Assembly: GCA_001767525.1 (NCBI GenBank)
Contig: MELF01000042.1
Span: 13,680 to 75,552 of the forward strand
Direction of reading: 5' to 3'
Length of the DNA stretch: 61,873 nucleotides
DNA from: Acidobacteria bacterium RIFCSPLOWO2_12_FULL_68_19
GTDB lineage: Bacteria; Acidobacteriota; Vicinamibacteria; Vicinamibacterales; UBA2999
The position numbers and the translations under genes were made by a program. How positions within the stretch are numbered: position 1 is the stretch's first letter; each line of letters begins with the position of its first letter. Shown piece after piece: positions 1-61,873 of the stretch. The notes under the pieces are model-generated. The model was given only the letters and a program-made list of their open reading frames with translations. It was not told where the DNA came from and made no database searches.

Positions 1-29
1 AGACGTTCGATGAAGCCGTGGTGGATCAT
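1..29 (-). CDS. RND efflux pump inner-membrane subunit, first codons only (cut by window edge)
   Basis: Only nine codons are visible (MIHHGFIER), beginning at an ATG that overlaps the TGA of the HlyD-like gene in an ATGA junction. A start of the form MI..(I)E. and this position, third in a TolC-adaptor-pump order, are what a CusA/CzcA heavy-metal RND transporter would show. The identity is inferred from operon context, because the diagnostic parts of the protein lie outside the window. Confidence 0.55.
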
Positions 30-1282
30 TCCGCCTGCCCGCGCTCGAGGAACTTCGACTTGATCAGAAAGGTGCCCGCCGTGGCCACCCGCTCGTTGGC
101 CTGGAGCCCGTCGACGACTTCGACGAACCCCTCTCGTTCGGATCCCGGCACGATCGCCCGTCGGCTGAACCGGCCCGGCTGCTGCTCGACGAAGACCACC
201 GTCTGCTGGTCCAGCTTCTGCACGGCCGAGGCGGGCACCAGGACGATGTCCGCTTCGTCGGTGGTCTGCACGCGCACCGCCGCGTACATCTGCGGCTTGA
301 GGGCGCCGTCCCGGTTGTCCACCTCGATGCGGGCGGTCACCCGGCGGGTGTCCGGGTCTACGACGTCGCCGATGGCCACTATTCGCGCAGAAAAGGTCCG
401 TTGCGGATACGCGGGGACGGTCAGCTCCACCGTCCGGCCAACGGCCAGCGCGGGCAGGCGGGTCTCGTCGATTTCCGCCACCGCCCAAAGACGCGATAGA
501 TCGCTGATCACGAAGAGCAGGGTACCGGGAGTGATCCCGGTGCCCTCCGTCACCAGCCGATCGAGCACGACGCCGCCGAGCGGGGCCGTGATGGGAATGG
601 TCTCCCTCGGGTTGTTCAGATCGATGTCCTCGGTCATGATCCCGAGGTGGTCGAGCTCGTCGAGGGCGCGCAGCACCTCGCTCTCGGCGATGACGAGCGT
701 CTGCTCGGCCGCCGCCCGGTCGGTCCGGGCGCGCTCGGCTTCCTGCTGGGAGACCGCTTTGGTCGCCAGCAGGCGAAGGGCGCGTCCTTCGGCGTCGGTG
801 GCGAACGCCAGCTCGGTCGTCGCCCGGCGCCGTTCCGCGAGCGCCCGCCGGTACCCGGCCCACGCCTCGTGAACCAGGTGGCTGTGGATGCTCGCCAGGA
901 GCGCACCCTTCGGGACCCGGGAGCCGACCTGCACGGCCACCTCGGAGACGATGCCCTCGACGATCGAGCCGATGCGGGCGGTGCGGGTCTCGTCCACTCG
1001 CAGCACGGCAGGCGTCTCGAAGTAGCCCGCCCGCCCCTCGGCACGTGCCGCTTCCACCCGGATGCCGCCGGCGCTCATCGCCTCTTCTGTGAGCGTGAGC
1101 GTGTTGTCTGGCGGGACCGCCGCTGTCTCAGGGGGTGGAGCGGCCGTCCCGGAGACGTCCGGCGCCGAGGCGTTGTCGCATCCCCCGAGCCAGAGCACCG
1201 CCGCGAGCGCCGCCAGGAACGAGCGGCCCGGGCGCCGCGTCGGACCCTCGGCGGATCGAATCGTCGTCTGCAAGTCGGTCAT
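26..1282 (-). CDS. HlyD/CusB-type periplasmic adaptor of an RND efflux system
   Basis: This is the membrane-fusion adaptor that links an inner-membrane RND pump to a TolC channel. The 418-aa protein starts at an ATG overlapping the TGA of the TolC-like gene, which indicates translational coupling. It has a lipoprotein signal with a GGC lipobox near residue 35, then the barrel-sandwich and lipoyl-like halves (VAVQVGSRVPKGALLASI; ITAPLGGVVLDRLVTEGTGI) around a helical hairpin rich in Ala/Glu/Arg. Beta-barrel and membrane-proximal domains follow (YPQRTFSARIVAIGDVVDPD). The arrangement matches CusB/CzcB adaptors. No His/Met/Cys-rich metal-binding extension is seen, so the substrate (metal or drug) is open. 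Confidence 0.9.
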   Translation of the reverse strand: MTDLQTTIRSAEGPTRRPGRSFLAALAAVLWLGGCDNASAPDVSGTAAPPPETAAVPPDNTLTLTEEAMSAGGIRVEAARAEGRAGYFETPAVLRVDETRTARIGSIVEGIVSEVAVQVGSRVPKGALLASIHSHLVHEAWAGYRRALAERRRATTELAFATDAEGRALRLLATKAVSQQEAERARTDRAAAEQTLVIAESEVLRALDELDHLGIMTEDIDLNNPRETIPITAPLGGVVLDRLVTEGTGITPGTLLFVISDLSRLWAVAEIDETRLPALAVGRTVELTVPAYPQRTFSARIVAIGDVVDPDTRRVTARIEVDNRDGALKPQMYAAVRVQTTDEADIVLVPASAVQKLDQQTVVFVEQQPGRFSRRAIVPGSEREGFVEVVDGLQANERVATAGTFLIKSKFLERGQAE

Positions 1283-2532
1283 GGGACTGTCGTCTCCCCG
1301 AGGGCCAGTCTGGCGTGGATCGTGGCGAGCGTCGCGTCGAGGCGCAGCTCGAGCGCCTCCCGCGAGGCCTCGCCGTAGACGCGCTCGGCGTCCACGAGCT
1401 GCAGCACGTCGCCCCGCCCCTCGATGAAGGCAGATCGGGCGGCGGTGCGCACGACGGCGGCAGGCGCGACGAGGTCGCCCTCGATCCGCGCCGCCTGCGC
1501 CGAGAGGTCGCGAGCAGCGGCCCATCGGACCTGCGCGTCGGCGAGCGCACGCTGCCGGACCCGCTGCAGATCCAGGCGTGCCGCGCTCACGTCGCCCGCC
1601 GCGTGAGCGATGGCCACGCGATTCCGGTCGAAGAAGGCGATAGGCACAGTCACCGCCGCGACGGCGGTGTCGAAGCCGCTCGTCCGCTTGTACCCGGCGG
1701 TGACCGTCACGTCCGGAACCCCGCGCGCCCGCTCGAGCGCGGCCAGCGTTTCGGCCCGCTCGAGGCGAGCGACCGCCGTGCGGACGTCGGCGCGATTGAG
1801 GATGTCGGCTTCGACGAGCGCCACCCGGGTCAGGGCCGACTCGGGCACCCGCGGCGCCACCAGCTGTTCTGATCGCAGCTCGTCGCCGACCGTCGCCGAC
1901 AGGAGCACCAGGGCGGACTGCAGGGCAATCGACGCCCGTGTGGCCTGGCTCGCCAGCCGGGTGTGCTCGGTTTCGAACTTGCGAAGATCCGCCTCCGCGG
2001 AGAGCCCTTCACGGACGCGCTGCGCCAGGATGTCGACGAGTTCGCCGACGCCCTGGCGCTGCTCGAGCAGCGTCGCCATGACGTCCCGCGCGCGCAGCGC
2101 GTCGATGTAGGTTTCGACGACATCGGCGGTCACCGCCCACTCGGCCGTCGCCACGTCGACCGAGGCGAGGCTTCCGGCGGCAGCGGCGTCAGCGAGCCGC
2201 GCGCCGCGCTTGCCTCCCAGCTCGATCGGCTGGCTCACCGTGGCGAACACGTCGCGGGGCAGCCGCGTCGTCGACACCGGCCCGAAGTTCTCCCCGCGCA
2301 ATTCGAAGAGCGGATTGGGGGTTCGCGGCACCACGGCGCGCGCCAGCGATGCGGCGCGCTCCCGCTCCCGCGCCCCTTCGACGAGGGGCGAGCGCATGCG
2401 CGCGCGGCCTATCGCATCCTGAAGCGTGACGACCGACGGCGCCGGCGTCTGTGGAAGGGAACCGCCGGTTTCGGAGAAATGCGGGTGGACACCGCCGGCG
2501 ATCGACGCGGCCATCGCCATGACCAGTAGCAT
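1279..2532 (-). CDS. TolC/CzcC-type outer-membrane efflux protein
   Basis: The 417-aa product has a short hydrophobic signal at residues 1-15. It then has two repeated alpha-helical OEP halves typical of TolC, CusC and CzcC: the first around TLQDAIGRARMRSPLV and the second around ALTRVALVEADILNRADVRT. The motif QPIELGGKRGARLADA (about residue 90) is characteristic of the CzcC/CusC group. It is the first visible gene of the minus-strand operon and its TGA overlaps the adaptor start. It would form the outer-membrane duct of the tripartite pump. Pump specificity cannot be read from this subunit. Confidence 0.88.
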   Translation of the reverse strand: MLLVMAMAASIAGGVHPHFSETGGSLPQTPAPSVVTLQDAIGRARMRSPLVEGARERERAASLARAVVPRTPNPLFELRGENFGPVSTTRLPRDVFATVSQPIELGGKRGARLADAAAAGSLASVDVATAEWAVTADVVETYIDALRARDVMATLLEQRQGVGELVDILAQRVREGLSAEADLRKFETEHTRLASQATRASIALQSALVLLSATVGDELRSEQLVAPRVPESALTRVALVEADILNRADVRTAVARLERAETLAALERARGVPDVTVTAGYKRTSGFDTAVAAVTVPIAFFDRNRVAIAHAAGDVSAARLDLQRVRQRALADAQVRWAAARDLSAQAARIEGDLVAPAAVVRTAARSAFIEGRGDVLQLVDAERVYGEASREALELRLDATLATIHARLALGETTVP

Positions 2533-2600
2533 GACGACAACCTACCAGACGGACGTAAGAGGTCGATGAGTCGAGCTCTTAGACTGGCCTTATCGCCGGC

Positions 2601-2651
2601 ACGTCGCGTCCGGTGTCAGCCGGACCCACGTGCCCACGCCGGACGCGACGT
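2601..2651 (-). terminator. 13-bp perfect inverted repeat downstream of the 2672-3643 gene
   Basis: Arms at 2601-2613 and 2639-2651 (ACGTCGCGTCCGG and its exact complement) enclose a 25-nt loop. The structure lies about 20 bp past the stop of the minus-strand gene. No U-tract follows it on the minus strand, so factor-independent termination is not assured. It could also act as an mRNA 3' end stabiliser. Confidence 0.4.
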
Positions 2652-2671
2652 CACTCATCCTGACCGGCGGG

Positions 2672-3643
2672 TCACTTCGGCGGCGTCACCCCGCTGAACC
2701 ACTTGAAGCCGAGCGAGCGGGTCACTTCGATGGTGTGAGCGTTTCCCTCGTAGCACCCGGTTTCCCAGAACTCCTTCGCATACCGCTGGTCTTCCACCGC
2801 GGTCGGGTCCGACACGGCGGTGACGCCGCGAGGCCCTCTCCCAGTTCCGGCCCGTCGTCTCGGGAAGTTCATCTTCCACGGCCGCGTATAGATCGTCGGA
2901 TCCTCGACCGTCACCTCGTAGTCCATCGTATTCGCATCGGCCAGCCGCCAGCGTTCGATCATGCGCGTATTCTCGCTGTAGAACTGCCCGGTGCTGTCGA
3001 ACCATCCCTTGCCGTTGAGACTGGTCACCTCGACGACCAGGGTGTTGCCTTCCCAGCGGCCGCGCGAAGTGCCCAACCAGAACTTCGCATTCTGGCTGAT
3101 GGCCGAACGTCCATCGGTCGGGATGACTCGATAGGCCTCGTTGCTCAGCATGACCACGTAGCCGGGTTTCTGCACGATCTCATGCGCATCGAACGAGAAC
3201 ACCGGCATGTAGTCGAGGCAAAAGGATCCCGGCGAGACGTGGAGGCGTTCGCCCGTCTCGCCCGGCCATCCCCGCGCCAGGCTCCTCAGAATCTCCATCC
3301 GTTTGGCCAGCGCCCACGGGGTGTAGGGAATCTTGCCGTCCGGCGGGTCCGAGACGAAGCTCTCCTGGGCCGGTGTCGTATCGTCGAGGTATTCGTGGTC
3401 TTCGAGATAGCTGTTGTTGTCGCCGCCTGCGCCGTCCCAGATCCCCTGGAGATCGGGCTCCCCGCCGGGAGTGCGCGGCGGCGTATACGGCGGAAGCTTC
3501 GCCTTTTCGGCGAGCCACGTCTTTGCCATCGGAAGCTTCGGGCCCTTGGGCCAGACGGTTTGCCCGGCCGCGACCGGCACGAGCAGCACGACCAGGAGCG
3601 CGATCGCCAAGAGGGATTCGATCGCAGCGACTCGACGGCTCAC
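2672..3643 (-). CDS. Secreted PDLQGIW/RGRWEGNTLVV-family protein, copy 1
   Basis: Function unknown. I place the start at GTG 3643, with an AGGTG ribosome site just upstream. This gives 323 aa with a clear signal peptide (a Leu/Val/Ala-rich stretch at residues 10-26 ending AAG), so the protein is exported. Key signatures are PDLQGIW at 63-69 and SRGRWEGNTLVVEV at about 193-206, followed by a beta-rich C-terminus (ERWRLADANTMDYEVTVEDP; TRPWKMNFP). Two other copies occur at 3672-4472 and 7909-8895. The upstream paralogue ends 28 bp before this start, so the two probably share a transcript. A longer reading frame to 3742 exists but would run into the neighbour. Confidence 0.85.
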   Translation of the reverse strand: MSRRVAAIESLLAIALLVVLLVPVAAGQTVWPKGPKLPMAKTWLAEKAKLPPYTPPRTPGGEPDLQGIWDGAGGDNNSYLEDHEYLDDTTPAQESFVSDPPDGKIPYTPWALAKRMEILRSLARGWPGETGERLHVSPGSFCLDYMPVFSFDAHEIVQKPGYVVMLSNEAYRVIPTDGRSAISQNAKFWLGTSRGRWEGNTLVVEVTSLNGKGWFDSTGQFYSENTRMIERWRLADANTMDYEVTVEDPTIYTRPWKMNFPRRRAGTGRGPRGVTAVSDPTAVEDQRYAKEFWETGCYEGNAHTIEVTRSLGFKWFSGVTPPK

Positions 3644-3671
3644 GCGACACCTCGCTTTCTCATATACCCGC

Positions 3672-4472
3672 TCACCGCTTCTCGAAGAACGTCGACGCGG
3701 GATTGGTCCATTCCTGCTCGAGCAGGTACGCATTGCACTCATATTCGAAGAGCTCGGCGTTCCTCTCCTGGCGCCGGTAGAGCGGCATGCTGATCTTCCA
3801 CGGCCGCGTGAACACCTTCGGATCCTCGATCGTGGCCTCGTAGAGCAGGTGATCCGGGCCGGTCGGCGTGTAGCGCTCGACGACGTGGAGGGCGCTGCTA
3901 TGGAAGTTCCCGGCCCGATCGAACCAGGTGCGGTCGGTGAAGTGGATCACGTCCACCACGAGGGTGTTCCCCTCCCACCTGCCGCGCGAATCCCCCATCC
4001 ACCATTCGATCTGTCCTCGAGGATGCGGATTGCCGTTCATGTAGACGTACCGAACGGTATGCAGGTACTCGTAGAGGATCGAGACCTTGTCGGCCTGCTG
4101 CACGATCTGGAACGGATAGGGCATGTACGTGATCCGGGGCACTCCCGGGTGGAAACACTTCGTCTCCGGATCGAGCGACGCACGTTTCTCGAAGTTCTCC
4201 TTCTTCCGTGCGAGCGCCGCGGGCTGGTACGGGATGGCGCCGCCCTCCACCACACTCCGACCGGCGGGCACGCCGAGCCGCGCGCCGTGATCCTCGAGGT
4301 CCCACGCAGCCGTGTTGAGCACCTGCCATACACCCTGCAGGTCCGGCTGTCCGTCCGCCGTGCGCGGCGGCACGTAGGGTGCGGCCGGCGAGGTCTGTCC
4401 CACGACCGACGCCGGCGCGAGCATGCAGAGCGCCGCCACGCCGACAGTCAACGCCGCGAATCCACGCCTCAC
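3672..4472 (-). CDS. Secreted PDLQGVW/RGRWEGNTLVV-family protein, copy 2
   Basis: This is a 266-aa exported protein with a signal peptide at residues 1-25 (MRRGFAALTVGVAAL, ending VVGQ). The family landmarks are PPRTADGQPDLQGVW (36-49), a DSRGRWEGNTLVVDV block (161-175), ERYTPTGPDHLLYEATIEDP and FTRPWKISMPLYRR. The two Trp-rich signatures are almost identical to those in the other two copies, while the rest has diverged. No catalytic motif is recognised. It is the first gene of a likely two-gene unit with copy 1. The 177-bp upstream gap to the convergent end of the membrane-protein gene must hold its promoter. Confidence 0.87.
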   Translation of the reverse strand: MRRGFAALTVGVAALCMLAPASVVGQTSPAAPYVPPRTADGQPDLQGVWQVLNTAAWDLEDHGARLGVPAGRSVVEGGAIPYQPAALARKKENFEKRASLDPETKCFHPGVPRITYMPYPFQIVQQADKVSILYEYLHTVRYVYMNGNPHPRGQIEWWMGDSRGRWEGNTLVVDVIHFTDRTWFDRAGNFHSSALHVVERYTPTGPDHLLYEATIEDPKVFTRPWKISMPLYRRQERNAELFEYECNAYLLEQEWTNPASTFFEKR

Positions 4473-4649
4473 GGGAGAACCTCCTTCGCCGCGACGGCGG
4501 CAAGTTGTCCGTAACCATAGGGACAGGTCTGCGGGATGTCAAGCCGTGTGACGGACGGTTGTTCACGGGCGACTTCAACGGCGCGGAATATTGCGCATCC
4601 GGCGACCTGGCTCACGGAGCCGGCCGGCGGTCGTGCGGCGGCTGACCGA

Positions 4650-6401
4650 CTACACGAACACGCTCCTCGTCGATGCAGCGAGCCTCGCACGAACCGAGCG
4701 CCAGCGGCTCCTGGTCGCCAAGGAGGCGAAGACCAGGGCGCCCAGCGCCAGCATCACCCCCAGCGTGAATCGCGTGCTCCGGTACGCCACCGAGAGGCGC
4801 TGCGGTCCGGGCGGGATCTCGACGGCGAGCAGGCCTCCGTAATCGAACGTCCGACCCCGGCCCGCCACGACCTGCCACGACCGGTCGAAATTCGCGTTGA
4901 TGACCAGCGTATTCGGACCATCCGAGGACGTCTCATAGGTCAGGCGATGGGGCGACCACTCGACTCGACTCACGCGGCCGCCCGCGAGCAGGTACTGCTC
5001 GCCGCGATAGCCAGGCTCGTTGATCCCGATGGGCGCAACCGTGGGCTGCAACGGTTCGTAACAGTTGAGCGCGCCCATGTTTGCACGGGCGATCGCGTAG
5101 GTGCGTCGGTTGTCCTCGTCGTCGAGTTGAACGAAGCTCTCCGACCGCTGGAGCGACGTGCCCGACGTCGCAAAGACGTTCTGGAGATGAGGGGGGCCCA
5201 TGAGCGCCAGGTCGGCGGCGGCCGTCAGGAGCAACGCAACGGCCGCGGCGCGACGGCGCCCCCGGTCCTCCCTCGCCAGTCGATCGACGCCGAAGCCCGC
5301 GAGCATGCCCACGGCCAGGACGCTCAGCACGAGGAAGCGCGAGGGCGCACGAAGGGAGGCGAACAGCGGCAGTCGATGCAGCAGCGCCCACGGCGAGGAC
5401 TCGCCGCCGAGCGCCCCGCCGAACGACAGCACGAGACCGAGGCCGAAGAGGATGAGCCAGGGAGCGGTGCGGCGCTTCAACGTCCACGCCGAGGCGCCGT
5501 ACATCGCCAGGAGCAGGAAGATCGGTCCAACGTACGCGCCGTACTCGTGGAACCCGTAGTCGTATCCGGGGGGAACCGACGTCCCCCGGCCGACCAGTGC
5601 CTGCACGAGCACGTCGAGCGAGGTGTGCTCCCGCGCCGCGGTCAGTCGGGGGTTGCGGGCCAGGAGGGGCAGGACGAGGAGGAGCTTCGGCGCGGCCAGG
5701 CATGCCGCCATCGCGCCGGTCGCACCCAGATGCGCCAGCGGGCGTGCCGACCGGCCGGCGAGGCTGCCGTAGAGTGCGAGCACGCCCAGCGCCAATCCCG
5801 TGTAGGTCGCCGGGTACACCCCGCCTTCGCCGATCGCCAGGGCGAGTCCGGCACCGGCGAGCAGCGGCCGGTTCGACGAGGCGGCAGCCAGAATCCACGG
5901 CATGTAGGCGAACGGCAGCCACGTCAGATGGCCTTCCGCCAGATGCAGGTAGTGATAGGAGGAACCGGCAAACGCCGTCGCCGGCGCGAGCGCGGCGAGC
6001 CGTGACAGGCCGCAGGTGCGTCCCAGGAGAAACGCGCCCAACCAGGCGAGGGCGATGTGCGCGATGATTTCCAGTTCGAGGCCGAGCTCGGGGCCGCCCC
6101 ACAGGTGAAGGACGAAGAAGGGCGTCAGCCACCGCGACTGCGGATTGCCGAGCATCGGCATGCCGCCGCACAGAAACGGATTCCACAGCGGGATCTGGGC
6201 GTACTGCGTGACGGTCGCGAACGGCACCCAGTGGAAGGCCAGGTGCTGGTCCCAGTCGCGCTGAACGCCGACCTCTCCGAGCGATCCAAAGAGCGGCCAG
6301 CAGAACACCGCGGCAAATGCCAGCGACGCGGCCGTGAGCGCGGCCAGGCGTCTCAGGCGCCCGTCGCCGGGGGCAGGGCGATCAGGAGGCGCGGCGGTCA
6401 A
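4650..6401 (-). CDS. Polytopic membrane protein, YfhO / GT-C glycosyltransferase-like
   Basis: The protein is about 583 aa with roughly 11-13 hydrophobic segments, followed by a soluble C-terminal domain (about residues 400-560) and a last membrane helix. An early acidic pair in the first periplasmic loop (QRDWDQHLAFHW) and the loop IPLWNPFLCGGMPMLGNPQ resemble YfhO and other GT-C lipid-linked glycosyltransferases. The C-terminal VINANFDRSWQV stretch is also typical of YfhO proteins. A role in adding a sugar to a lipid or cell-wall polymer is inferred. The start is uncertain: no in-frame ATG lies near the first helix. I chose TTG 6401 because it overlaps the stop of a 19-codon leader ORF. Confidence 0.7.
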   Translation of the reverse strand: MTAAPPDRPAPGDGRLRRLAALTAASLAFAAVFCWPLFGSLGEVGVQRDWDQHLAFHWVPFATVTQYAQIPLWNPFLCGGMPMLGNPQSRWLTPFFVLHLWGGPELGLELEIIAHIALAWLGAFLLGRTCGLSRLAALAPATAFAGSSYHYLHLAEGHLTWLPFAYMPWILAAASSNRPLLAGAGLALAIGEGGVYPATYTGLALGVLALYGSLAGRSARPLAHLGATGAMAACLAAPKLLLVLPLLARNPRLTAAREHTSLDVLVQALVGRGTSVPPGYDYGFHEYGAYVGPIFLLLAMYGASAWTLKRRTAPWLILFGLGLVLSFGGALGGESSPWALLHRLPLFASLRAPSRFLVLSVLAVGMLAGFGVDRLAREDRGRRRAAAVALLLTAAADLALMGPPHLQNVFATSGTSLQRSESFVQLDDEDNRRTYAIARANMGALNCYEPLQPTVAPIGINEPGYRGEQYLLAGGRVSRVEWSPHRLTYETSSDGPNTLVINANFDRSWQVVAGRGRTFDYGGLLAVEIPPGPQRLSVAYRSTRFTLGVMLALGALVFASLATRSRWRSVRARLAASTRSVFV

Positions 6402-6457
6402 TGGCGAGGTCGAGCCTGGCGGTGTTCGATCTCGAGCGTCTTCAACGCGGCACTCAT
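6398..6457 (-). CDS. 19-codon leader ORF overlapping the start of the YfhO-like gene
   Basis: It begins at ATG 6457 behind a good GGAGA ribosome site and encodes MSAALKTLEIEHRQARPRH. Its TGA (6400-6398) overlaps the TTG proposed as the start of the membrane-protein gene. The arrangement would let ribosomes terminate and re-initiate on a poor start codon. The peptide matches no family I know. It could instead be the true N-terminus if a frameshift is present. Confidence 0.35.
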   Translation of the reverse strand: MSAALKTLEIEHRQARPRH

Positions 6458-6616
6458 CGTCTCCGGCCCTCCGCGGCGGATCATCGCACGGCTGTTGCGG
6501 AGCGGCGCGAAGAATCAAGACGGGGCCGGCGCGCGGCCCCGCCTGGCGCGTCCGCTGGACATCGGCTTGACAGTGCCCCCCCGAGGCACTACGCTCGCCC
6601 CGACCTGTCCGACCCG

Positions 6617-7894
6617 ATGCGCATCGCACCACTGCTGGCGATTCTGGGCGTTCTCGCCTCTTCGACTGCGCTGGCGGCGACCACCGCCATCAAGCTCGGC
6701 AAGCTGGTGGACGGACAAGGCAAGGTCATCAGCAACGCCGTCGTCATCGTCGAAGACGACCGCGTCGCGCGGGTCGCCACGGGCAATCCGCCGCTGCCGA
6801 GCGGCACCGAGGTGATCGACCTCTCCAGGTATACCGGCATTCCGGGACTGATCGACGCCCACACCCACATCACGTACTTCTGGGATGGGGTGACCACGCC
6901 TCGCAGCGAGCCGCCGCGTCACCCCGCCGTCGTCGCCTCTTTCGCGCAGGAGAACGCCCGCAAGGCGCTCGAGGCCGGCGTGACGACGATCCGCGATCTC
7001 AACGCGGCGAGCGGCGTGGACCTGGCGATGCGCGACCTCGTCAACATGGGAAGGATCGTGGGGCCGCGGATGTTCGTGTCCGGCACGGCGCTCCGGATTA
7101 CGCGCAGCACCGCGCCGCCCGCGCCGATCGGGTTGATGGTCGACGGGGTGGACGCGGTCATCCGCGGCGTGCGCCAGGTCATCGCGTCCGGGGCCGACTG
7201 GGTGAAGATGCACGGATCGACCGGCGGCTTCGACGACGTGACCCAGTTCCAGACGTTCACCTTCGAGGAGATGAAGGCGGCGGTCGACGCCACGCACGCC
7301 CTCGGCAGGAAGATCGCGGTTCACTCCTACGGACCGGCGGGCGCCCGGGACGGCGTTCGCGCCGGCGCCGATTCGCTCGAACACGGGGCGGACATCGACG
7401 ACGAGACGCTCGCGCAAATGGCCAGGCGGCGGATCTACTACATCCCGACGATCGACCACAACCAGTACTACATAGAGAACGCCGACAGCGTCTACCACTT
7501 CCCGCCCGGCGCGAAAGAACGCCTGCGCGATTACATCCAGCGCAACGTCGACACGGCACGAAAGGCGCTTCGCGCGGGGGTCCGCATCGTCATGGGCTCC
7601 GACGCGGTCTACAACGGCTGGGGCCTCAACGCGCGTGAGCTCGAATGGTTCGTGAAGATCGGCATGACGCCCGAGCAGGCGCTGAAGGCGGCCACGACCG
7701 AGGCGGCCGCGCTGCTCGGGATGGAGAAGAATCTCGGGGCCGTCGCGCCAGGATTCCTTGCCGACATCGTCGCCGTGGAAGGCGACCCGCTCGCCGACAT
7801 CACCGCCGTCTCGAGGCCGGAGCACGTCCGCTGGGTGATGAAGGCGGGGCGGGTCGTGGTCGACAAGACAACGAGAACGGACGGGACGAACTGA
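6617..7894 (+). CDS. Exported metal-dependent amidohydrolase (imidazolonepropionase/prolidase-like)
   Basis: The 425-aa protein has a signal peptide at residues 1-20 (MRIAPLLAILGVLASSTALA). It then has an amidohydrolase-superfamily TIM barrel: the metal-binding HxH in DAHTHITY (82, 84), the lysine of WVKMHGSTGG, His residues in AVHSYGP and SLEHGADID, and the catalytic Asp of MGSDAVYN. The C-terminal strand region (GAVAPGFLADIVAVEGDPL) closes the composite beta-domain. It belongs to the group of secreted dipeptidase or imidazolone-hydrolase-like enzymes; the substrate cannot be named. The gene sits 14 bp before a PDLQGFW-family gene, probably as one transcript. Confidence 0.88.
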   Translation: MRIAPLLAILGVLASSTALAATTAIKLGKLVDGQGKVISNAVVIVEDDRVARVATGNPPLPSGTEVIDLSRYTGIPGLIDAHTHITYFWDGVTTPRSEPPRHPAVVASFAQENARKALEAGVTTIRDLNAASGVDLAMRDLVNMGRIVGPRMFVSGTALRITRSTAPPAPIGLMVDGVDAVIRGVRQVIASGADWVKMHGSTGGFDDVTQFQTFTFEEMKAAVDATHALGRKIAVHSYGPAGARDGVRAGADSLEHGADIDDETLAQMARRRIYYIPTIDHNQYYIENADSVYHFPPGAKERLRDYIQRNVDTARKALRAGVRIVMGSDAVYNGWGLNARELEWFVKIGMTPEQALKAATTEAAALLGMEKNLGAVAPGFLADIVAVEGDPLADITAVSRPEHVRWVMKAGRVVVDKTTRTDGTN

Positions 7895-7908
7895 AGGAGG
7901 TGGCTCGC

Positions 7909-8895
7909 ATGGGCCGTCGATTGCTCGCTTCATTCGTAGTCATGCTGGTTGCCGCGCCCTCCCTGTCCCTTGCCGGGCAGGCCACCGGGTGGAGGCCGCC
8001 GCGCACTCCCGACGGACAGCCGGATCTGCAGGGCTTCTGGACCAACGCCACCTACACACCACTCGAGAGGCCGAAGGACGTCACCAAGGCGTTCTACACG
8101 AAAGAAGAAGCCGCCGAACTCGAGAAGCGACTCGCCGCCGCGGACGCGGCGCAGACCGAGCCGGGCACGATCGAGGACGTGCACTATGACTTCACGCAGT
8201 TCGGCCTCGATACGCATCAGGCGCCGTACGCGTCGAATCAGCGCACGTCGATGATTGTCGACCCACCCGACGGCCGGCTCCCGCCGATGAGCGAGCCAGG
8301 ACGCCGGCGTGCGGCCGAGCGCGCCGAGCAGGAGAAGCGGGTCGGCCGATGGGACTCGGCGCAGACCAACCAGCTCGACGACCGCTGCATGATCTTCGCC
8401 GGCGCGGGACCGCCGATGCTGCCGCAGAGCTACAACAGCAACTACCAGATCGTGCAGGCATCGGGATACGTGATGATCCTGTTCGAGATGGCGCACGACG
8501 TGCGGATCATCCCGCTCGACGGACGCCCCCATCTGCCGCCGGAGATCCGGCAGTGGATCGGCGACTCCCGCGGACGATGGGAAGGCGACACGCTCGTCGT
8601 CGAGACGACGAACCTCAACGGCAGGAATCCGCTGAACGGGTCGAGCGAGCACATGCGCGTGACCGAGCGGTTCACCCGCGTCGACGCCGACACGATCCGG
8701 TATCAGTTCACCATCGAGGACCCGTCGACCTGGACGAGGCCCTGGTCCGCGGAGCTGCCCATGCGCAAGGCCACGGGGCCGCTCTTCGAGCATGCCTGCC
8801 ACGAAGGGAACTACGGCCTCTACAACACGCTGGCGGGAGCCCGTCTCGCCGAGAAGAAGGCCGCCGAAGAAGCCGCCAGGAAGGGATCGAAGTAG
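7909..8895 (+). CDS. Secreted PDLQGFW/RGRWEGDTLVV-family protein, copy 3
   Basis: The 328-aa protein starts at ATG 7909 behind a strong AAGGAGG (7894-7900). A signal peptide covers residues 1-24. Landmarks are RTPDGQPDLQGFW (32-44), IGDSRGRWEGDTLVVETTNL, RYQFTIEDPSTWTRPWS and an Ala/Lys/Glu-rich C-terminal tail. Function is unknown and it is paralogous to the two minus-strand genes at 2.7-4.5 kb. Its last 20 nucleotides are repeated exactly at 12201-12220. This suggests that its 3' end was the insertion point of the integron block that follows. Confidence 0.87.
   Translation: MGRRLLASFVVMLVAAPSLSLAGQATGWRPPRTPDGQPDLQGFWTNATYTPLERPKDVTKAFYTKEEAAELEKRLAAADAAQTEPGTIEDVHYDFTQFGLDTHQAPYASNQRTSMIVDPPDGRLPPMSEPGRRRAAERAEQEKRVGRWDSAQTNQLDDRCMIFAGAGPPMLPQSYNSNYQIVQASGYVMILFEMAHDVRIIPLDGRPHLPPEIRQWIGDSRGRWEGDTLVVETTNLNGRNPLNGSSEHMRVTERFTRVDADTIRYQFTIEDPSTWTRPWSAELPMRKATGPLFEHACHEGNYGLYNTLAGARLAEKKAAEEAARKGSK
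8876..8895 (+). repeat. Left copy of a 20-bp direct repeat flanking the integron block
   Basis: The 20 bases at the very 3' end of the PDLQGFW-family gene, including its TAG stop, recur without mismatch at 12201-12220 in the same orientation. Bases outside the repeat differ on both sides. It looks like a junction duplication, as seen for elements that integrate at gene ends. Confidence 0.75.
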
Positions 8896-8915
8896 ACCCC
8901 ACGCTTCTTGCGAAT

Positions 8916-8946
8916 CATGCGACGACGATGGCATCGTCGTCGCATG
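8916..8946. promoter_or_regulatory. Perfect 15-1-15 inverted repeat over the start of the integrase pseudogene
   Basis: CATGCGACGACGATG is followed by a single G and its exact complement, so the dyad is continuous. Its right end covers the integrase ATG at 8944. A dyad this tight at a start codon could be an operator, a translational hairpin for intI, or a terminator for the upstream gene. No T-run follows it. Confidence 0.45.
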
Positions 8947-9570
8947 GAATCGTCTCGCCCCAAGCTCCTCGATCGCGTCCGGCAGGCGATTCGCACCCGC
9001 CACTACAGCCGGCGAACGGAAGCCGGCTACGTGACGTGGATCCGGCGGTACATCGTCTTTCACCGCAAGGCGCATCCCGCCACGCTGGGTGCGGCTGACA
9101 TCTCGGCGTTCCTGACGCGGCTCGCCACGACACAACGGGTCAGCGCGTCGACGCAGAACCAGGCGCTTGCCGCCCTGCTGTTCCTGTACGAGCACGTCCT
9201 GCAGATGTCCGTGGGTCCGGTGGAGCACGTCGTGCGGGCGAAGCAACCGGTTCGCCTTCCCGTGGTGCTCAGCCGGGATGAGGGCGGGCTAGCCCGAATT
9301 ATTCATGAACACCGCAGGGTCGAGGAGACACGTTCGCTCCGAAACGCGGCTCCGCAGGCCGGAAAAACGCCGCTCCGGCGTATCGTCGGCGGCCATGGCG
9401 TGGGGGCCCCCATCCCCACGCCGTGTCGCTGGCCTACGCGGCGTTTTTCGTGATCGGAACGGCCTGCTCCGAACGCGTTTCTCCGCGAGCGTGTCCCCTC
9501 AACCGGTTCGTTCATGAATAATGTGGGCTAGTGCTATCGAGGCTCGACGGCGTTGGCCGCGTGACCCGCG
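8944..9570 (+). pseudogene. intI: Integron integrase (IntI-type tyrosine recombinase), interrupted and truncated
   Basis: The first 115 codons read as the N-terminal SAM-like domain of a chromosomal integron integrase: SPKLLDRV-like start, AIRTRHYSRRTEAGYVTWIR, ISAFLTRLA, STQNQALAALLFLYEHVLQ, then RLPVVLSRDE. At 9290 the frame enters a 237-bp palindromic element. Past it, at 9531, the frame resumes with VLSRLDGVGRV, which is what normally follows LS.E(V)(R)A in IntI. Removing the element plus one TA restores the frame exactly. After about a dozen codons the similarity stops and the catalytic R-H-R-Y domain is absent, so the gene is dead. It reads in the same direction as the cassettes. Confidence 0.88.
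9292..9528. mobile_element. 237-bp palindromic MITE-like element with TA target duplication, inserted in intI
   Basis: The two ends match as inverted repeats (GCCCGAATTATTCATGAAC and the complement of GTTCATGAATAATGTGGGC; 17 of 19 identical). The pairing continues with interruptions through almost the whole length to a centre near 9406. A TA dinucleotide lies immediately outside each end (9290-9291, 9529-9530). Excision with one TA kept restores the integrase reading frame. No transposase is encoded. TA duplication and terminal repeats fit a non-autonomous member of the IS630/Tc1-mariner superfamily. The parent element is not visible in this window. Confidence 0.8.
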
Positions 9571-9626
9571 TCCAACGCCTCTCGCCCGTTACGGCACATG
9601 TGGCGGCAACGCGCACTTCAAGTTGA

Positions 9627-9707
9627 ACTTACCGAGAGGAACTGCAGCACGATTGGGAGCTCTTGCAATCGGGGCAGCCGCCGGTCAAGATCGAACCACT
9701 CACGTAG
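9627..9707 (+). pseudogene. C-terminal remnant of a DUF4160 cassette gene
   Basis: A short open stretch ends at TAG 9705-9707 and encodes REELQHDWELLQSGQPP followed by VKIEPLT. This agrees with the usual C-terminus of DUF4160 proteins (ELxxDWELA..G....I.PL). It begins just after an in-frame TGA and has no upstream domain, so only the tail survives. DUF4160 genes commonly precede DUF2442 genes, and the next ATG (9711) is a DUF2442 gene three bases on. Confidence 0.55.
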
Positions 9708-9710
9708 TCC

Positions 9711-10046
9711 ATGACTCATCCCATCCATCGCGTCACACGGTTCGATATCGTCGGGCCGTACACGTTGGCAGTGGTGTTCGCCGACGGGACCACGCAAGAG
9801 ATCAACTTCCGGCCAGTGTTGCACGGCGCGCTTTTCGGCCCTCTGCGGGATCTGGCCGTGTTCAACGCCGTGACCCTCGATCAAGAAGTGGGTACCCTGA
9901 CATGGCCGAACGGCGCCGACTTCGATCCGGCGACACTTCATGACTGGCCCGACGTGTGCGACGAATTCGCTGCGCGGGCTCAGGCGTGGGCGGAGCCCCC
10001 AGCCGAACCGCGGGCCAACACGCGAATGGAGCCGACGCGCCGCTGA
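9711..10046 (+). CDS. DUF2442-domain protein (integron cassette gene)
   Basis: The 111-aa protein has the DUF2442 pattern: HRVTRFDIVGPYTLAVVFADGT, INFRPVLHGALFGPLRDLAVF, then LDQEVGTLTWPNGADFDPATLHDW. DUF2442 proteins are small and DNA-associated or toxin-antitoxin-linked, and are frequently paired with DUF4160. The pair's biochemical role is not established. The last 11 codons (ANTRMEPTRR) are encoded by the attC site that begins at 10013, as is common for cassette ORFs. The upstream partner is reduced to a tail. Confidence 0.82.
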   Translation: MTHPIHRVTRFDIVGPYTLAVVFADGTTQEINFRPVLHGALFGPLRDLAVFNAVTLDQEVGTLTWPNGADFDPATLHDWPDVCDEFAARAQAWAEPPAEPRANTRMEPTRR

Positions 10047-10081
10047 CGCGACGGCGCGCGGCTCATTCGTGGCCGTTGGGC
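10013..10081 (+). repeat. attC recombination site, plus orientation
   Basis: The site runs from GGCCAAC (R'', close to RYYYAAC) to GTTGGGC (R', fitting GTTRRRY). The inner arms CGAATGGAGCC and GGCTCATTCG pair with one extra base in the left arm. That extrahelical base is the hallmark that sets attC polarity, so the site reads in plus orientation. A 21-nt internal stretch (10027-10047) is identical to the complement of 19935-19955 in the second cassette block. Confidence 0.85.
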
Positions 10082-10122
10082 CGACAACGGCGGACAGCGG
10101 GGGGCGGCGTAGAATACGAATC

Positions 10123-10347
10123 ATGAGACTCGATGAGGTCGAAGCTGAGGCGCTGAGGCTCGAGCCGGCGGCCCGGGCTCGGCTCGTCACAAAACTATTG
10201 GCCAGCCTCGAGGCGCTGACCGACGAAGAGAATCTTCGCCTGTGGGCCGAGGAGGCCGAGCGGCGAGATGACGCGTGGGAAGCCGGTGGACAGACCGGCC
10301 ACCCTGCCGAAGAGGTGTTCCGAGAGGCACGCGCTCGCCTAAAGTAG
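10123..10347 (+). CDS. Addiction-module antitoxin-like protein (cassette gene)
   Basis: The 74-aa protein has the layout of the small addiction-module component family (TIGR02574-like). The N-terminus MRLDEVEAEALRLEPAARAR is followed by LVTKLLASLEALTDEENLRLW and an acidic/basic helical tail (EEAERRDDAWEAGGQ, PAEEVFREARARLK). In this family the protein neutralises a ParE/RelE toxin. The toxin gene starts at the base after its stop codon. The toxin is truncated, so this antitoxin may be an orphan in practice. Confidence 0.75.
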   Translation: MRLDEVEAEALRLEPAARARLVTKLLASLEALTDEENLRLWAEEAERRDDAWEAGGQTGHPAEEVFREARARLK

Positions 10348-10533
10348 ATGGTCGCCTCATTCCACGACCTGGCGAAGGTCGAGCTGAACGAGGCGGCGCT
10401 GTATTACGAGGCTGAGAGTTCGGGGCTCGGCGCGGCATTCCTGGCCGAAGCGGAACGTTCGGTCGCCGCCATTCTCGAGTATCCAGAATCAAGTCCTATC
10501 GTGCGAGGTTCCGTTCGGCGGCGGGCGCGATGA
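10348..10533 (+). pseudogene. ParE/RelE-type toxin, C-terminally truncated
   Basis: It starts at ATG 10348 directly after the antitoxin stop. The 61 residues match the N-terminal half of ParE-family toxins: FHDLAKVELNEAALYYEAESSGLGAAFLAEAERSV in two helices, then ILEYPESSPIVRGSVRR. Full-length relatives are about 95-100 aa and continue with the RRFPY..Y.. strands that carry the active face. Here the frame ends in RAR and TGA inside GC-rich DNA that looks like a collapsed attC. The module is probably inactive. Confidence 0.65.
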
Positions 10534-10603
10534 TGAGCCGCCGCGGCTGAAGCGGCACGTTGCCAGAGCACTTGGAAGCGAAGGCGGGTGGTAATCTCTG
10601 TAT

Positions 10604-10843
10604 ATGAATTCTCGACAACTGCTGGACGCGGCGCTGCAGCTCACGCCAGAGGAACGGGCGGCTCTGGCTGGCGAGCTGATTCAGAGCCTCGACACCGAAG
10701 TTGACCCGGATGCCGAGGCCGCCTGGTCCGAAGAGATCCATGCGCGGCTTGCTCGGGTAGATGCCGGCCCAGCGAAGACAGTGCCGTGGTCCGAAGCTCG
10801 TCGCCGGATCCACGCCGCCGCCGGACGTGAGCCCCGCGCTTGA
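10604..10843 (+). CDS. Addiction-module antitoxin-like protein, second module
   Basis: The 79-aa protein has the same family architecture as the 10123 gene: LLDAALQLTPEERAALAGEL, IQSLDTEVDPDAEAAW and SEEIHARLARVDAG. The tail VPWSEARRRIHAA is typical of this antitoxin group. It overlaps the following toxin gene by 17 bp, as expected of a translationally coupled toxin-antitoxin pair. It differs from the first module at most positions, so the two are independent cassettes rather than a recent duplication. Confidence 0.78.
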   Translation: MNSRQLLDAALQLTPEERAALAGELIQSLDTEVDPDAEAAWSEEIHARLARVDAGPAKTVPWSEARRRIHAAAGREPRA

Positions 10844-11138
10844 GTACCTCGACGAGGCGATCGAAGAGGCCGAAGCCGCTGCACGGGGGTACGCCGCAAG
10901 GAGCACTACTGCTGCCTCCGGGTTCGCCGACGAAATAGATGCGGCGATCGCCGCGATCGCGCAAGATCCAGAGGCATGGCCGTCTTACGATCGCGGCACG
11001 CGCCACTACTTGCTGCGTCGATACCCATTCAGCGTCGTGTATCGCATCGAGGAGACGAGAATTCTGGTGGTTGCCGTGGCGCATGGACATCGGCGGCCTG
11101 GGCACTGGGCGTCACGTCGTCACAACAGGCCTAGCTAA
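10827..11138 (+). CDS. RelE/ParE-family toxin, second module
   Basis: I chose GTG 10827, inside the 3' end of the antitoxin gene, giving 103 aa. It shows the full ParE/RelE fold pattern: LEYLDEAIEEAEAAARGY, FADEIDAAIAAIAQDPEAWP, then RHYLLRRYPFSVVYRIEETRI and LVVAVAHGHRRPGHW. The C-terminal basic strands that are missing in the first module are present here, so the toxin may be functional. In the family such proteins inhibit gyrase or cleave mRNA; which applies cannot be told. Its 3' end runs to the edge of an attC-like structure. Confidence 0.8.
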   Translation: MSPALEYLDEAIEEAEAAARGYAARSTTAASGFADEIDAAIAAIAQDPEAWPSYDRGTRHYLLRRYPFSVVYRIEETRILVVAVAHGHRRPGHWASRRHNRPS

Positions 11139-11214
11139 TCAAGGCGATGGACCAGACGCCACGTCGGGCCACTCTCGTGTCCCTTCCGGCGCTGGTCATC
11201 GCCGGCCGTTGATA
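11127..11214 (+). repeat. attC-like site, degenerate ends, plus orientation
   Basis: A strong stem forms between 11143-11160 (GGCGATGGACCAGACGCC) and 11188-11203 (GGCGCTGGTCATCGCC), with two extra bases in the left arm. That asymmetry gives plus polarity, as for the site at 10013. The outer boxes are poor: CTAATC on the left and CCGTTGAT on the right. It lies directly after the toxin stop codon, the normal place for an attC. Confidence 0.6.
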
Positions 11215-11248
11215 TGGCGGAACAATCTACGTAGAAGGGAGCGACAGT

Positions 11249-12082
11249 GTGATGACGAACGCACCCCTGAATCCAAACAAGGCACTGTGGGAAAAAGGCG
11301 ACTTCACGCGCATTGCCGCGACCATGCGCGAAAGCGGAGAAGCGCTCGTGCAGCGGATCGGCATTGCCAGAGAATCGAGGGTGCTGGATCTCGGGTGCGG
11401 CGATGGGACCACCGCACTGCCGGCGGCCAAGCTCGGAGCGAACGTGGTGGGGGTCGATATTGCCCGGAATTTGGTCGAGGCCGGGAACAGGCGGGCCCGG
11501 GAGCTGGGCCGGGCGAACTGCACGTTCCGGGAGGGGGACGCCACCAATCTGCACCCGCTGCCTGATGACGGGTTTGACGTCGTCGTCAGCATCTTCGGCG
11601 CGATGTTTGCCCCCAAACCGTTCGACGTCGCCAAGGAGATGGTGCGCGTGACGCGGCCGGGAGGTCGCATCGTGATGGGCAACTGGATTCCCAACGACCC
11701 GACGCTCGTGGCCCAGATTCTGAGGATCAGCTCGGCCTATGCGCCGCCGCCGCCGGAAGGCTTCGTGAGCCCCATGGCGTGGGGCGTCGAGAGCAACGTG
11801 ATCGAGCGGTTTGGCGGCGCAGGGGTTCCGGCGGAGAACATTACCTTCGCTCGAGACACGTTCGTCTTCAACTTCGGTGGCCCGCCAGCACGGTTCGTGG
11901 ACGAATTCAGGAACTACTACGGGCCAACCATGAACGCCTTCGAAGCCGCTGAAAAGAACGGCCGAGCCGCTGACCTGCAGAAGGAGCTCGAAGAGCTGTT
12001 CAGCAGGCACAACACAAGTACGCACGCCACGTCCATCCCGGCAACCTTCTTGCGCGTGACGGTCGCTGTTGGACAGGCGTGA
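11249..12082 (+). CDS. Class I SAM-dependent methyltransferase
   Basis: The protein is about 277 aa; GTG 11249 or ATG 11252 may be the start, behind GAAGGGAG. It contains the SAM-binding motif I LDLGCGDGTTALPAA, motif II-like VVGVDIARNLVE, FREGDATNLHPL, and post-I FDVVVSIFGAMFAP with VTRPGGRIVMGNW. It is a small-molecule-type methyltransferase with a C-terminal region (FNFGGPPARFVDEFRNYYGP) found in UbiE/SmtA-like enzymes of unknown substrate. It is the last gene of the integron block and the largest. I see no attC after it, so it may have entered by another route. Only 156 bp separate it from the convergent MmgE/PrpD gene. Confidence 0.85.
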   Translation: MMTNAPLNPNKALWEKGDFTRIAATMRESGEALVQRIGIARESRVLDLGCGDGTTALPAAKLGANVVGVDIARNLVEAGNRRARELGRANCTFREGDATNLHPLPDDGFDVVVSIFGAMFAPKPFDVAKEMVRVTRPGGRIVMGNWIPNDPTLVAQILRISSAYAPPPPEGFVSPMAWGVESNVIERFGGAGVPAENITFARDTFVFNFGGPPARFVDEFRNYYGPTMNAFEAAEKNGRAADLQKELEELFSRHNTSTHATSIPATFLRVTVAVGQA

Positions 12083-12200
12083 CGCCGTGTTCCGATGTGC
12101 GCGGGCGCTGTGATCTCCGCACGTTCCGCCGTCTCGCGACTGCGTTGGATCGCGTCCGCCTTGACCTGCTTCCTGAGCTTCGTACGTCCTCCAGCAGTGA

Positions 12201-12220
12201 CCAGGAAGGGATCGAAGTAG
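12201..12220 (+). repeat. Right copy of the 20-bp direct repeat flanking the integron block
   Basis: This is an exact repeat of 8876-8895 (gene 3' end with its stop codon). It lies 18 bp before the stop codon of the convergent MmgE/PrpD gene. If the intervening DNA is removed, the PDLQGFW gene and MmgE/PrpD become ordinary close convergent neighbours. The rest of 12083-12238 holds no gene that I can see. Confidence 0.75.
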
Positions 12221-12238
12221 CGGTCGATCCGCCGAACG

Positions 12239-13738
12239 CTACGCCCGCTTCTGCAGCAGCGGACCTAGCATCCGCACGTCCTTGATCGTCTCGACGGCCA
12301 GCACCGCGTCGATCAGCTTCTGCGCGGTGGAGGTTCCGAGCACCGGGGCGATCAGGTCCCTGGCCTTATCGACGACCTCGCCCCGGGCCATCGGGTTGCG
12401 CACGGTGCCCCGCACGGCCTCCACCCGCTCGGAGAGCTCCGTGCCGTCGGTGAGCGTGATGCCAACGACCGCCACGCGCGCCGGCAGGAGCGCATCGAGC
12501 GTCGGGTCCGGCACGTACCGCACCTTGCGCCGCTGGCGGAGGATCTCCTCGTCCTGCATGCGCGGCTTGTCGTGCGCGGCGTGGAACGAGGCGGTCCCGT
12601 CGACGAGCATCACCGCCACCATGTGCTGCAGGCAGATGTCCGGCAGCTCGCGGTTGTCGACGACGGCGCCGACGGCGGGCGCCAGGCGCACCACCACGGT
12701 CCCGACGTCAGTGGCGCCGAACGGGCGTTTCTTTCGGAGGTTCTCGATGGCGTCGAGCGGCGCCTGGATCGGCGTCCCGACCGTCCATTTCTTGATATCG
12801 GTGCGGGCAATCTCGTACCGCGCCCCGAGCGCGTCGACCAGGACCGCCGGATCGCTCTTCGGCGCGTTCACCTGAAAGAAATTGTCGTCGCCCGAGAACA
12901 CGTCGTCCACGCCGGTCCACCCCGAGCGGACGAGCAGCGCCGCCGTGACGCCGTTGCGCGCCGGCATGCCGCCGAAGACGAACCCCTTCTCGATGTGATC
13001 GGTGTCGCGCGCCCAGATGGCGTAGCCCGACGCCTGCTGGGCCGCGTAATCGAGGAGCCACCGCATCTGCTGCGCGGTCAGCCCCGCGATGCAGCCGGCC
13101 GCCGCAGCCGATCCGAAGTTCCCCGCGAAGGCGTGGGTGCTGCGGCGGCTCTCGTTCCGGAAGGTCATGCCGCCGAGCGCCATCGTGTGCCGGCAGCCGA
13201 CGTCGTAGCCGAGCGTCACCGCGCGCAGGTAGTGTTCGCCGGTCGCGCGCATCTCTTCTCCCAGCGCCAGCGCCGCGGGCACGATCGAGGCGCCCGGATG
13301 CGACTGCGACGGTCCGTGGGAGTCGTCTGTTTCGTCCGAATGGGCGAGGACGCCGTTGACGAGCGCGGCGTCGATCGGTCCGGTGACGACGCTGGAGCCG
13401 ACCACGGTCGCGACCGGGCGGCCCGCGCCGGCCTGCGCCATCTGGAGCGCCACCCGGCCCGCCGGGAGATCCGAGCCCGACACCATCGCCGCGAACGTGT
13501 CGAGGATGTGATGCTTGGCTTTCTCGATGACCTCGGGCGGCAGCCGGCGGTCTTTCGCGGCGGCCATGTAGCGGCTGAGCGCGGTCATGACGGGGCCGAC
13601 GGCCGCATTCGCCGAGCCCGCGGCGCCCGCGGCCTGCCCGAAAAGGCGCGTTGCCGGCAGGGCGGCGGCGCCAACGATGAGTGCGCCGCGCGAGAGGAGG
13701 TCGCGGCGGGACAGCCGACAGGCCAGACGTGACGTCAT
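12239..13738 (-). CDS. MmgE/PrpD-family protein with Tat signal
   Basis: The 499-aa protein starts with a twin-arginine signal (LSRRDLLSRGALIVGAAAL), so it is exported folded. The body is a MmgE/PrpD domain: HHILDTFAAMVSGSDLPAGR, VNGVLAHSDETDDSHGPSQSHPGASIVPAALALGE, GYDVGCRHTMALGG, ATHAFAGNFG-like region, and a C-terminal hot-dog-like half (GTPIQAPLDAIENLRKKRPF). Family members include 2-methylcitrate dehydratase and cis-aconitate-type decarboxylases; the HSDETDD.HG motif marks the active site. A Tat-exported version is unusual because the characterised enzymes are cytosolic. The start is divergent from the gene at 13790. Confidence 0.88.
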   Translation of the reverse strand: MTSRLACRLSRRDLLSRGALIVGAAALPATRLFGQAAGAAGSANAAVGPVMTALSRYMAAAKDRRLPPEVIEKAKHHILDTFAAMVSGSDLPAGRVALQMAQAGAGRPVATVVGSSVVTGPIDAALVNGVLAHSDETDDSHGPSQSHPGASIVPAALALGEEMRATGEHYLRAVTLGYDVGCRHTMALGGMTFRNESRRSTHAFAGNFGSAAAAGCIAGLTAQQMRWLLDYAAQQASGYAIWARDTDHIEKGFVFGGMPARNGVTAALLVRSGWTGVDDVFSGDDNFFQVNAPKSDPAVLVDALGARYEIARTDIKKWTVGTPIQAPLDAIENLRKKRPFGATDVGTVVVRLAPAVGAVVDNRELPDICLQHMVAVMLVDGTASFHAAHDKPRMQDEEILRQRRKVRYVPDPTLDALLPARVAVVGITLTDGTELSERVEAVRGTVRNPMARGEVVDKARDLIAPVLGTSTAQKLIDAVLAVETIKDVRMLGPLLQKRA

Positions 13739-13789
13739 ATGCGCGAAGTATACGCCCGGTGTAGTATCCGCTCGACGGGAGGCTGGACC

Positions 13790-14446
13790 ATGCACGTCAC
13801 TCCACTCACGGCGGCGGCGCTCGTCTTGCTCGTCTCCGGACCTGCCGCCGCGCAAGGCTGGATTGAGTACACCAGCAAGAACGATCTCTTTATCGTGAAT
13901 TTTCCCAGGGAACCGGCCGTCACGGAGATCACCTACCCGACCGAATTCGGCATCACGCTGCCGGGGCGCGTCTACGGCGTTGACGACCGTGGGAGCCGCT
14001 ATTCCGTCACGGTTGTCGACTATTCCACGGTGGACGAGGTCCACGCAGAGCGCGTCAGGGGCTGCCAGGGTTATCCCGATACCTGCACCAATCGCGCGGC
14101 CAACGAGCTGCGGGGCGCGCTCGACTACGCCGTGTCGAACTTCCTGGAGCGCGACGCCAGGATCACCTACTACGGGTACGCCGACACGGACCGGATTGAA
14201 GGCCGCCGCGTGCAGCTCCTCAACCCGGACCAGTCACGCACCTTCGCCGCCGTCTACATGCACGACTCTCGTCTCTACGTGCTGGAAGGCACCGTGCCGG
14301 CCAATGCGCCGCCGCCGGCCCTCTTTCAGCAGAATCTCGGCATTTTCGACAAGGACATGATCCGGGTCCGCTACACGACGATCTACCGCCACGGTTACCC
14401 GCCGCCGCCGCGCGAGGAGACCCGCGGCCGACTTCGCGGCTGCTAG
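13790..14446 (+). CDS. Small exported protein of unknown function
   Basis: The 218-aa protein starts at ATG 13790, with GGGAGG at 13777-13782, and has a signal peptide at residues 1-22 (ending PAAAQG). The mature part is beta-rich: WIEYTSKNDLFIVNFPREP, YSVTVVDYSTVDEVHAER. A Cys pair (RGCQGYPDTCTNRAANEL) could form a disulfide, and YYGYADTDRIEGRRVQL follows. The C-terminus is Pro/Arg-rich and ends in Cys. I do not recognise a family. It lies 23 bp before the beta-propeller gene and probably forms an operon with it. Confidence 0.75.
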   Translation: MHVTPLTAAALVLLVSGPAAAQGWIEYTSKNDLFIVNFPREPAVTEITYPTEFGITLPGRVYGVDDRGSRYSVTVVDYSTVDEVHAERVRGCQGYPDTCTNRAANELRGALDYAVSNFLERDARITYYGYADTDRIEGRRVQLLNPDQSRTFAAVYMHDSRLYVLEGTVPANAPPPALFQQNLGIFDKDMIRVRYTTIYRHGYPPPPREETRGRLRGC

Positions 14447-14469
14447 GAAGACGTTCTCAGGAGGCTGTC

Positions 14470-15570
14470 ATGAAGACCATCGCGCTCGCCCTCTTTCTCC
14501 TGCTCGCCGTGTCCGCGTCGGCGCAGACGACGGTGCCCGAGATCCCCTTCGAGTCGGTTCCCGACTTCTTCAAGCTGCCAGCCGGCATGAACTTCGGCGA
14601 GGTCTCGGGCGTGGCGGTGAATTCGAAAGGGCACGTGTTCGTTTTCACCCGGTCCAACAGCGCCGGCGGCCCGGCGTACGCGCCGGCGGCGGCGCAACTG
14701 CTCGAGTTCGGCCCGAAGGGAGAGTTCATCCGCGAGGTTGGCCGTGGACTCTACGGCTGGTCGTTCGCGCACACCGTCCGCGTCGACAAGGCCGACAACA
14801 TCTGGGCCGTCGACAAGGGCTCCGACATGATCATCAAGTTCAACCCGGCGGGCCGCGTCGTCTGGGTGTTCGGACGCCGGAAGGAGTCGTCTGATGACGA
14901 GACCGGGCCGTGGGAGCACCCCGACCCGCCGCTCCCGCACGTGGACGGCCTGTTCCGCCAGCCGACCGACGTGGCGTGGGACTCGAAGGGAAGCACCTAC
15001 ATCAGCGACGGCTACGTCAACTCCCGCGTGGCCAAGTACGACGCCAGCGGCGACTGGGTGAAGTCGTGGGGCGAGTACGGCAGGGGCCCCGGCCAGTTCC
15101 GCCTGCCGCACGCGATCGCGGTCGACGCACAGGACCGAGTCTACGTCGGCGACCGGTCGAACCGGCGCATCCAGGTGTTCGACGCCGACGGGACCTTCCT
15201 CCGGATGTTCACCATCGACGTGCCGGCGCCGCCCGGGACGAAGCCGGTCAACGGCAACACGCCGACCCCCGCGGCGGCCGCCGCGGCCATCGGCGCGCCC
15301 AACTCGATCTGCATTACGCCGGGGCCGAATCAGGTGATGTTCGTCGGCGAGAGCACGTTCCCCGGGCGCCTCTTCAAGGTGGCGCTGGACGGAACCGTGC
15401 TCGGCGTCATCGGACGGTCGGGACGGAACCTGGGACAGTTCTCCGGCGTCCACCAGCTCGCCTGTCCGTCGGAGACCGAACTGTACGCGGCCGAGACGGC
15501 GAACTGGCGCGTGCAGAAGCTGATTCTGCACACGCCGCCGCGGGGCACGGCGACCGCTACTCGCCGCTGA
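14470..15570 (+). CDS. Secreted NHL/six-bladed beta-propeller protein
   Basis: The 366-aa protein has a signal peptide (residues 1-19, ending SASAQT). It then has repeated NHL-type blades: GEVSGVAVNSKGHVFVFTR, TVRVDKADNIWAVDKG, DVAWDSKGSTYISDGYVNSRV, AIAVDAQDRVYVGDRSNRRIQVFD and ELYAAETANWRVQKL. This layout is shared with the lyase half of peptidylglycine alpha-amidating enzymes, but the catalytic residues cannot be confirmed by eye. It is probably a periplasmic or secreted ligand-binding or lyase protein. A second, more distant propeller is encoded at 18068-19246. Confidence 0.85.
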   Translation: MKTIALALFLLLAVSASAQTTVPEIPFESVPDFFKLPAGMNFGEVSGVAVNSKGHVFVFTRSNSAGGPAYAPAAAQLLEFGPKGEFIREVGRGLYGWSFAHTVRVDKADNIWAVDKGSDMIIKFNPAGRVVWVFGRRKESSDDETGPWEHPDPPLPHVDGLFRQPTDVAWDSKGSTYISDGYVNSRVAKYDASGDWVKSWGEYGRGPGQFRLPHAIAVDAQDRVYVGDRSNRRIQVFDADGTFLRMFTIDVPAPPGTKPVNGNTPTPAAAAAAIGAPNSICITPGPNQVMFVGESTFPGRLFKVALDGTVLGVIGRSGRNLGQFSGVHQLACPSETELYAAETANWRVQKLILHTPPRGTATATRR

Positions 15571-15681
15571 GACGGTACGTCGGCCTCGGGTGCACGCCGA
15601 GGCCGTGATACGAGTTCGAGTACACCGTTTCCGTATAGCGGATGCGCGTGCACGAAAGGACCGCCGAATCGAGGAACGAAA

Positions 15682-15711
15682 AAGGGCGGGGCCCGTGTGA
15701 GCCCCGCCCTT
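15682..15711 (-). terminator. Strong hairpin terminator between convergent genes
   Basis: An 11-bp GC-rich stem (AAGGGCGGGGC / GCCCCGCCCTT) with an 8-nt loop lies between the propeller gene and the PKD gene. On the minus strand the stem is followed by a run of T residues. It is therefore a good intrinsic terminator for the PKD gene and may also stop plus-strand transcripts. Confidence 0.8.
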
Positions 15712-15737
15712 CTCCGTGCTGCGCCGCCGGTGCGGCG

Positions 15738-17705
15738 TCAGTTCGTCGAGTCGTGCAGTTCGCCGCCGTCGATCGCCGGCTTCTTCCGGTCGTGCGGCAC
15801 GCACACCGTCACCACGCCCGAGGCGCTTCCCTCGAGATCCGACGCGGTGAAGTGGACGTGATACACGCGTCCGTCTTCCCCGCCCGAGCGCTCCGCGCGC
15901 AGCAGCACGGTGCCGTCGTCGTTGACGATCGCGTCCACCGCCGTGTCGCCGTCGCCCAGGTAGTTGGTCGGCTCATCCTGTGTGACGCCGTCGATCGTGA
16001 TGGTCGCGTTCTCGTCGGGATCGCTCACGCCGGCGATACCCACCGACACGAGCGCATGGTTCGGCGGCCAGAGGCAGGCAACCGTCGGCCGCGCCGCGGT
16101 CACGAGCGGCGGGTCGTTGGCGTTCTGCACGTGTACGACGACGAGGGCGCCCGCCGTGCCGCCGTAGCCGTCGTCCACGTATAGCTGGAACGTCAGATCC
16201 GCGCCGCCCGGGTTCACGAACGGCGTGGTGAAGCTCGGGGTCGCCGTCGTGTCGCCCGCGAGGGTCACCGCCGGGCCGTCGACCTGCACCCAGGCGTAGG
16301 TCAGCGCGTCGCCGTCGGGGTCGCTGCTGCCGTTGCCGTTCAGCATCACCGCGCTGTTCTCGTTCAGCGTCTGGTCCGTGCCGGCGTCGGCGGTCGGCAG
16401 GTTGTTGACGTTGGTGATGTCGACGCTCACCGTGTCGACCACGTCCGGGCTCGTGTAGCCGTCGTTGACCGACAACTGGAACACCAGCGTCGCGACCACG
16501 CCCGGCGCGCCGCCCGAGCCGACGATCGGAGCCGTGAAGCTCGGCGAGGAGGTGTTCGCGCCGCCCAGCGTCACCGCCGGACCGCCCACCTGCGCCCACG
16601 CATACGTCAGCGCATCGCCGTCGTCGTCGTAGCTGCTCGAGCCGTCGAGCGCCACGGGCGCGCCCTCGGCGACCGACTGGTCGTCGCCGGCGTCGGCCAC
16701 GGGCGGGTGGTTGACGTTGACCACCGTGACGCTGACCGTGTCGGAGTCGTCGAGGCCGTTGGCCGTCACCTTCAACTGGAAGGTGAGCGTCTCGCCGCCG
16801 ATGGCCACCGTCGGCGCCGTGAAGGTCGGCTGGCTCGTGGTGTCGCCCGCCAGCGTGACCGGCGTGCCGCTCACCTGCAGCCATGCGTAGCTCAGCGGAT
16901 CGCTGTCGGGGTCGTTGCTCAGCGTGCCGTCGAGCGTGACGGCCTGTCCCTCGTTGACGCTGAAGTCGGCGCCGGCGTTGGCGTTGGGAGGCCCGTCCTC
17001 GATTTCGACCGTGCAAATCGACGAACAGCCGTCGCCGCCCGCGATGTTGCCGTCGTCGCACTGCTCGGAACCCTGGACCAGGCCGTTGCCGCAGACAACG
17101 CCCTCGCAGGCGTCGCCCTGCCCGTTGTGATTCAAGTCGAGCTGATCCGGGTTCGCGTCGAGCGGACAGTTGTCGACGTTGGCACAGAAACCGTCGTGGT
17201 CGCCGTCGTTGCTGAAGTCGAGCGGACACGCGTCCACGTCGTTGCAGAGGCCGTCGAAGTCGGCATCCGCGCAGGCGCCGCCGCCGAAGGTCAACAGCGG
17301 GAAAGTACCCCATGGCGACTGGACGACGTTGGTGGCCGTGAACGACACCGTGTGCGCTCCTGCCGAGAAGGCGCTCGTGAACGTCTGGTAATGGACGACG
17401 CTGGGCGGAGGGAAGTAGAAGCCGGTGAGGGGTCCAGCACATTGAACACCAGCGGGCAACGCCGACGGATAGATCCACCCTGAGAAGGGGTACTCGAACC
17501 CGTCGATGATGATGCCGCCGATGGGCGACGGTCCCTCGGACGGAGAATGGTACGTGCCCGCGTAGAACGTCGTGACAGGTCCCACGTCCTTCCAGCAAAT
17601 CTGCACCGTGTGTGCGCTCGCGTCAGTGGGCGCGAGCATCGTCCAGACAACCACGCCAGCCAGCGTGGCCAGCAACGATCGCGAAAGTTTCAAAGGCGCC
17701 TCCAT
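15738..17705 (-). CDS. Large secreted PKD-repeat surface protein
   Basis: The 655-aa protein has a signal peptide at about residues 1-26. It then has an N-terminal beta domain, and a thrombospondin-type-3-like Ca-binding stretch with Asp/Asn repeats (DADFDGLCNDVDACPLD, DGDHDGFCANVDNCPLD). A Cys-rich DUF4215-like motif follows (CGNGLVQGSEQCDDGN, GGDGCSSICTVE). Three PKD or cadherin-like domains come next, each opening with NANAGADFSVNEG / VADAGDDQSVAEG / TADAGTDQTLNEN, and the protein ends in a short domain. Such proteins are extracellular adhesins or scaffold parts. Repeats are similar but not identical in DNA. No sorting tail is obvious. The ribosome site is weak. Confidence 0.87.
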   Translation of the reverse strand: MEAPLKLSRSLLATLAGVVVWTMLAPTDASAHTVQICWKDVGPVTTFYAGTYHSPSEGPSPIGGIIIDGFEYPFSGWIYPSALPAGVQCAGPLTGFYFPPPSVVHYQTFTSAFSAGAHTVSFTATNVVQSPWGTFPLLTFGGGACADADFDGLCNDVDACPLDFSNDGDHDGFCANVDNCPLDANPDQLDLNHNGQGDACEGVVCGNGLVQGSEQCDDGNIAGGDGCSSICTVEIEDGPPNANAGADFSVNEGQAVTLDGTLSNDPDSDPLSYAWLQVSGTPVTLAGDTTSQPTFTAPTVAIGGETLTFQLKVTANGLDDSDTVSVTVVNVNHPPVADAGDDQSVAEGAPVALDGSSSYDDDGDALTYAWAQVGGPAVTLGGANTSSPSFTAPIVGSGGAPGVVATLVFQLSVNDGYTSPDVVDTVSVDITNVNNLPTADAGTDQTLNENSAVMLNGNGSSDPDGDALTYAWVQVDGPAVTLAGDTTATPSFTTPFVNPGGADLTFQLYVDDGYGGTAGALVVVHVQNANDPPLVTAARPTVACLWPPNHALVSVGIAGVSDPDENATITIDGVTQDEPTNYLGDGDTAVDAIVNDDGTVLLRAERSGGEDGRVYHVHFTASDLEGSASGVVTVCVPHDRKKPAIDGGELHDSTN

Positions 17706-18067
17706 GCGAGAGAACGTAACGGTCCGAATCACTCGAACATCGAGCCAATGCCCACCTCGAGCGCGGCAGCGGCCAGCGCCGCCGGCGCACGACGAAAGCG
17801 GCGGGCACACGAGCGCGGTCATCGGCACCCAGTGGCCTGGTACCGCGCACACGTGCCCGCTTGCGAGCTCCCGCCCGCAGGTGTCCCTGCGATCCGAGCG
17901 CCCTGCAGGGTCTATGCTGTTGGCATCCGAGGGTTGGTGACGAGGCCCCGGAAGGCGGTGCTTCGAGAAGGACAGTGAAGCACCGTGCGGGTATCATGGC
18001 GGCTGACACGAAGACCCGTCAAGTCCTTTTGTGACCCGAACCCCGTCATTCCCACGGTGGAGGCGCT
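17706..18067. other. Divergent intergenic region with one hairpin
   Basis: These 362 bp separate two divergent genes and have no convincing ORF. A 9-bp stem (17956-17964 with 17977-17985, CGGTGCTTC / GAAGCACCG) with a 12-nt loop is the only clear structure. A GTGGAGG ribosome site precedes the GTG at 18068. Promoters for both neighbours must lie here, but I cannot assign boxes with confidence. Confidence 0.5.
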
Positions 18068-19246
18068 GTGACGAGACTTGTAGTTGGCTGCGCGCTGGCT
18101 CTAGCGCCGCTGGGGGCTGCATGCGCCGGTGATGCGGTCGGCGCCACGCAGACCGACCGCCGCGTTCCCACGTACCAGGTGGACCCGGCGTGGCCGAAGC
18201 CGCTCCCGAACCGATGGCTCGTCGGCGCGATCGCCGGGGTCGCCGTCGACGCGCGCGATCACGTCTGGATCGTGCATCGGCCGGGCACGCTCCAGCCGAA
18301 CGAGACGCGGTCGATCTGGCGCGCCGCCCCGCCGGTGCTCGAGTTCGACCAGGAGGGCAACCTCGTGTCCGCATGGGGCGGGCCCGGCGAGGGGTACGAG
18401 TGGCCGGACCTCGAGCACGGCATCTACATCGATCATCGAGACAACGTCTGGCTCGGCGGCGGCGGCGACAAGGACGCGCAGATCCTCGAGTTCACCCGAC
18501 AGGGCAGATTCCTGATGCAGATCGGCCGCAAGGGGCGGAACAGCGGCAGCAACGACACGCGGAACCTGGGCGCCGCCGCCAACATGACGATCGACCGCGA
18601 GGCCAACGAGCTGTACGTCGCCGACGGCTACGTCAATCACCGCGTCATCGTCTTCGACCTGACGACGGGGGCGTACAAGCGCCACTGGGGCGCCTACGGG
18701 CAGCGGCCCGACGATGGCTATTTCACGCGGGCGGGCGAGCGGCTCCCGGGACCGTTTCGCGGCGAGGTCCAGTACGAGAACCGGCCGAGCCAGTACGACC
18801 CCGACGGTCCCCCGCCGCCGCAGTTCCGCATCGTCCACGTCGTGCGCATTGCGAGCGATGGGCTCGTCTACGTCTGCGACCGGACGAACGATCGCATCCA
18901 GGTGTTCCGCAAGGACGGCACGTTCGTCAAGGAGAAGTTCATCGCCAGGCGGACGCTCGGCAGCGGGTCGGTCTGGGACATCGCCTTCTCCATCGATCCG
19001 GCGCAGCGCTTCCTGGTGGTCCTCGACGGCACCAACCAGCAGGTCTACATCGTCGAACGCGAGACGCTCGAGGTGGTGAGCGGCTTCGGCCACGCGGGGC
19101 GATGGGCCGGGCAGTTCTACGGCGCGCACAACCTGGGGGTCGATTCCAAGGGGAATCTCTTCATCGGCGAGACCTACGAGGGGAAGCGGGTACAGAAGTT
19201 CGTCTACAGGGGGCTCGGCCCCGTCCAGGCGCCGCTCGTGCGATAG
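18068..19246 (+). CDS. Secreted beta-propeller (NHL-like) protein
   Basis: The 392-aa protein starts at GTG with a signal peptide containing an AAC lipobox-like site (GAACAGD, Cys about residue 19), so it may be a lipoprotein. Blades are visible as AIAGVAVDARDHVWIVHR, PVLEFDQEGNLVSAWGG, GIYIDHRDNVWLGGGGD, MTIDREANELYVADGYVNHRV, VRIASDGLVYVCDRTNDRIQVF and NLGVDSKGNLFIGETYEGKR. It is related in design to the 14470 gene but distinct in sequence. It is likely a periplasmic binding or lyase-like propeller of unknown ligand. Confidence 0.85.
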   Translation: MTRLVVGCALALAPLGAACAGDAVGATQTDRRVPTYQVDPAWPKPLPNRWLVGAIAGVAVDARDHVWIVHRPGTLQPNETRSIWRAAPPVLEFDQEGNLVSAWGGPGEGYEWPDLEHGIYIDHRDNVWLGGGGDKDAQILEFTRQGRFLMQIGRKGRNSGSNDTRNLGAAANMTIDREANELYVADGYVNHRVIVFDLTTGAYKRHWGAYGQRPDDGYFTRAGERLPGPFRGEVQYENRPSQYDPDGPPPPQFRIVHVVRIASDGLVYVCDRTNDRIQVFRKDGTFVKEKFIARRTLGSGSVWDIAFSIDPAQRFLVVLDGTNQQVYIVERETLEVVSGFGHAGRWAGQFYGAHNLGVDSKGNLFIGETYEGKRVQKFVYRGLGPVQAPLVR

Positions 19247-19305
19247 GCGATCCACGGTTTCCAGGTTGACCTCGCGCGTCAATGTCGATGCGGCGCGGTG
19301 CCCTC

Positions 19306-19545
19306 GGCCGACGGTCGCGTCTCTCGCATCACGAAGCGGCTCGGCACGCCGGAAAGCGCTGCGCGGGCCGCTCCGGCCGCTCGACGCGGGGGTCGCCGCC
19401 ACCTGTCGCCCCGCGTGAGCCACCACCCCGCCTCGACCGCCCGCGGCTCAACCCCGCTGATCCCCAGCGCCTGCTCGCGCTTTCGGACCGTTGCGCATCG
19501 GCGTGCCTCGAACGCTTCGTTCCGCGAGAGACGCGACCGTCGGCC
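19306..19545. repeat. 240-bp region bounded by 33-bp inverted repeats
   Basis: The arms at 19306-19338 and 19513-19545 are complementary with about three mismatches. Further partial pairing inside includes GCACGCCG on both sides. The interior has no convincing coding sequence. Size and architecture recall the MITE at 9292, but the sequences are unrelated and I see no target duplication. It sits between the propeller gene and the second cassette cluster. Confidence 0.6.
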
Positions 19546-19635
19546 CACTTGGCGCTGGCGGCAGGCGCGCCGGAGGAGGGCCGCGTGCGCAGCTCCGCGA
19601 CGTACAGAAGTCTGTCGGTACCCAATCCGCGGATG

Positions 19636-19854
19636 TTAGCCAGCGATCGTTTCTATGGATGCTGGGATCTTGCTGACGATGAAGCGATGGAGTTCGACTT
19701 TCGTACTCGCGTTGTCGATATCGATGCCAACCAGATGGCCAGAGGCGTCGTAGTCCAAGACCACGCCCTCTGAGATTTCTCGGCTCTCGACGCTCGGTTG
19801 CTCAGACAGATCGATGTAGAGCGAATCAGTGTCCGGAAAATAGTTGACTTTCAT
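19636..19854 (-). CDS. DUF2283-domain protein (cassette gene)
   Basis: The 72-aa protein has the complete DUF2283 pattern: MKVNYFPDTDSLYIDLSE, SREISEGVVLDYDASGHLVGIDIDNAS. DUF2283 proteins are small, of unknown function, and usually encoded next to a DUF4258 gene. Here the ATG overlaps the TGA of an upstream open stretch whose last residues are LEDKVTIHNAFVDRRFKP. That stretch has an in-frame stop about 30 codons back, inside the attC at 19900, so the partner is only a tail. This is the distal end of the minus-oriented array. Confidence 0.82.
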   Translation of the reverse strand: MKVNYFPDTDSLYIDLSEQPSVESREISEGVVLDYDASGHLVGIDIDNASTKVELHRFIVSKIPASIETIAG

Positions 19855-19899
19855 GGTTTGAACCGCCTGTCCACGAACGCATTGTGAATCGTGACCTTA

Positions 19900-19969
19900 T
19901 CCTCGAGCGTGAATGAGCCGCGCTCCCGTCACGAGTCAGCGGCGCGTCGGCTCCAGCGCCAGGTTGGGC
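19900..19969 (-). repeat. attC site, minus orientation, partly eroded
   Basis: On the minus strand it begins with GCCCAAC (19969-19963) and an arm ending TGGAGCC. The opposite arm GGCTCATTCACGC lacks the last base of the pair, giving minus polarity. The closing GTTRRRY box is not recognisable because the site runs into the tail of the gene preceding DUF2283. It shares 21 identical nucleotides with the attC at 10013. Confidence 0.7.
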
Positions 19970-19996
19970 CTCGTCGTTTCGCCGTATGATACTGCC

Positions 19997-20218
19997 ATGC
20001 ACGTTGAATTCACGGCCGTATTCCGTCAAGTTCCGGAAGGCTATATCGGCTTTGTTGAGGAGCTCCCGGGCGCTAATACCCAAGGAAGCACGCTTGAGGA
20101 GGCTAGACGTAATCTGCAGGAAGCCGTTGAGTTGGTGCTTGAGGCCAACCGCGAACTAATAGTCGAGGCCACTCAAGGCCAGCGTGTGATCCGCGAGCCT
20201 CTCAAGGTTGGTGCGTGA
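19997..20218 (+). CDS. hicB: HicB-family antitoxin
   Basis: The 73-aa protein has the partial RNase H-like fold of short HicB antitoxins: MHVEFTAVFRQVPEGYIGFV, EELPGANTQGSTLEEARRNL, QEAVELVLEANRELI. In the family it binds and masks the HicA ribonuclease and represses the operon. It is encoded on the plus strand although both flanking attC sites read on the minus strand. The pair is therefore reversed within its cassette and must use its own promoter. It overlaps hicA by a few bases. Confidence 0.85.
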   Translation: MHVEFTAVFRQVPEGYIGFVEELPGANTQGSTLEEARRNLQEAVELVLEANRELIVEATQGQRVIREPLKVGA

Positions 20219-20393
20219 AGCGCCGGTTCGCCATTTGGAAGAGCATGGATGCGAACTACTCCGGGAAGGTGCCAATCATTCGATCTTTGTGAACCGGTCG
20301 ACTAGAAAGACCTCAACCGTTCCCCGCCATTCCGAAATCAACGACGACTTGGCCAGAAAGATTTGTAAGGATCTCGGAATTCCGCCTCCGTAA
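20211..20393 (+). CDS. hicA: HicA-family mRNA interferase, 5' end altered
   Basis: About 60 aa match HicA from RHLEEHGCELLREGANHSIF to the end (ICKDLGIPPP). The catalytic His lies in the GANHSIFVN motif and the typical TSTVPRH.EIN.. follows. The usual N-terminus (MKRRDLIRHL) is not in frame: GTG AAG CGC CGG at 20215 encodes VKRR in one frame, while RHLEEHG lies in another. This suggests a small deletion near codon 5. A TTG (20208) or GTG (20211) in the HicA frame could still give a near full-length protein (VREAPVRHLEE..). Activity is therefore doubtful but possible. Confidence 0.72.
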   Translation: MREAPVRHLEEHGCELLREGANHSIFVNRSTRKTSTVPRHSEINDDLARKICKDLGIPPP

Positions 20394-20475
20394 GCCCAAC
20401 GTGGCGAATGAGCCGCGCGCCGCGGCGACATTGCTCAGCGAGACAGCAGGCGCGACGGCTCCAAGCCGATTATGC
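20394..20475 (-). repeat. attC site, minus orientation
   Basis: It starts directly after the hicA stop with GCCCAAC (20394-20400), the complement of a GTTGGGC R' box. The arms GAATGAGCC and GGCTCC pair with the extra base in the right arm, hence minus polarity. The R'-side half (CGGCTCATTCG then CGTTGGGC on the minus strand) nearly equals that of the site at 10013. The far box ATTATGC is weak. Confidence 0.78.
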
Positions 20476-20983
20476 CGTCCGTTTGTGCCGAACCTTTGTG
20501 CGAGCGGTGACACGACCCAGCCTGGTAAGCGTACGCAGCGCCTCGTTGACCGCCCGGCTGTCTGGAAACAGTTGAGCCACGTCCGGGTCGAGAAGGACCA
20601 CATTCGTACCCTGCGCATATCGGGCGGCCGTTACGCCCCGAACGGCGTTCGAGAAGTCGTACTCCGGCCGCATTGTGTCGGCATCGGCAGTCAACTTTTT
20701 CGCCTTGGTCGTTTTCATACGTCCGCCTCTCGTGGCCCGTGGCCAATCGGGCGCTGATGATCCGTGCCCGTGGCGGCCGTTCCGAGTACGAGACGACCAC
20801 GAGCCTTGAAGCCTGCGACATCCCGAGCACCAGAAAACGCTGTTCCCCCTCGGAATGATCAGGGTCTGGCATGTTCATCGCCAAGATGTCACCGAAGACG
20901 GTTGTGGCCTCGTCGAAGGAGACGCCGTGGTCCTTGAGGTTCGACGCTGCCTTCTTCGGATCCCATTCGAAGCTGTAGGCCAC
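20435..20983 (-). CDS. BrnT (DUF497)-family toxin with read-through C-terminus
   Basis: Residues 1-92 are a complete BrnT-like RNase toxin: MAYSFEWDPKKAASNLKDHG, VSFDEATTVFGDILAMNM, PDPDHSEGEQRFLVLGMS, then PPRARIISARLATGHERRTYEND. Family members end at about this point. Here no stop follows, and the frame continues for about 90 residues of low-complexity sequence across the whole antitoxin gene to a stop inside the attC at 20437. Loss of the native stop or a frameshift near 20720 is likely. The next gene starts at the expected place (ATG 20718). Confidence 0.75.
   Translation of the reverse strand: MAYSFEWDPKKAASNLKDHGVSFDEATTVFGDILAMNMPDPDHSEGEQRFLVLGMSQASRLVVVSYSERPPRARIISARLATGHERRTYENDQGEKVDCRCRHNAAGVRLLERRSGRNGRPICAGYECGPSRPGRGSTVSRQPGGQRGAAYAYQAGSCHRSHKGSAQTDGIIGLEPSRLLSR
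20470..20718 (-). CDS. BrnA-like antitoxin partner of the BrnT-family toxin
   Basis: The 82-aa protein begins MKTTKAKKLTADADTMRPEY and continues DFSNAVRGVTAARYAQGTNV, VLLDPDVAQLFPDSRAVNEAL. The DFS.AVRG....Y..G.N.V.LD.DVA..F.....VN.AL pattern is the ribbon-helix-helix antitoxin type commonly found after DUF497/BrnT genes. The start lies in the 3' part of the toxin's conserved region, as in other overlapping pairs. Its stop codon falls within the next attC. It probably both neutralises the toxin and represses the operon. Confidence 0.78.
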   Translation of the reverse strand: MKTTKAKKLTADADTMRPEYDFSNAVRGVTAARYAQGTNVVLLDPDVAQLFPDSRAVNEALRTLTRLGRVTARTKVRHKRTA

Positions 20984-21027
20984 TGGGCCATCTTACCGTC
21001 GTCTCCGATCGTTCCGGAAACTGATCG

Positions 21028-21092
21028 GCATAACGACCAGCGCTCACCAGCGGCCGCTCATGATGCGCGCGGCCGTCTGGCGCAGGTTAGCT
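21028..21092 (-). repeat. attC site, minus orientation
   Basis: The outer boxes GCATAAC (21028-21034) and GTTAGCT (21086-21092) are complements of a GTTATGC R' and an AGCTAAC R'' on the minus strand. Inner arms CCAG-CGGCCGC and GCGGCCGTCTGG pair with one extra base on the right, giving minus polarity. The site separates the BrnT/BrnA-like cassette from the next one. Confidence 0.72.
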
Positions 21093-21323
21093 GGCTCGTT
21101 GGAGAGCGAGCAGTTTCTTCCGCACGGCTTGCGGAAAATCGACGAAGGCGAACTGCGTCCTGTCGAATAGGTAGTCCTCCCCGCTCTCGTCGATGATCCG
21201 TACCAGATCATCCTTGGCGGCTCGCGCATCGGGCACAATGCGATACACCTTGCCCATGATGAGCGACGCTTCGTTGCCGGCATTCTCAAGGCACAGCGCG
21301 AATGGCTTGATTGGAGGTTTCAT
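21087..21323 (-). CDS. Small cassette protein of unknown function
   Basis: The 78-aa protein, ATG at 21323, reads MKPPIKPFALCLENAGNEAS, LIMGKVYRIVPDARAAKDDL, VRIIDESGEDYLFDRTQFAF and VDFPQAVRKKLLALQRAS. The KVYR..PD..A...D..R..DESGEDYL pattern resembles small proteins often met in cassettes and next to toxin-antitoxin genes; no activity is known to me. The stop overlaps the attC at 21028-21092. It follows the 21383 gene by 59 bp on the same strand, so the two may be one cassette. Confidence 0.65.
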   Translation of the reverse strand: MKPPIKPFALCLENAGNEASLIMGKVYRIVPDARAAKDDLVRIIDESGEDYLFDRTQFAFVDFPQAVRKKLLALQRAS

Positions 21324-21382
21324 GGCTTGTCCAAGTAGCTCTTGATCTTGATATCTCGTTTGCCGATGCCGTGAGCCTCGTA

Positions 21383-21577
21383 TCAATGCAGCTCAACCCG
21401 ACGAAGCTTGCCGTTCCGCAGTCGGACAGTGGCGACCCCCTTGAGCTTCCGCCACCGGCCGCGACCGTACGTCTTTCGAAGGAACGATTGGACCTTGACG
21501 CCGGGACTGGCCGCAATTGTTTCGACCTGCTGGATCGCCCCGACCAGCTCAAATCGCACGCTCCGATCTTCCCCCAT
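21383..21577 (-). CDS. Small basic cassette protein of unknown function
   Basis: The 64-aa protein starts at ATG 21577 behind GGGGA. It reads MGEDRSVRFELVGAIQQVET, IAASPGVKVQSFLRKTYGRG, then RWRKLKGVATVRLRNGKLRR. It is strongly basic in the second half and could bind nucleic acid. I do not recognise a family. It is probably co-transcribed with the 21087 gene, and the pair has the size and layout of a toxin-antitoxin module, but that is inference only. Confidence 0.55.
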   Translation of the reverse strand: MGEDRSVRFELVGAIQQVETIAASPGVKVQSFLRKTYGRGRWRKLKGVATVRLRNGKLRRVELH

Positions 21578-21746
21578 TGATCCCCAGGGCATCAAGGCCG
21601 ACGCCCAGAGCCAGCCGGCCAGCCCGGTCACTGAGTGCGCCCGATTCTCCGTCGTGTCGGCTCATTGGAACCGCTCCGTCACGCCGGAGCGTCGCGCCAC
21701 AACTGCGGGCGAACTGAGTTCTACTGCTCTTGATCCTTCTTCGTCC

Positions 21747-21843
21747 AGCTAACGCTGGCGCTCACCCGCGAGCCGCACATGACGGCGTCGCGAATGCAGC
21801 ACGTTCACCGGTGCGGCTCGTCGGGTGCAGCGCCTTGTTGGGC
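21747..21843 (-). repeat. attC site, minus orientation, best preserved of the set
   Basis: The outer boxes are AGCTAAC (21747-21753) and GTTGGGC (21837-21843). Inner arms CACCCGCGAGCCGCAC and its partner GTGCGGCTCGTCGGGTG are complementary except for one extra base in the right arm, giving minus polarity with R'' GCCCAAC and R' GTTAGCT. The arms extend to CTGGCGC / GCAGCGCC with an internal mismatch bulge. At 97 nt it is a textbook attC. Confidence 0.9.
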
Positions 21844-22008
21844 AGCCAGTCTGAACAATCGGAGCAGCGTCGGGTCAGTCGGCGGGTTTGCGCGCAACCA
21901 CTCGTTCTGCTCGTCAACGGACATCGAAGTAATCATGGCGCTGACAACTGCCCGAGCGTCGCGCATCATTTGCACGGCATCGAAAACCTTCGTGGTTGAA
22001 TTACTCAT
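21805..22008 (-). CDS. Small antitoxin-like protein downstream of the PIN gene
   Basis: The 67-aa protein reads MSNSTTKVFDAVQMMRDARA, VVSAMITSMSVDEQNEWLRA, NPPTDPTLLRLFRLA. Its start overlaps the end of the PIN-domain gene by 8 bp, so translation is coupled. Its last 13 codons lie inside the attC at 21747-21843. The helical MMRDAR.... layout and pairing with a PIN toxin suggest a partner or antitoxin. No DNA-binding motif is clear, and the order (toxin first) is the reverse of classical VapBC. Confidence 0.65.
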   Translation of the reverse strand: MSNSTTKVFDAVQMMRDARAVVSAMITSMSVDEQNEWLRANPPTDPTLLRLFRLAAQQGAAPDEPHR

Positions 22009-22459
22009 CGCCTAGGACCTCCCGGGGTGAACGAATTTCGAGAGCCGGATACCCCAGCCAGCGGTTCACCTCATGGTAACCATGAATCCGCTGCAAGTTG
22101 ACGACATGCCGGAAGTTCCAGCTCACCAGTACATCCACGCGTGCGACCGAAGCCATCGCAATGTGCTCGGCGTCCGCCAGCATCCCTGGCCCCAACACTC
22201 GCTCAGCCAAGTAGCGCTGAGCGAGCTCCGCCGCCGGCGCTGTCAGGCGTATGAACTCGACGTGGCCATCTGGCACGGCTCGAAGCACCTCGCGAACCGC
22301 TGCTGGCGCTGTTTCAAGTTCCCGGAGCGTCAGTTCCGAAAGCACGAGACGCAGGTCGCCACGCACGAACGCATCCAAGAGTCGGCGCGAGGGAACCCGG
22401 AACTCGTCATCTTCGCAGCCTCCGATGACCGATGTGTCTGTATAGATCCGATCTGACAC
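22001..22459 (-). CDS. PIN-domain RNase (VapC-like toxin)
   Basis: The 152-aa protein begins MSDRIYTDTSVIGGCEDDEF with the first PIN acidic residue in YTDTSVIGG. Middle acids lie in ELTLRELETAP and the last acidic cluster in LADAEHIAMASVARVDVLVSWNFRHVVN. DAEHIA and SWNF.H.VN are strong PIN signatures. Family members cleave tRNA or mRNA at Mg-dependent sites. It is the first gene of the minus-oriented array and is coupled to the small gene at 21805. The length is normal for this PIN subgroup. Confidence 0.85.
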   Translation of the reverse strand: MSDRIYTDTSVIGGCEDDEFRVPSRRLLDAFVRGDLRLVLSELTLRELETAPAAVREVLRAVPDGHVEFIRLTAPAAELAQRYLAERVLGPGMLADAEHIAMASVARVDVLVSWNFRHVVNLQRIHGYHEVNRWLGYPALEIRSPREVLGDE

Positions 22460-22892
22460 GTTTCTATTCTACGGGGGCTGCAGGAAAAGCCTGGGCCTGA
22501 CTTCGGTCAACGTTCTTTCGGTGGAGGGCGTCAATTCCGGTTGACAGGGCCGGAACCGTTGTCGACCTCCACGGAAATGCCGCCGCCGGTGCCGGCATTC
22601 TTCCGCCCTGACCGCCGCCAGTCAAGGGCCGGTCGCACAGCAGGTTACAGCGGGCCAATACAGCTCTCGGCGCAGAGTGGCGCTCGCGCCATAACCCGGA
22701 CATCCCCGGCTGTTCCGGACGGCGCCAATTGCAGTTCCCGTGGCCCGGCGTCACCAGCGGTTGTCACGTGCCCGCGGTCGACAGACGCGCGACACGGTGC
22801 TGTCTCTGAGCCGCCGCCGGCAAGCTGTGGCGCCCGTGGCACCTCCGGCAACCGCCTCGCGACGGCACCCGCATGGTCACGTCCTCAGTAGC
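22460..22892. other. 433-bp gap at the proximal edge of the second cassette array
   Basis: No convincing gene is present on either strand; the open frames found have no domain-like composition. If the minus-oriented cluster were a full integron, attI and intI would be expected here, but no integrase motif is seen. A small dyad (TTCCGG..CCGGAA near 22538-22558) and scattered GC-rich repeats are the only structures. The first cassette's promoter probably lies just right of 22459. Confidence 0.5.
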
Positions 22893-23915
22893 TTAAGGCG
22901 TCACTGTTGAAGAGAACCGAAACGCGGCAAACGCCGCCAGCGCGCGATCGATTCCGGCAGCATCGACGTCGAGGTGCGTGACGAGCCGCAGACGCGGCGC
23001 CGGCAGGACGAGGACGCCGTGCGCGCCGAGATGTGCGGCGAGCGCCTGCGGATCGACGCCGTGCCGCACGAACACCATGTTGGTGTGCTGCTCGACCGGC
23101 AGCCCGAGCCGCGCGAGGCCTTGCGCGAGCCGCGCGGCATGGTCGTGGTCGATCGCCAGGCGGCTCACGTTGTGTTCGAGCGCGTACAGGCCCGCGGCGG
23201 CGAGCACCCCGGCCTGGCGCATCCCGCCTCCCAGCATCTTCCGCACGCGCCGTGCCCGATCGATGAAGCCGCCGCTCCCGAGCAGGACCGTGCCGACCGG
23301 CGCGCCCAGCCCCTTCGAGAGACACACGGACACCGAGTCGAAGCCGGCACAGAGAGAGTTGACCGAGGTCTCGAGCGCCACCGCCGCGTTGAAGATGCGC
23401 GCGCCGTCGAGATGGCTCGCAAGCCCGCGCCGCCGGGCCAGCGCCGCCGCCTGCTCGAGATAGCGCCGCGGCAGCACGCGACCGCCAATCGTGTTCTCGA
23501 GCGCCAGCAGGCGGGTGCGCGCGAAGTGCGGGTCGTCGGGCTCGATGGCTGCCTCGATCTCGGCGAGGTCGAGCGTCCCGTCGGGCCGGTTCGGGAGCGG
23601 ACGGGAATGGATCGAGCCCAGCACGGCGGCGCCCCCGGCCTCGTACCGGTAGCTGTGCGCCTCGAGCCCGAGGATCACTGCTTCCCCGCGCTCGCAGTGC
23701 GCCATCAGCGCCGCCAGGTTCGACTGCGTGCCCGAAGGGAAGAACAGCGCCGCCTCGAAGCCGGCGATCTCCGCCGCCCGCGCCTGCAGACGGTTCACCG
23801 TCGGGTCGTCGCCGAAGACGTCGTCGCCGACGTCGGCGGCCATCATCGCCCGCCTCATCGGAGCCGAAGGGCGGGTAACAGTATCGGAGCGCAGATCGAC
23901 CAGCGGGTGTGTCAT
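22893..23915 (-). CDS. ltaE: Low-specificity L-threonine aldolase
   Basis: The 340-aa PLP enzyme cleaves L-threonine/allo-threonine to glycine and acetaldehyde in the cytosol. Family marks: DLRSDTVTRPSAPMRRAM, VGDDVFGDDPTVNRLQ, FFPSGTQSNLAAL, SHLDGARIFNAAVAL with Asp170, and the PLP lysine in CLSKGLGAPVGTVLLG (Lys201). The C-terminal small domain (NMVFVRHGVD, RLVTHLDVDAAGIDRAL) is complete. It is followed after 4 bp by nothing on its own strand. The upstream neighbour ends just before its start, so the two may be co-transcribed. Confidence 0.93.
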   Translation of the reverse strand: MTHPLVDLRSDTVTRPSAPMRRAMMAADVGDDVFGDDPTVNRLQARAAEIAGFEAALFFPSGTQSNLAALMAHCERGEAVILGLEAHSYRYEAGGAAVLGSIHSRPLPNRPDGTLDLAEIEAAIEPDDPHFARTRLLALENTIGGRVLPRRYLEQAAALARRRGLASHLDGARIFNAAVALETSVNSLCAGFDSVSVCLSKGLGAPVGTVLLGSGGFIDRARRVRKMLGGGMRQAGVLAAAGLYALEHNVSRLAIDHDHAARLAQGLARLGLPVEQHTNMVFVRHGVDPQALAAHLGAHGVLVLPAPRLRLVTHLDVDAAGIDRALAAFAAFRFSSTVTP

Positions 23916-23919
23916 CGGT

Positions 23920-25896
23920 TTACGCCGTGCGGAGACAGAGCAGGCCGATCAGCCCGACCGCCGTCAGGATCTGCGCGAGCGTCATGGACGAGGCGCGCGC
24001 CAGCGCCACGCGGTCGGGCACGAATTCGAGCGTGACGACCGCCTGGTCGACCCCGGCGAGCGCCACCAGGCCGCCGACGCTCTCGAGGCTGCCGGACGAG
24101 GCGCGCCAGGCGGCATCATATGCCACCGGCAGCACGAGCACCTGGTCTCGCACGACCGAGAGGTCGTCCACACGGATCACCACGGCCCGCGCGGTGATGA
24201 GCAGCGACGTTCCCGGCAGCGGCGCCAGCGCGGGCAGCAGCCGCGACCGAGCGGTCAATGCCGGCTCGCGGCGCATCGACGCCGTTGCGGCCGCCGCTCG
24301 AAGCGCTCTGACCCGATCGTCCCGTTCGGCGATGCCGACGGAGAGCCACCCGTCAACCTTCACGCCGGCCAGCGGCGACCACGGCGGACACGCCTCGTTG
24401 TCTGGGAAGAGGAGGTAGCGGAGCTGAAGGAACCGGACCGCGTCGACCTCACACAGGATCGACGGGGGCAGCTCCGTCATCTGGTTGAAGAGCAGGTCAT
24501 TGGGCTCGATGAGTCCCTGCATCGTCCGCTGCTTGGTCCACGTCGTCACGAGGAGATAGCCGGCGTCGGCGAAATCGGCCGTGGCGTTGCGGGCGTTCCG
24601 CATCCGGTCGCCGGCGCCCGGCCAGAGCGCCAGGCGTCCGCCAGGCAGGACGCGCTCGCGCGGCAGGCCACGGGCGGACAGGCGCGCCGCGGGCGCCCGG
24701 AAGTCGTGGGTCCAGGGAGATCGATCGGCGGCCCGGAGCAGATCGGCCACGACCAGATACCCCGCGTAGGCCGGTCCCTGCAGCGCGGCGATGCCGAGGG
24801 CGACCGCGGCCACGCGCCTCTTCCCGACCGCGGCAGCGGCGCCCGCAGCACCGAGCACGGCGAAGCCGATTGCCGGATCGCGAAACGTCCAGGTGTTCGA
24901 CGGGGCGAATGTGGATTGGCCGGGGGAGAGCGCGGTGGCCGCCAGTCCGAAGACGAGCGAGATCGCGGCGCTGCCGACCGTCAATCGGCGCAGGCGCCGA
25001 TCGGCCGCCCTCCCTCCAATCACGATCGACGCGAGCGCGAGCGCAAGGAATGTGAACGGAGACCGCGCGCCAGACCGGGTGAACGGAAACGCATTGGCGG
25101 CAACCAGGCTTCCTTCCGCGCCCTGCACGATGCGCCTCATGCCCCCGCCCCCGGCACGCGCCAACTCGACCTCGCGCAGGATGTCCGGGGCCTGCGGCGC
25201 AACCGCGAGCAGAGCCACGACGCCAAGTCCCCCGGCCGCCGCCAATCGCCAGCCGAGGGGGTGCTCCGACCGCCACAGCACGAGAGCCGCCGACACCACG
25301 ACCGTGCCGGCCAGCAGCGGCCAGTACCCGGGATGCGCCGCGCCCATGAGCCCCCACACCGCGCCGGCCACGAACGGACCGCCGAGCCGGCGCGAGAGCG
25401 GCGACGGCGATTCCCGCAGCGCAAGGAAGGCATGGGGCGCGAACACGCCCGCCACCAAGGCGCAGTAGGTGACGGCGGTCTCCGGCCAGTCGGAGAAGAC
25501 GGTGTAGTTGACGATCGGCACCGAGCAGAACAGCAGCGGGAGGGCCAGCCACGTGCACAGACGCCCGCACGTCGGTTCGAGCGCCTGGCGGACGACGAGC
25601 GAGGCCGCGGCCACCGCGACCGCCAGCAGCAGCCAGTAGGTCAACGGCGCCGGGAGAAGTGGCGCCAGCGCGGCGGCCGGCGACGCGCCCAGGCTGCCGT
25701 GCAGTGGCAAGCGGACACCGAGGCCGAAGGCCAGCGTGTACACCGGCTGGCCCATGGCGCGGACCGGCTCGGTCGCAGTGCCCCGGTCGAGCGAGAAGAA
25801 CGCGTGGTCGTAGCTTTCGAGGTCCTGCGCGCCGACGAGGAGGACGAGCGTCGCGAGACCCCCCGCGAACGCAAGGACCGAACGCATCGCCGCCAT
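23920..25896 (-). CDS. Polytopic membrane protein of unknown function
   Basis: The protein is about 658 aa with roughly ten hydrophobic segments in the first 400 residues, a soluble C-terminal half, and one final helix (MTLAQILTAVGLIGLLCLRTA). The early loop has an acidic pair (QDLESYDHAFFSLD) as in GT-C-type glycosyltransferases, and the general plan resembles the 4650-6401 protein. No decisive motif is present, so a glycosyltransferase role is speculative. ATG 25896 or ATG 25887 may be the start. The stop is 4 bp before the ltaE start. A divergent gene begins 30 bp upstream. Confidence 0.75.
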   Translation of the reverse strand: MAAMRSVLAFAGGLATLVLLVGAQDLESYDHAFFSLDRGTATEPVRAMGQPVYTLAFGLGVRLPLHGSLGASPAAALAPLLPAPLTYWLLLAVAVAAASLVVRQALEPTCGRLCTWLALPLLFCSVPIVNYTVFSDWPETAVTYCALVAGVFAPHAFLALRESPSPLSRRLGGPFVAGAVWGLMGAAHPGYWPLLAGTVVVSAALVLWRSEHPLGWRLAAAGGLGVVALLAVAPQAPDILREVELARAGGGGMRRIVQGAEGSLVAANAFPFTRSGARSPFTFLALALASIVIGGRAADRRLRRLTVGSAAISLVFGLAATALSPGQSTFAPSNTWTFRDPAIGFAVLGAAGAAAAVGKRRVAAVALGIAALQGPAYAGYLVVADLLRAADRSPWTHDFRAPAARLSARGLPRERVLPGGRLALWPGAGDRMRNARNATADFADAGYLLVTTWTKQRTMQGLIEPNDLLFNQMTELPPSILCEVDAVRFLQLRYLLFPDNEACPPWSPLAGVKVDGWLSVGIAERDDRVRALRAAAATASMRREPALTARSRLLPALAPLPGTSLLITARAVVIRVDDLSVVRDQVLVLPVAYDAAWRASSGSLESVGGLVALAGVDQAVVTLEFVPDRVALARASSMTLAQILTAVGLIGLLCLRTA

Positions 25897-25925
25897 TCTA
25901 TAATCCGCACCGAAAGGGAGGTGTT

Positions 25926-26405
25926 ATGGAGTTCCGACTGGCCGCGGCCACCTCAGCCGCCATCCTGTTCCTCGCCGGCTCCGCCGACGCGCAGGTGCTG
26001 ATGCACCGTGACGTCTCGCTCAAGATGGCGCTGACCATCGCCCAGACCGCGCTCGAGGAGTGCGGCGGCACCGCCTCGGTGGTGGTCGTCGACCGCGCGG
26101 GGCGCGTCCGCGTGATGCTGCAGGGCGACACCGCCAGTCCGCACAATCCGGAACTGGCGCGGCGCAAGGCGTACACCGCGCGCACGTTCCGCACCACGTC
26201 GGCGGAGTGGGCCAAACGGACCGAGACGACCAACGCCGGTCAGCGGATGCTCGTCGACGTGATCCCGCTCGGCGGCGGCGTGCCGATCAACGTCGGCGAG
26301 GAGACGATCGGCGCCGTCGGCTTGAGCGGCGCGCCGGGCGGCCAGGCACGCGAGGAGATCTGCGGGAAGGCGGGCATCGCGAAAGTAGCCGACCAGCTCA
26401 AGTAG
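25926..26405 (+). CDS. Exported GlcG/HbpS-family protein
   Basis: The 159-aa protein has a signal peptide at residues 1-23 (MEFRLAAATSAAILFLAGSA, DAQ). It contains the HbpS/GlcG (DUF336) domain: SLKMALTIAQTALEECGGTASVVVVDRAGRVRVMLQGD, NPELARRKAYTARTF, GVPINVGEETIGAVGLSGAPGGQ. Family members bind haem or corrinoids, or accompany oxidative catabolism. The start has a good GGGAGGTG ribosome site. It faces the alpha/beta hydrolase gene end to end. Confidence 0.88.
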   Translation: MEFRLAAATSAAILFLAGSADAQVLMHRDVSLKMALTIAQTALEECGGTASVVVVDRAGRVRVMLQGDTASPHNPELARRKAYTARTFRTTSAEWAKRTETTNAGQRMLVDVIPLGGGVPINVGEETIGAVGLSGAPGGQAREEICGKAGIAKVADQLK

Positions 26406-26414
26406 CGAACACGC

Positions 26415-27740
26415 TCAGTCGAAGAAGCCGGAGTCGATGAACCGCAGCCAGGCGGTGCCGACGACGGTGATGTCGTCCCGGCTGAACAGGTAGTGGTGCA
26501 GCCCGTCGATGCGCCCCACCCGGTACTTCTTCGCGTACGGCTCCATCACGGTCCGGTTGGCGTCGACGACTGCCGGCGGCAGGACCTCGTCGCTCGTCCC
26601 GTTCAGCTCGAAGACCGGCACCTGCTTCAACTCGGCGGGCGGGTAGCTCGGCTCGAACATCGCGCGCAGGAACGCCGCGAAGCCGCCCGCCCGGGCCGCA
26701 TCGGGAAGCAACGCCGACTGCCAGAGACGCACGCCGTGCTCGGTGAGCGCCGCCGCCCCGAACTGCATCACCGCGTCCTCCGTGCTCTTGAAGCGCGGCG
26801 ACCTGAGGGCCGCCTTCCACCACCTCGCGCGCGTGGCGGCGTCGACGTGCCGCGTATAGAACTCGAAGTCGTCCGGGCCGCGCTCGCGCACCCGCAGCGC
26901 GCCGATCCCGTACACGTCGGCGAAATTGCCGCCGCGCGCGCGGTTGTCCACGTAGGCGAGGCCGGTGGAACTCGTCCCCCAGCCGAGAAAGCCGTCGGGC
27001 CGATACTGCCTGGCCAGCGGATAGAGGAACGCGCCTCCGGTTGACATCCCCCAGAACAGCACGATCGCGCCGCGCCGATCGGGGATCGCCTTCTCGAGCG
27101 CACGCCGGTACCCCTCGACGAACACCGCCGGCGTGGCCGCCAGCATCTGCCGCTCCAGCGCGGTGCCCGTCCGGGGGTACCGCGCGACGGCGCTGACGCT
27201 GGCGGCGGTGACGGCCGACGCGCCCGTCCGCCTGGTTTCGAAATCGCCCGGCTGCCAGTAGGCCTCTTGCTCCCGGCTGAAGATCGGCATCCGTTCGCCG
27301 AGCGGCACGGTCTCCCACGATCCGTCCCCGGTCGGCGCGAGGAAGTTCCAGCGCCCCACGCGCGTCAGCGCCACGAAGGTGACGCCGCGCCTGGCGAGCC
27401 ACACGCCGGGCCCGTCCCCGCCGTCCACCGTCCACACGAAGTCCATCCCGTATTCGCTGCCCGGCTCGCCGCCGACCACCACGAGGCGTCTGCCGTTGCG
27501 GAGGCGCGGGCGGTCCGGCGTCAGCGTCACGACGACCTGCGTGAACCGCTGGCCGTGCGCGGAAAAGTCGATGAACTCGATGCGCTGGGTGTACGAGCTG
27601 GTGTCGGGGTACTCGTTCGCCTGGAGGATCTCGGCAACGGCCTCGCGTCCGAGGGTCCCGTTGTCCCGTGGGAGGTCCCACGAGACAACGGGCCTCGTCA
27701 ACAGGGCGAGCCCGACGAGCGTCAGGCCGGCCGCCTTCAT
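26415..27740 (-). CDS. Exported alpha/beta hydrolase
   Basis: The 441-aa protein has a short signal peptide (MKAAGLTLVGLALLTRPVVS). An alpha/beta fold is visible from RLVVVGGEPGSEYGMDFVW, the nucleophile elbow IVLFWGMSTGGAFLYPLA (Gly-Met-Ser-Thr-Gly), an Asp-bearing strand at VFELNGTSDEVLPPAVV, and a late histidine in GRIDGLHHYLFSR. The triad is therefore plausibly Ser-Asp-His. The large middle insertion (about 250-350) would form a lid. The substrate is unknown. It lies 17 bp downstream of the FAH-like gene in a minus-strand run of exported enzymes. Confidence 0.8.
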   Translation of the reverse strand: MKAAGLTLVGLALLTRPVVSWDLPRDNGTLGREAVAEILQANEYPDTSSYTQRIEFIDFSAHGQRFTQVVVTLTPDRPRLRNGRRLVVVGGEPGSEYGMDFVWTVDGGDGPGVWLARRGVTFVALTRVGRWNFLAPTGDGSWETVPLGERMPIFSREQEAYWQPGDFETRRTGASAVTAASVSAVARYPRTGTALERQMLAATPAVFVEGYRRALEKAIPDRRGAIVLFWGMSTGGAFLYPLARQYRPDGFLGWGTSSTGLAYVDNRARGGNFADVYGIGALRVRERGPDDFEFYTRHVDAATRARWWKAALRSPRFKSTEDAVMQFGAAALTEHGVRLWQSALLPDAARAGGFAAFLRAMFEPSYPPAELKQVPVFELNGTSDEVLPPAVVDANRTVMEPYAKKYRVGRIDGLHHYLFSRDDITVVGTAWLRFIDSGFFD

Positions 27741-27756
27741 CGCCGACTCGGCGGCG

Positions 27757-28908
27757 CTACCGCGTCGAGACGGTCGACTCGGCGACGACCGGATTGGTCA
27801 GCGCGCCGATGCCGTCGATCGTGCACGTCGCGGTGTCGCCGGCCCGCATCCAGCGCGGCTCGGCGCGCTCGATGTTGGTGCCGGCGGGGCTCCCGCCCGC
27901 GATCGTGTCGCCGGGATTGAGCGTCAGGATGTTCGACGCGTAGTGCACGAGCTCGAACATGTTGTGGCTCATGCGGTTCGTGTTCGAGTCCTGCATCACC
28001 ATGCCGTTGAGCGTCATCACGTGCCGCGTGTTCATCGGGTCCTTGATGAACTCCTTCGGCACGATGAACGGCCCGAGCGGCCCGAAGGTATCGTGATTCT
28101 TGCCGATCAGCCAGTCGGAGCCGCCCATCTTCCGGTCGCCGCGGCCTGCGCGGTCGGACACGTCGTGATGCGCCGTGTAACCGAAGATGTAGTCGGCCGC
28201 GCTGGCCACCGACACGTACTTCGCCGGCTTGCCGATGACCGCCGTGAACTCGCACTCGAAGTCGATATTCGTCCGGCCGCGCGGCATGACGATCCGATCG
28301 CCGTTGCCGATGATGATCGAGGGTGACTTCTGGAACAGGTACGGATTCTCAGGGCGAGGGTCGTTGGCGGCGCGCTCCCAGATGCCGGGCGCTGAGGTGG
28401 CAGCCGCCGCCGGGCCGCGACCGCCGCGTGCCGGTGCCGGAGCCGGCGCTGGGCCGCCCTGACGCGCCTGGTTGGCGGCGATGCCGTCGGTGTGCTCGAC
28501 GTAGTTGCCGCCGGCGTTGAGCTGCACCGACGGGCGCACGGGCGGCAGGATCCTCAGCGTGTTGACCGGTACGACGTAGGCGGGGGGACTGGCGGCGCTC
28601 GAGACGACCTTGGCGATGGCCCCGAGCCGCTGCCGCCACTCGGCGTCGTAGCGCACGATGAGCTGCTTCATGTCCGCCGGCGCCGTCAGCTTCGGCGCCG
28701 ACCCGTTCGCCGCCTCGAACGCGGCGTTCCCGCGCGCGATGTCCACGACCTGTGTATCCCGGAGAACCATCCCCACGAAGGTTCGGCCGTTCTGCTCGAA
28801 CGTGCCCAGCTTGAACGACACGGCGCCGCCCGCCTGCGCGCCGACGCGGTCGGCCGCGCTAAAGGCCAGGGCGAGCGCGAGAGCCACAATTGTCAGTCTT
28901 GATGCCAC
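27757..28908 (-). CDS. Exported fumarylacetoacetate-hydrolase-family protein
   Basis: I chose GTG 28908, which follows GGAGG by five bases; the upstream ATG at 28920 overlaps that ribosome site. The 383-aa protein has a signal peptide (LTIVALALALAFSAADRVGA). The FAH catalytic domain has the metal-binding acids in DFECEFTAVIGKPAKYV, then GYTAHHDVSDRAGRGDRKM, FIVPKEFIKDP and the C-terminal PGDTIAGGSPAGTNI. A Gly/Ala/Pro-rich linker lies at about 155-185. FAH enzymes normally act in the cytosol on beta-diketones, so an exported form is notable. Confidence 0.86.
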   Translation of the reverse strand: MASRLTIVALALALAFSAADRVGAQAGGAVSFKLGTFEQNGRTFVGMVLRDTQVVDIARGNAAFEAANGSAPKLTAPADMKQLIVRYDAEWRQRLGAIAKVVSSAASPPAYVVPVNTLRILPPVRPSVQLNAGGNYVEHTDGIAANQARQGGPAPAPAPARGGRGPAAAATSAPGIWERAANDPRPENPYLFQKSPSIIIGNGDRIVMPRGRTNIDFECEFTAVIGKPAKYVSVASAADYIFGYTAHHDVSDRAGRGDRKMGGSDWLIGKNHDTFGPLGPFIVPKEFIKDPMNTRHVMTLNGMVMQDSNTNRMSHNMFELVHYASNILTLNPGDTIAGGSPAGTNIERAEPRWMRAGDTATCTIDGIGALTNPVVAESTVSTR

Positions 28909-29018
28909 GTCTACCTCCATCGCTGCCGAAGGTCCAGAGCCGGATATTAAGGGCCGTATTCTACACCCGCCACTCCAGGACGAGGTGCAGGTGTGCGCCG
29001 TGTGCCGCTGGCCCGGGA

Positions 29019-30062
29019 TCAGAATATCGCCAGCGGGTTGAGCGGCGAGCCCGTGCCGCCTTCGACGGGCAGCGGGGCGAACGAGATCAGGAACTCGTAG
29101 CGCTTCAGCCTGCGGGCCACCGCCACGGCCTGCTCGAGATCGAGGCACTCGACGATGTTGATGCCCATCCAGTTGAGGACGGCCACGTGGATCGGGTTGC
29201 GCATTCCCTCCCACCCGGGGCGCGGGTTCCAGTCGATGTTGAAGTCGTGCCCGATGAACGCCGGCATCCGCTCGTGCATCCACGGGAGGGTGTCCGCGTA
29301 ATATCCGGACACCTGCCCCGCCCACGGGCCGGCCGCGGCGCGCCGCTTCCAGCGGCCGATGTAGAGCAGCACCACGTCGCCCGGACCGGCCTTGACGCCC
29401 ATCTTCTTCTCCCACGCCTCGAGGTCGGCGCGGCGAATCGGCGTGCCCGGCTCCACCCAGTCGACGCCCTTGAGCTGCGCGATGTCGTAGAGAACCGCGC
29501 GCGTGAAGACGCCGTCCTTCCAGTTCATCACGCTCCCTTTCGCACAGCCGGTCTCGGGCGACAGGTTCCCCTTCACGGGCACGCCGTTGTACATCGTCCC
29601 GTTCTCGAAGAAGTGGCACCAGGTGTCCATGTGGGCGACGGTGAGTCCGTGGTAGCTGACCTGGTAGTTGTCGGTCGTGCCGCCTTCGGTGATGTTGTTG
29701 GTGGTCCGGCGGAACACGCCGGCCGGCTGCACGTCGGCCGCGGCGACCTGCGGCACCGGTGGCGCCAGCGAGACGACGATCCCGCTGCGCACCAGCCGCG
29801 CGGCGCTCTGCACCTTCTGCGGCGTGATCAGGTTCGTCGTTCCCTTGTTGTCGTCGTTGCCCCACTTGCCCCACGTCTTGAACTCGGTGCGCCAGCGCTC
29901 GTACTGCGCCCGCATCTCCGCGGTGTCCGGCGGAGGCGGCGGTGTCGGTGCCTGCGCTTGCGGCGCGGCGGCCGGCGCCTGCGCGCGCAGGTGGAACCCG
30001 CCGGCGGCCCCGGCAAGCACCAGCGCGAGACAGAAGGCAGTCGATTTCAGGCGAGATGGCAT
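29019..30062 (-). CDS. Exported cyclase-family (kynurenine-formamidase-like) hydrolase
   Basis: The 347-aa protein starts at ATG 30062 behind GGAGG, with a signal peptide at about residues 1-27 and a Pro/Ala-rich linker. The cyclase/KynB metal motif appears as HMDTWCHFF (His144, Asp146, His150). Also present are GTTDNYQVSYHGLTVA, PVKGNLSPETGCAKG, GDVVLLYIGRW and a late HDFNIDWNPRPGWEG..HVAVLNWMGINIVE. Family members hydrolyse amide or cyclic ester bonds with Zn or Mn. It belongs to the minus-strand run of exported enzymes, and the gap to the FAH-like gene is 110 bp. Confidence 0.88.
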   Translation of the reverse strand: MPSRLKSTAFCLALVLAGAAGGFHLRAQAPAAAPQAQAPTPPPPPDTAEMRAQYERWRTEFKTWGKWGNDDNKGTTNLITPQKVQSAARLVRSGIVVSLAPPVPQVAAADVQPAGVFRRTTNNITEGGTTDNYQVSYHGLTVAHMDTWCHFFENGTMYNGVPVKGNLSPETGCAKGSVMNWKDGVFTRAVLYDIAQLKGVDWVEPGTPIRRADLEAWEKKMGVKAGPGDVVLLYIGRWKRRAAAGPWAGQVSGYYADTLPWMHERMPAFIGHDFNIDWNPRPGWEGMRNPIHVAVLNWMGINIVECLDLEQAVAVARRLKRYEFLISFAPLPVEGGTGSPLNPLAIF

Positions 30063-30100
30063 AAGGCCTCCATGGAAGTCGTGAACTGCCGCAAGCTGCC

Positions 30101-30859
30101 TCACCGCCGCCGCGGGTGATCGCGCAAGAACGCGGCGATGCGCTCCGACGTGCCCCTCGGGTACGAGTGGCCGCCCGGATGGACCCAGACCATCACCGGC
30201 GCGGGCGAGTCGGACCCGTAGGCCGTGCATCCCTCGCCGCACGCCGCCGTCGAAGAGCGCACGCCGTTGACGGATATCGCCGCGTCGATGGCGGCCTTCT
30301 GATCTGCAAACGGGATCTGCGGGTCGCGCTCTCCCGCGACGGCCAGGAGCGGTCTCGGCAGCTTCGGCCGCACTGACGGCCGCAGGCGGCCCGCCACGAC
30401 CGCGTACGCCGCGAAGACGCCGGGGCGCTCCGCCCACAGCAGGTACGTGAACGCCGCGCCGTTCGAGAACCCGGTCGCGTAAATCCGATCCTCGTCGATC
30501 GGGTGCCTCTTTCGAAGCGCGGCCAGCGCGGCGTCCACGAGCTCCAGGTCGCGGTCGCCGTCCTGCCCGCGCTCGACCTGCCAGCCGGAGAGGCCGTCTC
30601 GATCGAGCGCCTGAAAGTACACGACAACGGCGTCGCGCCAGGCGACGTGCAGATTCACGTACTGGAAGTCGCGGATGTTGTCGCCCCGCCCGTGAAACGC
30701 CAGCACGACCGGCCGTGTGCCCGAGGCGGGCGGCCCGGCGGGCGCGAAGACGAACGCGTGCCGCATCTGGCCGCCGACCGGGAAGGTGACGAGCTCGGCC
30801 GCGGCCGGCCTGGCGGATACCGCACACAGCGCCGCGACGAGAAGAATGCGTGTTGTCAT
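30101..30859 (-). CDS. Exported esterase, LpqC / PHB-depolymerase-like
   Basis: The 252-aa protein has a signal peptide (ILLVAALCAVSARPAAAE). It has an alpha/beta hydrolase core: oxyanion region VVLAFHGRGDNIRDF, nucleophile ATGFSNGAAFTYLLW (Gly-Phe-Ser-Asn-Gly), acid at AVAGERDPQIPFADQ, and catalytic His in WVHPGGHSYPRG. A Cys pair (STAACGEGCTAYG) matches the disulfide seen in polyhydroxybutyrate depolymerase/feruloyl esterase relatives. The substrate is probably a soluble ester, but it is not determined. It follows the amidohydrolase gene after an intergenic stretch with two hairpins. Confidence 0.85.
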   Translation of the reverse strand: MTTRILLVAALCAVSARPAAAELVTFPVGGQMRHAFVFAPAGPPASGTRPVVLAFHGRGDNIRDFQYVNLHVAWRDAVVVYFQALDRDGLSGWQVERGQDGDRDLELVDAALAALRKRHPIDEDRIYATGFSNGAAFTYLLWAERPGVFAAYAVVAGRLRPSVRPKLPRPLLAVAGERDPQIPFADQKAAIDAAISVNGVRSSTAACGEGCTAYGSDSPAPVMVWVHPGGHSYPRGTSERIAAFLRDHPRRR

Positions 30860-30870
30860 CGGGGCACCCA

Positions 30871-30938
30871 GGCGGGTCCACAAGGACCCGCCCTGCGTGT
30901 TGACTGGGAGGCGTAGGCCGGGTCCTTTCGGACCCGGC
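30871..30938. repeat. Two tandem related hairpins between co-directional genes
   Basis: GGCGGGTCC-ACAA-GGACCCGCC (30871-30892) and GCCGGGTCC-TTTC-GGACCCGGC (30917-30938) are perfect 9-bp stems sharing the GGGTCC/GGACCC core. They lie between the amidohydrolase stop and the esterase start. Tandem placement and a shared core are typical of REP-like elements or intercistronic mRNA-stability hairpins. Confidence 0.65.
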
Positions 30939-30948
30939 TCGTCGGGGT

Positions 30949-32268
30949 TCACTGGGTCGCCGGTTGCGCCATGAACTTGCTGCGCAGGCCCGCGCGGTCC
31001 ACCGCCGTGCCGCGGATGTAGACGGCGTTGATGCGCCGCGTGTTCATGATGTCGTCCAGCGGGTTCGCGTCGAGCACGACGAAGTCGGCGCTCTTGCCCG
31101 GGGTGATCGTCCCGAGATCGCTCAGACGCAGCAGCTCGGCGTTGTTGCGCGTGGCCGCCACGAGGACCTCGCTCGGCGACAGGCCGGTCGCCACCATGTC
31201 CGCCATCTCGAGGTGCGCTCCGTACGGCGTGTTGCCGTCGGTGCCCATGCCGACCTTGACGCCCGCGGCCGCCAGCTTGGCCAGGTTGCGCGCCTGGATG
31301 CCGAAGAGCTTCTGCGCCTCGGGGTCGTCCTTGGCGACCGCGGCCTGGAGCTTCTCCAGCTCGGCGGGCGCCACCGTGTCGCTCACCCAGCTCAGATCCG
31401 TCTTCACGCCGCGGTTCGGCAGGTTCGGGACGAGGATCACCTCCAGCCGCTGCTTGTACATCCCGACGAACTCCTCGTCGATGTCGCGGTCGCGCACGCC
31501 GTGGGCGAACGCATCGAGCCCCGCCTTGAGCAGCCCCTTCGCATCGGCGAGCTCGTAGATATGCGCGGTCACACGAAGGCCGTTCTTGTGCGCCTCGTCG
31601 ATGACGGCGCCGTACAGCTCGGGCGTGAGCTTCTTGTACTTGTTGTCCCGGTCGTCCACCCAGATCTTGACGATGTCGACCTTTCGCTTGGCGTTGTCTT
31701 GCACCGCCGCGCGGGCTTCCTCCGGCGTCGACACCCAGAACGGGACCTCGGTCCGGCCCGGCTCCGGCGCCGTGATGCCGCGCCCCGCCGTCAGGAAGCG
31801 CGCCATGTTCGGCGTCGCCGCGCTCTCGGTCCGAGCCTGGTACGGAATGTCGCCCTGGTCTTGTCCCATGCTCGCGGCGGCGACGACGCCGTAGTACGCG
31901 CGGCGCTGCAGGTCCTCGACGAGCGTGTCGCGCGACTGGGAGCGCAGGTGCACGTGCCCGTCGATGATGCCGGGGATCACCGTCTTGCCCGCGAGGTCGA
32001 CGCGGACGGCGCCCTCGGGCACCTGCACCGACCCGGCCGATCCGACCTGCTCGATCTGGGAGTTGCGCACGAGGATCGTGGCGTTCTCGACGGGCGCGCT
32101 GCCGTCGCCGACAATGACGCGGGCTCCCTCGAACGCGGTCATACCGGCCCCCGCATTGGGCGTCTGGGTGTTCTGCGGCGCCGAGCACGCCGCGACCAGT
32201 AGCAGCCCACAGCCGAGCAGGCCCGCGACAACGATCCGTTCACGTGAGTGCATGTTCATGAAGCGCAT
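30949..32268 (-). CDS. Lipoprotein amidohydrolase
   Basis: The 439-aa protein starts at ATG 32268, nine bases after GGAGG. It has a signal peptide with lipobox VAAC (SAPQ after Cys about 27). The amidohydrolase barrel has DGHVHLRSQ (HxH), VDIVKIWVDD (candidate carboxylated Lys), VTAHIYEL, FAHGVRDRD and the catalytic Asp in VGMGTDGNTPYG. It ends GTITPGKSADFVVLDANPLD. It is related to, but distinct from, the 6617 enzyme. It probably acts on small amides or cyclic ureides in the periplasm as the first gene of the exported-enzyme run. Confidence 0.88.
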   Translation of the reverse strand: MRFMNMHSRERIVVAGLLGCGLLLVAACSAPQNTQTPNAGAGMTAFEGARVIVGDGSAPVENATILVRNSQIEQVGSAGSVQVPEGAVRVDLAGKTVIPGIIDGHVHLRSQSRDTLVEDLQRRAYYGVVAAASMGQDQGDIPYQARTESAATPNMARFLTAGRGITAPEPGRTEVPFWVSTPEEARAAVQDNAKRKVDIVKIWVDDRDNKYKKLTPELYGAVIDEAHKNGLRVTAHIYELADAKGLLKAGLDAFAHGVRDRDIDEEFVGMYKQRLEVILVPNLPNRGVKTDLSWVSDTVAPAELEKLQAAVAKDDPEAQKLFGIQARNLAKLAAAGVKVGMGTDGNTPYGAHLEMADMVATGLSPSEVLVAATRNNAELLRLSDLGTITPGKSADFVVLDANPLDDIMNTRRINAVYIRGTAVDRAGLRSKFMAQPATQ

Positions 32269-32423
32269 GTGGCGTATCCTCCGTGACATACGTCGGCGCC
32301 GGCGACCAGCACCAGGACCATCGCACCGGCCGTACGCATGGCGGCCCTTATACCGCAACCGAGGGAATGGGGCAATGCAGTGCGGACTCTAGGCGTTGGC
32401 CGTTGGCCGTTGGGCCTTGGGAG

Positions 32424-33521
32424 TTACGTATCGGCCCGATGGCGCCGCACGGCCTCGGCGTTCCACAGCAGGCCGTTGCCCGGACGGTCGGAAGGGACCG
32501 CCATGCCGTCGACGATCCGGAGCGGCTCGGCGAGAAGCGGGGTCATCCAGTCCACGTACTCCAGCCAGTGGGCGGTGGGCGTCGCCGCCAGCAGGTGCGC
32601 GCTGACTTCCGGATGGAGGTGCGACGACAGCGGGATCCCGGCCCCGGCGGCGAGCGCGCCCGCCCGCCGCCAGCCGCTGACGCCGCCGATCCGCTCGAGG
32701 TCGGGCATTACGTAGTCGCACGCCCGGGCGGCAAGGGCTTTTTCCATGTCGAACACCTGCGAGAAGTTCTCGCCGATCTGCACGGGCGTCGCCGCCGCGT
32801 CGGCAATCTGCGCGCATCCGGTGAAGTCGTCATGCCGGATCGGCTCCTCAATCCAGTAGATCCCTTCCCCGTCCAGGGCGCGCGCCCGGCGGATCCCCTC
32901 GGACACGGTGAGCGCCTGGTTGTAGTCGGCCATCAGCGCGATGTCGTCCGGGATCCGCCGGCGGACCGCGCGGACGGCCGCCAGGTCCCCGTCGAGCGTC
33001 GGATAGCCGAGCCGCAGCTTGAGGGCTCGGAATCCACCGTCGAGCAACCGCTCCGCCTCGTCGGCCAGCGCAGCCGCCGGCATCAGGCCGAGACCGTTGC
33101 TGTTGTAGGCGGGGACCGGCCGTGGCACGCCGCCGACGAACCGCACGAGCGGGAGTCCGGCCGCCTGGGCCAGCGCGTCCCAGCCGGCCACGTCGACGAG
33201 CGCCATGGCCATGCGCACGATCCCCTGCACGCCGATGAGCGTGTAGCGCTTCGAGAGCGCCGTCCACAGATCCGCGGGCACGAGCGGCGCTCCGGCAATC
33301 GCCTCGAGACTGTCGTCGAGGAAACGGACGACCGCGGGCGCCGCCGCCCTCTGGTAGCAGAACTGGTAGGCGCGTCCGGTGATGCCCTCGTGCGTCTCCA
33401 GATCGACGAGCAGCAGCGGCGCGGCGTCGACCGTCGCGGCGCTCGTGCCGAGGGCGTACCGCATCGGCACCGTGACCGGTACCGCACGAAGCGAGCGGAT
33501 GGTCAGGCGCGGCAGCGTCAC
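32424..33521 (-). CDS. Enolase-superfamily (mandelate-racemase-like) enzyme
   Basis: The 365-aa protein starts at GTG 33521, overlapping the TGA of the panE-like gene (GTGA), so it is translationally coupled. It has the N-terminal capping domain, then barrel signatures FRALKLRLGYPTLDGD, IALMADYNQALT (first metal Asp), GIYWIEEPIRHDD (second, Glu), TPVQIGENFS (third), CDYVMPDLERIGGVSG and IPLSSHLHPEVSAHL (His acid/base). This is the pattern of mandelate racemase/muconate-lactonising enzymes that abstract an alpha proton from a carboxylate. Exact specificity is unknown; sugar-acid dehydration or racemisation is plausible. Confidence 0.88.
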   Translation of the reverse strand: MTLPRLTIRSLRAVPVTVPMRYALGTSAATVDAAPLLLVDLETHEGITGRAYQFCYQRAAAPAVVRFLDDSLEAIAGAPLVPADLWTALSKRYTLIGVQGIVRMAMALVDVAGWDALAQAAGLPLVRFVGGVPRPVPAYNSNGLGLMPAAALADEAERLLDGGFRALKLRLGYPTLDGDLAAVRAVRRRIPDDIALMADYNQALTVSEGIRRARALDGEGIYWIEEPIRHDDFTGCAQIADAAATPVQIGENFSQVFDMEKALAARACDYVMPDLERIGGVSGWRRAGALAAGAGIPLSSHLHPEVSAHLLAATPTAHWLEYVDWMTPLLAEPLRIVDGMAVPSDRPGNGLLWNAEAVRRHRADT

Positions 33522-34465
33522 GAGGCCGGAACCCGTCCCGCCGGCGCCGCGCCGTCGGCGTAGAGGGCGAGGATGTCCCATACGGCGCGATTGGCGGGCG
33601 TCGCCACGCCCACCGCCTGGCCGAGCTGGACGACGGCGCCCGACAGCCATGCGACCTCGAGCCGATTGCCCCGCTCGAGATCGTGGTGCATGGACGAGGT
33701 CATGTCAGGGGGGACGGTATCGAGAAACGCCAGCCGCTCGCCGGCGTAGTCCTCCGGCAGATTGACGCCGTAGGCGCGCCCGACGGCGACGGCTTCCCGC
33801 AGCAGTTCGAGCAGGAAGGCTCGGGTCTGCGGGTTGGCTCGGATCGGCCCGATGGTCGAGCGCATCGTCGCGGTCGTCCCCGACAGCCCGACGAGGAACA
33901 CGTACTTCTCCCAGAGCGTCCGGCGGATGTCGTCGGAGATCTCCGCCTGGATGCCCGCCCGGACGAGCGCGTCGAGCAGCCGCTCGGCGCGGGCCGAGCG
34001 GCTGCCGTCGTACTCGCCGAAGATCAGGCGCTGCATCGTGCCGGTCTGGCGGATCACCCCGGGCCGGGCGATGTGCGTCGCCACGTAGGCGACCCCCCCC
34101 ATGACGGCCGCCGGGCCGAACTCCCGCCGCAGGATGTCGTCCTTGACGACGCCGTTCTGCAGCGAGATGACCGCCGTCTGCGGCCCGACGAGCGGCCGGA
34201 TCGCCCGAACCGCGTCCTCGGTATCCCAGAGCTTGACCGCGATCAGCACGAAGTGGACAACGCCCACCGTCGCGGGGTCGTCGGTGGCCTGCACGTGGGG
34301 AATCAGGATGCTGCCGTGGGGCTCGTTGTCGATGAGCAGCCCGTGCTCCTCCATCGCCGCCAGGTGCGCGCCGCGCGCGAGAAACGACACGTCATACCCC
34401 GCGTGTGCGAGCCGGCCTCCGTACAGGCCGCCAAGACCGCCCGATCCCATCACCGCCACCTTCAT
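33518..34465 (-). CDS. Ketopantoate reductase-family (ApbA/PanE) dehydrogenase
   Basis: The 315-aa protein has an N-terminal Rossmann fold with MKVAVMGSGGLGGLYGGRLA (GxGxxG), FLARGAHLAAM, VLIAVKLWDTEDAV, then the catalytic-lysine helix region LWEKYVFLVGLSGTTATMR and a C-terminal helical domain ending RGNRLEVAWLSGAVVQLG. These match 2-dehydropantoate 2-reductases, which use NADPH. Coupling to an enolase-superfamily enzyme suggests a catabolic 2-keto acid role rather than pantothenate synthesis, so I do not assign panE. ATG 34477 is an alternative start four codons earlier. Confidence 0.85.
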   Translation of the reverse strand: MKVAVMGSGGLGGLYGGRLAHAGYDVSFLARGAHLAAMEEHGLLIDNEPHGSILIPHVQATDDPATVGVVHFVLIAVKLWDTEDAVRAIRPLVGPQTAVISLQNGVVKDDILRREFGPAAVMGGVAYVATHIARPGVIRQTGTMQRLIFGEYDGSRSARAERLLDALVRAGIQAEISDDIRRTLWEKYVFLVGLSGTTATMRSTIGPIRANPQTRAFLLELLREAVAVGRAYGVNLPEDYAGERLAFLDTVPPDMTSSMHHDLERGNRLEVAWLSGAVVQLGQAVGVATPANRAVWDILALYADGAAPAGRVPAS

Positions 34466-34549
34466 GTCGATGAGCATAGCCCACGACGCGCGGGATGGAC
34501 CGGCCGGCAGTGCGCCCGTGGACGCCGAGCTCAACAATAATGAAGAGCG

Positions 34550-35734
34550 ATGCGCGCGACGCTGCCTGGCGTGGTTCGTCTCGGCTCCGACGTCCTGCTC
34601 GCCTCCGGGCGCCTGCGCGGCGCCCGCGTCGGCATTGTCTGCAACCACGCGTCGGTCGACCACGCGTTCGGCCACATCGTCGACCGCCTCGCCAGTCGGG
34701 AGGGCGTACGCCTCACGGCGATCTTCGGGCCCCAGCACGGGTTCAGGTCCGACGTCCAGGACAACATGGTCGAAACGCCGCACCGGGACGATCCGGCGCG
34801 ACGGGTGCCGGTCTATTCGCTTTACAGCGACACCCGCGAACCGACCGCGGAGATGCTGCGCGAGGTCGACCTGCTGGTCGTCGATCTGCAGGACATCGGC
34901 GCGCGGATCTACACCTACATCTACACGATGGCGAACTGCCTGCGCGCCGCCCGGCGGCACGGCGTGCCGATCGTCGTGTGCGATCGACCGAATCCGATTG
35001 GGGGGCTGCGCGTCGAGGGCATGCCGCTCGCGCCGGGGTTCGAGTCCTTCGTCGGCCAGTTCCCGATCCCGATGCGGCACGGGATGACCATCGGCGAGCT
35101 GGCGGCGCTCTTCAACGAGCACTTCGAGATTGGCGCGCCGCTCGAGATCGCCCCGATGGAGCGATGGCGGCGCGGCCTCTGGGGCGATCGCACGGGCCTG
35201 CCCTGGGTGATGCCGTCACCGAACATGCCGACCATCGACACGGCCGTCGTCTACCCGGGCACGGTGCTCTTCGAAGCGACGATGCTGTCGGAGGGACGGG
35301 GCACGACGCGGCCCTTCGAGCTGGTCGGCGCGCCGTGGATCGACGCCGAACCTTTCGCGGACGCCATGAATGCGCTCGATCTGCCGGGCGTGTATTTCAG
35401 GCCGGCGGTGTTCGAGCCGACGTTCCAGAAGCACGCGCAGCGGAGCTGCGGAGGCTGTCAGATTCACGTGCTCGCCCGCGACGATTTCCGTCCGGTGCTG
35501 ACCGGGGTGGCGCTCATCCAGATGTTCCGGCGCTTCGATCCCGCCAGCTTCGCCTGGCGGCAGCCGCCCTACGAGTACGAGCGGGAGAAGCTGCCGATCG
35601 ACATCCTGGCCGGCTCGGACCAGTTGCGGCGACAGATCGAGCGGGACGCGCCGCTCGCCGAGATGGCCGCGAGCTGGCGCGAGTTCGAGCAGGCGTTCGA
35701 ACGGCTGCGGAAGCCGTTCTTGCTCTATCAGTAG
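34550..35734 (+). CDS. DUF1343 / NamZ-like exo-beta-N-acetylmuramidase
   Basis: The 394-aa protein has the full DUF1343 pattern: GARVGIVCNHASVDH, AIFGPQHGFRSDVQDNM, PVYSLYSDTREPTAEML, LLVVDLQDIGARIYTYIYTM, VVCDRPNPIGG, VEGMPLAPGFESFVGQFPIPMRHGMTIGELA, WVMPSPNMPTIDTAVVYPGT and ILAGSDQLRRQIE. NamZ removes terminal N-acetylmuramic acid in peptidoglycan recycling. No signal peptide is evident at the chosen ATG, whereas many relatives are exported, so cellular location is open. It diverges from the panE-like gene (84 bp between starts). Confidence 0.9.
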   Translation: MRATLPGVVRLGSDVLLASGRLRGARVGIVCNHASVDHAFGHIVDRLASREGVRLTAIFGPQHGFRSDVQDNMVETPHRDDPARRVPVYSLYSDTREPTAEMLREVDLLVVDLQDIGARIYTYIYTMANCLRAARRHGVPIVVCDRPNPIGGLRVEGMPLAPGFESFVGQFPIPMRHGMTIGELAALFNEHFEIGAPLEIAPMERWRRGLWGDRTGLPWVMPSPNMPTIDTAVVYPGTVLFEATMLSEGRGTTRPFELVGAPWIDAEPFADAMNALDLPGVYFRPAVFEPTFQKHAQRSCGGCQIHVLARDDFRPVLTGVALIQMFRRFDPASFAWRQPPYEYEREKLPIDILAGSDQLRRQIERDAPLAEMAASWREFEQAFERLRKPFLLYQ

Positions 35735-35735
35735 A

Positions 35736-36599
35736 TCAGGCGCGGGTCTTCGCGATTCCCGGCGCCTTCGCCTCCTGCGGCGTCGCGGGGGTCAGGTGGT
35801 GTTCGGTCAGGTGCGCCTTCAGCAGCTCGAACGCCTCGGCCGGCGCGTCCGCACGCTGCAGGAGCTGGAGATCGCTGGCGCTGACGGCGCCCCACTCCAC
35901 CATCGGCTCGAGGTCGAGGATGCGGTTCCAGTAGTCGGTGCCGTACAGGATGATTTGAATCTGCTTGGCCAGCTTTTCCGTCTGCATGAGTGTGAGGATC
36001 TCGAACATCTCGTCGAGCGTACCGAATCCGCCTGGAAACACCACCAGCGCCTTGGCAAGGTAGGCGAACCAGAACTTCCGCATGAAGAAGTAGTGGAACT
36101 CGAAGTGGAGTCCTTTGGTGATGTACCGGTTCGCTTCCTGCTCGAACGGGAGCCTGATGTTGAGCCCGACCGTCTTTCCGCCGGCGTCCTGCGCGCCGCG
36201 GTTGGCGGCTTCCATGATGCCGGCGCCGCCGCCCGAGGCGACAACGAAGCGGTGGTGCGGATCGCCGAGGCGCAGCGACCATGCGGTCAGCAGGCTGGCC
36301 AGCTCACGGGCTTCCTCGTAGTACCGCGACCACTCCACCGCCTTGCGGCCGCGCGTCAGGCGTTCGTCGGGCTCGGACGGCTCCTTGCCGGCCAGACGGT
36401 GCACGATGCGCCGCAGCGCCCGTTCGGCGTGCTTGCGACTGTGGATGCGCGCGGAACCGAAGAACACCACGGTGTCCTGGACGTTCTCGGCCCGGAACCG
36501 GCGCAGCGGCTCGAGATATTCGGCGAGGATGCGGAGCGGGCGTCCCTCGTCGCTGTCGAGGAACCCGCCATCGAGATAGGCAAGCGGTTGCGGCTGCAT
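35736..36599 (-). CDS. LOG-family (lysine-decarboxylase-like) protein
   Basis: The 287-aa protein carries the LOG signatures FVVASGGGAGIMEAANRGA (about 122-135) and ALVVFPGGFGTLDEMFEILTLMQ (about 184-206), with the arginine/nucleotide site VVFFGSARIHSR near 45-54. LOG proteins are phosphoribohydrolases that release cytokinin bases or act on nucleotide 5'-monophosphates. The longer TIGR00730-type group, to which this length fits, is mostly uncharacterised. The start at ATG 36599 avoids overlap with the divergent SRPBCC gene; an upstream ATG at 36644 is less likely. Confidence 0.88.
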   Translation of the reverse strand: MQPQPLAYLDGGFLDSDEGRPLRILAEYLEPLRRFRAENVQDTVVFFGSARIHSRKHAERALRRIVHRLAGKEPSEPDERLTRGRKAVEWSRYYEEARELASLLTAWSLRLGDPHHRFVVASGGGAGIMEAANRGAQDAGGKTVGLNIRLPFEQEANRYITKGLHFEFHYFFMRKFWFAYLAKALVVFPGGFGTLDEMFEILTLMQTEKLAKQIQIILYGTDYWNRILDLEPMVEWGAVSASDLQLLQRADAPAEAFELLKAHLTEHHLTPATPQEAKAPGIAKTRA

Positions 36600-36642
36600 G
36601 TCCCGATTATCGAGGCACAATGCAGTACATACCAACCCGACC

Positions 36643-37104
36643 ATGCGTGAATTCGTTCATAGCCTGCTCATCAAGGCGCCGCCCGCCGCCGTGCTCGAGG
36701 CGTTTTTCGACGCCGAGGCGCTGGCCACGTGGTGGGATGTGTCGCGGTCCGTGTGCGTACCGCGGCCCTTCGGCAGCTTTGCCGTGGAATGGGAGCCGAC
36801 CGAATGGCGCGACGACCTCCTCGGGCGTCTCGGCGGCGTCTTCCACGGCACTGTCGTCGAGTTCACGCCAGGGCGAGAGTTCTTCGTGGCGGACTTGTAC
36901 TGGCAGCCGCCGGACGGCGACTCGATTGGGCCGATGGCGCTCGAGGCCCGGTGCAGCCAGGAGCTGGCGGGCACGCTGCTCCACGTCCGGCAGTCTGGAC
37001 ACGACGAGGCGAACCAGCGCTGGACGCGGTACTACGACGTCATGTCGAACGGCTGGATCACCGCGCTGCACGGATTGAAGAAGTACCTGGAACACCGCGG
37101 TTAG
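36643..37104 (+). CDS. SRPBCC (AHSA1/START-like) domain protein
   Basis: The 153-aa protein has the helix-grip fold pattern of AHSA1-type proteins: FVHSLLIKAPPAAVLEAFFD, AEALATWWDVSRSV, FGSFAVEWEPTEW, FHGTVVEFTPGREFFVADLYW, LLHVRQSGHDEANQRWTRYYD and SNGWITALHGLKKYLEHRG. These proteins bind hydrophobic ligands or chaperone clients; no function is assigned. It is divergent from the LOG gene with 43 bp between starts. Confidence 0.85.
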   Translation: MREFVHSLLIKAPPAAVLEAFFDAEALATWWDVSRSVCVPRPFGSFAVEWEPTEWRDDLLGRLGGVFHGTVVEFTPGREFFVADLYWQPPDGDSIGPMALEARCSQELAGTLLHVRQSGHDEANQRWTRYYDVMSNGWITALHGLKKYLEHRG

Positions 37105-37153
37105 GGCCTCGCATCAGGAGTCGCGCACCGGCAGTTACACCGTCGGTCGAATT

Positions 37154-37183
37154 GTGACTTGTGCGGTCCGACTCGTGACTTGT
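37154..37183 (+). promoter_or_regulatory. Paired GTGACTTGT direct repeats upstream of the amidase operon
   Basis: Two exact copies of GTGACTTGT (37154-37162 and 37175-37183) are spaced 21 bp apart, two helical turns. They sit 15-44 bp before the GTG at 37198. Same-face direct repeats in a promoter region fit a regulator binding site. No regulator is encoded nearby. Confidence 0.45.
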
Positions 37184-37197
37184 ACGCTCTATCCGGA

Positions 37198-37362
37198 GTG
37201 ACCATCGCGCTCTGGCTCGAACACGCTCTGCAGGATGCGGACCGGCGCGGCCTTCCGGCGTTGCGGCCGCTGCTCGAGGCGCTCGCGCGCGCGACGTCCA
37301 GGCTGAGGAACGCAGACTGGAATCCGGACGCCAGCGGCCGGCCCGACGCGGATGGGCGCTGA
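37198..37362 (+). CDS. 54-aa protein overlapping the amidase start
   Basis: It starts at GTG 37198 after CCGGA and encodes VTIALWLEHALQDADRRGLP, ALRPLLEALARATSRLRNAD, WNPDASGRPDADGR. The stop overlaps the amidase ATG by 11 bp, so it is a translationally coupled leader gene. The two-helix acidic pattern resembles small partner subunits found before some amidases (GatC/AtzG-like in role), but I cannot show homology. Its context makes a stabilising role for the amidase likely. Confidence 0.6.
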   Translation: MTIALWLEHALQDADRRGLPALRPLLEALARATSRLRNADWNPDASGRPDADGR

Positions 37363-38707
37363 ACCCCACACGATTGCCGGGCTGGCGCGAGCGCTTGCGG
37401 CACGTGAGGTCACCTCCGAGCTCGTCACCGAACAGTGCCTGCAGGCGATCTCGGCGCGCAACAGCGAGCTGAACGCCTTCATTCGCGTGTTCGCCGACCA
37501 GGCGCGCGACGAGGCGCGCCAGGCCGACGCGGAGATCGCCGCCGGCCGGTCTCGCGGTCCGCTCCACGGCGCGCCGATCTCGCTGAAGGATCTGATCGAC
37601 GTGCACGGAGTGCCGACGACCGCCGCCTCGCGCGTGCGCGCGAAGCACGTGGCCCAAAGCGATGCGACCGTCGTCGAGCGTCTGCGCCGCGCCGGCGCGG
37701 TGCTGGTCGGCAAGACGAATCTGCACGAGTTCGCGTTCGGGACGACGAACGAGGACTCCGCGTTCGGACCGGCTCGCCATCCCCTCGATCCGAGCCGGTC
37801 GCCCGGCGGCTCCTCCGGCGGATCGGCGGCCTCGGTGCTGGCGCACATGGCGTATGCCTCGATCGGCACCGATACCGGAGGGTCGATCCGGATCCCCTCG
37901 GCCGCCTGCGGCCTGGTCGGATTCAAGCCGACATTCGGTGCCGTGCCGGTCGACGGCGTCGTTCCCCTCAGCACGACGATGGACCACGTCGGCCCGCTGT
38001 GCCGGTCGGTGGAGGATGCCCAGATCGTGTTCGACGTCCTGCGCGGCGCCGCGCCTTCGGCGCCTCCGGTAGGTGGCGCCCGTGGGCTGCGGCTCGGCCG
38101 GCTCCGCGACTACTTCATGGCGCGGCTCGATTCGGCGGTCGCCGCCGCGTTCGACGCCGCCTGCGCCCGGCTGCGCGAGGCGGGCGTGGACCTCGTCGAT
38201 GTCTCGATTCCCCACGCCGGTGACATCGCGACCGTCTATCTCCACATCGGGTTGTCGGAGGCGGCGGCGTACCATGCCGCCACCCTGGAGCACCGTCCGG
38301 ACGAGTACACGCCGAACGTGCGGCTGCGGCTCGAGATGGGGCGCTACATCCTGGCGGAAGACTATTTGCGGGCGCTCCGCGGGCGGGAGATCCTGACGGC
38401 CGAGGTCGACGCCGCACTCGGCGGCTGCGATGGCCTCCTGCTGCCGGCGCTGGCGATTCCGGCGCCGAAGATCGGCGCTGAGACCGTGCGCATCGACGGG
38501 GCGGACGAACCGGTCCGCAACATGATGCTGCGGTTGACGCAGCTCTTCAACATCACCCGCCACCCGGCGATCACGGTGCCGTGCGGCGTCACCGCGGACG
38601 GGCTTCCGGTCGGCGCGCAAGTCGTCGGCCGCCGGAGCGCGGACGCGGAGCTGCTCGCGGTTGCCCGGGCGCTCGAGCCGTGCTTCGAGCCCGAGACAGT
38701 GCGTTGA
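37352..38707 (+). CDS. Amidase-signature-family hydrolase
   Basis: The 451-aa protein has the Ser-cisSer-Lys triad of the amidase signature: Lys79 in PISLKDLIDV, cis-Ser154 in SPGGSSGGSAASV, and nucleophile Ser178 in SIGTDTGGSIRIPSAACGLVGFKP. The C-terminal part (LFNITRHPAITVPCGVTADGLPVGAQVVG) is complete. It could be an amino-acid amide hydrolase, aryl amidase or GatA-type transamidase; absence of gatB nearby argues for a stand-alone amidase. It is coupled to a 54-aa upstream ORF and followed 14 bp later by an alpha/beta hydrolase. Confidence 0.9.
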   Translation: MGAEPHTIAGLARALAAREVTSELVTEQCLQAISARNSELNAFIRVFADQARDEARQADAEIAAGRSRGPLHGAPISLKDLIDVHGVPTTAASRVRAKHVAQSDATVVERLRRAGAVLVGKTNLHEFAFGTTNEDSAFGPARHPLDPSRSPGGSSGGSAASVLAHMAYASIGTDTGGSIRIPSAACGLVGFKPTFGAVPVDGVVPLSTTMDHVGPLCRSVEDAQIVFDVLRGAAPSAPPVGGARGLRLGRLRDYFMARLDSAVAAAFDAACARLREAGVDLVDVSIPHAGDIATVYLHIGLSEAAAYHAATLEHRPDEYTPNVRLRLEMGRYILAEDYLRALRGREILTAEVDAALGGCDGLLLPALAIPAPKIGAETVRIDGADEPVRNMMLRLTQLFNITRHPAITVPCGVTADGLPVGAQVVGRRSADAELLAVARALEPCFEPETVR

Positions 38708-38721
38708 GCGATCGAACCTGA

Positions 38722-39828
38722 ATGATCGCGTCGTTGTTCCACGCCTGGGAGCGTCGTCTTGCCGCGGCGACCACGAACCGGATCGTCCGGCCGTTCGAAT
38801 GGGGCCTCGACTGGATTGCGCCAAACGGACATGCGAGCGAGCCGCTCGAGCACGTGCGGCAATGGGTCGACGAGGTCATGGGCGACACGAATGCGTTCTT
38901 CGACGCGCCGCCCACGGGCGACTATGTGTTCGCGCCGGCGCCGGTGGAGCGCCGCCGGCGCGGCGAAGCGGGCACGCTGAGTTTCCCGAGCGCCCTGACG
39001 ACTCCTCACGCCGAGAACAACACCGTTCGCGCGCGCTGGTTCCCCGCGGATCCGGTCGGCGCCCGGGTGGATGTCGGAGAGGTCCCGCGCCCTTCGACGA
39101 GCTCAGGGCGTCCCGAGCGCGTCGGAGCACGCAGCAGAGCCGTACTGATTCTTCCCCAGTGGAACGCGGACGCCGAGGGCCATGTCGCGCTTGCGCGTGT
39201 GCTCGCCCGCGTCGGGATCTCGGCGCTGCGGATGAGCCTCCCCTATCACGACGCCCGCATGCCGCCGGAGCTGACCCGGGCCGACTTCATCGTCAGCTCG
39301 AACGTGGCGCGGACGATCCAGGTGTGCCGGCAGGCCGTCCTCGACGCGAGACGCGCGATCGGGTGGCTGGCGCTGCAGGGGTACGAGCGGATCGGCATTC
39401 TCGGGACGAGCCTCGGATCGTGTCTCGCGATGCTGACGGCGGCCCACGAGCCGGCCGTCGCGGCGCAGGCGCTCAACCACGTGTCGCCGTGGTTCGCCGA
39501 CGTCGTCTGGCGCGGCCTCTCGACCGCGCACGTGCGCGCCGGCTTCGACGGCCACATCGATCTGGATCGGCTTCGCGACCTGTGGCGGCCGATCAGCCCG
39601 TTCCCCTATCTCGACCGAGTGAAGCGCGTGCGAACGCTGCTCGTGTACGCGCGCTACGATCTGACGTTCCCCGTCGATCTCTCGCGCGGGCTCGTCGAGG
39701 AGTTCCGCCGCCGCGGGATCCCGCACGAGGTGACCGTGCTGCCGTGCGGGCACTACAGCTCCGGCGCGGCGCCGTTCAAGTTCGTCGACGGCTGGGTGCT
39801 GACGCGTTTCCTGATGAGGAACCTCTGA
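38722..39828 (+). CDS. Alpha/beta hydrolase (ABHD18-like)
   Basis: The 368-aa protein has a hydrolase core: VLILPQWNADAEGHVALARVL, ISALRMSLPYHDARMP, nucleophile IGILGTSLGSCLAMLTAA (Gly-Thr-Ser-Leu-Gly), SPFPYLDRV..LLVYARYDLTFPVDLS (acid) and LPCGHYSSGAAPFK (His). It resembles the ABHD18/abhydrolase group of unknown substrate. Residues about 123-133 (RPSTSSGRPER) are encoded by a dispersed repeat at 39090-39117 that appears to have entered the gene in frame. It is probably in an operon with the amidase. Confidence 0.82.
   Translation: MIASLFHAWERRLAAATTNRIVRPFEWGLDWIAPNGHASEPLEHVRQWVDEVMGDTNAFFDAPPTGDYVFAPAPVERRRRGEAGTLSFPSALTTPHAENNTVRARWFPADPVGARVDVGEVPRPSTSSGRPERVGARSRAVLILPQWNADAEGHVALARVLARVGISALRMSLPYHDARMPPELTRADFIVSSNVARTIQVCRQAVLDARRAIGWLALQGYERIGILGTSLGSCLAMLTAAHEPAVAAQALNHVSPWFADVVWRGLSTAHVRAGFDGHIDLDRLRDLWRPISPFPYLDRVKRVRTLLVYARYDLTFPVDLSRGLVEEFRRRGIPHEVTVLPCGHYSSGAAPFKFVDGWVLTRFLMRNL
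39090..39117. repeat. Dispersed repeat inserted in frame in a coding gene
   Basis: The stretch CCCTTCGACGAGCTCAGGG plus CGTCCCGAGC is a motif known to me as a dispersed short repeat in many bacterial assemblies. It has a partial dyad (CCCT..AGGG). Here it is translated as PSTSSGRPE inside a loop of the alpha/beta hydrolase. A related copy lies at 56615-56643. Confidence 0.55.
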
Positions 39829-39838
39829 GGCCCGTGAC

Positions 39839-41209
39839 TCAGGCGTCGGGCGGCAGTATCTGGGGCTCGCCGTAGCCGAGTGGCGCGAGGGAGGCGGCAA
39901 TCGCCTGATCATCGCCCACGACGAGGGTCGTCGCGCGCGCCCCGTCGACATAGCGCTCGGCGGCGCGGACCACCTCGCCCTGTTCCACCGCGTCGATGAG
40001 TGGGACGAACTCCTCGAAGTAGGTATCGGGCAGGTCGTAGAGCGCCAGCTGCGCGACCGACCGGGCCACTTGCTGCGCCGTCTCGAAGTTGCGTGCGTAG
40101 CCGCGCGTGAGCGACGCCCGTGCCAGCGCCATCTCCTCGTCCGACGGCGGCCGCGCGAGGTGGATCGCGTCGAACTCGGTGAGCGTGTCGCGGATCGCGT
40201 CGGCGGTCGCGGCGGTGTGCACGCTCGCCTGGAGCGCGAACGGAGCCACGCCGCGACGCCAATCGAAGCCGGTCCGCGCGCCGTAGGTATAGCCCTTCTC
40301 CTCGCGCAGGCGCAGGTTGATCCGGCTGACGAACTGACCGCCGAGCACCGCATTCATGACGAGCAGCGCCGGATAATCGGGCGTGTCGCGCCGCGCCGAC
40401 AGATGGCCGATGCGCAGCTCGGATTGCGCCGCGCCGGCGCGTGGCACGATCGCCAGCCGGCGCGGCAAGTCCGGCGGCTCGACGTTGGCCGCCTCGGTGC
40501 CCGTACTGTCCGGCGACCCGCTCGTCCAGCGGGAAAAGGCGCCGGCGGCCAGATCAAGAAGCCGCTCGTGCGAGAGCGGCCCCGCCAGCACGAACGTCGC
40601 GCGTGCCGGGCTGAAGACCCTGGAATGGAACTCCGCGACGCGCTCTGCGCGGCAGGCCCGCAGCGCCGGCTCGGTGCCGATCGGGAGGTGTCCGTACGGA
40701 TGATCGCCATACATCAGGAACAGGAAGGCGCGTTCGGCCACCGCGGGCGGCACGTCCTTCAATTGCCGCAGACGGTCGAGGCGAAGCGTCCGGACGCGGT
40801 CGAAATCGTGCTCCCGCAGGCTGGGTCGGATGAGGATGTCGGCAAGCAGCGACAGGCCGCGGTCGACGAAGTGCGAGAGCGCAGTGAGGCTGAACGAGGT
40901 GGCGTCGGGACCGACCTCCACGTCGTATTCGGCGCCCAACCGGGCGAAGCCCTCGGAGACGTCGATGGCGCTCAGGGGCCCGGTGCCTTCGTCCACCATG
41001 TCGGCGGTGATGGCCGCCAGACCTTCCTCGCCGGGCGGGTCGGCGCCGGCGCCGCCCCGAATCTGGAGGACGCACGACACCACCGGCATGGTGTGGTGCT
41101 CGATGGTGCGGACGAGGAGGCCGTTGGCGAGCCGGTGCCGGCCGACGACCGGAAACCGGAAGGGCGGATCAGGAGCGACCTCGGGCAGGTGGGAGCGATC
41201 CGCCGGCAT
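39839..41209 (-). CDS. M16 (pitrilysin)-family protein, inactive subunit
   Basis: The 456-aa protein keeps the M16 fold (HRLANGLLVRTIEHHTMPVV, GGAGADPPGEEGLAAITADM, GDHPYGHLPIGTEPAL, NLRLREEKGYTYGARTGFDW) but lacks the HxxEH zinc motif; the equivalent position reads EEGLAAITAD. The RxxxY-type substrate-binding motif (REEKGYTYG) is present. Such inactive subunits pair with an active M16 protein to make a heterodimeric peptidase. The active partner is the upstream gene, whose TGA overlaps this ATG by one base. Confidence 0.9.
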   Translation of the reverse strand: MPADRSHLPEVAPDPPFRFPVVGRHRLANGLLVRTIEHHTMPVVSCVLQIRGGAGADPPGEEGLAAITADMVDEGTGPLSAIDVSEGFARLGAEYDVEVGPDATSFSLTALSHFVDRGLSLLADILIRPSLREHDFDRVRTLRLDRLRQLKDVPPAVAERAFLFLMYGDHPYGHLPIGTEPALRACRAERVAEFHSRVFSPARATFVLAGPLSHERLLDLAAGAFSRWTSGSPDSTGTEAANVEPPDLPRRLAIVPRAGAAQSELRIGHLSARRDTPDYPALLVMNAVLGGQFVSRINLRLREEKGYTYGARTGFDWRRGVAPFALQASVHTAATADAIRDTLTEFDAIHLARPPSDEEMALARASLTRGYARNFETAQQVARSVAQLALYDLPDTYFEEFVPLIDAVEQGEVVRAAERYVDGARATTLVVGDDQAIAASLAPLGYGEPQILPPDA

Positions 41210-42558
41210 CAGCAGACCGACACCGGCTCGGAGCCGGCCAGGGCGAGCGACGGCTGGCCGCGCGGCACCACGCTCAGCACGACCCGCCGGTCGAGCCGGA
41301 GATGCCGCTGCATCGCCCCACGCACCGATTCCGATGTGGCGGAGCGATAGCGTGCGAGGTCGGTGGAAAAATATCCGGGATCACCGCGATACACGTTGTA
41401 CGCGTTCAGTTGATCCGATTTCCCTCCGAACCCGCCAACCGTCTGCAGGCGGTACATGAAGTGGGCTTCGGTCTGCGCGCGGGCCCGGTCCATTTCCGCC
41501 CCCGACGGCCCCTCGTCTGTCGTCCGCCGCAGCTCGAGATCGATGAGCGTCGTGATGTCGGTGAGCGGCTGGCCGGGGGCGGCCGTGGCGACCAGCAGGA
41601 AAAAGCTCGACAGCTCGCGGGAATTCTGGTGCGCCGACACATCGAGCGCGACACGACGCTCGTAGACCAGCGTGCGGTACAGCCGCGAGGTCTTGCCGTT
41701 GGCGAGCAGATCGGCCGATAGGTCCAGATCGGCGTCTCCGTCCTCGAAGATGGCCGGCGAATGCCAGGCCATGTAGATGCGCGGCAGCTCGACGCGGTCC
41801 TCGAGCAGCAGGCGCACCTCCCGGCCCACCGCCGCGGCGGAAGAGGGAGGGGCCGGGCCTGGACGCGCGCCCGCCGGCAGCTCGCCGAAGTAGTGGTTCG
41901 CCAGCTCGAAAGCGCGGCCCGCGTCGAGGTCGCCTGCAAGCGTCAGCGACGCGTTCGCCGGGTGGTAGTAGGTGCGGAAGAACTCACGGACGTCTTCCAG
42001 CCGCATCGCCCGCAGGTCGTCCGCCCCGCCTATCGTGAGCCAGTGATAGGGGTGGTCCTCGGGATAGAGCGCCGCCGCAATCGCCATCAGCGCGAGCCCG
42101 TAGGGCCGGTTCTCGTAGTTCTGGCGCCGCTCGTTCAGCACGACGTCGCGCTGCGTCTGGAAGCGCTGTTCGGTCACGGCGGGCAGCAGGTACCCCATGC
42201 GATCGGATTCGAGCCAGAGGGCGAGATCGAGGGCGCCGGTCGGCACCACTTCCCAGTAGTTGGTCCGATCGGTGTTGGTGGAGCCGTTCAGGACGGCGCC
42301 CGCGCGCTGGAGCGGCGGAAAGTACCCCGTGTCGTGATGCGCGGAGCCCTCGAACATCAGGTGCTCGAAGAGGTGGGCGAAGCCGGTGCGGCCGGGACGC
42401 TCGTTCCTGGAACCAACGTGATACCACACGTTGAGGGCGACGATCGGCACGTGATGGTCCTCGTGCACGATGACGTCGAGGCCGTTGGCGAGCGTGTGCT
42501 TGACGAACGGAAGCGAGGCGTCGGCTTCGCGCCCCCCTTGCGCTGCAGCCTGGGTCAC
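41209..42558 (-). CDS. M16 (pitrilysin)-family zinc peptidase, active subunit
   Basis: The 449-aa protein starts at GTG 42558, overlapping the stop of the PhnD-like gene (GTGA). The zinc motif is intact: GFAHLFEHLMFEG gives His62, Glu65 and His66, with the distal Glu in NERRQNYENRPYG. Family-typical KHTLANGLDVIVHEDHHVPI precedes it. No signal peptide is visible with this start, though many processing peptidases of this type are periplasmic. It forms a coupled active/inactive pair with the downstream gene and would degrade or process peptides. Confidence 0.92.
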   Translation of the reverse strand: MTQAAAQGGREADASLPFVKHTLANGLDVIVHEDHHVPIVALNVWYHVGSRNERPGRTGFAHLFEHLMFEGSAHHDTGYFPPLQRAGAVLNGSTNTDRTNYWEVVPTGALDLALWLESDRMGYLLPAVTEQRFQTQRDVVLNERRQNYENRPYGLALMAIAAALYPEDHPYHWLTIGGADDLRAMRLEDVREFFRTYYHPANASLTLAGDLDAGRAFELANHYFGELPAGARPGPAPPSSAAAVGREVRLLLEDRVELPRIYMAWHSPAIFEDGDADLDLSADLLANGKTSRLYRTLVYERRVALDVSAHQNSRELSSFFLLVATAAPGQPLTDITTLIDLELRRTTDEGPSGAEMDRARAQTEAHFMYRLQTVGGFGGKSDQLNAYNVYRGDPGYFSTDLARYRSATSESVRGAMQRHLRLDRRVVLSVVPRGQPSLALAGSEPVSVC

Positions 42559-43505
42559 CGCGGCCGCTCGGTGAACTGGAGGTTGGTGGCCTGGAGCGAC
42601 CGGTGGAGCGACGCCAGGTGCTCCGCCGCGGTCGCCGGCTGGAACCGGACGAAGATGCCCGACGTGAAACGGCGCATCAACTGGCGGTGCTGCTCGTCGC
42701 CGAGCGCCATGAGCGCCTCGCGGAGCCGGGACCGGAGCGGCTCCTTCAGCGTCTTGCCGAAGACCACCGCGTGCGACGGAATGGGTCCCTGAGAATCGAT
42801 CACACGCGTGGACGCAAGCACCTCGTTGTAGAGCGCCTCGGGCACGTCGCCGGCGATCACGGTGGCGTCGACCTGGCCGGACTCGAGCGCCTGCCACGCC
42901 TGTGTGTAACCCCCGGCGAACAGCACCTGTCCGAAGAACTGCTCCGGGTCGGCTTCGTCTTCTCCTGGCGTCACGTGGCCGAGCGCGACGAGCCTGGCCA
43001 TCGGCATCACGTAACCGGACGTCGACAGCGGGCTTGGAAACGCCACCCGTCGACCCTTGAGGTCGGCGAGCGACGTGTACCCACTGCCGGGCATCACGAC
43101 CCAGTACGAGTAGTAGAAAGGCCGCTCGACGCTTTCGCGATCGATGAGTACCTGCCGCACCTCGGCGAGGACGACCTCGGCGCCGGCGTGCTTCTCGGCG
43201 AGGGCTGCCGGCCACGCGCTCATGAACGCCGCGTCGGCCTCACCGGAGCGCAGCGCCTCGATGACCCCCGAGAAGAGCGTCGGGACGCTCAATTCCACAT
43301 CGACGTTCGGGAGCCTGGCCTCGAGAAACCGCTCCAGCTCCTCCGACTCGGCGGCCAGTTGTTCGGCGGTGGCCGTCGGTTGCACCGCGATGACCAGCCG
43401 CTCGGTCGCGACCCGCTCCGCTCCACCGCAGCCGGCGGCCAGCACGACCCCCAGCACCGCCGCCATCGCGCTGCGATGCCCCCTTCCTCCCGTTGCGTCA
43501 GCCAT
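42555..43505 (-). CDS. PhnD/SsuA-like periplasmic substrate-binding lipoprotein
   Basis: The 316-aa protein starts at ATG 43505 (GTG 43529 is an alternative). The signal has lipobox LAAGC. The PhnD-type type-2 binding fold is visible: LVIAVQPTATAEQLAAESEE, VPTLFSGVIEALRSGEADAAFM, SYWVVMPGSGYTSLADLKGRRVAFPSPLSTSGYVMP, GGYTQAWQALESGQVDATVI and IPSHAVVFGKTL. Family members bind phosphonates, phosphite or related anions for ABC import, but no permease or ATPase is near. Coupling to M16 peptidases suggests a different ligand, possibly peptide-related. It diverges from the Fur-box operon. Confidence 0.85.
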   Translation of the reverse strand: MADATGGRGHRSAMAAVLGVVLAAGCGGAERVATERLVIAVQPTATAEQLAAESEELERFLEARLPNVDVELSVPTLFSGVIEALRSGEADAAFMSAWPAALAEKHAGAEVVLAEVRQVLIDRESVERPFYYSYWVVMPGSGYTSLADLKGRRVAFPSPLSTSGYVMPMARLVALGHVTPGEDEADPEQFFGQVLFAGGYTQAWQALESGQVDATVIAGDVPEALYNEVLASTRVIDSQGPIPSHAVVFGKTLKEPLRSRLREALMALGDEQHRQLMRRFTSGIFVRFQPATAAEHLASLHRSLQATNLQFTERPR

Positions 43506-43619
43506 GACCGTTGTTCTCTTTCGTGTCACGTGCGGCTCGGTCGTGATCCTATCGCGGGCGGGACGACGTTTTTCTGCTTGACCCGCCCGAGAAGTCGGTT
43601 ATAAACTCGGATGTGAAAG

Positions 43620-43634
43620 TGAGACTCAGTCTCA
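43620..43634. promoter_or_regulatory. Fur-box-like 7-1-7 dyad
   Basis: TGAGACT-C-AGTCTCA is a perfect 7-1-7 inverted repeat that keeps the key positions of the Fur consensus TGATAATNATTATCA. It lies 46 bp before the porin GTG at 43680 and 115 bp from the divergent PhnD-like start, in an AT-richer patch. Iron-dependent repression of the downstream flavin/porin operon is the natural reading. Confidence 0.65.
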
Positions 43635-43679
43635 GTATCGTTTCATTCTAATTCATTCGCGTGGACTTGGAGTCATCCC

Positions 43680-45071
43680 GTGCCGCACCGTCTTCTCGTT
43701 CCTGTCATTCCGGCCACCGTGTTCCTGCTGGCATTGTCCAGCGCCCCGGCTGTTGCTCAGCAGGCCGACGCCGCCGCTGACCGCGGGCCTGCCTCCGCAA
43801 CCACCGACTCCTCTGCCGTCCCGGCTCGTGCAGAGACCGGATCGACAGGTCCAGAACCCGCCGCCCAGGGCCAGGCGCAGATCGACGAGCTCCAGCGCCG
43901 CATCGATCTCCTCGCGGCGGAAGTCGAGAAGCTGCGGAGCGGCGAAGCGCCCCGAGTGGAGCTGACCGAAGCGCGGCGCCGCTCGCTCGGGCTTGCGCCG
44001 TCTGCCGCGGCCACCTACCGGCGGGCGACCGAAGGGGTGTCGCTTGCCGGCTACGGCGAGATGCTGCTCGAGAACTTCGCGAGCGAGAACGAGGCGGGAA
44101 GGGGCGGAGCGCCGACCACGCGCCTCGACTTCCTGCGGGCGATTCTCTACGCGGGCTACCGCTTCAACGACAAGTTCCTGTTCAACTCGGAGATTGAAAT
44201 CGAGCACTCCAACGAGACTTCGGTCGAGTTCGCGTACGTCGATTACCTCGCCAATGACAATCTCGCGCTCCGCGGCGGCATGCTGCTGCTGCCGCTCGGC
44301 CTCACCAACGAGTTCCACGAACCGACCGTGTTCATCGGCGCCAGACGTCCGGAAACGGAGCAGCGCATCATTCCGAGCACGTGGCGGGAGAACGGCGCGG
44401 GCGTGCTCGGCTCGGCCGGCATGGTGAACTTCCGCGCGTATGTCACCAACGGTCTTCGTGGCGCCGCGTTCACGTCGGCGGGTCTGCGGAGCGGACGGCA
44501 AAAGGGGGCAAATGCGCTCGCCGCGAATCTCGCCGTTTCCGGTCGCGTCGATGTGACGCCGGTCCCGGGAATCTTCGGCGGGATCGGCTTCTACAACGGC
44601 GGGTCGGGCCAGGAACAGGTGCTGCTCGACGGCGCCCGTCTCGACGTGGGCACCACGATCGTCGAAGTGCACGGCCAGGCGCAGCTGCGCGGATGGGACC
44701 TGCGCGCCCTGTTCGCCGACGCCACGGTCGACGAGGCCGGCGCCGTCAGCCGCGCCCTGCGGCTGCCGGCGACGGCGCCGATCGCCGAGACGATGCGGGG
44801 CGGATATCTGCAGGCGGGGTACAACGTCCTCTCGCAGGTCGCCACCGAGATCGCGGCCGTGCCGTACGTGCGGTACGAGCGCGTGAACACGCAGCATCGT
44901 ATTCCCGCCGGGTTCACCCGCGATCTCACCCGCGACGGCAGACTCGTGACGCTGGGCGTCGAAGTGAAGCCGATCCCGAACGTAGTCATCAAGACCGACT
45001 ACCAGTGGGTCTCCAATGCGGCGAACACCGGACGCAACCAGTTCAATGTCAACCTCGGCTACGCCTTCTGA
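43680..45071 (+). CDS. Outer-membrane porin-like protein
   Basis: The 463-aa protein starts at GTG 43680 with a signal peptide (residues 1-27, ending AVAQQ). It then has a short coiled coil (QIDELQRRIDLLAAEVEKL) and a beta-barrel with alternating aromatic strands: SLAGYGEMLLENFAS, AILYAGYRFNDKFLFNSEIEIEH, FAYVDYLANDNLALRGGMLLLPLG. The last residue is Phe (NVNLGYAF), as needed for BAM recognition. The coiled coil plus barrel recalls OprP/OprO-like or DUF3573-type porins. It is first in the Fur-box operon, one base before the FMN-binding gene, so it may admit the system's metal or substrate. Confidence 0.85.
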   Translation: MPHRLLVPVIPATVFLLALSSAPAVAQQADAAADRGPASATTDSSAVPARAETGSTGPEPAAQGQAQIDELQRRIDLLAAEVEKLRSGEAPRVELTEARRRSLGLAPSAAATYRRATEGVSLAGYGEMLLENFASENEAGRGGAPTTRLDFLRAILYAGYRFNDKFLFNSEIEIEHSNETSVEFAYVDYLANDNLALRGGMLLLPLGLTNEFHEPTVFIGARRPETEQRIIPSTWRENGAGVLGSAGMVNFRAYVTNGLRGAAFTSAGLRSGRQKGANALAANLAVSGRVDVTPVPGIFGGIGFYNGGSGQEQVLLDGARLDVGTTIVEVHGQAQLRGWDLRALFADATVDEAGAVSRALRLPATAPIAETMRGGYLQAGYNVLSQVATEIAAVPYVRYERVNTQHRIPAGFTRDLTRDGRLVTLGVEVKPIPNVVIKTDYQWVSNAANTGRNQFNVNLGYAF

Positions 45072-45072
45072 C

Positions 45073-45609
45073 ATGCGGCGTCGCCTCTCCATGGTCGGCA
45101 TCGGGCTCGCGGTCGCGGCTGTGCCCCTCGAGGCGCAGGGAATCAGCCGCGACGAGGCGCTCGCCGGCGTCTACCCTGGCGCGCAGGTCCGCTCCGAGCA
45201 GGTATTCCTGACGGCGGCGCAGATGAAGCAGGTGGCGGCCGCCGCAGGCATCGACGTCCCGTCGCCGCTCGTGGCCCGGTATATCGCCTCGCGCGGCGGC
45301 AGGCCCGTCGGCCGCGCCTATGTCGACACCCACATCGTGCGGACCAAGAAGGAAAGCCTGCTGATTTCGCTCGATGCGGACGGCCGTTTGCTGCGCATCG
45401 ACGTCACGGCCTTCCTCGAGCCGCCGGAATACCGCGCCTCCGAGCCGTGGCTGCGTCAATACCGGGGGCGGGAGCTCTCCGACGACCTCGGGCTCAACCG
45501 CGCGATCCGGCCGATTGCCGGAGCCACGCTGACCGCCCGCGCCACCAATGCCGCGGCGCGGCGCGTGCTCGCCATCGATCATGTCCTTACGGGAGAACAC
45601 GACCAATGA
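45073..45609 (+). CDS. Exported FMN-binding-domain protein (ApbE flavinylation target)
   Basis: The 178-aa protein has a signal peptide (residues 1-22, ending LEAQG) and one FMN_bind domain: YVDTHIVRTKKESLLISLDADGRLLRIDV, then RPIAGATLTARATNAA. The GATLT segment (150-154) is the ApbE flavin-attachment motif, with Thr154 as the expected acceptor; the usual Ser/Asp before Gly is Ala here. Such domains carry covalent FMN and relay electrons in the periplasm. ApbE is encoded two genes downstream and the next gene encodes a His-rich membrane protein, together a flavin-based electron-transfer unit. It overlaps the next gene by 4 bp. Confidence 0.9.
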   Translation: MRRRLSMVGIGLAVAAVPLEAQGISRDEALAGVYPGAQVRSEQVFLTAAQMKQVAAAAGIDVPSPLVARYIASRGGRPVGRAYVDTHIVRTKKESLLISLDADGRLLRIDVTAFLEPPEYRASEPWLRQYRGRELSDDLGLNRAIRPIAGATLTARATNAAARRVLAIDHVLTGEHDQ

Positions 45610-46079
45610 AGCGCTGGGAACGCTGGAGCATGAACAGCCTGTCGGCCATCGTAGGCGTGACCGGCTTCCTCTACCTGTGGATGAAGTACTTCACGGATCC
45701 ACCGGACCCGTTTGCCGTGGTGAACCACCCGTGGCAGACGGCGGTGCTGAACCTGCACGTGATTGCCTCGCCACTCTTCATCCTGGTCTTCGGGATCGTG
45801 TTCAACTCGCACGTGATGAAGAAGCTCGGAGCGCCGAAGCTGCCGAACCGGACGTCGGGGTACGTGTCGCTCGGGAGCTTTGCCGTGATGGCGTTTTCCG
45901 GGTATCTGCTCCAGATCACGATGCACGAGTGGTGGCTGCAGGCGCTCGTCGTCACGCACGTCGCCAGCGGTGCCGTGTTCTCCCTCGTGTACGGCGTCCA
46001 TCTCCTCATCATGCTTCGGCTCGCCCGGGCACGAGACCGTCAGGGGTCGGTCGCCTTGGAGGTCGCGTGGGGCGACTGA
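45606..46079 (+). CDS. Small four-helix membrane protein, candidate cytochrome b-like
   Basis: The 157-aa protein has four hydrophobic segments at about 12-27, 46-67, 86-105 and 112-138. Histidines fall in or near helices (His51, His69, His107, His118, His132), a spacing that could ligate two haems, as in PepSY-TM or DUF4405-type cytochromes. It would carry electrons from the quinone pool or cytosol to the flavinylated protein encoded just upstream (4-bp overlap). No exact family is recognised. It overlaps the apbE gene by 13 bp. Confidence 0.75.
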   Translation: MKRWERWSMNSLSAIVGVTGFLYLWMKYFTDPPDPFAVVNHPWQTAVLNLHVIASPLFILVFGIVFNSHVMKKLGAPKLPNRTSGYVSLGSFAVMAFSGYLLQITMHEWWLQALVVTHVASGAVFSLVYGVHLLIMLRLARARDRQGSVALEVAWGD

Positions 46080-47062
46080 CCGCGCTGCTCGTCGTCGTCG
46101 CGTGCTGCACGGCATCGGCGGACGGTCCTCGCGGCGAGCTGGTCACGCGTGACGTGTACCTGATGGGAACGCGCGCGCGGCTGGCGACGCCCGACCCGAC
46201 CCGCGAGCGGGGGCTCGCGACGCTCGCCACCGCGCTCGACGTACTGGAGCGCGCCGAGCGGGAGCTCAGCACGTGGCGCGAGTCGAGCGCCATCTCCGCT
46301 CTGAACCGTCATCCCGTTGGAGTGCCCTGGCATGCCGGTCCCACCCTCTGCCGCACCTTCGAGGAAGTGTGGCGCTGGCATGCGGCCTCCGGAGGCGCAT
46401 TCGATCCCGCCATCGGGCGGCTGCTCGCGGCGTGGGACGTGCACGGCGACGGTGCGATCCCCGCGCCTCCGGCGCGGGCCCGGGCATCGGCGGCATCGGG
46501 CCTGGCGCTGCTCGCCTTCGACCGTACCAAGTGCACCCTGACCAGGCAGGGCGACGTCGCGATCGATGTCGGGGCGTTCGGCAAGGGCGAGGCGCTCGAC
46601 CGAATCGAAGCGGCTCTCGGCAACGTGCCATGGATGGTGGACCTGGGCGGTCAGATCTCGGTTGGCGGCGTCGGGCCCCAGGAGGGATGGACCGTGGCGA
46701 TCGCCCATCCCTGCCGTCGCGACCAACCATACCTGCACGTGCAGCTCCGGGACGGGTCGCTCGCGACGAGCGGCGGATCCGAGCGCGACATCACCGTAGA
46801 CGGCATCCGCATCTCGCACATCTTCGATCCGCGCACGGGCCGGCCGGCGTCCTTCGACGGATCCGTGAGCGTGTGGCATAGGAGCGGGCTCGCCGCCGAT
46901 GCGCTGTCGACCGCCTTGTTCGTGATGGGGCCGGAGGAAGGGTTGCGGTGGGCCGAGTCGCGTGGGATTGCTGCGATCTATCTGATTCCAGAGCACGGAA
47001 CCGTGCGCATGGCGGTCTCACCCGCGTTCCGGAACCGTTTCGGACGTCTCCAGGGCAACTGA
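46067..47062 (+). CDS. apbE: ApbE-type FAD:protein FMN transferase
   Basis: The 331-aa protein starts at GTG 46067 with TTGGAGG upstream. A signal peptide ends near ASADG. ApbE marks: YLMGTRARLATPD, LSTWRESSAISALNR, GGAFDPAIGRLLAAWDVHG, VAIDVGAFGKGEALDRI, WMVDLGGQISVGG, SLATSGGSERD, ISHIFDPRTGRPA and ADALSTALFVMGPEEGL (Mg-binding Asp region). It transfers FMN from FAD to a Ser/Thr in the periplasm. The obvious substrate is the FMN-binding protein encoded two genes upstream in the same Fur-box operon. Confidence 0.93.
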   Translation: MGRLTALLVVVACCTASADGPRGELVTRDVYLMGTRARLATPDPTRERGLATLATALDVLERAERELSTWRESSAISALNRHPVGVPWHAGPTLCRTFEEVWRWHAASGGAFDPAIGRLLAAWDVHGDGAIPAPPARARASAASGLALLAFDRTKCTLTRQGDVAIDVGAFGKGEALDRIEAALGNVPWMVDLGGQISVGGVGPQEGWTVAIAHPCRRDQPYLHVQLRDGSLATSGGSERDITVDGIRISHIFDPRTGRPASFDGSVSVWHRSGLAADALSTALFVMGPEEGLRWAESRGIAAIYLIPEHGTVRMAVSPAFRNRFGRLQGN

Positions 47063-47144
47063 AAGGCCCTTGCCACTCCTCAGCAACCGGCATCCCTTGA
47101 CAGGAGATCCGCGCCGCGCCCAGGATCAGGGCTGGGTCGAATAG

Positions 47145-47567
47145 ATGCGACGACTCCACGCCCATCTGCGCGTGCTTGCAGTGGCTGCGCTGCTCTTCCA
47201 GGCCGCGGCCGCCGTGCTGGGGCCCCTTCGCGTGTGCTGGAGCGACGGACACACGCACGGTGGCGCGGCGGAGTGTCCGATGCACGATCGCTCCGAGCAG
47301 CAACCGGCGCATCACGCCCATCATGCACACGACCACGGCTCTCTTGCGACCGGTGCGGCCAGCGGCGCACAACAGGTGACGTGCAGGTGTTCGGACGATC
47401 CCGCGGCTCCGTATGTCGGTCCAGCCGCCGTGGTGACGGCGGCGGTGGCCGTGCCGCGATCGACCGAGACGATGTCGATACGGATTGCCGGACAACCCTG
47501 GCCTGCGCAGGTCTGGCCCTCGCTTCTCTCCCCTCCGCCTCGCTCCACGCTCTCCACCCTGGTTTAG
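47145..47567 (+). CDS. Small exported His-rich protein
   Basis: The 140-aa protein has a signal-like N-terminus (LRVLAVAALLFQAAAAVLGP). It contains a His-rich stretch HDRSEQQPAHHAHHAHDHGS plus Cys residues (VCWSDGH, ECPMH, VTCRCSD), a typical metal-binding composition. No family is recognised. It lies between apbE and a TonB receptor that itself has a His/Asp-rich loop, which suggests handling of a transition metal such as iron, zinc or nickel in the periplasm. Confidence 0.65.
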   Translation: MRRLHAHLRVLAVAALLFQAAAAVLGPLRVCWSDGHTHGGAAECPMHDRSEQQPAHHAHHAHDHGSLATGAASGAQQVTCRCSDDPAAPYVGPAAVVTAAVAVPRSTETMSIRIAGQPWPAQVWPSLLSPPPRSTLSTLV

Positions 47568-47673
47568 CAACGTCGGACTTGTGCGGCTGCGGGGCGCTTC
47601 GTCGTGCGAGGCGCGTGCCCGTGCACACGTCCGCCGTCCTGGAAGAGGGATTCCGTCCGAGGAGAAGCGAGCA

Positions 47674-50040
47674 ATGGTCGAAACATTCCGTTCTGTTCTG
47701 AGTAAGGGTCTATTCATGATCGTCGTCACCGTGGCCGGCACGGACACCGTGTACGCGCGGGCGCAGATCGAGGCCGTCGTCCGCGGCCAGGTGCTGGCCG
47801 CTGCTGATGGGACGGCGATTCCACACGCCGTGGTGAGACTCGCCCCAACCGGCGCCGGCGGGACCGTGCACACGACCACCGACGGGGTTGGCCGCTTCCT
47901 GTTTCCTGCCGTCAGACCCGGCGAGTACGTGCTGTCCGCTTCCTCGGGCGGGTTCGATCCCGGCGCCGTGCGGTTCGTCGTGGAACCGCGTGAGGTCAGG
48001 TCCGTGACGGTCACCCTCGAGGTCGGCCGTATCGCCGTCGCCGTGACCGTCAGCGCCGAGGCGACGGTACCGAGCACGCATTCGCCCAGTTCGACCATGC
48101 TCACCGCCGCCGACCTCGACGAGATGCCGGTGCCGCAGCGCACGAACCTGCCTGAGGTCCTCGTCGCGGCTGCCCCGGGGATGATTCGCGGGCATGACGA
48201 CTTCGTGCATATCCGCGGCCAGGAGGTGGCGCTCAATCCGATGATCGACGGTGTTTCCTTCTGGGAGAATCCGCACGGGCTGTTTTCCGGCGGCCTGAGC
48301 CCGGACGTGATCGAGACCGCCAACGTCATGACCGGCGGATTCCCGGCTCAGTATGGAAACCGCTTCGGCGGCGTGGTCGACATCGTGACCAAGTCCGGTT
48401 TGAACATGCGGGAGACGGGCGGTGTGACCCTGAGCGCCGGAGGGGCCGGACGCCGAAGCCTCTCGGGAGAATTCGGCGGGGCCAGGCAGCGCTTCGGCTA
48501 CTACGCGTACGGGGCGTTCTCGGGATCGGATCGGTTTCTCAGCCCGCCGGAGCCGTGGGCCATTCACGACCGGGGCCGCAGCGGCCACCTGTTCCTGCAG
48601 CTCGACGGGCGCCTGGGCGCCTCCGGTGCGCTTCGCGGCATCGTCATGGGCGACGGCGCCGACTTCCAGATTCCGAAGACCTCGCTCGACCGAGAGGTCC
48701 GCCCCGCTGCAAGCGCCCGCCAACGCACGCGCCAGCAGACCGCCATCCTCGGGTGGTCGCGCGAGTGGTCGAAGGCGTTCGTGTCGGCGGACGGCTACCA
48801 GCGCCGGTCGCGCTCGCGGCTCCTGCCGGCAGATGGACCACTGACCGCCAGGGCGGACCTCGCGCGCGAATTGCTGACGGTCGGAGGCAAGGTCGATATC
48901 ACGCGAAGCGCGGCGCGGCACACGCTGAAAGCGGGTATCGATGTCGTTCGGCTGCAGCTCCGCGAGGATCTCACTTACGACTATGCGGGATATCGGGATT
49001 TCACCCACCTCTTCGCCATGCCGCACCTCCACGTGACGGATCAACGGATAGCGTTCGACGAGCGCGACACCGGAGATCAGGCCAGCGCGTACGTGCAAGA
49101 CGCGATCCTGCTCGGGAACCGCATAACCGCAGACGTCGGCCTCCGCGTCGATCGGTATGAGGTGGTCACGCCGGCGACTCACGCCAGCCCGCGCGCGAAC
49201 CTCGCGATCGAGGCTGGAAGCGGCTCCATCGTACACGCGTCGTACAACCGCTTCTTCGTCCCTCCCCCCGTGGAGGGCCTCCTGTCGAGCAGCGCGGGAC
49301 TGACCCGTTCGATCCGCGAGGTGGCGGTCGCCCTTCCGGCGATCGATCCGACGACCGAGGACCAGTTCGAGCTCGGCATCACCGCCGCGCTCCGGCCGAT
49401 TCAGGTCGGCCTCACCGGATATTTCAGATCGACCGACAACCCTGTTCACACGACCGTCTGGCCCGACTCGCGCATCTACTCGTATGCCAGCTTCGATCGC
49501 GGACGGGCCTACGGCGTGGAGCTGAAGGCCCACGCGCCGGGACTCGTTCGATACGGCCTCACCGGATATGTGAACTACGCGCTTGCCCGCGTGGATTTCG
49601 ACAATCCGGTGACCGGCGGTTTCGTCACCGAGGCCGCCCACCTGACCGACACGAACCGGTTTCTCGCTCCGATGGATCAGACGCACACGGCGACGGCGGG
49701 CCTGACGTACCGCCACGCTGGAACAGGGCTGTGGGTCGGCACGGCTGTGGCGTACGGGAGCGGCACACCGCTTGGGCATGGAGAGACCCACGCCGACCAG
49801 GACGACGCGGATCATGCGCACGCGGGGGGGGATGCCGCTCGGAATCCGGAATATGCGGCGGCCGACATCTCCTTCGGCCTCGATCTGCTGCGCCGCAATC
49901 AACGGCCGAGGCTGACACTTCGGCTCGACGTCCAGAACGTGACGAACGATATCTACGCGATTGCCGGCGACACCGAGTTCTCTCCCGCGCTGTACTCGAT
50001 TCCACGGCTCGTCTCGGCCACGGCCAGAATCCGGTTTTGA
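47674..50040 (+). CDS. TonB-dependent outer-membrane receptor with carboxypeptidase-like N-domain
   Basis: The 788-aa protein starts at ATG 47674 behind GAGGAGAAG. It has a signal peptide, then a CarboxypepD_reg-like beta-sandwich (VVRGQVLAAADGTAIPHAVVRLAPT, GRFLFPAVRPGEYVLSASSGG). A plug follows (LPEVLVAAAPGMIRGHDDFVHIRGQEVALNPMIDGVSFW, FPAQYGNRFGGVVDIVTKSG) and then a 22-strand-type barrel ending SATARIRF (C-terminal Phe). A loop with GHGETHADQDDADHAHAGGD is rich in His/Asp and probably binds metal. Together with the upstream Fur-box operon this is likely a metal or metal-chelate importer. Confidence 0.9.
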   Translation: MVETFRSVLSKGLFMIVVTVAGTDTVYARAQIEAVVRGQVLAAADGTAIPHAVVRLAPTGAGGTVHTTTDGVGRFLFPAVRPGEYVLSASSGGFDPGAVRFVVEPREVRSVTVTLEVGRIAVAVTVSAEATVPSTHSPSSTMLTAADLDEMPVPQRTNLPEVLVAAAPGMIRGHDDFVHIRGQEVALNPMIDGVSFWENPHGLFSGGLSPDVIETANVMTGGFPAQYGNRFGGVVDIVTKSGLNMRETGGVTLSAGGAGRRSLSGEFGGARQRFGYYAYGAFSGSDRFLSPPEPWAIHDRGRSGHLFLQLDGRLGASGALRGIVMGDGADFQIPKTSLDREVRPAASARQRTRQQTAILGWSREWSKAFVSADGYQRRSRSRLLPADGPLTARADLARELLTVGGKVDITRSAARHTLKAGIDVVRLQLREDLTYDYAGYRDFTHLFAMPHLHVTDQRIAFDERDTGDQASAYVQDAILLGNRITADVGLRVDRYEVVTPATHASPRANLAIEAGSGSIVHASYNRFFVPPPVEGLLSSSAGLTRSIREVAVALPAIDPTTEDQFELGITAALRPIQVGLTGYFRSTDNPVHTTVWPDSRIYSYASFDRGRAYGVELKAHAPGLVRYGLTGYVNYALARVDFDNPVTGGFVTEAAHLTDTNRFLAPMDQTHTATAGLTYRHAGTGLWVGTAVAYGSGTPLGHGETHADQDDADHAHAGGDAARNPEYAAADISFGLDLLRRNQRPRLTLRLDVQNVTNDIYAIAGDTEFSPALYSIPRLVSATARIRF

Positions 50041-50048
50041 GCGGGAAT

Positions 50049-51152
50049 TCAGCGAACCGGGATCAGTGGAATCTTGCCCTTGTTCGCCTCGGCGACCTGG
50101 TGCGCCTCGATCGAGATCTGCGCTGCGGTCCGCTCGGCCACCGCCATGAACGCCCGTCCCGCCGGCGACCCGGGTTCGGTGACGACGAGCGGCACGCCGG
50201 TGTCGCTCCCGACCCGAATCGGCTGGTACACCGGCAGCCGGCCGAGGAACGGCACCTCCATGGAGGTGGCGAGCTCCTCGCCGCCGCCGTAACCGAAGAT
50301 GTCGGCCTCATGGTGGCAATTCGGGCAGGCGTAATAGCTCATGTTCTCGATGATGCCGATCGGCTTGATGTTGAGCTTCTGATACATGCGGACGGCGCGT
50401 CGCGTGTCCGCCAGCGAGACCTGCTGCGGAGTGGTCACGACAATCGCGCCGGCGACCGGAACCGTCTGGCTGAGGCTGAGCGCCACATCGCCGGTCCCAG
50501 GCGGCATATCGACGATCAGGTAATCGAGATCCCTCCACGCGACGTCGCGGAAGAACTGCTGGATCGCGCCGTGCAGCATCGGACCGCGCCAGATCACCGG
50601 CGCCTCGTCGCCCGTCAGGAATCCCATCGACACCACCTGCAGGCCGTAGCGCTCCGCCGGCCGGATCTGCTTGCCGTCGGTGGTCAGCTGGGTCTGCTGC
50701 AGGCCGAGCATGATCGGTACGTTCGGGCCGTAGATGTCGCCGTCGAGGATGCCGACGCGCCCGCCGCACCTGGCCAGCGCCAGCGCCAGATTGACCGCGA
50801 CCGTCGTCTTGCCGACGCCTCCCTTGCCCGCGCCCACGGCGATCACGTTCTTCACCCCGGGCAGCGGCGGCCGGCCGGTTTCGGGCGCGGAGACGGAGCG
50901 TACGGTCGCGGTCATCTGGACATCCACGTCCGTCACACCGGGGAGCGCGCGCACCGCCGCGACCGCCTGGTCCCGCATCTGGTCCTTCACCGGACAGGCC
51001 GGCGTGGTCAGATCGATGGTGAACGTCACGCGCCCATCGTCCAGCGCGAGGTTCTTGACGAACCCGAGCGAGACGATGTCCCGCCGCAGGTCGGGATCGA
51101 CGACGGCCTCGAGGGCCGCCAGCACGGCATCGCGGTCGATGACTGGAGGCAT
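50049..51152 (-). CDS. mrp: Mrp/NBP35-family Fe-S cluster carrier ATPase
   Basis: The 367-aa protein has an N-terminal DUF59/MIP18 domain (about 5-80; VVDPDLRRDIVSLGFVKNL, TPACPVKDQM). The deviant Walker A follows at about 107-117 (GAGKGGVGKTT), with ILDGDIYGPNVPIMLG, DYLIVDMPPGTGDVALSLSQ and the CxxC motif in SYYACPNCHHEADIFG, where a bridging [4Fe-4S] cluster binds between two subunits. It is the last gene of a minus-strand group with a membrane protein and a DnaJ-like protein. Confidence 0.95.
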   Translation of the reverse strand: MPPVIDRDAVLAALEAVVDPDLRRDIVSLGFVKNLALDDGRVTFTIDLTTPACPVKDQMRDQAVAAVRALPGVTDVDVQMTATVRSVSAPETGRPPLPGVKNVIAVGAGKGGVGKTTVAVNLALALARCGGRVGILDGDIYGPNVPIMLGLQQTQLTTDGKQIRPAERYGLQVVSMGFLTGDEAPVIWRGPMLHGAIQQFFRDVAWRDLDYLIVDMPPGTGDVALSLSQTVPVAGAIVVTTPQQVSLADTRRAVRMYQKLNIKPIGIIENMSYYACPNCHHEADIFGYGGGEELATSMEVPFLGRLPVYQPIRVGSDTGVPLVVTEPGSPAGRAFMAVAERTAAQISIEAHQVAEANKGKIPLIPVR

Positions 51153-51157
51153 TGTCC

Positions 51158-51553
51158 CTATCTTATCGTCTCGGACGCGGAGGTTTCGAACAGCCGGCGG
51201 CCATCGTTGGCGAGCAGAATCCAGAGCGCATACGCCCCGAGCGCCGTGCCAAAGGGAAACACGAGCAGGTTGACGATCGCCAGAGGGAGCATGACGACGC
51301 GTCCGAGCGCATGGCGGCGGCGCAGGCGGGCGGCCACCCAGAGGTGCACCACGCCCCACACGAGCGTGAACCCGCCGATCCCGGCGAACACGGCGGCGGT
51401 CAGGCCGGCGGCCAGCCCCACCGCCTCCCCTTCGGGACCCACGAGAATCGCGAGGGCGCCGACGGCGAGCAGCAGCAGCGAGACGCCGACGAGCGTCGCC
51501 AGCGCACCCCACAGGCTCGCGAGGATGGCGAGGAGCCGGACGTGACGTTCCAC
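51158..51553 (-). CDS. Small four-helix membrane protein of unknown function
   Basis: The 131-aa protein starts at GTG 51553, sharing one base with the TAG of the upstream gene. Four hydrophobic stretches: VRLLAILASLWGALATLVGV, LLLLAVGALAILVGP, AVGLAAGLTAAVFAGIGGFT and VVMLPLAIVNLLVFPFGTAL. No charged or catalytic residue stands out inside the helices. Similar small membrane proteins are common in Acidobacteriota. It is translated in coupling with the DnaJ-like gene and ends 6 bp before the mrp start. Confidence 0.72.
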   Translation of the reverse strand: MERHVRLLAILASLWGALATLVGVSLLLLAVGALAILVGPEGEAVGLAAGLTAAVFAGIGGFTLVWGVVHLWVAARLRRRHALGRVVMLPLAIVNLLVFPFGTALGAYALWILLANDGRRLFETSASETIR

Positions 51554-52008
51554 TAGCCGACGAGGACGCGGAGCTCGATGCGGGTCGGTCGGTCGTGGCG
51601 GGGAGCGAGCGTGAACTCGAGGCGCGTGCCGTCGAGCACGCCGGCGGGAACAGCGACCTGCAGCTGATGGCGGCGCAGCTCCGCGCCGCTTCCCTGACAG
51701 CGGGTGCACGGCTCGGTCCACGATTCTCCGCGGCCGCCGCAGGCACCACAGGCGCACGAAATCGGGACGAGGAGCGGGACCGTGGCGCCTTCGCGCGCCT
51801 CGCGAGCCGACAGATGGATCGTCGTGCTCAGGGCTGCGCTGTCCTCGTCGGCGAGGAACGATCGGCGTATGCGATCGACCGCGGCCGCAACGGACGGAAA
51901 GTCGATGCCGACCTCATCGGCAAAGCAGTCCGCCTCGACCGCGCACTCGGCGGTGCCGAGCACGACGACCCGATCGCGACCGAACGAATGCGTGTTGCCG
52001 CCCATCAA
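51553..52008 (-). CDS. DnaJ-like zinc-finger/C-terminal-domain protein without J-domain
   Basis: The 151-aa protein contains the DnaJ central zinc module in reduced form: CACGACGGRGESWTEPCTRCQGSG (two CxxC motifs), followed by VAVPAGVLDGTRLEFTLAP, a DnaJ C-terminal-domain strand. The N-terminal region lacks the HPD J-domain; it reads TAECAVEADCFADEVGIDFP. It could be a client-binding co-chaperone fragment or a stand-alone Zn protein. ATG 52005 is an alternative start one codon later. Confidence 0.75.
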   Translation of the reverse strand: MMGGNTHSFGRDRVVVLGTAECAVEADCFADEVGIDFPSVAAAVDRIRRSFLADEDSAALSTTIHLSAREAREGATVPLLVPISCACGACGGRGESWTEPCTRCQGSGAELRRHQLQVAVPAGVLDGTRLEFTLAPRHDRPTRIELRVLVG

Positions 52009-52073
52009 TTGCTCGTACCTTATGGGCGGCCGAACGAGAAGTCAACTTGACGAGGGGGACTGGAGTACTTGCA

Positions 52074-52153
52074 GTGCCTGTGGTGCCTACGGTGCCGGGG
52101 CGTGCCTCGGGTGCCTGAAGTGCCTAGGGTGCTGCGTGGGTGCGTGGGTGCAC
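52074..52153. repeat. Short imperfect tandem repeats, 9-bp unit around GTGCCT
   Basis: GTGCC or GTGCT recurs at 52074, 52083, 52092, 52102, 52111, 52120 and 52129, every 9 bp with one 10-bp step. It then degrades into GTGGGTGCGTGGGTGCAC. The array fills the gap between the DnaJ-like and zinc-ribbon genes and is not in a gene. It looks like a microsatellite-type or structural repeat. Confidence 0.7.
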
Positions 52154-52167
52154 GCTGGAGCGCCCCC

Positions 52168-52419
52168 CTAGCGCGCGCCGAGCGTCAGCAGCAGCTCCCT
52201 GCGGAGACCTTCATCCATCTCCTCCAGCTTCAGCGCCGTCTCACATTCGTCGCAGAGCACCTCGAGCACCTGCGGCCGGCCTTCTTCGGAAACCTCGACG
52301 CGCGAGTCGTCCAAGTGCACGACGTGCATCTGGAGCGTCTTCACCAGGAAATTCTGGTCATTCCCGCAATTGGGGCAGGTGAGCGCCACGCGCGTCTCCT
52401 CTTTTGTCGTCAACGGCAA
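52168..52419 (-). CDS. Zinc-ribbon protein
   Basis: The 83-aa protein (possibly starting at the internal GTG encoding VALTCPN) has two CxxC knuckles: LTCPNCGNDQNFLVKT and VLEVLCDECETALKLEE. They would coordinate one zinc in a ribbon fold. The rest is acidic and helical (EEMDEGLRRELLLTLG). Such small ribbons occur as RNA-polymerase- or ribosome-associated factors; no specific function is assigned. Confidence 0.75.
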   Translation of the reverse strand: MPLTTKEETRVALTCPNCGNDQNFLVKTLQMHVVHLDDSRVEVSEEGRPQVLEVLCDECETALKLEEMDEGLRRELLLTLGAR

Positions 52420-52548
52420 CTCCTCCGAACGCGTCGGGCGCGTCCTTCAACGTCCGATTGTAGGGGATGGGATCACCCAGCGCAATGCAGAAAGCGGCGA
52501 AAACCCGCCAGAAGAGCTCGGGTCGTCGAAAAAGCGGCGGTTTTTGCC

Positions 52549-53064
52549 TCAGACGAGGCCTGGATACCGCACCGTCGAGCCGGAGACCCGGGCAAACGGA
52601 GTCAGCTCGTGCCGGGGCGCCTCGCCTGCCGACATGATGTGGCGGACATCAATCCCACGCCCCACCAGCGCGTCGGCAATGAGCCGCCGGTGACACTCCC
52701 ACCACCTGGCCTCGGCGCACACGACGGCGACGCGGCGCGCACGCGCGAATCCGAGAAGCGCGTCGAGCGCCTCGGCGAACTCCCGCGTCTCCATGTGGTC
52801 CGCGTAGCCCCGGAACGCCTCGTGCCGCCACCCGCCGTTCGGCGAATCGCGCCGCGGCTTCCGCAGCCCCCCGAGCCCACGCAGGTGGATGTACTCGATG
52901 CCGTGGGCGGGCAGGAACACCGACAGCGACTCACGCGTGAAGTGCGGATGCCGCCGCGACCGCGGTACGGTGCGCACGTCGGCCACGCCGGTCGCATCGT
53001 GCGCCTGCAGCAGCGCAAGGAACTCGGCCGCCGTACGGGTGGAATGGCCAATCGTGAAGATCAT
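52549..53064 (-). CDS. DUF488-family protein
   Basis: The 171-aa protein has the DUF488 signature: MIFTIGHSTRTAAEFLALLQ, GVADVRTVPRSRRHPHF, LPAHGIEYIHLRGLGGLRKP, and the conserved Cys region VAVVCAEARWWECHRRLIADALVGRG with HIMSAGEAPRHELTPFAR. Family function is unknown, though the CAE....CHR motif suggests a thiol or metal site. It starts 27 bp after the addA stop and is probably the last gene of that operon. Confidence 0.9.
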   Translation of the reverse strand: MIFTIGHSTRTAAEFLALLQAHDATGVADVRTVPRSRRHPHFTRESLSVFLPAHGIEYIHLRGLGGLRKPRRDSPNGGWRHEAFRGYADHMETREFAEALDALLGFARARRVAVVCAEARWWECHRRLIADALVGRGIDVRHIMSAGEAPRHELTPFARVSGSTVRYPGLV

Positions 53065-53091
53065 GCCGGCCTCTGGCGCCAGGACCTGAGA

Positions 53092-56000
53092 TCAGACCCC
53101 GGATTCGTCGGCGTACACCAGTCGAGCGTCGATCGCACAGCCCGGGAACAGCCGCTCCGCGGCGCGTCGATAGACGTCGAGCTGGAGGCGATGCTCGTCG
53201 CGCGGACGACCCGTCTTGAACTCGAGCACGGTCATCCGATCCGACGCGGAGCGGACGACACAATCGATGGTGCCGCGAACGAGCGTGCCGTCCACCTGCA
53301 TCGTGAACGGCACCTCGTGAAGACGCTCGCCGGCGTGAGACGTCGCACGAACGTCCGGGCGGCCGCAGATCGCGCGATACGCGCCGGCCGCGCGGCGGGC
53401 CAGGTCCGCCGCGCCGCCGTGCTCCAGCGCATCCGCCTGTTCCTCTCCACGAAGCAGGTCAAGTGCCGCATCGACTGCCGTATCCCCGCCCGCGTCGAAT
53501 CCGAACCGCTGAAGCATTCGGTGGACCAGCCGTCCGACCAGGCGGTCCGCGTCACCGCCCTCCGCCTCGTCTCCCGTTGCAGCGGTGCGACGGAGTGGCT
53601 GCGGACCGTCTCCCAGCGGCTCGAAATCGGCGTCCACTGGCGACTGTACGGCTTCCGACCCACCGGAGGCGTCCACGGGTCGGCTGTCCTCGTCCGCCGT
53701 CGCAGGACTCACCCGAAAGCGGTGGATGGTCCCAGACGAGGCGTGCCACTCCATGCAGGCTCGACCGGCAGCCGTGAACGCCGGCAGCAGTGACGAAGGG
53801 AGCACCTCCGCAAGGCTGCCGCGTCCAGCCACGAGGCGCCCGTCCCGGAGCGTGGCGCCGAGGTACAGCCGATCGCGGGCGCGCGTCAGGGCCACATAGA
53901 GCAGGCGCTTGGTCTCCTCCCGCTCGCGCGCCGCGCGTCGCTCGTCGCCGTCGTCTTCTGTCTCCTCCATGACGCCTCCCCGATTGGCCGTTCCCCGGCC
54001 GAGGTTGACGAGGAATACGACTGGAAACTCGAGCCCCTTCGAGGCGTGTACGGTCATCAGTTGTACCGCGCCGGCGGCGTCAATCGCCGCGTTGCCTTCG
54101 TCCCCAACCGTCAGCCGATCGAGGTGCGCGGCGGTCCGCGCCATCGTCGCGTAGCCGCGATTCTGGAATCGGCGCAGCAGCGCCCGCATCTTCTTGAGGT
54201 TTTCCCACGCCTGTCGAAAGCGAGGACCGCGAAGCTCGAACGCGTACGCCGACTCGGCGAGCGCGAGGTCCACCAGTTCCGGCGGCGGCACGCGATCGAC
54301 GAGGGCACGCCAGCGGCTCGCCGCCGCGCGCGCCACGCCGAGCGCCCGCGCATCGTCGTCGTCGAGGGACGCCAGCGCCTCGGGGCCCGGCTCGCCGAGC
54401 GCCTCGGCCAGGCGCGGCGCAAGCCGCCTGAGCCCTTCGTCGGAGACGCCACAGAAGCGCGACCGCAGCAGCGCGGCCGCACGCAGGTTCGATTCAGGGT
54501 CGGCGAGGTACCGGACGAGCGCCAGCACGTCCTTGATCTCGTCGGCGTCGAAGAAGCCCAGCCCTTTGTAGACGTAGGTCCGCACACCGCGGCGAACGAG
54601 CGCTTCTTCGTACTCCCGGTGGGTTTCGCGGGATCGAAAGAGGATGGCGATGTCCTCCGGACGCACCGGCCGGGCAATGCCGGTGTCGCGATCGCGTACC
54701 AGCGCGCCGCCGGAGATCAGCCTGGAGATTTCCCCGGCCGTGATTCCGGCGCACTCACCGGGAGTCGGTGCGACGACCAGGCCGAGCGGGTTTCCTCGAG
54801 CGCCACCCTCCGACGGTTCAATCGGGAAGCGGTCCGCCTCCTCGAACTCGAACGCCTCGTCGCCCGCCACCTTGTCCATGTCGTGGCAGACGTCGTTGAC
54901 GAACGCGAGGAGCTCGGGCACCGCCCGAAAACTGTGCGAAATCGAGCGTCGGACGTCGCCGCCGGGCCGGAGCAGCTCGATATGCCGCGCCGCCTCGCGC
55001 AGCACGGCCACGTCCGCGTCGCGAAAACCGTAAATGGACTGCTTCCGGTCGCCCACGATGAAGATGGACGGCTGCAGCGGGCCGGCGGCGGCGAGGCCCG
55101 CCCCCTCGCCCCACGACTTCACCAGGAGCGCGACGAGCTCCCACTGGGCGCGGCTGGTGTCCTGGAACTCGTCCACGAGCACGTGGTGATAGCGCGATTC
55201 GAGCCGGTAGCGGCTGCGGGAGAACTCTTCCATTCGCCGCAGCAGACCGAGCGCGCCGAGCAGCAGGTCGGAGAAATCGAGCACCGCGTGCGCATCGAGC
55301 GTGCGGCGGTACTCGGCCTCGGCGACAGCGAACATCCGCCAGATCCCCCGCGACAGCAGCACGTTCACGTCGCGGCGGTACATCGCCAGCACCTCGACCA
55401 CCTCCGACGCGTGCCCGGCGATCAGATCGATGTGCGCGCGCCAGTCGACTTCGGACCGAAACGCCGCGCGCCGATAGCGCGACCGGCTGCGGGGCCGGCC
55501 GTCCTGCGTCAGGAAGTGCTCGCGCGCCCGCGCAAGCGCCGTCTGCAGGGCGGCGGGGTCGACGTCCGACCCGCGCTGCAGCGCCTCCCGCAGCGCGCCA
55601 ACGCTGCGCGCGAGCAGCAGGAACGCCGGCTCGATCGGGCCAGTGAACCGGAAGCACTCGAATCCGCCGCGCATCGACTCGAAGACGCCAACGAGCGCGG
55701 CCGCTGCCCGGCGGCCGGCGGACGCAGCATCGACATCGACTGGGCCCTTCTCGAGCCGCGCCCCGAGCACGCGCGGGGCCGACGTGCGCCGTCCGAGCAG
55801 CGCGGCCAGCCCGGCGCGGACGCGCCGCTCGCCGAGCTGCGCGAACACGAGTGCGACGTGTTCGTCGCCGCGCGCAGCCGCCCGGCAGATGCGCAGCGCG
55901 CGATCGAGCGCTTCGTCGATGAGCCGCGGCAGCTCGGTATCGTCCGCGACGGCGAAACCGGGATCGACATCCGCCTCGAGGGGAAATTCACGGAGGAGCG

Positions 56001-56376
56001 ACAGACAGAACGCATCGATCGTGCTGATAACGATGTCTGAGGTCCGATCCCGCAGCTCCCGCCAGCGGGCCGGGGGAATCTCGCCGCGGGCGGCCGAAGC
56101 CTGGAGCGTCGCCATGATCCGGCCGCGCATCTCGGCCGCTGCTTTCCGCGTGAAGGTGATCGCGAGGATGTTGGCCGGGGCGACGCCGGCGCTGAGCAGA
56201 TTGATGTAGCGGTCCACCAGCACGCGCGTCTTACCGGTGCCGGCCGACGCCTCGAGCGCCACGTTATAGCGCGGATCGACGGCGCGACGCCGCGCGGCGC
56301 GGTCGCGCGCGATGATCCGGGCGTCGGTCGTCCCGGAGCCGTCGCCGAACGGACGCGATGCGCTACCCGCCGTCAC
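53092..56376 (-). CDS. addA: AddA-like UvrD/RecB-family helicase-nuclease
   Basis: The protein is 1094 aa from GTG 56376, which lies inside the 3' end of addB (14-bp overlap). Superfamily-1 helicase motifs: Walker A VALEASAGTGKTRVLVDRY (43-50), DEFQDTSRAQWELV (motif II), IFIVGDRKQSIYGFRDADV (motif III), VQLMTVHASKGLEFPVVFLVNLG (motif V), RLLYVALTRARDRLYLG (motif VI). The C-terminal RecB-type nuclease keeps TVLEFKTGRPRDEHRLQLDVYRR. With AddB it would unwind and resect double-strand ends for recombination and degrade foreign linear DNA. It is slightly shorter than typical AddA (about 1200 aa). Confidence 0.92.
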   Translation of the reverse strand: MTAGSASRPFGDGSGTTDARIIARDRAARRRAVDPRYNVALEASAGTGKTRVLVDRYINLLSAGVAPANILAITFTRKAAAEMRGRIMATLQASAARGEIPPARWRELRDRTSDIVISTIDAFCLSLLREFPLEADVDPGFAVADDTELPRLIDEALDRALRICRAAARGDEHVALVFAQLGERRVRAGLAALLGRRTSAPRVLGARLEKGPVDVDAASAGRRAAAALVGVFESMRGGFECFRFTGPIEPAFLLLARSVGALREALQRGSDVDPAALQTALARAREHFLTQDGRPRSRSRYRRAAFRSEVDWRAHIDLIAGHASEVVEVLAMYRRDVNVLLSRGIWRMFAVAEAEYRRTLDAHAVLDFSDLLLGALGLLRRMEEFSRSRYRLESRYHHVLVDEFQDTSRAQWELVALLVKSWGEGAGLAAAGPLQPSIFIVGDRKQSIYGFRDADVAVLREAARHIELLRPGGDVRRSISHSFRAVPELLAFVNDVCHDMDKVAGDEAFEFEEADRFPIEPSEGGARGNPLGLVVAPTPGECAGITAGEISRLISGGALVRDRDTGIARPVRPEDIAILFRSRETHREYEEALVRRGVRTYVYKGLGFFDADEIKDVLALVRYLADPESNLRAAALLRSRFCGVSDEGLRRLAPRLAEALGEPGPEALASLDDDDARALGVARAAASRWRALVDRVPPPELVDLALAESAYAFELRGPRFRQAWENLKKMRALLRRFQNRGYATMARTAAHLDRLTVGDEGNAAIDAAGAVQLMTVHASKGLEFPVVFLVNLGRGTANRGGVMEETEDDGDERRAAREREETKRLLYVALTRARDRLYLGATLRDGRLVAGRGSLAEVLPSSLLPAFTAAGRACMEWHASSGTIHRFRVSPATADEDSRPVDASGGSEAVQSPVDADFEPLGDGPQPLRRTAATGDEAEGGDADRLVGRLVHRMLQRFGFDAGGDTAVDAALDLLRGEEQADALEHGGAADLARRAAGAYRAICGRPDVRATSHAGERLHEVPFTMQVDGTLVRGTIDCVVRSASDRMTVLEFKTGRPRDEHRLQLDVYRRAAERLFPGCAIDARLVYADESGV

Positions 56377-59311
56377 TGACGTAGTCCTTGCGGCAGACGG
56401 ACGGGAACGCGCAACTCCGGCACATCCGCGTCTCGTGCGGGTTCGGCGGGAAGTCGCCGCGCTCGATGCCGTCCACCACTTCGAGCAGCCGCATGCGGGC
56501 GCTCGCCAGCACGCTCCCGCCTTCCGTGCCCCGCCGGACGACCGGCACGAGCGCCCGCTTGGCCGACAAGGCGACGTAGGCCGCCTCGTCGACGGTCCAC
56601 GGCGACTCGTCAGGCCCGTCGACAGGCCCAGGGCGTCCCGATCTCGTCGAGGAACGCGCCGCGAGCCGCTCCTGCGCGCACAGCGCATAGATGGGAACCT
56701 GCAGCGCACGCTTCGGGTCCGGCGGGGATCCGGACTTGTAGTCGATCACCCGCAGCCGCTTGCCCGCCAGCAGGTCGATCCGGTCCGCGACGCCTGTGAG
56801 CGACACCCGCCGGCCGCCGGGCGCGCCGAGCGAGAACTCCCCTTCCAGCCGGTACTCGATCCAGCGCTCCTGCACCTGGGTCGGCTGCGACGCCTCGAGC
56901 TCGAGCACCACGTCCACGACGCCCGTGGACACAGCCGACCCGAAGAGCCGGGTTCGCTCGAGCGCCGCGTCGCTCTCGGGCAGGCGCGCCAGCATCGGGG
57001 ATACCACCTGCTCGAACAGCGCCCGCGCCTCATCCATGCGATCCACGGTAATCGTGCCGCCGCCGCGGGCCTCCCACGCCTCGAAGAAGCGCTGGAACAC
57101 TTCGTGCACGAACCGTCCGTGGGCGCGCGGCGACCGTGCCGGTTCGTCTTCCGGCGGTTCCTCGAGCCGCAACACGTCGGCCGCGAAGAATCGAAACGGA
57201 CAGTCCTGATAGCGCTCGAGCGCACTGAGCGAGTACGCCGCCCGACGATGGCCGCTGGTGCTGCCGATCGGGGCGCGCACGCGGGCGGACGCGGCACGGC
57301 GACGGGCCGCTGACGCTCGGGTGTGAGGCGCCAGATGCCCTGTTGCCACCGGCTCGAACGCCAGCGCCTCGTACTCGAAGATGCGGGGCCCCGCCACGGA
57401 TCGCTCCACCGTGTCCAGGCCGGCTGCAGCGACCTCCTCCAGCAGTGGCGACGCCGCCACGAGCGCGTCATCCTCGAGCGTGAACGACGACACCACGAGC
57501 AGACGTGAGGGGAGGCGGAGCAGGTCCCTGAAGGCGGCCCGTACGCCGTCGAGCCGCTCCGCTTCCGACCGCCATCCCAAGTCGCGCAGCAGTGCCTGCG
57601 GGTAGAAGATGTTGCGCCGCGGCGACTCCGGCCACTCGCCCTCGACGAGCCCGGCGAGCTGCACGAGGTCGAAGTCGCCAAACCTGGCGCTCTCGGCATC
57701 GACCACGTGGACGCCGGCGTCGCCGGTGTAGGGCGTGAAGGTGTGCGCCTCGATCCAGCGCCTCACGACCGCCGCCACCGCGTCGAACTCGATCGGCGTC
57801 GAATCGAACCGCCCGTGAGCGTCGCGAAGCGTCGTGAGCGTATTCAGGACCGCCGCGCGGCCCCGCAGCAGCCGCGCCCGCAGCGGATCGTCGCGGCCCG
57901 GCAGCCGTTGGTGGCTCGTCAGAAACGTCAGGAGCCGATCGAGATGCTCGGCGGCCGGCGCCGGACGGCCGAGCGGCTGCAGTTCACCGGCGAGGCCACG
58001 AAGTCCGTGCGCGGCGCCGCGCGCGGCCTCCGAGGGACCGGGTGCTTCGTCCCACGCGGCGACGAGTCGTTCGAGCGCCTCGATTCCACCGATGTACCCG
58101 GCCTCGCTGAGCGCGCGATCGAGCGCGGCGAGACCGCGCGGCGTCAGCCGGGGATCGTCGTATGCGAAATGTGGCGATCGCAGCAGCGCGAGCGCCGGCC
58201 CGCGCGCGAAGTTGGCCGCCACGGCCGCGATCACGAGGTCGAGCGCCGCCGCAAACGGCTCCGCCGCGAGCGGCAGCGCGTCGAACATCTGCGACGGGAT
58301 GCCGGCGGTCCGCAGCACCTCGCGGGCAACGTACACGTACGGCAGCGGCCGGCGCACGACCAGCGCCGTCCGATCGAGTCTCGGCCGCTCGCGCCGCACG
58401 ACTCGTGCGAAGAGCGCGACCTCTTCCTCCCGGTCCCGTGCCGCGTGCGCCGGGCCGTCGCCGGGCGGCGCGAGCACCAACGGCGGCGCGGACGCGTCGG
58501 TCGGGTGGTGGCGAACTTCTTCGATCCCGGGCAGCATCTGAAGGATGCGCTCGTAGGTCGCTCCGGCGACCGTGGTCTCGGTGGCCACGACGTCGAGCCG
58601 CTCGAGGCCGGGAATGCGGGCCAGCAGATCCCAGTCCGCGGGATGAAGCCCGTGCGGATCCGACGCCCGGTCGCCGGTCGTCACCACGACGTGGCGCCAG
58701 GGCTGTGGTGCCGGCTCGGCCATCAGCTGCCGTCGCAGCAGGGGCTCGTCGATGCCGGACGACTCCCGCGTCAGGCGCTCGAACTCCCGGAACGCGGCGG
58801 CAAGAAAGCGCGTCTGCCGCGCCAGCCGCTCGGCGCCCCGATCTTCGGCGACCCCCGGTTCCAGCGTTCCGAGCGCTAGACGCTCGAACGTGTCGACCTG
58901 CTTGAGGTTGAGCTGAAGCGTGTCGTAGAAGTGGACGATCTCCGCGATCAGGCCGGGGCGCAGCCGGAACGGCGGCTCGGTGCCATTGCCGACGGTCGTA
59001 CCGCACGCGAGGCCCATCAGCACTTCCCGCTCCGCCCCTCGGAGCAGCGGCGGATGGTGAGGGAGCCGCTCCCCGAGCCGTTCGCACAGCTCGTCTCGCG
59101 TGACGAAATCGGGAAGCACCACGATTCCGTCGCCGCCGAGCCGCCGTTCAATCGACATCGTCAGATAGGCTGCGGCGGCGCGAGTCGGCACCACCAACAG
59201 ACGGTCCCGCACGTCGGACGGGGTTCCGCCACAGGCCAGCTCGGCGGCGACGCGGCGAAACGTTCGGAGATCGGGCACTCGCACGAGCCGGGTCGTGCGA
59301 GCCGTGATCAC
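56363..59311 (-). CDS. addB: AddB-like PD-(D/E)XK nuclease subunit
   Basis: The 982-aa protein starts at GTG 59311, overlapping the previous stop (GTGA). The N-terminal half is an inactivated helicase-like region. The C-terminal nuclease has GVADRIDLLAGKRLRVIDYKSGSPPDPKRALQVPIYALC. Four cysteines for an Fe-S cluster are in place: one in YQDCPFRFF and three in MCRSCAFPSVCRKDY. An insertion SSTRSGRPGPVDGPDES is encoded by a dispersed repeat (56615-56643). It is the partner of AddA. The assignment to AddB rather than another RecB-like nuclease rests on the operon. Confidence 0.87.
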   Translation of the reverse strand: MITARTTRLVRVPDLRTFRRVAAELACGGTPSDVRDRLLVVPTRAAAAYLTMSIERRLGGDGIVVLPDFVTRDELCERLGERLPHHPPLLRGAEREVLMGLACGTTVGNGTEPPFRLRPGLIAEIVHFYDTLQLNLKQVDTFERLALGTLEPGVAEDRGAERLARQTRFLAAAFREFERLTRESSGIDEPLLRRQLMAEPAPQPWRHVVVTTGDRASDPHGLHPADWDLLARIPGLERLDVVATETTVAGATYERILQMLPGIEEVRHHPTDASAPPLVLAPPGDGPAHAARDREEEVALFARVVRRERPRLDRTALVVRRPLPYVYVAREVLRTAGIPSQMFDALPLAAEPFAAALDLVIAAVAANFARGPALALLRSPHFAYDDPRLTPRGLAALDRALSEAGYIGGIEALERLVAAWDEAPGPSEAARGAAHGLRGLAGELQPLGRPAPAAEHLDRLLTFLTSHQRLPGRDDPLRARLLRGRAAVLNTLTTLRDAHGRFDSTPIEFDAVAAVVRRWIEAHTFTPYTGDAGVHVVDAESARFGDFDLVQLAGLVEGEWPESPRRNIFYPQALLRDLGWRSEAERLDGVRAAFRDLLRLPSRLLVVSSFTLEDDALVAASPLLEEVAAAGLDTVERSVAGPRIFEYEALAFEPVATGHLAPHTRASAARRRAASARVRAPIGSTSGHRRAAYSLSALERYQDCPFRFFAADVLRLEEPPEDEPARSPRAHGRFVHEVFQRFFEAWEARGGGTITVDRMDEARALFEQVVSPMLARLPESDAALERTRLFGSAVSTGVVDVVLELEASQPTQVQERWIEYRLEGEFSLGAPGGRRVSLTGVADRIDLLAGKRLRVIDYKSGSPPDPKRALQVPIYALCAQERLAARSSTRSGRPGPVDGPDESPWTVDEAAYVALSAKRALVPVVRRGTEGGSVLASARMRLLEVVDGIERGDFPPNPHETRMCRSCAFPSVCRKDYVSDGG
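56615..56643. repeat. Second copy of the dispersed repeat, in frame in addB
   Basis: The bases around AGGGCGTCCCGATCTCGTCG match the element at 39090-39117 (AGGGCGTCCCGAGC with TCGACGAG) in part. On the minus strand it is translated as TRSGRPGPVD in a loop of the nuclease domain. It does not disturb the reading frame. Confidence 0.45.
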
Positions 59312-60678
59312 GGCAGGCGGGGCGGTTCGAGCAGCGTGCGCAGGTCCGCCTGCGCCCGCGACAGCAGGAGCAGCGCGCCGGCGGCCGCCGACGAGGCTTC
59401 CCAGGCGGCGCCGACGTCGCCGGCGCGGGCCGCCTGATAGCGCCCCGCGACCGCGTTCTCGGCGAATCGCCATGCGCCGAGGAGCAGATCGTGCACACCG
59501 CGAAGGTCGACCGGCGGCCGCACCCCCTCGAGCCGGTCGGCGCCGCCCCGGAGCCGCGCCTGCAGCGTCAGCAGCAGTTCCGGCGGCGGTCCATCGAGTC
59601 GGCGGATCGCCTCGAGCGCCGGCTGGGCTTTGACGAGCCGCAGGAGCTGTGCGCCGACGGTGCGCTGATAATCGTTGTAGAGCGCGCGCCGGATCATCCA
59701 GCGGTCGCGCAGCAGGCGCAGTTGGCGCGCCGCGTCCAGCTGCGTCCGTACCGAAAACTGCAACGCCTGCACGACGTCCGGACGCCCGCCGCCCAGGCGC
59801 GCGTCCTCGCGCGGAATCCGGTCGAGCACCCGCTGGACGTCGGTGATCCGCGCGCGCGCCGCGTGGCGGGTCGCCTCGGTCATCACACGCCGCGACAGCG
59901 CGGCGTACCTGGCGTCGATCGTCTGCTCCTTCCGGATCCTGGTTTCGATGCCGCGGCGCAGGGTGCGCGCCTCGGGGAGAGGGATGATCCGCGCCGCCTC
60001 GCCGAGCGCGAGCAGCGTCGCCTGGAGCACCGCCACGCGCTCGACCGGGCGATCCGTCAGCTCGGCCACGTGGAGCGCCTGGTCGATCTGTTCCCGTACC
60101 GACGGCATTGCGGCCAGCGGCGCCAGCGTCACATCCGGCGCGGACGCTACCAGGGCCAGCTCGAACGAGCTGACGCCGGCCGCCGCGCGCAGGCTCGCAA
60201 TCGCTTCGTCGAGAACAGCCAGGATCTCCCGGACGTCGCGCTGCCGGTAGCCGTAGTGCTGTTGCGGCCAGTGTGCCAGCGTGGCGCGCGCCTGCTCCGC
60301 GATGGCGAGCGCCCGTGTCCGATCCTTCGTCTGCAGGATCGTGTTGAGCACCGACGCCACCTCGTCGCTCAACCGCTGGAAGTCTTCTTCTCCCCTCGTT
60401 CGCGCGTACCACTGGTAGCGCGTAGAGCTGGCGTGGGCGTCGGTGCGCGTCCAGTCGATGACGCGGGCCGGCAGCGTCGCGGCGTGGAGGCGCGGCTCAT
60501 CGCCGCCGCCGAGCACCATCGAAAAGACGACGCGGTCCTCGCTGCGGGCGAACTCGCCGAAGCTGACAATGCTCGTGCCGTCCGAGAGATAGAGCCGGAA
60601 GAACGTCGCGTCCGTGGCACCCGCGGCGACAGCCGGCGCAGCGAGGCAGAGCACGGCGAGCAGACTCAATCTGGCCAT
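59308..60678 (-). CDS. Exported helical protein of unknown function
   Basis: The protein is about 456 aa from ATG 60678, with a signal peptide (LSLLAVLCLAAPAVAAG). A short beta-rich start (FFRLYLSDGTSIVSFGEFAR, EDRVVFSMVLGGGDEPRLHA) is followed by about 350 residues of Ala/Arg/Leu-rich helices (QTKDRTRALAIAEQARATLA, REILAVLDEAIASLRAAAGV), probably coiled or TPR-like bundles. I know no family. It is the first gene of the addAB unit and its TGA overlaps the addB GTG, an odd pairing of an exported protein with DNA repair. ATG 60717 is an alternative start. Confidence 0.75.
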   Translation of the reverse strand: MARLSLLAVLCLAAPAVAAGATDATFFRLYLSDGTSIVSFGEFARSEDRVVFSMVLGGGDEPRLHAATLPARVIDWTRTDAHASSTRYQWYARTRGEEDFQRLSDEVASVLNTILQTKDRTRALAIAEQARATLAHWPQQHYGYRQRDVREILAVLDEAIASLRAAAGVSSFELALVASAPDVTLAPLAAMPSVREQIDQALHVAELTDRPVERVAVLQATLLALGEAARIIPLPEARTLRRGIETRIRKEQTIDARYAALSRRVMTEATRHAARARITDVQRVLDRIPREDARLGGGRPDVVQALQFSVRTQLDAARQLRLLRDRWMIRRALYNDYQRTVGAQLLRLVKAQPALEAIRRLDGPPPELLLTLQARLRGGADRLEGVRPPVDLRGVHDLLLGAWRFAENAVAGRYQAARAGDVGAAWEASSAAAGALLLLSRAQADLRTLLEPPRLP

Positions 60679-60976
60679 CACGGACGTCTGAATCGGTGGC
60701 TCATTGTACTCTCGCATCACCACGACGAAACATGTTTCTACTTCGCGCATGTGGAAAAACTGTGGACGGCCGGTGCAAATCCTGTTGAGAACTCGCGCGC
60801 GAAAATATTTTTCCATCTCAAGCGCTCGACACCGGACGGATACCGCCGTGTGGACGCCGCCTTCGCGTCACGCTTCGCTTGATCCGCGCCGCACGATTCG
60901 TAAGATCGGAGACCGTAGCCGTCGCCGCGTCGTCGCGCCGCGGCGGTTCAAGCCTCTCGCTTCCAACATTGCGGTC

Positions 60977-61213
60977 GTGGACGTTCATCACTTCGAAGAA
61001 ACCATCGGCGGGCGCGCGTACTTGATCGAGGTACGTGCCGTCAGCAACCGTTGGCGCGCGCAACTGCTCCGCGCGCCCGGCGTCCCCAGTGCCATGATGC
61101 CGTTCTACGGGCCCACGCCCGGCGAGGCCGCCCGTCAACTGACCACGTGGCTCGCCCTCGCCCATCGTCGACACACCTCACCTGGTAAAGAGACGACCTC
61201 CAAGGCAGTTTAG
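60977..61213 (+). CDS. Small conserved-looking protein of unknown function
   Basis: The protein is about 78 aa from GTG 60977: VDVHHFEETIGGRAYLIEVR, AVSNRWRAQLLRAPGVPSAM, MPFYGPTPGEAARQLTTWLA, LAHRRHTSP. The beta-beta-alpha look with MPFYG.TP.EAA..L..WL resembles the double-stranded-RNA-binding-like folds of small HicB-type proteins, but this is weak. The frame is open upstream to 60704, but that part has the composition of non-coding DNA. No operon partner is seen. Confidence 0.6.
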   Translation: MDVHHFEETIGGRAYLIEVRAVSNRWRAQLLRAPGVPSAMMPFYGPTPGEAARQLTTWLALAHRRHTSPGKETTSKAV

Positions 61214-61325
61214 CCGGGACGGGTGACAGCCCAGGTCCCACCGTCCACGTCCCGGCGCGGGATCGATGCCGGACTTCAGCGGGCAGCCACGTGTTAGCAT
61301 GGGGTGTTCGCCAGCCCACCGGAAC

Positions 61326-61401
61326 GGGCCTGTAGCGCAGTTGGGAGCGCGCCTGAATGGCATTCAGGAGGTCACCGGTTCGATCCCGGTCAGGTCCACC
61401 A
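61326..61401 (+). tRNA. tRNA-Ala (anticodon GGC)
   Basis: The 76-nt cloverleaf includes an encoded CCA. The acceptor GGGCCTG pairs with CAGGTCC (one G-T), the D-arm is GCGC..GCGC, and the anticodon stem is CCTGA/TCAGG around loop ATGGCAT (anticodon GGC). The T-arm is CCGG TTCGATC CCGG. The discriminator is A. It would read GCC and GCU alanine codons. Confidence 0.97.
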
Positions 61402-61779
61402 CCATTCGCTCGTATTCCACAACTCGGCGGGACCATCGCGTCGGCCTGCCTGGCACTCGCCGTCGGTGCCTGTTCGGCTCGGAATGCCGGCGGGACCGGA
61501 CCGCCGCTCGAGACCTTCCCCGTTGCCAGCCATTGTTACCTCGACACGTTCGATCCCGCCCAGTTTCCCTGGAAGGAGACCGACTGTCTCAACTTCGAAG
61601 AGGTGTTTCAGAAGTACAGCTACTTCGAAGTCCGGTCGGATCGAGGCGCGCAACCAGCCCGCGTGACCGTCAAGAGGTTCGTTCGGGGTAACCAGGTCGA
61701 AGCGCTCGACCTCGTGGCCATCCGTGACCGAGACAGATGGATCCTGCAGGCGGTGAAGGAGCAGGCGTCTCCGCCATAA
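61357..61779 (+). CDS. Small exported lipoprotein of unknown function, start unresolved
   Basis: Coding is convincing from about 61440: a hydrophobic signal TIASACLALAVGAC with a VGAC lipobox, then PVASHCYLDTFDPAQFPWKETD, CLNFEEVFQKYSYFEVRSDRG and RVTVKRFVRGNQVEALDLVA with RDRDRWILQAVKEQ. The only in-frame ATG (61357) lies in the anticodon region of the tRNA gene, and no GTG or TTG occurs before the signal. Either a rare start (ATT or CTG) is used, or a small error or indel hides the real one. No family is recognised. Confidence 0.5.
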   Translation: MAFRRSPVRSRSGPPPFARIPQLGGTIASACLALAVGACSARNAGGTGPPLETFPVASHCYLDTFDPAQFPWKETDCLNFEEVFQKYSYFEVRSDRGAQPARVTVKRFVRGNQVEALDLVAIRDRDRWILQAVKEQASPP

Positions 61780-61873
61780 GTCCCGTGTCGAGCCATAAGT
61801 AAGTGTTACCGAGCGGCGCATCGTCGCGCCATTAATGGTGTTACCGAAGGTGCAGGGGTTTTGAGAGGCGGGG

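Follow-up and report, generated by a model that had tools for sequence, protein, structure and literature searches.

The stretch of DNA analysed here, called the window, comprises 61,873 bp of contig MELF01000042.1 from the Acidobacteria bacterium RIFCSPLOWO2_12_FULL_68_19, a member of the order Vicinamibacterales. Within it lies an integron integrase gene (intI) that is interrupted by an imperfect palindrome of 235 bp (9293-9527), with CTAG on either side, and that resumes behind the palindrome for a short final stretch (Table 1). The initial annotation had taken the host gene for an integron integrase, and the profile match confirms this for the N-terminal part. Elsewhere in the window, a PRTxxGxPDLQGxW motif is common to three paralogue-like frames (2672-3742 and 3672-4472 on the - strand, 7645-8895 on the + strand), and a tRNA-Ala gene lies at 61326-61401.

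Table 1. Features of the interrupted integrase gene and the inserted element, in window coordinates
Feature	Position	Strand	Basis
IntI (integron integrase), N-terminal fragment	8908..9288	+	Residues 20-125 on TIGR02249 profile positions 1-106 of 315, E 1.8e-37; 85% identity to G013, 78% to own-genome paralogue
Target duplication, left copy, CTAG, 4 bp	9289..9292	.	Direct reading; sister copies with 4-bp duplications
Left terminal inverted repeat CCCGAATTATTCATGAA	9293..9309	+	Arm pairing, end-motif scan; similar ends in IS1380-family L066, L067, L068, L078, L079
Hairpin core conserved across the order	9331..9491	+	Covariance model R1, E 3.4e-37 (G000:C42:23010-23170; this copy is itself among the 21 sequences used to build R1); covariation
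Right terminal inverted repeat CCCACATTATTCATGAA	9511..9527	-	Arm pairing, end-motif scan
Target duplication, right copy, CTAG, 4 bp	9528..9531	.	Direct reading
Final integrase-coding stretch LSRLDGV, 3' of the insertion	9532..9553	+	Alignment end at 9550 (L087), 9553 (L115)
Stretch apparently equivalent to sequence ~30 bp 3' of the stop codon in intact intI homologues	9548..9578	+	Similarity to L087rc, L115rc; weak on its own
Tentative attC-like site GTCCAAC ... GTTGAAC, 59 bp	9570..9628	+	Motif-pair scan

The insertion and the integrase remnant

The palindrome is a real inverted-repeat structure, as had been claimed. Its arms, taken together with the flanks (9289-9310 and 9510-9531), are 91% complementary, and the DNA fold of 9289-9531 reaches -85.3 kcal/mol, compared with -48.6 +/- 3.4 in shuffled sequences (n = 200; z -10.7). 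Two instances of the motif at its ends are present in the window, where 0.01 would be expected. The element is short, carries no transposase gene of its own in its 235 bp and is present in several copies in the genome, all of which supports the earlier description of a MITE-like, non-autonomous element.

When the insert is excised in silico with one flank copy kept, the sequence reads ...VVLSRDEGGLVLSRLDGV... in the integrase frame; with the element and one CTAG removed, the product SRDEGGLVLSRLDGV is in frame, and the closest relative, L087, has SRDEVRRVLSRLDG. The insertion can thus be regarded as precise and the ancestral empty site as readable, both of which had been proposed from the window. 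The boundaries drawn at that time, TA plus 237 bp, give the same excision product as CTAG plus 235 bp, and the window copy alone does not distinguish between them; in this respect the proposal stands, and it is the sister copies that tip the balance towards 4 bp. A search of 39 related genomes with the integrase returned 57 matches, the window's own included, in 29 of the genomes. From the 56 other matches, 23 homologues were read, each as the best frame of at least 200 residues, and none of them has an insert at that place, which provides the empty intI site that the initial annotation had proposed to look for in relatives.

Beyond the insertion, the match to integrases extends for only 20-26 bp. 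The N-terminal part of the L087 integrase matches the window at 4e-58, while nowhere in the window is there a match to its C-terminal 206 residues (best E 0.35). A stretch at 9548-9578 resembles L087rc 2520-2550 weakly (81% over 31 bp, E 0.008-0.01) and L115rc 2517-2546 (80% over 30 bp, E 0.03), and its agreement with L088 is not significant (E 6.5). These similarities suggest a deletion of ~650 bp that would have removed everything to a point ~30 bp past the stop codon of intI, and the loss of the catalytic half of the window integrase is most simply explained through such a deletion. Judged from its sequence, the integrase gene is non-functional even apart from the insertion, because no counterpart of the homologue's C-terminal 206 residues is found in the window; the insertion accounts for no more than one of the two lesions. 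The catalytic half may have been lost separately either before or after the element arrived.

Loss of cassette shuffling through the element, as had been suggested, is not supported in that form, because the catalytic half is separately gone and another integrase of the same genome (L115) matches the whole TIGR02249 profile (4e-134). A third intI of this genome (L116) has an abnormal C-terminus and covers profile positions 1-267. Convergent to it lie three overlapping frames (L116 2223-5001), tyrosine-recombinase-like by eye, which we take to resemble a recombinase-in-trio element. Attempts to find cassettes behind the window's intI yielded one attC-like motif pair on the + strand of the whole window (9570-9628) and one on the - strand, and no family of attC-type direct repeats, which would be expected behind intI, was found within 9532-13000. 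The next two genes match the antitoxin DhiA model (E 0.003) and TIGR02574 (1e-4), both under the curated cut-offs.

Sister copies, target duplications and IS1380-type ends

The initial annotation had staked its reading on there being other copies, and the genome holds full or partial ones at 10 further places, a copy on C13 that is broken in two being counted once; the two best are full-length, with 95% and 94% identity. A second copy interrupts a frame with a DKTGTLT motif, presumably a P-type ATPase, whose homologue in G025 is continuous, with four codons between the two matches. Plasmid copies of the element were not found by distant blastn. A 73-bp fragment lies at the C-terminal end of a putative tyrosine recombinase (L010 1501-1573; by eye). 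The end motif itself is far more numerous than the element, with 76 occurrences at up to 3 mismatches in the genome against 0 for the reversed control pattern. By their end sequence, over half of these belong to a second palindromic family of ~231 bp, also with IS1380-type ends (e.g. L018, L022, L025, L037, L040), and the interior of that family, in the five copies tested, has no match to the window element beyond the ends. Three loci (L004, L005, L006) appear by eye to be chimeric or nested, with the core of the window element within arms like those of the 231-bp family. Inverted 24-bp palindromes of yet another kind, unrelated to the element, flank the only Y1 (RAYT-type) gene of the genome (L143 1215-1238 and 2002-2025).

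The flanks of these ends bear the marks of a 4-bp target duplication rather than of a TA duplication. Identical 4-bp flanks are found at 10/30 end pairs, compared with 3.7 when flanks are reshuffled (p 0.0002); as the 30 pairs include overlapping ones from the chimeric L004 (two) and L005 (three), the count was repeated without these five rows and gave 9/25 against 2.8 (p 0.00015). Even where the left flank is other than CTAG, four of 20 pairs are identical (CCAG, CTAA, ATAG and TTAA; 0.7 expected, p 0.002). The outer two flank bases agree across the two sides in 48/60 cases, against 29.3 expected, a value that 0 of 20000 reshuffles reached, and the central two, being nearly fixed, agree no better than composition predicts. 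Because the outer bases vary together, and under a TA duplication they would on one side be fixed bases of the element, a duplication of 4 bp is favoured. No exact 4-bp duplication is seen at the other 20/30 pairs, which we read as the result of age, recombination and chimeras.

Ends of this kind also occur on IS1380-family elements of related genomes. Among the 39 related genomes, 12 match the IS1380 transposase domain (PF13701), and paired 17-bp ends with 1-5 mismatches were present at five of the 20 PF13701 loci fetched (L066, L067, L068, L078, L079). Exact 4-bp duplications (TTAG, TTAG, CTAG, CTAG) surround four of these five, and the fifth, L078, continues up to the limit of the sequence fetched. 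Target duplications in the IS1380 family measure 4-5 bp. The remaining 15/20 loci have no such paired ends, and since near-complete elements (L069, L073) are among them, other IS1380 groups must exist. The element and these insertion sequences share only the terminal ~17 bp, and comparison of the core with four IS1380 elements returned the ends and nothing else significant (best other E 0.038). In the genome's own assembly, no PF13701 gene was found. The first bases of contigs C1 and C28 fall within one IS1380 end (for C1, 87% identity to L067 over 71 bp, E 5e-20), and those of C35, by eye, within the other; such breaks are as expected where a repeated insertion sequence interrupts the assembly and are a possible reason for the absent gene.

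A hairpin core found across the order

Matches of the element in other genomes of the order are confined to its inner parts, up to about bases 29-204, and often come without the element's ends. The inner 161 bp belong to a hairpin family for which a covariance model, R1, was built from 21 of 31 core sequences; left out were five duplicates of a second collection, the own-genome copies L065, L006 and L007 (the last one broken), the cut-off L051 and also L064. Of 120 genomes sampled from the order, 42 contain the core according to R1, whose own sequences had come from six of those 42; they represent 28 of 70 genera and 12 family-level groups, and a single genome has as many as 21 copies. Among 149 genomes of the phylum, the eight with a core all belong to this same order and include the genome studied here, a result that doubles as a control of the model. 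A genome of the same genus (G001) has no core match. The palindrome is hence more than the filler of a MITE: its core is an order-wide structured repeat.

The fold is conserved along with the sequence. In 80 aligned copies, the covariation score is 0.419, compared with 0.104 in shuffled and at most 0.088 in slid alignments, the alignment having been fitted to the structure, which favours the score. Standard pairs fill 93.9% of the pair cells, and 380 cells are changed on both sides against 105 in shuffles. The non-Watson-Crick cells comprise 42 G.U and 57 A.C; in an RNA of fixed strand, a preference for G.U would be expected. By a crude, purpose-made gene finder, 72/75 copies lie outside predicted genes, 44 of them between tandem, 15 between convergent and 8 between divergent genes and 5 at an edge; relative to the 44 tandem pairs, 21 copies have the same and 23 the opposite orientation. 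As A.C is as frequent as G.U and the orientation to genes is random, the structure looks like a DNA-level one. Rfam, searched with the window stretch and 20 loci, gave no match to the hairpin above the gathering score; the sole strong match is a tRNA in L221, outside the hairpin, and sX13, the best of the sub-threshold matches, was disregarded at 25.7 bits, its gathering score being 50.

Some hairpins carry additional sequence. In L199 and L218, from two family-level groups, a second nested palindrome is seen by eye in the 5' arm, at a position common to both, and in some hairpins of G026 and G038 (L182, L184, L189, L191, L192, L194, L196, L212) the 3' arm has an extra stretch of the ACTTCGCT type that is absent from sister copies.

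The copies cluster by genome. Of the 74 copies that have a sister in the set, 62 have their nearest neighbour in the same genome, compared with 7.1 on shuffling. Between two species of one genus, G026 and G038, no common flanking sequence was detected at E 1e-8 when 16/21 copies of the former were compared with 12/20 of the latter (a self-search gave 278 hits), and at E 1e-3 there are two weak matches (30% and 43% identity). The two outer arms of one copy pair better with each other than with arms taken from different copies. The comparison covered 53 of the 80 copies, with the 3' letters permuted inside each of four genomes and inside a mixed set of 15 copies; the arm stretches compared take in 10 core bases per side, and 0/1000 permutations reach the observed sum. 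The mean local arm scores, within against between copies, are 13.1/9.4 in G026, 13.8/8.1 in G038, 19.6/8.8 in G034, 17.6/13.2 in G040 and 17.7/9.3 in the 15 mixed copies.

IS1380-type ends are rare around the core. Both sides bear them in 9/80 copies, compared with 1/312 control places, and these nine are divided among the present genome G000 (4), G024 (2), G040 (2) and G035 (1); a further 13 of the 80 copies have such an end on one side, against 24/312 control places. Because ends on both sides are found in only these nine copies, the window element looks like an order-wide hairpin that has been joined to IS1380 ends.

Origin of the element and its place among known systems

On account of its ends and duplications, the element is filed here as an IS1380-dependent MITE and was most likely moved by an IS1380-family transposase. 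We infer that such an enzyme, supplied from elsewhere, would recognise the 17-bp ends and move the 235-bp palindrome, duplicating a 4-bp target that is mostly CTAG, as in intI. The initial annotation had instead assigned the element to IS630/Tc1-mariner with a TA duplication, which now appears very improbable. TA is indeed central in the CTAG flanks, so that the palindrome can be read as TA plus 237 bp plus TA, and it stands in the middle on both sides in 13/30 end pairs, yet that reading needs a fixed G and C beside the TA, and the left base differs from G in 11/30 pairs, as the right base does from C in 10/30. These neighbour bases vary in step with the far side, as described above, the CCAG/CCAG pair is a 4-bp duplication that contains no TA at all, and ends like these are carried by IS1380-family elements. 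Even harder to credit is that a RAYT (Y1) transposase moved the palindrome as an element of the REP/REPIN type. The single Y1_Tnp gene of the genome speaks in favour of this, but the palindrome on its two sides is another one, nothing in the surrounding 3.3 kb matches the element significantly (best E 0.026, 16 bp), and a 4-bp target duplication is not expected of Y1 enzymes. An origin of the window copy from RAYT was rejected, as the genome's only Y1 gene is not flanked by the element.

As to the interior, it is a copy of the order-wide hairpin repeat, which is mostly found without IS1380 ends, and in a few lineages the hairpin and the ends may have become one unit that moves together. The main alternative to such a joining is that the hairpin family has always been an IS1380 MITE and that copies without ends are old ones whose ends have decayed. 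Decay is seen within single genomes, as G024 and G040 have copies with one-sided or poor ends and L048 of G024 retains a left end at 5 mismatches; nevertheless, both ends occur in 0/59 copies outside G000, G024, G035 and G040, and arms that pair within a copy and differ between copies are not given by simple decay, which makes this explanation rather unlikely. Less probable still is a core that acts as a terminator or is transcribed into a structured RNA, its spread with IS1380 being incidental. The strong covariation and the position of nearly all copies outside predicted genes would suit it, and the + strand of the window copy has two overlapping terminator-like sites against 0.2 expected. 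The comparison of G.U with A.C, the even orientation to tandem genes and the want of an Rfam match to the hairpins all argue against it, as do the flanks of the two same-genus species; the convergent and divergent settings (15 and 8 of 75) form no clear terminator pattern, and the terminator reading was set aside for its lack of a clear pattern in gene context and orientation, in spite of the overlapping sites on one strand.

Taken together, we consider it very likely that the element is a MITE dependent on an IS1380-family transposase, that its interior is a copy of the order-wide hairpin and that the integrase was separately broken. We put forward more tentatively, as a possibility short of an even chance, that the core is a separate mobile DNA hairpin of the order, kept and spread by its fold and with its own mode of spreading, which was joined to IS1380 ends in the lineages of four sampled genomes and now also moves as a MITE. 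The copy-specific, self-complementary arms, the covariation without G.U bias and the clustering by genome have led to this proposal. Palindrome correction during replication could also produce compensatory changes without selection.

As a MITE, the element is of a known kind, with its family corrected from IS630/mariner to IS1380. The less ordinary part is a hairpin whose sequence and fold are conserved across 12 family-level groups, with arms that change and still pair. It makes a case for asking whether dispersed palindromes in bacteria persist through selection on DNA structure, palindrome correction or hairpin-based movement, and likewise how transposon ends come to be added to them. In the titles and abstract openings listed by a literature search whose scope did not extend to ISfinder and most subscription papers, neither this hairpin family nor an IS1380 MITE inside intI was found described.

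Among known systems, the IS1380-family elements of the relatives share with the window element 17-bp ends of the same kind and 4-bp duplications; the element differs in its 235 bp and its lack of a transposase gene, the ends alone being common to both. For IS1247, a published member of the family, an IR of 16/13 and a DR of 5 are given (PMC3281130). Repeats associated with tyrosine transposases (TIRYT) have been described in Acidobacteria (PMC3733652); unlike REP/RAYT and TIRYT arrangements, the one Y1 gene here is not flanked by the element's family. Non-autonomous elements at integrons are a further parallel. The MITEs at integrons treated in PMC10969869 flank class 1 integrons in Acinetobacter, whereas the present one sits within an intI gene that is truncated. 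Integrase inactivation has been described in Xanthomonas, and integrons are on record for Acidobacteriota (PMC8618304). For the core, the nearest analogue, likened by description, is ERIC, a family of taxon-wide and mostly intergenic palindromic repeats whose copy number differs by species (PMC10969869). The core differs from ERIC in belonging to another phylum, in having outer arms that are specific to each copy and in being partly bounded by IS1380 ends.
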